This document shows, in pieces, positions 1 to 7,552 of a stretch of 7,552 nt of DNA. The translations under genes were made by a program, and so were the position numbers. A model generated the notes under the pieces. It saw only the letters and a program-made list of their open reading frames with translations, was not told where the DNA came from and did no database searches. This DNA comes from Halobacteriales archaeon QH_10_65_19 (GTDB lineage Archaea > Halobacteriota > Halobacteria > Halobacteriales > Haloarculaceae): positions 1 through 7,552 of the forward strand of contig PXQK01000155.1 of NCBI GenBank assembly GCA_003022085.1, given 5' to 3'. Every line of letters starts with the position of its first letter. Position 1 is the first letter of the stretch.

Positions 1-135
1 CATCAGGCGATCCATCATCCTCGATGACCGTCGACCTGTCTCCGAGGTCGTCATCAGGCGATCCATCGTCCTCGATGACCGTCGACCTGTCTCCGAGGTC
101 GTCATCAGGCGACCCATCGTCTTCGATGACTGTCC
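1..135 (-). repeat. 51-bp in-frame tandem repeat (about 2.6 copies, continuing off the left edge)
   Basis: Copies lie at 1-51 and 52-102 and differ at one base (a versus g at the 17th position). A third, diverged and partial copy spans 103 to about 135. On the coding (minus) strand each unit encodes the 17 residues TVIEDDGSPDDDLGDRS at the C-terminal side of the HEAT-repeat membrane protein. The unit length is a multiple of three, so copy number can change without breaking the frame. Near identity of the outer copies suggests recent expansion. The array may be longer than seen because it reaches the window boundary. Confidence 0.9.
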
Positions 136-3100
136 CCTGTTTTTCGACGCCAGCAGTCGACGGGGAAGCATCCGCACCGCTGTCAGTCGTATCCTCCGCC
201 GGGTGATCCGCATCGGCCAGTTCCTCCTCGTCGAACTCCTCGTCGAACGAGGGATCGAAGTCGTCGCCGACCGGTTCGAACACGTTCGTGTCCCCGGAGA
301 CGCCCATCTCGTCGGCGGACTCGGGGGTCCAGATTTCCTCCCTCTCGGTGGGTGCGCTCTCGACGTCGGTCGCCGCAACGCCGGTCTGGATAGCGGTCGA
401 CGCGTCCTGGAGGCGCTCGGGGTCGACGTCGACGGCAGGGTCGCGCTGGAGACGCCGGAGGCGATCGGACGTCTCCGCGGCTGGTTCGACAATTTCGGGC
501 TCCCTGTCGGCAACGGTCGCAATCAGCCGCGCGGCGTGCTTCCTGACGACCGAGGAGTCGTCGTCGAGGCGCCCGATGATCCGGTGGATGTCGTCCTCGA
601 TCGCGGCGGGGACCGCCGCACAGACGTTTCGCAGCGCGACCAGCGCGGAGGAGCGCACCCGCGGGCTGTCGTCGTCGGTCGCGACCACGAGGCGGTCGAC
701 GAACGGTACGACGGCGTCGGGGTGATATGCCGCGACGTCAGCGTCGACTGTTCGGCGGTCGTCGCGAGCGCGACCAGCGGGTCGATCAGGGGTTCGCCGC
801 GGCCCGGGTCCAGCGCGACGGCGTCGGCGACGATGTCGACCGTCACCGCGCTGACTGTCCCGCCCCTGACCATGAACGGCACCGAGCGGGCGTCGACCGG
901 CGTCCGGTTCTGCAACCCGGCCGCCAGCGCCGGAAGTATCTCGACACCCGCTTCCGGGGACGCGTCGACGACCTCCGCGAGCGTGACGGCCGCCAGCACG
1001 CCACGCCGGCCCTCCGCGTCGAGGTTGGCGGCCAGCCCCTCGACGAACTCCTCGGCGGCCCCGTCCACATCCTCGACGATCGCGACGACGGCCTCGAGAC
1101 AGGCGAGGCGCACATCGGAACTGTCGTGTGTCAGCCCTCGCCGGATCGCCGCCCTGACCGACTCCCGTCGGGCGATACTTCGCGAGCCCGCGACGAGGGA
1201 GGAGAGCAGCTCCGCCGCCGGCTGTGCCACCAGCGGCCCGGCGTCGCCGACGTAGGCGGCGACCGTCGAGGAGGCGGTCGGGTGGCTGATCAACCGGTCG
1301 GCGTCCATTGTGGACAGCGCCCGGAGGACGGCGGCCTCCGGCCGGCCGGGGGCGTCCTGGTTCTCTTCGAGGTGCAACACCAGCCGGTCGCGAAGCGCAT
1401 CGCCCCGGTCCGGGCCGAACCTGAGCAGCGCCGCGATCGCTTCTGCACCCATCCACCGGACAGCGGGGGACTCGTCCTCGAGAAGCGCGGCCAGCCGGTC
1501 AGTCTCAATCCGGTCGGTGTGCCGGTCCAGTGACGACCTGACCACGTGGGCCGCCAGGTACCGGGTACCGGCGTTCCCGCTGTCGAGGTGGTCGAGAGCA
1601 ACGGCGACGCGCGTCCCGTCGGCGTCCGCGCGCTCGCCAGTGACGGCGAGGGCAGCCGTCAACCCGTCTCCCTGGCTTCCGCCCCCCGACAGCCTGAGCA
1701 GGTGTCCCAGGACGTTCTGGAGAGCGGGCTCTCTTGGGTCTCTGCTCTCCACCTGGACGCCGGTGTACCACAGCGTTGCGAAGTACTCCACAACAGCGTC
1801 ACGGACCATCCGGTCCTGGGGGTTGTCCTCGGCGGTACCGGCGAGTTCGTCGACGTGCTGCTCCGCCAGCCGATCGGACGGGACCGTCCGGCTCGTGGAG
1901 AGTTCGAGTGTATAGATCCGCGCGGCCGATTCGGCCGCGAGTATCCGCGTGCGACCGTCCTCGCTGTCGAGATACCCGACAACCCGTTCCGGCGTCCCGG
2001 CCTCGACCAGCCGGTCGTACGTCCCTGGTGGCTGGCTGTAGCTGAGCGCTGTTGCGAGTCCCCGTACCCCCGAGCGGACGACGGCCCGGTCGTCGCTCCT
2101 GAGCGCGTCGCTGAACACGTCGAGTGCGTCGTCCTGCCTGTACGCCGAGGCCTGCACGGAGCTCGCCAATCCGTCGACAGCGGCCGCACGGAGGCTGTTG
2201 TCACGGGCGTCGCTGTGGACGAACAGCCGGTCGGTCGTCGCCTCGTCGAACGCGTCCCAGTCGGCCTCGATTCGATCGACGTACGCGGAGATGTTCCTGA
2301 TCTCGTACTGGCCGCCCAGCCGGTTGCCGGCGTAGGCTGCCGGGATCCCAGCCACTGGATAGCTCAGTAGCAGCGTCGGAACGCCCGCGTCCGCCGGAAC
2401 GACCGGCCCGAGGGCGACCAGCCCGGCTGCTCCGACCCCGAGGCCGACGACGACTGCGTCGACGTGCCGGGCGACCCACTCCGATGCGGCCTCGACCCCT
2501 GTCGTCGTTCGGGCCAGCACGTTGGCGCCGACCAGCACCGACAACACGACCGCAGCGAGCAGCCGCCGCTCCCCGAGCGGCTCGGTGCCGATCGTCGCGG
2601 CGATCCCGATCGCGTACAGCAGGTATACCGCGACCGGCACCACGACGTTCAGCTGGTGGGAGCGCCGCGACGGGGAGAGGAGACCGCGGTACCCCAGCAC
2701 CTCGGGCACGGTCGCGTCGGGGTACTTCCACCGCTGGACCGCCAGATACGAGCCGACGACGACCGCCGTCGTCCCGATGCTGCCGACCAGCACCGGCTCG
2801 AAGGCGTCGCCCAGCACGACCCCGAACGCGGGTGCCAGATCGGGGGAGAGATCCAACTGTGCCGCCGTCTGCTCGACGACGGGCTGCCAGATGTCGTAGA
2901 TCGGACCGGCGTTGAGCACCGCGATCCAGAGCAGGACGACCGGCAGCCGCGCGAGGCCGTCCCAGAGCGTCGCGCGGACCGCTGCCGCGTCGGTGTTGAC
3001 GCCGACGAGCAGCCGCTTGCGGAACTGCAGGCCGACGTAGGACGCAGCTACGACTGGGATCAGGACGACGACCCAGGCCAGCAGGAGCGTCGGCTCCTCT

Positions 3101-3468
3101 ATGAACGCGTTGACGTCCGTGAACTCGACTGCTGGAAGCGAGAGAAAGCCGCCGAGAGTCCACTCCTCGCTGAACGCCGTCTCGATTGCGAGCAACGTTC
3201 CGACAGTGGCGGCGGCAAATCCCAACAGCCCGTACTCGAGCCGGTCGTGCCGGACCGAGAGATCCTCGCCGGTGTACACGCCGACCCGCCTCGTGTAGTA
3301 CCGGAACATGTAGGCGAGATAGCCGACCCCAAAAACCGCGACGACGGGCTGCCAGGGGTAGAATACTGCGGCGAGCGTCAGCAGGAAGACCACCACGAGA
3401 CTCTTGAGCGCGCGAAACTCGACTGCCCGGTCCTGCAGATGCGAGTCCGACGGATCTGTTGGGTACAT
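1..3468 (-). CDS. Polytopic membrane protein with HEAT repeats and acidic repeat tail; frameshifted, 3' end outside window
   Basis: The protein begins MYPTDPSDSH. An AGGTG Shine-Dalgarno at 3474-3478 lies 5 nt before the ATG. Hydrophobic stretches near residues 23-40, 42-56, 79-96, 128-148, 175-190, 225-244, 273-293, 303-319, 338-355 and 364-380 suggest about ten membrane spans. From about residue 415 the chain becomes Ala/Leu/Val/Arg-rich helical repeats of HEAT type (for example AVRWMGAEAIAALL, DVRLACLEAVVAIV). At residue 907 (base 748) the frame breaks. The original frame continues as 74 Ser/Thr/Arg-rich residues and stops at 523. The -1 frame continues HEAT-like sequence (RVRSSALVALRNVC, VVRKHAARLIATV), then an acidic, probably disordered tail, open to base 1, giving at least 1,156 residues. 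It lies downstream of the MinD-like ATPase gene on the same strand. A scaffold role is inferred from the HEAT repeats. I do not recognise a named family. Confidence 0.8.
745..756 (-). other. Frameshift site in the HEAT-repeat membrane protein gene
   Basis: Reading leftward on the minus strand, the initial frame gives DPLVALATTAEQ and then turns into Ser/Thr/Arg-rich sequence. The frame shifted back by one base gives VDADVAAYHPDAVVPFVDRL and stays acidic and open for another 249 codons to the window edge. One missing base (or two extra) close to 748 would restore a single frame. I see no slippery heptamer of the X-XXY-YYZ type, so programmed -1 frameshifting is not supported. A true mutation or a sequencing or assembly error is more likely. 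Confidence 0.8.
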
Positions 3469-3570
3469 CAGAACACCTGTCCCCCGCTACCGTCCCTGGT
3501 TTGTGCTGGCAGTGGCACGTGTTAGTTCACCACAGGTTGCTGTGACAAATGGAGAATTGTATGGAGAGTC

Positions 3571-3580
3571 ATATAAAAAT
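3571..3580 (-). promoter_or_regulatory. TATA-like element upstream of the HEAT-repeat protein gene; also a T-rich tract behind minD
   Basis: Read on the minus strand this is ATTTTTATAT, the only strongly AT-rich block in the 138-bp gap. It would place a start of transcription near 3548, giving a leader of about 80 nt that carries the AGGTG Shine-Dalgarno. The same T run lies about 27 nt beyond the minD stop codon, and a short GCCG/CGGC inverted repeat precedes it, so it could also end minD transcripts. Both roles are inferred from sequence alone. Confidence 0.45.
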
Positions 3581-3606
3581 ACCTACGAGCGCCGTCGGCC
3601 GGCTGC

Positions 3607-4419
3607 TTACCTGAAGAGGCCGCCGAAGATGCCGGAGTCCTCCTCCTCGTCAGCTCCGGCCTCCTCGTCAGGTACAAACCACTCCTCGTCGAAGACGCGG
3701 TCCAGGTCCGTACCGGATACCCCTTCGAAGAACACGGGGCGGAGGGAGGCAGTCAACTGCCGGTAGGCATCCGCCGCGACGCTGTCGGGAGCGTTGACGA
3801 CCAGCGGCTCGTTGTCCGCCGCGTCAACGTCTGCGGGGACGACGCCAAGTAGCGGAGACTCCAGCTGGTCGGCAATCGCAGGCACGTCGGTGTCCCGGGT
3901 GGCACGGGTGACAAGCGTCCCAATGACCGTCCCGTCGACGCGGTCAGCGAGTTCGGCGGTCTTCACCGTGTCACCCACCGCGACCTCGTCGGGCGTCGTG
4001 ACGAGGAGCACGCCGTCGGCCAGCCCGAGCGGGACCGCCGTCTCGTGGCTGAGGCCCGCTCCGGTGTCGACCAGGACGAGGTCGTAGGTTTCGCGCAGTG
4101 TCGTCAGCACCGTCCGGAGTTCCGCGGGGTCGGCCTCCGCGAACGCCTCGAGGCTCTGCTCGCCGGGGAGGGCCGTGATCCCGCCGTCCGCGTCTGTCAC
4201 CGCGGCTTTGACTGTCGAGTTGCCCGCGAGAACGTCGTGAATGCTCTCGTCGTACTCCACGCCGAGCATCTCCCCCAGGTTCGCCATCCCGAGGTCAGCG
4301 TCGACGATGACGGCGTCGTACTCGCCTGCCTCCTGAAGAACAGCCGCAGTGTTGATCGCTGTTGTGGTCTTGCCGACACCACCCTTTCCGCCCGCAATCG
4401 TACAGACGTACCCCGACAT
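3607..4419 (-). CDS. minD: MinD/ParA-family P-loop ATPase (archaeal MinD-like)
   Basis: A 270-residue deviant Walker A ATPase. Motifs: GGKGGVGKTT at residues 10-19, the switch/Walker A' stretch VIVDADLGMANL at 36-47, and Walker B LVLVDTGAG at 113-121. Such proteins dimerise on ATP and typically bind membranes or partners to position cellular structures. The C-terminus is an acidic linker ending in GIFGGLFR, which resembles a short membrane-targeting tail. I chose the ATG at 4419 because the TATA box at 4451-4460 predicts transcription from about 4430. Upstream ATGs at 4437 and 4464 would lie outside that message, and the family core begins right after this Met. The gene diverges from prf1 and is followed by the HEAT-repeat membrane protein gene. 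No MinE-like gene is in the window. Haloarchaea carry several MinD paralogues, and I cannot say which one this is. Confidence 0.9.
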   Translation of the reverse strand: MSGYVCTIAGGKGGVGKTTTAINTAAVLQEAGEYDAVIVDADLGMANLGEMLGVEYDESIHDVLAGNSTVKAAVTDADGGITALPGEQSLEAFAEADPAELRTVLTTLRETYDLVLVDTGAGLSHETAVPLGLADGVLLVTTPDEVAVGDTVKTAELADRVDGTVIGTLVTRATRDTDVPAIADQLESPLLGVVPADVDAADNEPLVVNAPDSVAADAYRQLTASLRPVFFEGVSGTDLDRVFDEEWFVPDEEAGADEEEDSGIFGGLFR

Positions 4420-4569
4420 TTTTCGAATACGTAGCATCAAAACGTGGCGGCAATATAAACCCATCTGTCCGCACCTCCGGGGAGTTCTGGCGGCACCGCC
4501 TTTTCGTGTCGCGCCAGCAGCCGGCGGAGGTCAACAGGTACTTACACTACTCTCGACAACTACGGGGTA
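4420..4569. promoter_or_regulatory. Divergent promoter region between minD and prf1
   Basis: These 150 bp separate two divergent genes. The minD side has a clear TATA box (4451-4460). The prf1 side has only a weak TATA-like CTTACA around 4541-4546, about 26 nt before the prf1 ATG, which would fit a leaderless transcript. A GC-rich hairpin followed by TTTT (4489-4504) lies between them, with no assigned role. No small ORF here looks coding. Confidence 0.5.
4451..4460 (-). promoter_or_regulatory. TATA box of the minD-like gene
   Basis: On the minus strand the sequence is GTTTATATTG, a good haloarchaeal TATA box. Its centre is about 37 nt before the chosen ATG (4419). With usual archaeal spacing the transcript would start roughly 10 nt before the ATG, giving a very short leader. 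No Shine-Dalgarno is visible there, which fits. Confidence 0.6.
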
Positions 4570-5772
4570 ATGAGTGAGACCGATCAGGAGCAAAGCGACA
4601 GACAACGATACGAGTTCCGGAAGGTTATCGAGGAACTGAAGGATTACCGGGGCTCGGGGGATGTCGTCGCTCACGTCACAGAGGAACACTCCGAGGCCAG
4701 CAACATCAAATCCAAGGACACGCGGACGAACGTCCAGGACGCACTGAAAAGCATCAAGGACCGGCTGAAGTACTACGACACGACGCCGCCGGAAAACGGA
4801 ATGGTGCTGTTCTCGGGTGCCGTCGATTCGGGCGGCGGGCGCACCGAAATGATCACCCGGGTGCTGGAGAACCCGCCACAGCCGATCCAGTCGTTCCGGT
4901 ACCACTGCGACGCGGAGTTTCTCACCGAACCCTTAGAGGAGATGCTCACTGACAAGGGCCTCTTTGGCCTGATCGTGCTCGACCGGCGCGAGGCCAACGT
5001 CGGCTGGCTGCGCGGCAAGCGCGTCGATCCGGTCAAGTCCGCGACGTCGCTGGTCCCCGGGAAGCAGCGCAAAGGCGGTCAGTCCGCCCAGCGGTTCGCC
5101 CGTCTCCGCCTCGAAGCCATCGACAACTTCTACCAGGAGGTTGCCGGGATGGCAAACGACCTGTTCGTCCCCGAGCGCCACGAGATGGACGGGGTTCTCG
5201 TCGGCGGCCCCTCCCCCACAAAAGACGAGTTTCTCGACGGCGACTACCTCCACCACGAGCTCCGGGATATGGTACTCGGGAAGTTCGACGTCGCCTACAC
5301 CGACGAGTCGGGGCTGTACGACCTGGTCGACGAGGCCAGCGAAGTGCTCGCCGAGCGAGAGATCCTCCAGGACAAGGAGGTGATGGAGGAGTTCTTTCGG
5401 GAGCTCCACGACGGCGAGAAGGCAACCTACGGGTTCGAGCCGACCTACGAGAACCTCGTCATGGGGTCGGTCGACCGCCTGCTGATCAGCGAGGACCTCC
5501 GGAAGGACGTCGTCGTCTACGAGTGCAGCGGAGGCCACGAGGAACGCGAATTCATCGACGCCGGGGAGGCGGCCCCCGAACACACCTGCTCGCGCTGTGG
5601 CGAAACCGGCAAGAAGGGCGAGCGCGAGGACGCAATCGACTACCTCATGGAGCTCGCCGATCAGCGGGGTACCGAGACCGTCTTCGTCTCGACGGACTTC
5701 GAGAAGGGCGAACAGCTGCTGACCGCGTTCGGCGGCGTCGCCGGCCTGTTGCGGTACTCGACCGGCGTGTGA
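4570..5772 (+). CDS. prf1: Peptide chain release factor aRF1, with an apparent 15-residue internal gap
   Basis: aRF1 recognises all three stop codons in the ribosomal A site and triggers peptide release. The N domain carries NIKS (residues 45-48) and YHCDAEF (111-117, the YxCxxxF motif), both used in stop-codon reading. The middle domain has GGQ at 169-171 within PGKQRKGGQSAQRFARLR. The C domain has Cys319, Cys340 and Cys343, likely part of a zinc-binding minidomain, and the chain ends in RYSTGV as haloarchaeal aRF1 does. The length is 400 residues, where haloarchaeal homologues are about 415. The difference sits after GSG (28-30): from memory, relatives continue with something like TQLVTIYIPPDKQIS before DVVAHV, and here that block, including the GTS-type loop, is absent. 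The reading frame is otherwise intact. The start MSETDQEQSD fits the family, and no strong Shine-Dalgarno precedes it. nurA follows after 48 bp. Confidence 0.95.
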   Translation: MSETDQEQSDRQRYEFRKVIEELKDYRGSGDVVAHVTEEHSEASNIKSKDTRTNVQDALKSIKDRLKYYDTTPPENGMVLFSGAVDSGGGRTEMITRVLENPPQPIQSFRYHCDAEFLTEPLEEMLTDKGLFGLIVLDRREANVGWLRGKRVDPVKSATSLVPGKQRKGGQSAQRFARLRLEAIDNFYQEVAGMANDLFVPERHEMDGVLVGGPSPTKDEFLDGDYLHHELRDMVLGKFDVAYTDESGLYDLVDEASEVLAEREILQDKEVMEEFFRELHDGEKATYGFEPTYENLVMGSVDRLLISEDLRKDVVVYECSGGHEEREFIDAGEAAPEHTCSRCGETGKKGEREDAIDYLMELADQRGTETVFVSTDFEKGEQLLTAFGGVAGLLRYSTGV

Positions 5773-5804
5773 TTTGCAGGGAGCCATACAGTTTTGTGCG
5801 CGGC

Positions 5805-5809
5805 GGAGG
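5805..5809 (+). promoter_or_regulatory. Shine-Dalgarno of nurA (decides the start)
   Basis: GGAGG lies 11 nt before the ATG at 5821 and inside the coding part of the longer TTG-initiated reading frame (5794). It supports the ATG start and suggests nurA is translated from a leadered message, probably shared with prf1. Confidence 0.6.
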
Positions 5810-5820
5810 AACTCCGGGAC

Positions 5821-7083
5821 ATGACACTTGACCCCGTCCACGTGGACGGCATCGCGGAGCTCGCGGGCCGGGTCACGGAACGCGTCGACGACAGCGACCA
5901 CGCAGAACTCGCCGACCGGGCGTGGACGGAGTTTCTGGATCCGCTTTACGACGACTCGGGGGAGAAGGTGCTCGAACCGCTCGGCGGGCACCGGCGCCGG
6001 AAGGTCCCCATCGACGACGTCGCCCTCGAATCGCGGCCGTTCCCGACACAGCACGGGCTGGACGCGGGCACGATCAACCCGACGACGTTCAAAAACGGGC
6101 TCGTTCTGGACGTCTCGCAGGCGGCGATGGCGTCGGTGCCCTCTAGCGTCGAACTGCACCGTGCACGGACAATCGTGATGACGGTCCACACGAACGACGA
6201 GACGCTCGATGTCCACGACGTGGACTGGCGGCTGGACGACGAGGGATACGCCCGGCGGCGGATCCTGCACGCCCCGCGGGTCGACCGGCACGAGCAGGCG
6301 GTCGTCCACGCCCTCGCGCTCTACCGCGCCGAGAGCGAGCACGCCCTCAAGCAGGTAGAGATTGTCGACGATCTCCTCGTCCTCGACGGGCCAATCTATC
6401 CGACAGGCCTACTGAGGTGGGTCGAGCGCGACCCACAGCTCAAGCGGCTCATTATCGAGGAGTCAGAGTTCGTCGAGGTGATCCACAACTACCTGGCGCT
6501 CGTGGAATCGTTCGTCGAGCACGGCGTGCCGATCGTCGGGTTTGTCAAAAACAGCGCCTCGAAGGCAGTCACGCGCGAACTCCGCCGGAAGACCGGCGCG
6601 CCCTGGGTCGACGACGAGGCGTTCTTCCGCCGCGTCCTCGAACGGCCCGACGAGCACGGCGACCCCCGAACCGACGCGCTGACGTTCACCGGCTGGTTCC
6701 GCTCCCGGGTCGGGACCGACGGTATGCTCGCCGACGGGACCATCTCGCTCGACAGGGACGCCAGCCTGGATGAACGCGACTACGAGGTCACCTTCCTCAT
6801 CATCTACGACCCGCGTGACGACCTCGTGTACCGTGTCGAAGCGCCGTACGCCTTCACGCGCGATCCAGACCTCCGGTCGCAGCTGACCACGCACCTCCTC
6901 TCTGAGGTCGCCGCCGAGCGCGGGCCGCCGCTCGCGGTCGGCAAGGCTGACGAACTCGCACGGATCGACCGCCAGGGGAAACGGACGCTCCGGCGACGGA
7001 TCGAACGCGAGTTCGAAACCAGCCGGCAGGAGAGCTACAACGACAGACGGTGGGGGGCGGCCGAGGGGCTGGACCTGGTGTGA
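5821..7083 (+). CDS. nurA: NurA-family nuclease (DNA end processing)
   Basis: A 420-residue haloarchaeal NurA-domain protein. NurA is a Mn-dependent nuclease that works with the HerA hexameric translocase, and with Mre11-Rad50, to resect DNA double-strand breaks. Visible family features are INPTTFKNGLVLDVSQAAM (Asp97, expected first metal ligand), YRAESEHAL (Glu171), LLVLDGPIYP (Asp189), a conserved GFVKN (240-244) and YRVEAPYAFTRDP near 337-349. The catalytic assignments are by analogy with studied NurA proteins and are not proven here. The ATG start MTLDPVHVDG matches how I remember haloarchaeal homologues, and GGAGG precedes it. It follows prf1 by 48 bp on the same strand with only a weak possible promoter between, so co-transcription is likely. 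herA is not in the window. The reading frame is complete and ends in TGA. Confidence 0.88.
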   Translation: MTLDPVHVDGIAELAGRVTERVDDSDHAELADRAWTEFLDPLYDDSGEKVLEPLGGHRRRKVPIDDVALESRPFPTQHGLDAGTINPTTFKNGLVLDVSQAAMASVPSSVELHRARTIVMTVHTNDETLDVHDVDWRLDDEGYARRRILHAPRVDRHEQAVVHALALYRAESEHALKQVEIVDDLLVLDGPIYPTGLLRWVERDPQLKRLIIEESEFVEVIHNYLALVESFVEHGVPIVGFVKNSASKAVTRELRRKTGAPWVDDEAFFRRVLERPDEHGDPRTDALTFTGWFRSRVGTDGMLADGTISLDRDASLDERDYEVTFLIIYDPRDDLVYRVEAPYAFTRDPDLRSQLTTHLLSEVAAERGPPLAVGKADELARIDRQGKRTLRRRIEREFETSRQESYNDRRWGAAEGLDLV

Positions 7084-7087
7084 ACTG

Positions 7088-7244
7088 ATACGGTCGTGCG
7101 TGACTCTGTACCAGAGGGAGACTACGTCTCCCAGGCAGTCGGGCTTGGCCCGACGACGCTATAGAGTCGCGCGTTGGGCGTTTCAGCCCGCGAGACTGCC
7201 GATACTTAGGACCCGGTGCTGAAAATAATCACGCACGACCGTAT
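7088..7244. repeat. Perfect 16-bp inverted repeat with 125-bp spacer
   Basis: The left arm ATACGGTCGTGCGTGA (7088-7103) is the exact reverse complement of the right arm TCACGCACGACCGTAT (7229-7244). The match ends sharply on both sides. The left arm begins 4 bases after the nurA stop codon. The flanks show no direct duplication, which argues against a simple transposable element. The arms could be a long RNA closing helix, two copies of a protein-binding site, or terminal repeats of a decayed element. Confidence 0.9.
7104..7228. ncRNA. Candidate structured RNA between nurA and the right-edge gene
   Basis: The stretch contains several perfect inverted repeats: CTCTG/CAGAG (7104-7108, 7112-7116, TAC loop), GGGAGAC/GTCTCCC (7116-7122, 7126-7132, TAC loop), GTCGGGC/GCCCGAC (7138-7144, 7148-7154, TTG loop), GGCAGTC/GACTGCC (7134-7140, 7194-7200) and GGGC/GCCC (7176-7179, 7186-7189). 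The last can be extended by CGC/GCG (7170-7172, 7190-7192) across a 3-nt bulge. The outer 16-bp repeat could close the whole as a multibranched fold. It has no coding character, and I see no tRNA, 5S or box C/D consensus. The strand is undecided: a TATA box (7242-7248) favours minus, while plus would make it the nurA 3' untranslated region. Confidence 0.4.
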
Positions 7245-7248
7245 AAAC
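7242..7248 (-). promoter_or_regulatory. Minus-strand TATA box overlapping the right repeat arm
   Basis: On the minus strand this reads GTTTATA, matching haloarchaeal TATA boxes, and runs into the inverted-repeat arm. It would start a leftward transcript near 7220, through the hairpin region and antisense to the end of nurA. No protein-coding gene lies in that direction, so it would serve a non-coding RNA. Alternatively it is a chance match. Confidence 0.35.
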
Positions 7249-7318
7249 GACTCCGGATGGATATCCCTGTTGCAGCCCTCGATGACGCCGAAGCGACGGC
7301 TCCCGGAGGAAGAGGGGG
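7245..7318. other. Remaining spacer before the right-edge gene
   Basis: These 74 bp hold no convincing gene. A rightward reading frame from 7257 runs straight into the antisense of the minus-strand gene and has the composition of a shadow frame. A small GCCG/CGGC pairing just beyond the minus-strand stop could contribute to termination, but no clear T tract follows it. Confidence 0.4.
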
Positions 7319-7552
7319 TCACGGGGGCCCGGTCTGGTCGGCCGCCGGGTCTTCGACGACCTCGACCTCGATCTCGGCCTCAGCGACATCGAGGCGGGCA
7401 AACTGCGTTCGGACGTGCTCTCTGGCCGCCTCGATCGCCCTGTCGAGCGATTCGAAGCCGCGTGGCATCGGGGATTTGAAGGCGATCTGGATCTCGCGGC
7501 CGTCGATACACTGGGTGTTCCCGCCGCTGTCGACCTCGTAGAACTCGTCGCA
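7319..7552 (-). CDS. Small conserved-looking hypothetical protein, 5' end outside window
   Basis: Seventy-seven C-terminal codons and a TGA stop are visible on the minus strand. The sequence begins CDEFYEVDSGGNTQCIDG, followed by REIQIAFKSPMPRGFESL, a helical RAIEAAREHVRTQFARL, and an acidic beta-like AEIEVEVVEDPAADQTGPP tail. The composition is haloarchaeal, and third codon positions are G/C-rich as expected for real coding. The mix of short strands and one amphipathic helix suggests a small single-domain alpha/beta protein. It converges on nurA. I do not recognise the family and assign no function. The opposite-strand frames here are Ser/Thr/Arg-rich shadows. Confidence 0.75.
   Translation of the reverse strand, partial: CDEFYEVDSGGNTQCIDGREIQIAFKSPMPRGFESLDRAIEAAREHVRTQFARLDVAEAEIEVEVVEDPAADQTGPP

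Follow-up and report, generated by a model that had tools for sequence, protein, structure and literature searches.

The prf1 gene of this locus encodes an archaeal peptide chain release factor (aRF1) that is 15 residues shorter than expected, and the missing residues belong to the part of the protein that reads stop codons. The question raised is whether the shortening is a property of the release factor, the mark of a spare gene copy, or a fault of the sequence itself. The evidence set out below favors the last of these: with a probability of about three in four, the 45-nucleotide gap is a defect of this one sequence and not a property of the release factor of the species. The window, defined here as the whole stretch of 7,552 nucleotides that was analyzed, looks like the DNA of an uncultured haloarchaeon, and its closest prf1 loci are L001, L002, and L003.

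Gene Content of the Window and Identity of prf1

The features of the window are listed in Table 1. Against the aRF1 equivalog family (cut-off 234.7), the prf1 product reaches 484.5 bits, which places it within aRF1, and all three eRF1 domains are matched. The gene has no internal stop. The YxCxxxF-like region is intact, as are the two motifs listed in the table. Both of these motifs, NIKS (for which the role is taken from PMC11277123) and GGQ, are common to the window protein and to canonical haloarchaeal aRF1 (solved structure 4af1; TIGR03676). The 4af1 protein aligns with the window protein over its full length, with the exception of a 15-residue gap where the N domain of the window protein lacks sequence.

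Table 1. Features of the window, with positions counted from its first nucleotide.
Feature	Position	Strand	Remark or basis
HEAT-repeat gene, open frame of 981 aa	523..3468	-	final part out of frame behind the 136-nt loss
HEAT-repeat gene, continuation in the other frame up to the window start within a 51-bp tandem repeat	1..736	-	
HEAT-repeat gene join, 136 nt absent, exact base not fixed	732..748	-	comparison with P0121; DNA alignment to L119
MinD/ParA-like ATPase gene, divergent neighbor of prf1	3607..4464	-	
prf1, aRF1 of 400 aa, N domain short by 15 residues	4570..5772	+	TIGR03676
prf1 join, 45 nt (15 codons) absent	4659..4660	+	DNA alignment, protein comparison
NIKS motif, residues 45-48, intact	4702..4713	+	
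GGQ motif, residues 169-171, intact	5074..5082	+	
nurA-like nuclease gene	5824..7083	+	PF09376

The 45-Nucleotide Gap in prf1

The sequence-only reading held that about 15 residues (45 nucleotides, in frame) are missing between GSG and DVVAHV. This is confirmed by the translation, by the DNA of relatives, and by the nearest allele. In the window, the translation runs ...ELKDYRGSG directly into DVVAHVTEEHSEASNIKS..., so that GSG is joined straight to DVVAHV. The nearest allele, P0001, is a complete protein of 415 residues (source listed as jgi; seven member sequences, two contigs) and contains TQLVTIYVPPDRLIS at this place. Outside the gap, 398 of the 400 residues of the window protein are identical to P0001. 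DNA alignment to the three closest relatives shows one gap only, 45 nucleotides long, at about base 88-90 of prf1. The loss is exactly in frame, for which the chance is one in three.

The alignment with related haloarchaeal aRF1 proteins that had been proposed was run, and among the sequences compared the 15-residue gap is confined to the window. GSG and NIKS are offset by 17 residues in the window versus 32 residues in 108 of 110 prf1 loci. In the remaining two loci (L042 and L044), the segment is present on direct reading.

Alignment to human eRF1 (1dt9) places the lost residues at positions 32-46, a stretch that takes in the first N-domain strand and two residues of the GTS loop (T and S). 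The proposal that the missing part corresponds to a core strand and the GTS loop of eRF1 therefore holds. Among 35 complete aligned proteins, no variation occurs at eight of the 15 lost positions. The N-domain profile PF03463 (cut-off 23.8 bits) matches P0001 from profile position 2 with 69.8 bits, and the window protein only from position 28 with 45.8 bits. The window prf1 does not encode a complete N domain with a GTx loop and first strand.

Conservation of the Segment among Relatives

All 154 of the aRF1 proteins retrieved contain the segment; they comprise the best 120 of 2224 matches and 34 new proteins among the best 120 of the 936 matches to a junction search. The segment is likewise present in all 110 prf1 loci (100 distinct sequences), as counted with a wider motif. 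Relatives that naturally lack the segment, which the sequence-only reading had named as a possible refutation, were thus not found in either set, and neither set holds a naturally shortened aRF1 lineage.

The junction search used residues 9-60 of the window protein as the query, which would favor an ungapped match. P0001 was ranked first among the 944 candidates although its alignment needs a gap, and all of the best 120 matches keep the segment. Clustering of the protein database at 90% identity means that these counts are of representatives and that a rare deletion-bearing allele could hide within the seven-member cluster of P0001.

At the DNA level, 387 of the 391 genomes sampled from the class contain a pattern for the segment when as many as two mismatches are allowed; a few of these matches could fall outside prf1, since the match position is not listed for many genomes. 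The same pattern read backward, used as a control, matched approximately 6 of the 391 genomes (counted by eye). The four genomes without the pattern are G030, G140, G215, and G375. G215 and G375 have no aRF1 match at E 1e-30. In G030 and G140, the best aRF1 match is of a divergent kind only (E about 1e-72), and the canonical segment is not matched; these two genomes may be incomplete or may truly have lost it.

No aRF1 lacking this segment is reported in the titles and abstract openings of the literature searched. The window sequence has no match in the plasmid collection by blastn and no relative among the viral contigs.

A Second Loss in the HEAT-Repeat Gene

The sequence-only reading described the rest of the gene as healthy. 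This description stands for prf1 itself; it does not extend to the window, where the HEAT-repeat gene carries a frame-shifting loss that the earlier reading did not mention. The open frame of this gene ends in residues unlike the protein, and another frame carries the protein on to the start of the window. Protein P0121, with a length of 1235 residues, matches both parts, and its residues 911-956 (46 residues) are absent from the window. Three of 910 residues differ before the break and five of 245 differ after it. P0121 is listed without a source or name and may not be independent of this record. The net loss is 136 nucleotides (46 residues minus two bases), and the same 136 nucleotides are missing in comparison with the DNA of a relative (G003; alignment to L119).

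A 51-bp tandem repeat lies at the edge of the window (positions 1-134); its product is an acidic repeat close to the end of the HEAT protein. A start inside a tandem repeat would be a common stopping place for an assembly.

The two losses are approximately 3.9 kb apart. The prf1 loss does not stand alone as one neat change within a sound contig, and the HEAT-gene loss is a further unexplained loss in the same contig, as expected for an artefact. Three options had been offered for prf1, namely a functional variant, a strain with a second prf1, and an artefact. The 136-nucleotide loss tips the balance to a defective sequence, and the functional variant finds little support.

Neighborhood of prf1

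A minD homologue is present in 80 of the 110 prf1 loci. The MinD/ParA-like gene of the window differs from L002 by small gaps only in the DNA alignment, and the nurA-like gene aligns with L111 over 1260 nucleotides without an insertion or deletion.

The nurA-like gene lies directly 3’ of prf1 in the window, behind a spacer at positions 5773-5823. None of the 110 loci has nurA after prf1 within the flanks covered, which are approximately 6 kb for most of L001-L080 and approximately 1.5 kb for L081-L110. L106 has a partial nurA match on the minD side. In G005 and G007, prf1 and nurA are approximately 86-90 kb apart and in opposite orientation. The adjacency of prf1 and nurA is as likely to be a lineage-specific gene order as a chimeric join. 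It was not counted toward an artefact because the break falls in the spacer and both genes are whole.

Joins and Origin of the Losses

With the DNA of relatives as a proxy for the complete alleles, either join shows only 0-2 bases of shared homology, and there is no collapsible repeat at the joins. This argues against a repeat-driven assembly collapse or short-read graph error. A deletion at the level of reads or library, or a real deletion, remains. The joins are probably present in some molecule or read.

The most likely source of the gap is a deletion introduced while a thinly covered contig was being sequenced or assembled, or while its library was prepared, and we infer that both losses arose in the production of the data rather than in a cell. 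The sequence is considered defective on the basis of the 45- and 136-nucleotide losses taken together with few amino-acid differences and with complete, near-identical proteins for both genes. Against an artefact, the prf1 loss keeps the frame exactly; prf1, minD, and nurA are also otherwise intact, and the sequence is not generally poor.

It is unlikely that a real deletion very recently inactivated the gene in one strain or in a minor part of the population. The window would then carry a dead or dying allele, or a decaying duplicate whose complete prf1 counterpart lies elsewhere. The scant homology, if any, at the joins would fit joins that exist in real molecules, and damage in two neighboring genes would suit a decaying duplicate. 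The few amino-acid differences from the complete proteins and the lack of a stop within prf1 speak against decay, as does the lack of a full second aRF1 in the genus of the closest relatives (next section). Two sizeable deletions within 7.5 kb with so few substitutions also seem improbable.

Second aRF1 Copies

A strain with a second, complete prf1, in which the first copy is free to vary, is very improbable. In its favor, about 68 of 391 genomes of the class (counted by eye) have more than one aRF1-like match. The copy that was read among these is in G005, where a divergent second aRF1-like protein (L132; G005:C2:136000-138200) lies on a 316-kb contig that is not the contig of the main prf1. 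It is 43% identical to P0001, has a shorter C-terminal part, and contains NIKS and GGQ as does the window protein. Unlike the window protein, it keeps its own loop-strand segment (GTE...PP), which argues against this reading.

Closer to the window, the genus of the closest relatives is represented by 18 genomes, and 16 of these have an aRF1 match at E 1e-30. None of the 18 has a full second aRF1 at this threshold, which weighs against a spare copy. Several of these genomes have partial matches only and may be incomplete. G399 and G400 have partial aRF1 matches, and in G401 two contigs each match a different part of the protein. One genome of this genus, G008, could be taken in favor of a spare copy. 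In addition to a full prf1 on C207, it shows, at a looser limit, a further match of 55 residues at the end of a contig (G008:C50:19-183; 82% identical to P0001, E 1.3e-23). This fragment could derive from a second copy, from a strain variant, or from contamination.

Predicted Effect on the Release Factor

In two sources, the GTS loop of eRF1 is placed at residues 31-33. It is described as helping to read the second and third bases of the stop codon in one (PMC11277123) and is tied to stop-codon recognition in the other (PMC4698671). PMC11277123 also describes human eRF1 isoform 2, in which the first 33 residues are absent through alternative splicing. This isoform still binds the ribosome, recognizes codons and promotes release less well, and is said to be unipotent to UGA. 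It shows that some activity can persist in a release factor that has no GTS loop.

Isoform 2 and the window protein both lack a part of the N domain that includes the GTS loop. The window protein has an internal cut of residues 32-46 (human numbering), which keeps the N-terminal helix and removes the first strand. Going by residue numbers, isoform 2 retains most of this strand.

Structure models were predicted with AlphaFold from alignments matched in depth (36 and 35 rows). Both models are of low confidence overall (mean pLDDT 41.9 and 53.2), and for this reason only the contrast within the N domain is used. In P0001, residues 11-120 have pLDDT values of about 53-77, with strands at 32-38, 93-103, and 106-115, of which strand 32-38 is the first strand of the N domain. 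In the window protein, residues 11-110 have values of about 24-48. This contrast hints that the loss would break the N domain. If made, the 400-residue protein, which would have neither the first strand nor the T and S of the GTS loop, should be misfolded or a poor reader of stop codons.

A working release factor that lacks both the GTS loop and the first strand, with other or partial stop-codon reading comparable to human isoform 2, is highly doubtful: the intact NIKS, YxCxxxF-like, and GGQ regions, the kept frame, and the ribosome binding reported for isoform 2 in PMC11277123 would suit it, but the segment is present in every homologue examined, the complete and near-identical P0001 exists, the second deletion shifts the frame of the neighboring gene, and the strand that is lost here is mostly kept in isoform 2 by the numbering given there. 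It is correspondingly hard to credit that a living haloarchaeal strain relies on only NIKS and the YxCxxxF-like region to read its stops, perhaps with a narrowed choice of codons.

Were the shortened factor nevertheless real, neither the GTS loop nor a core N-domain strand would be indispensable for reading stop codons in archaea. As a probable defect of the sequence, the gap illustrates that a loss which keeps the reading frame of a presumably essential gene can be mistaken for a variant, and that a frame-shifting loss in a neighboring gene exposes the defect.
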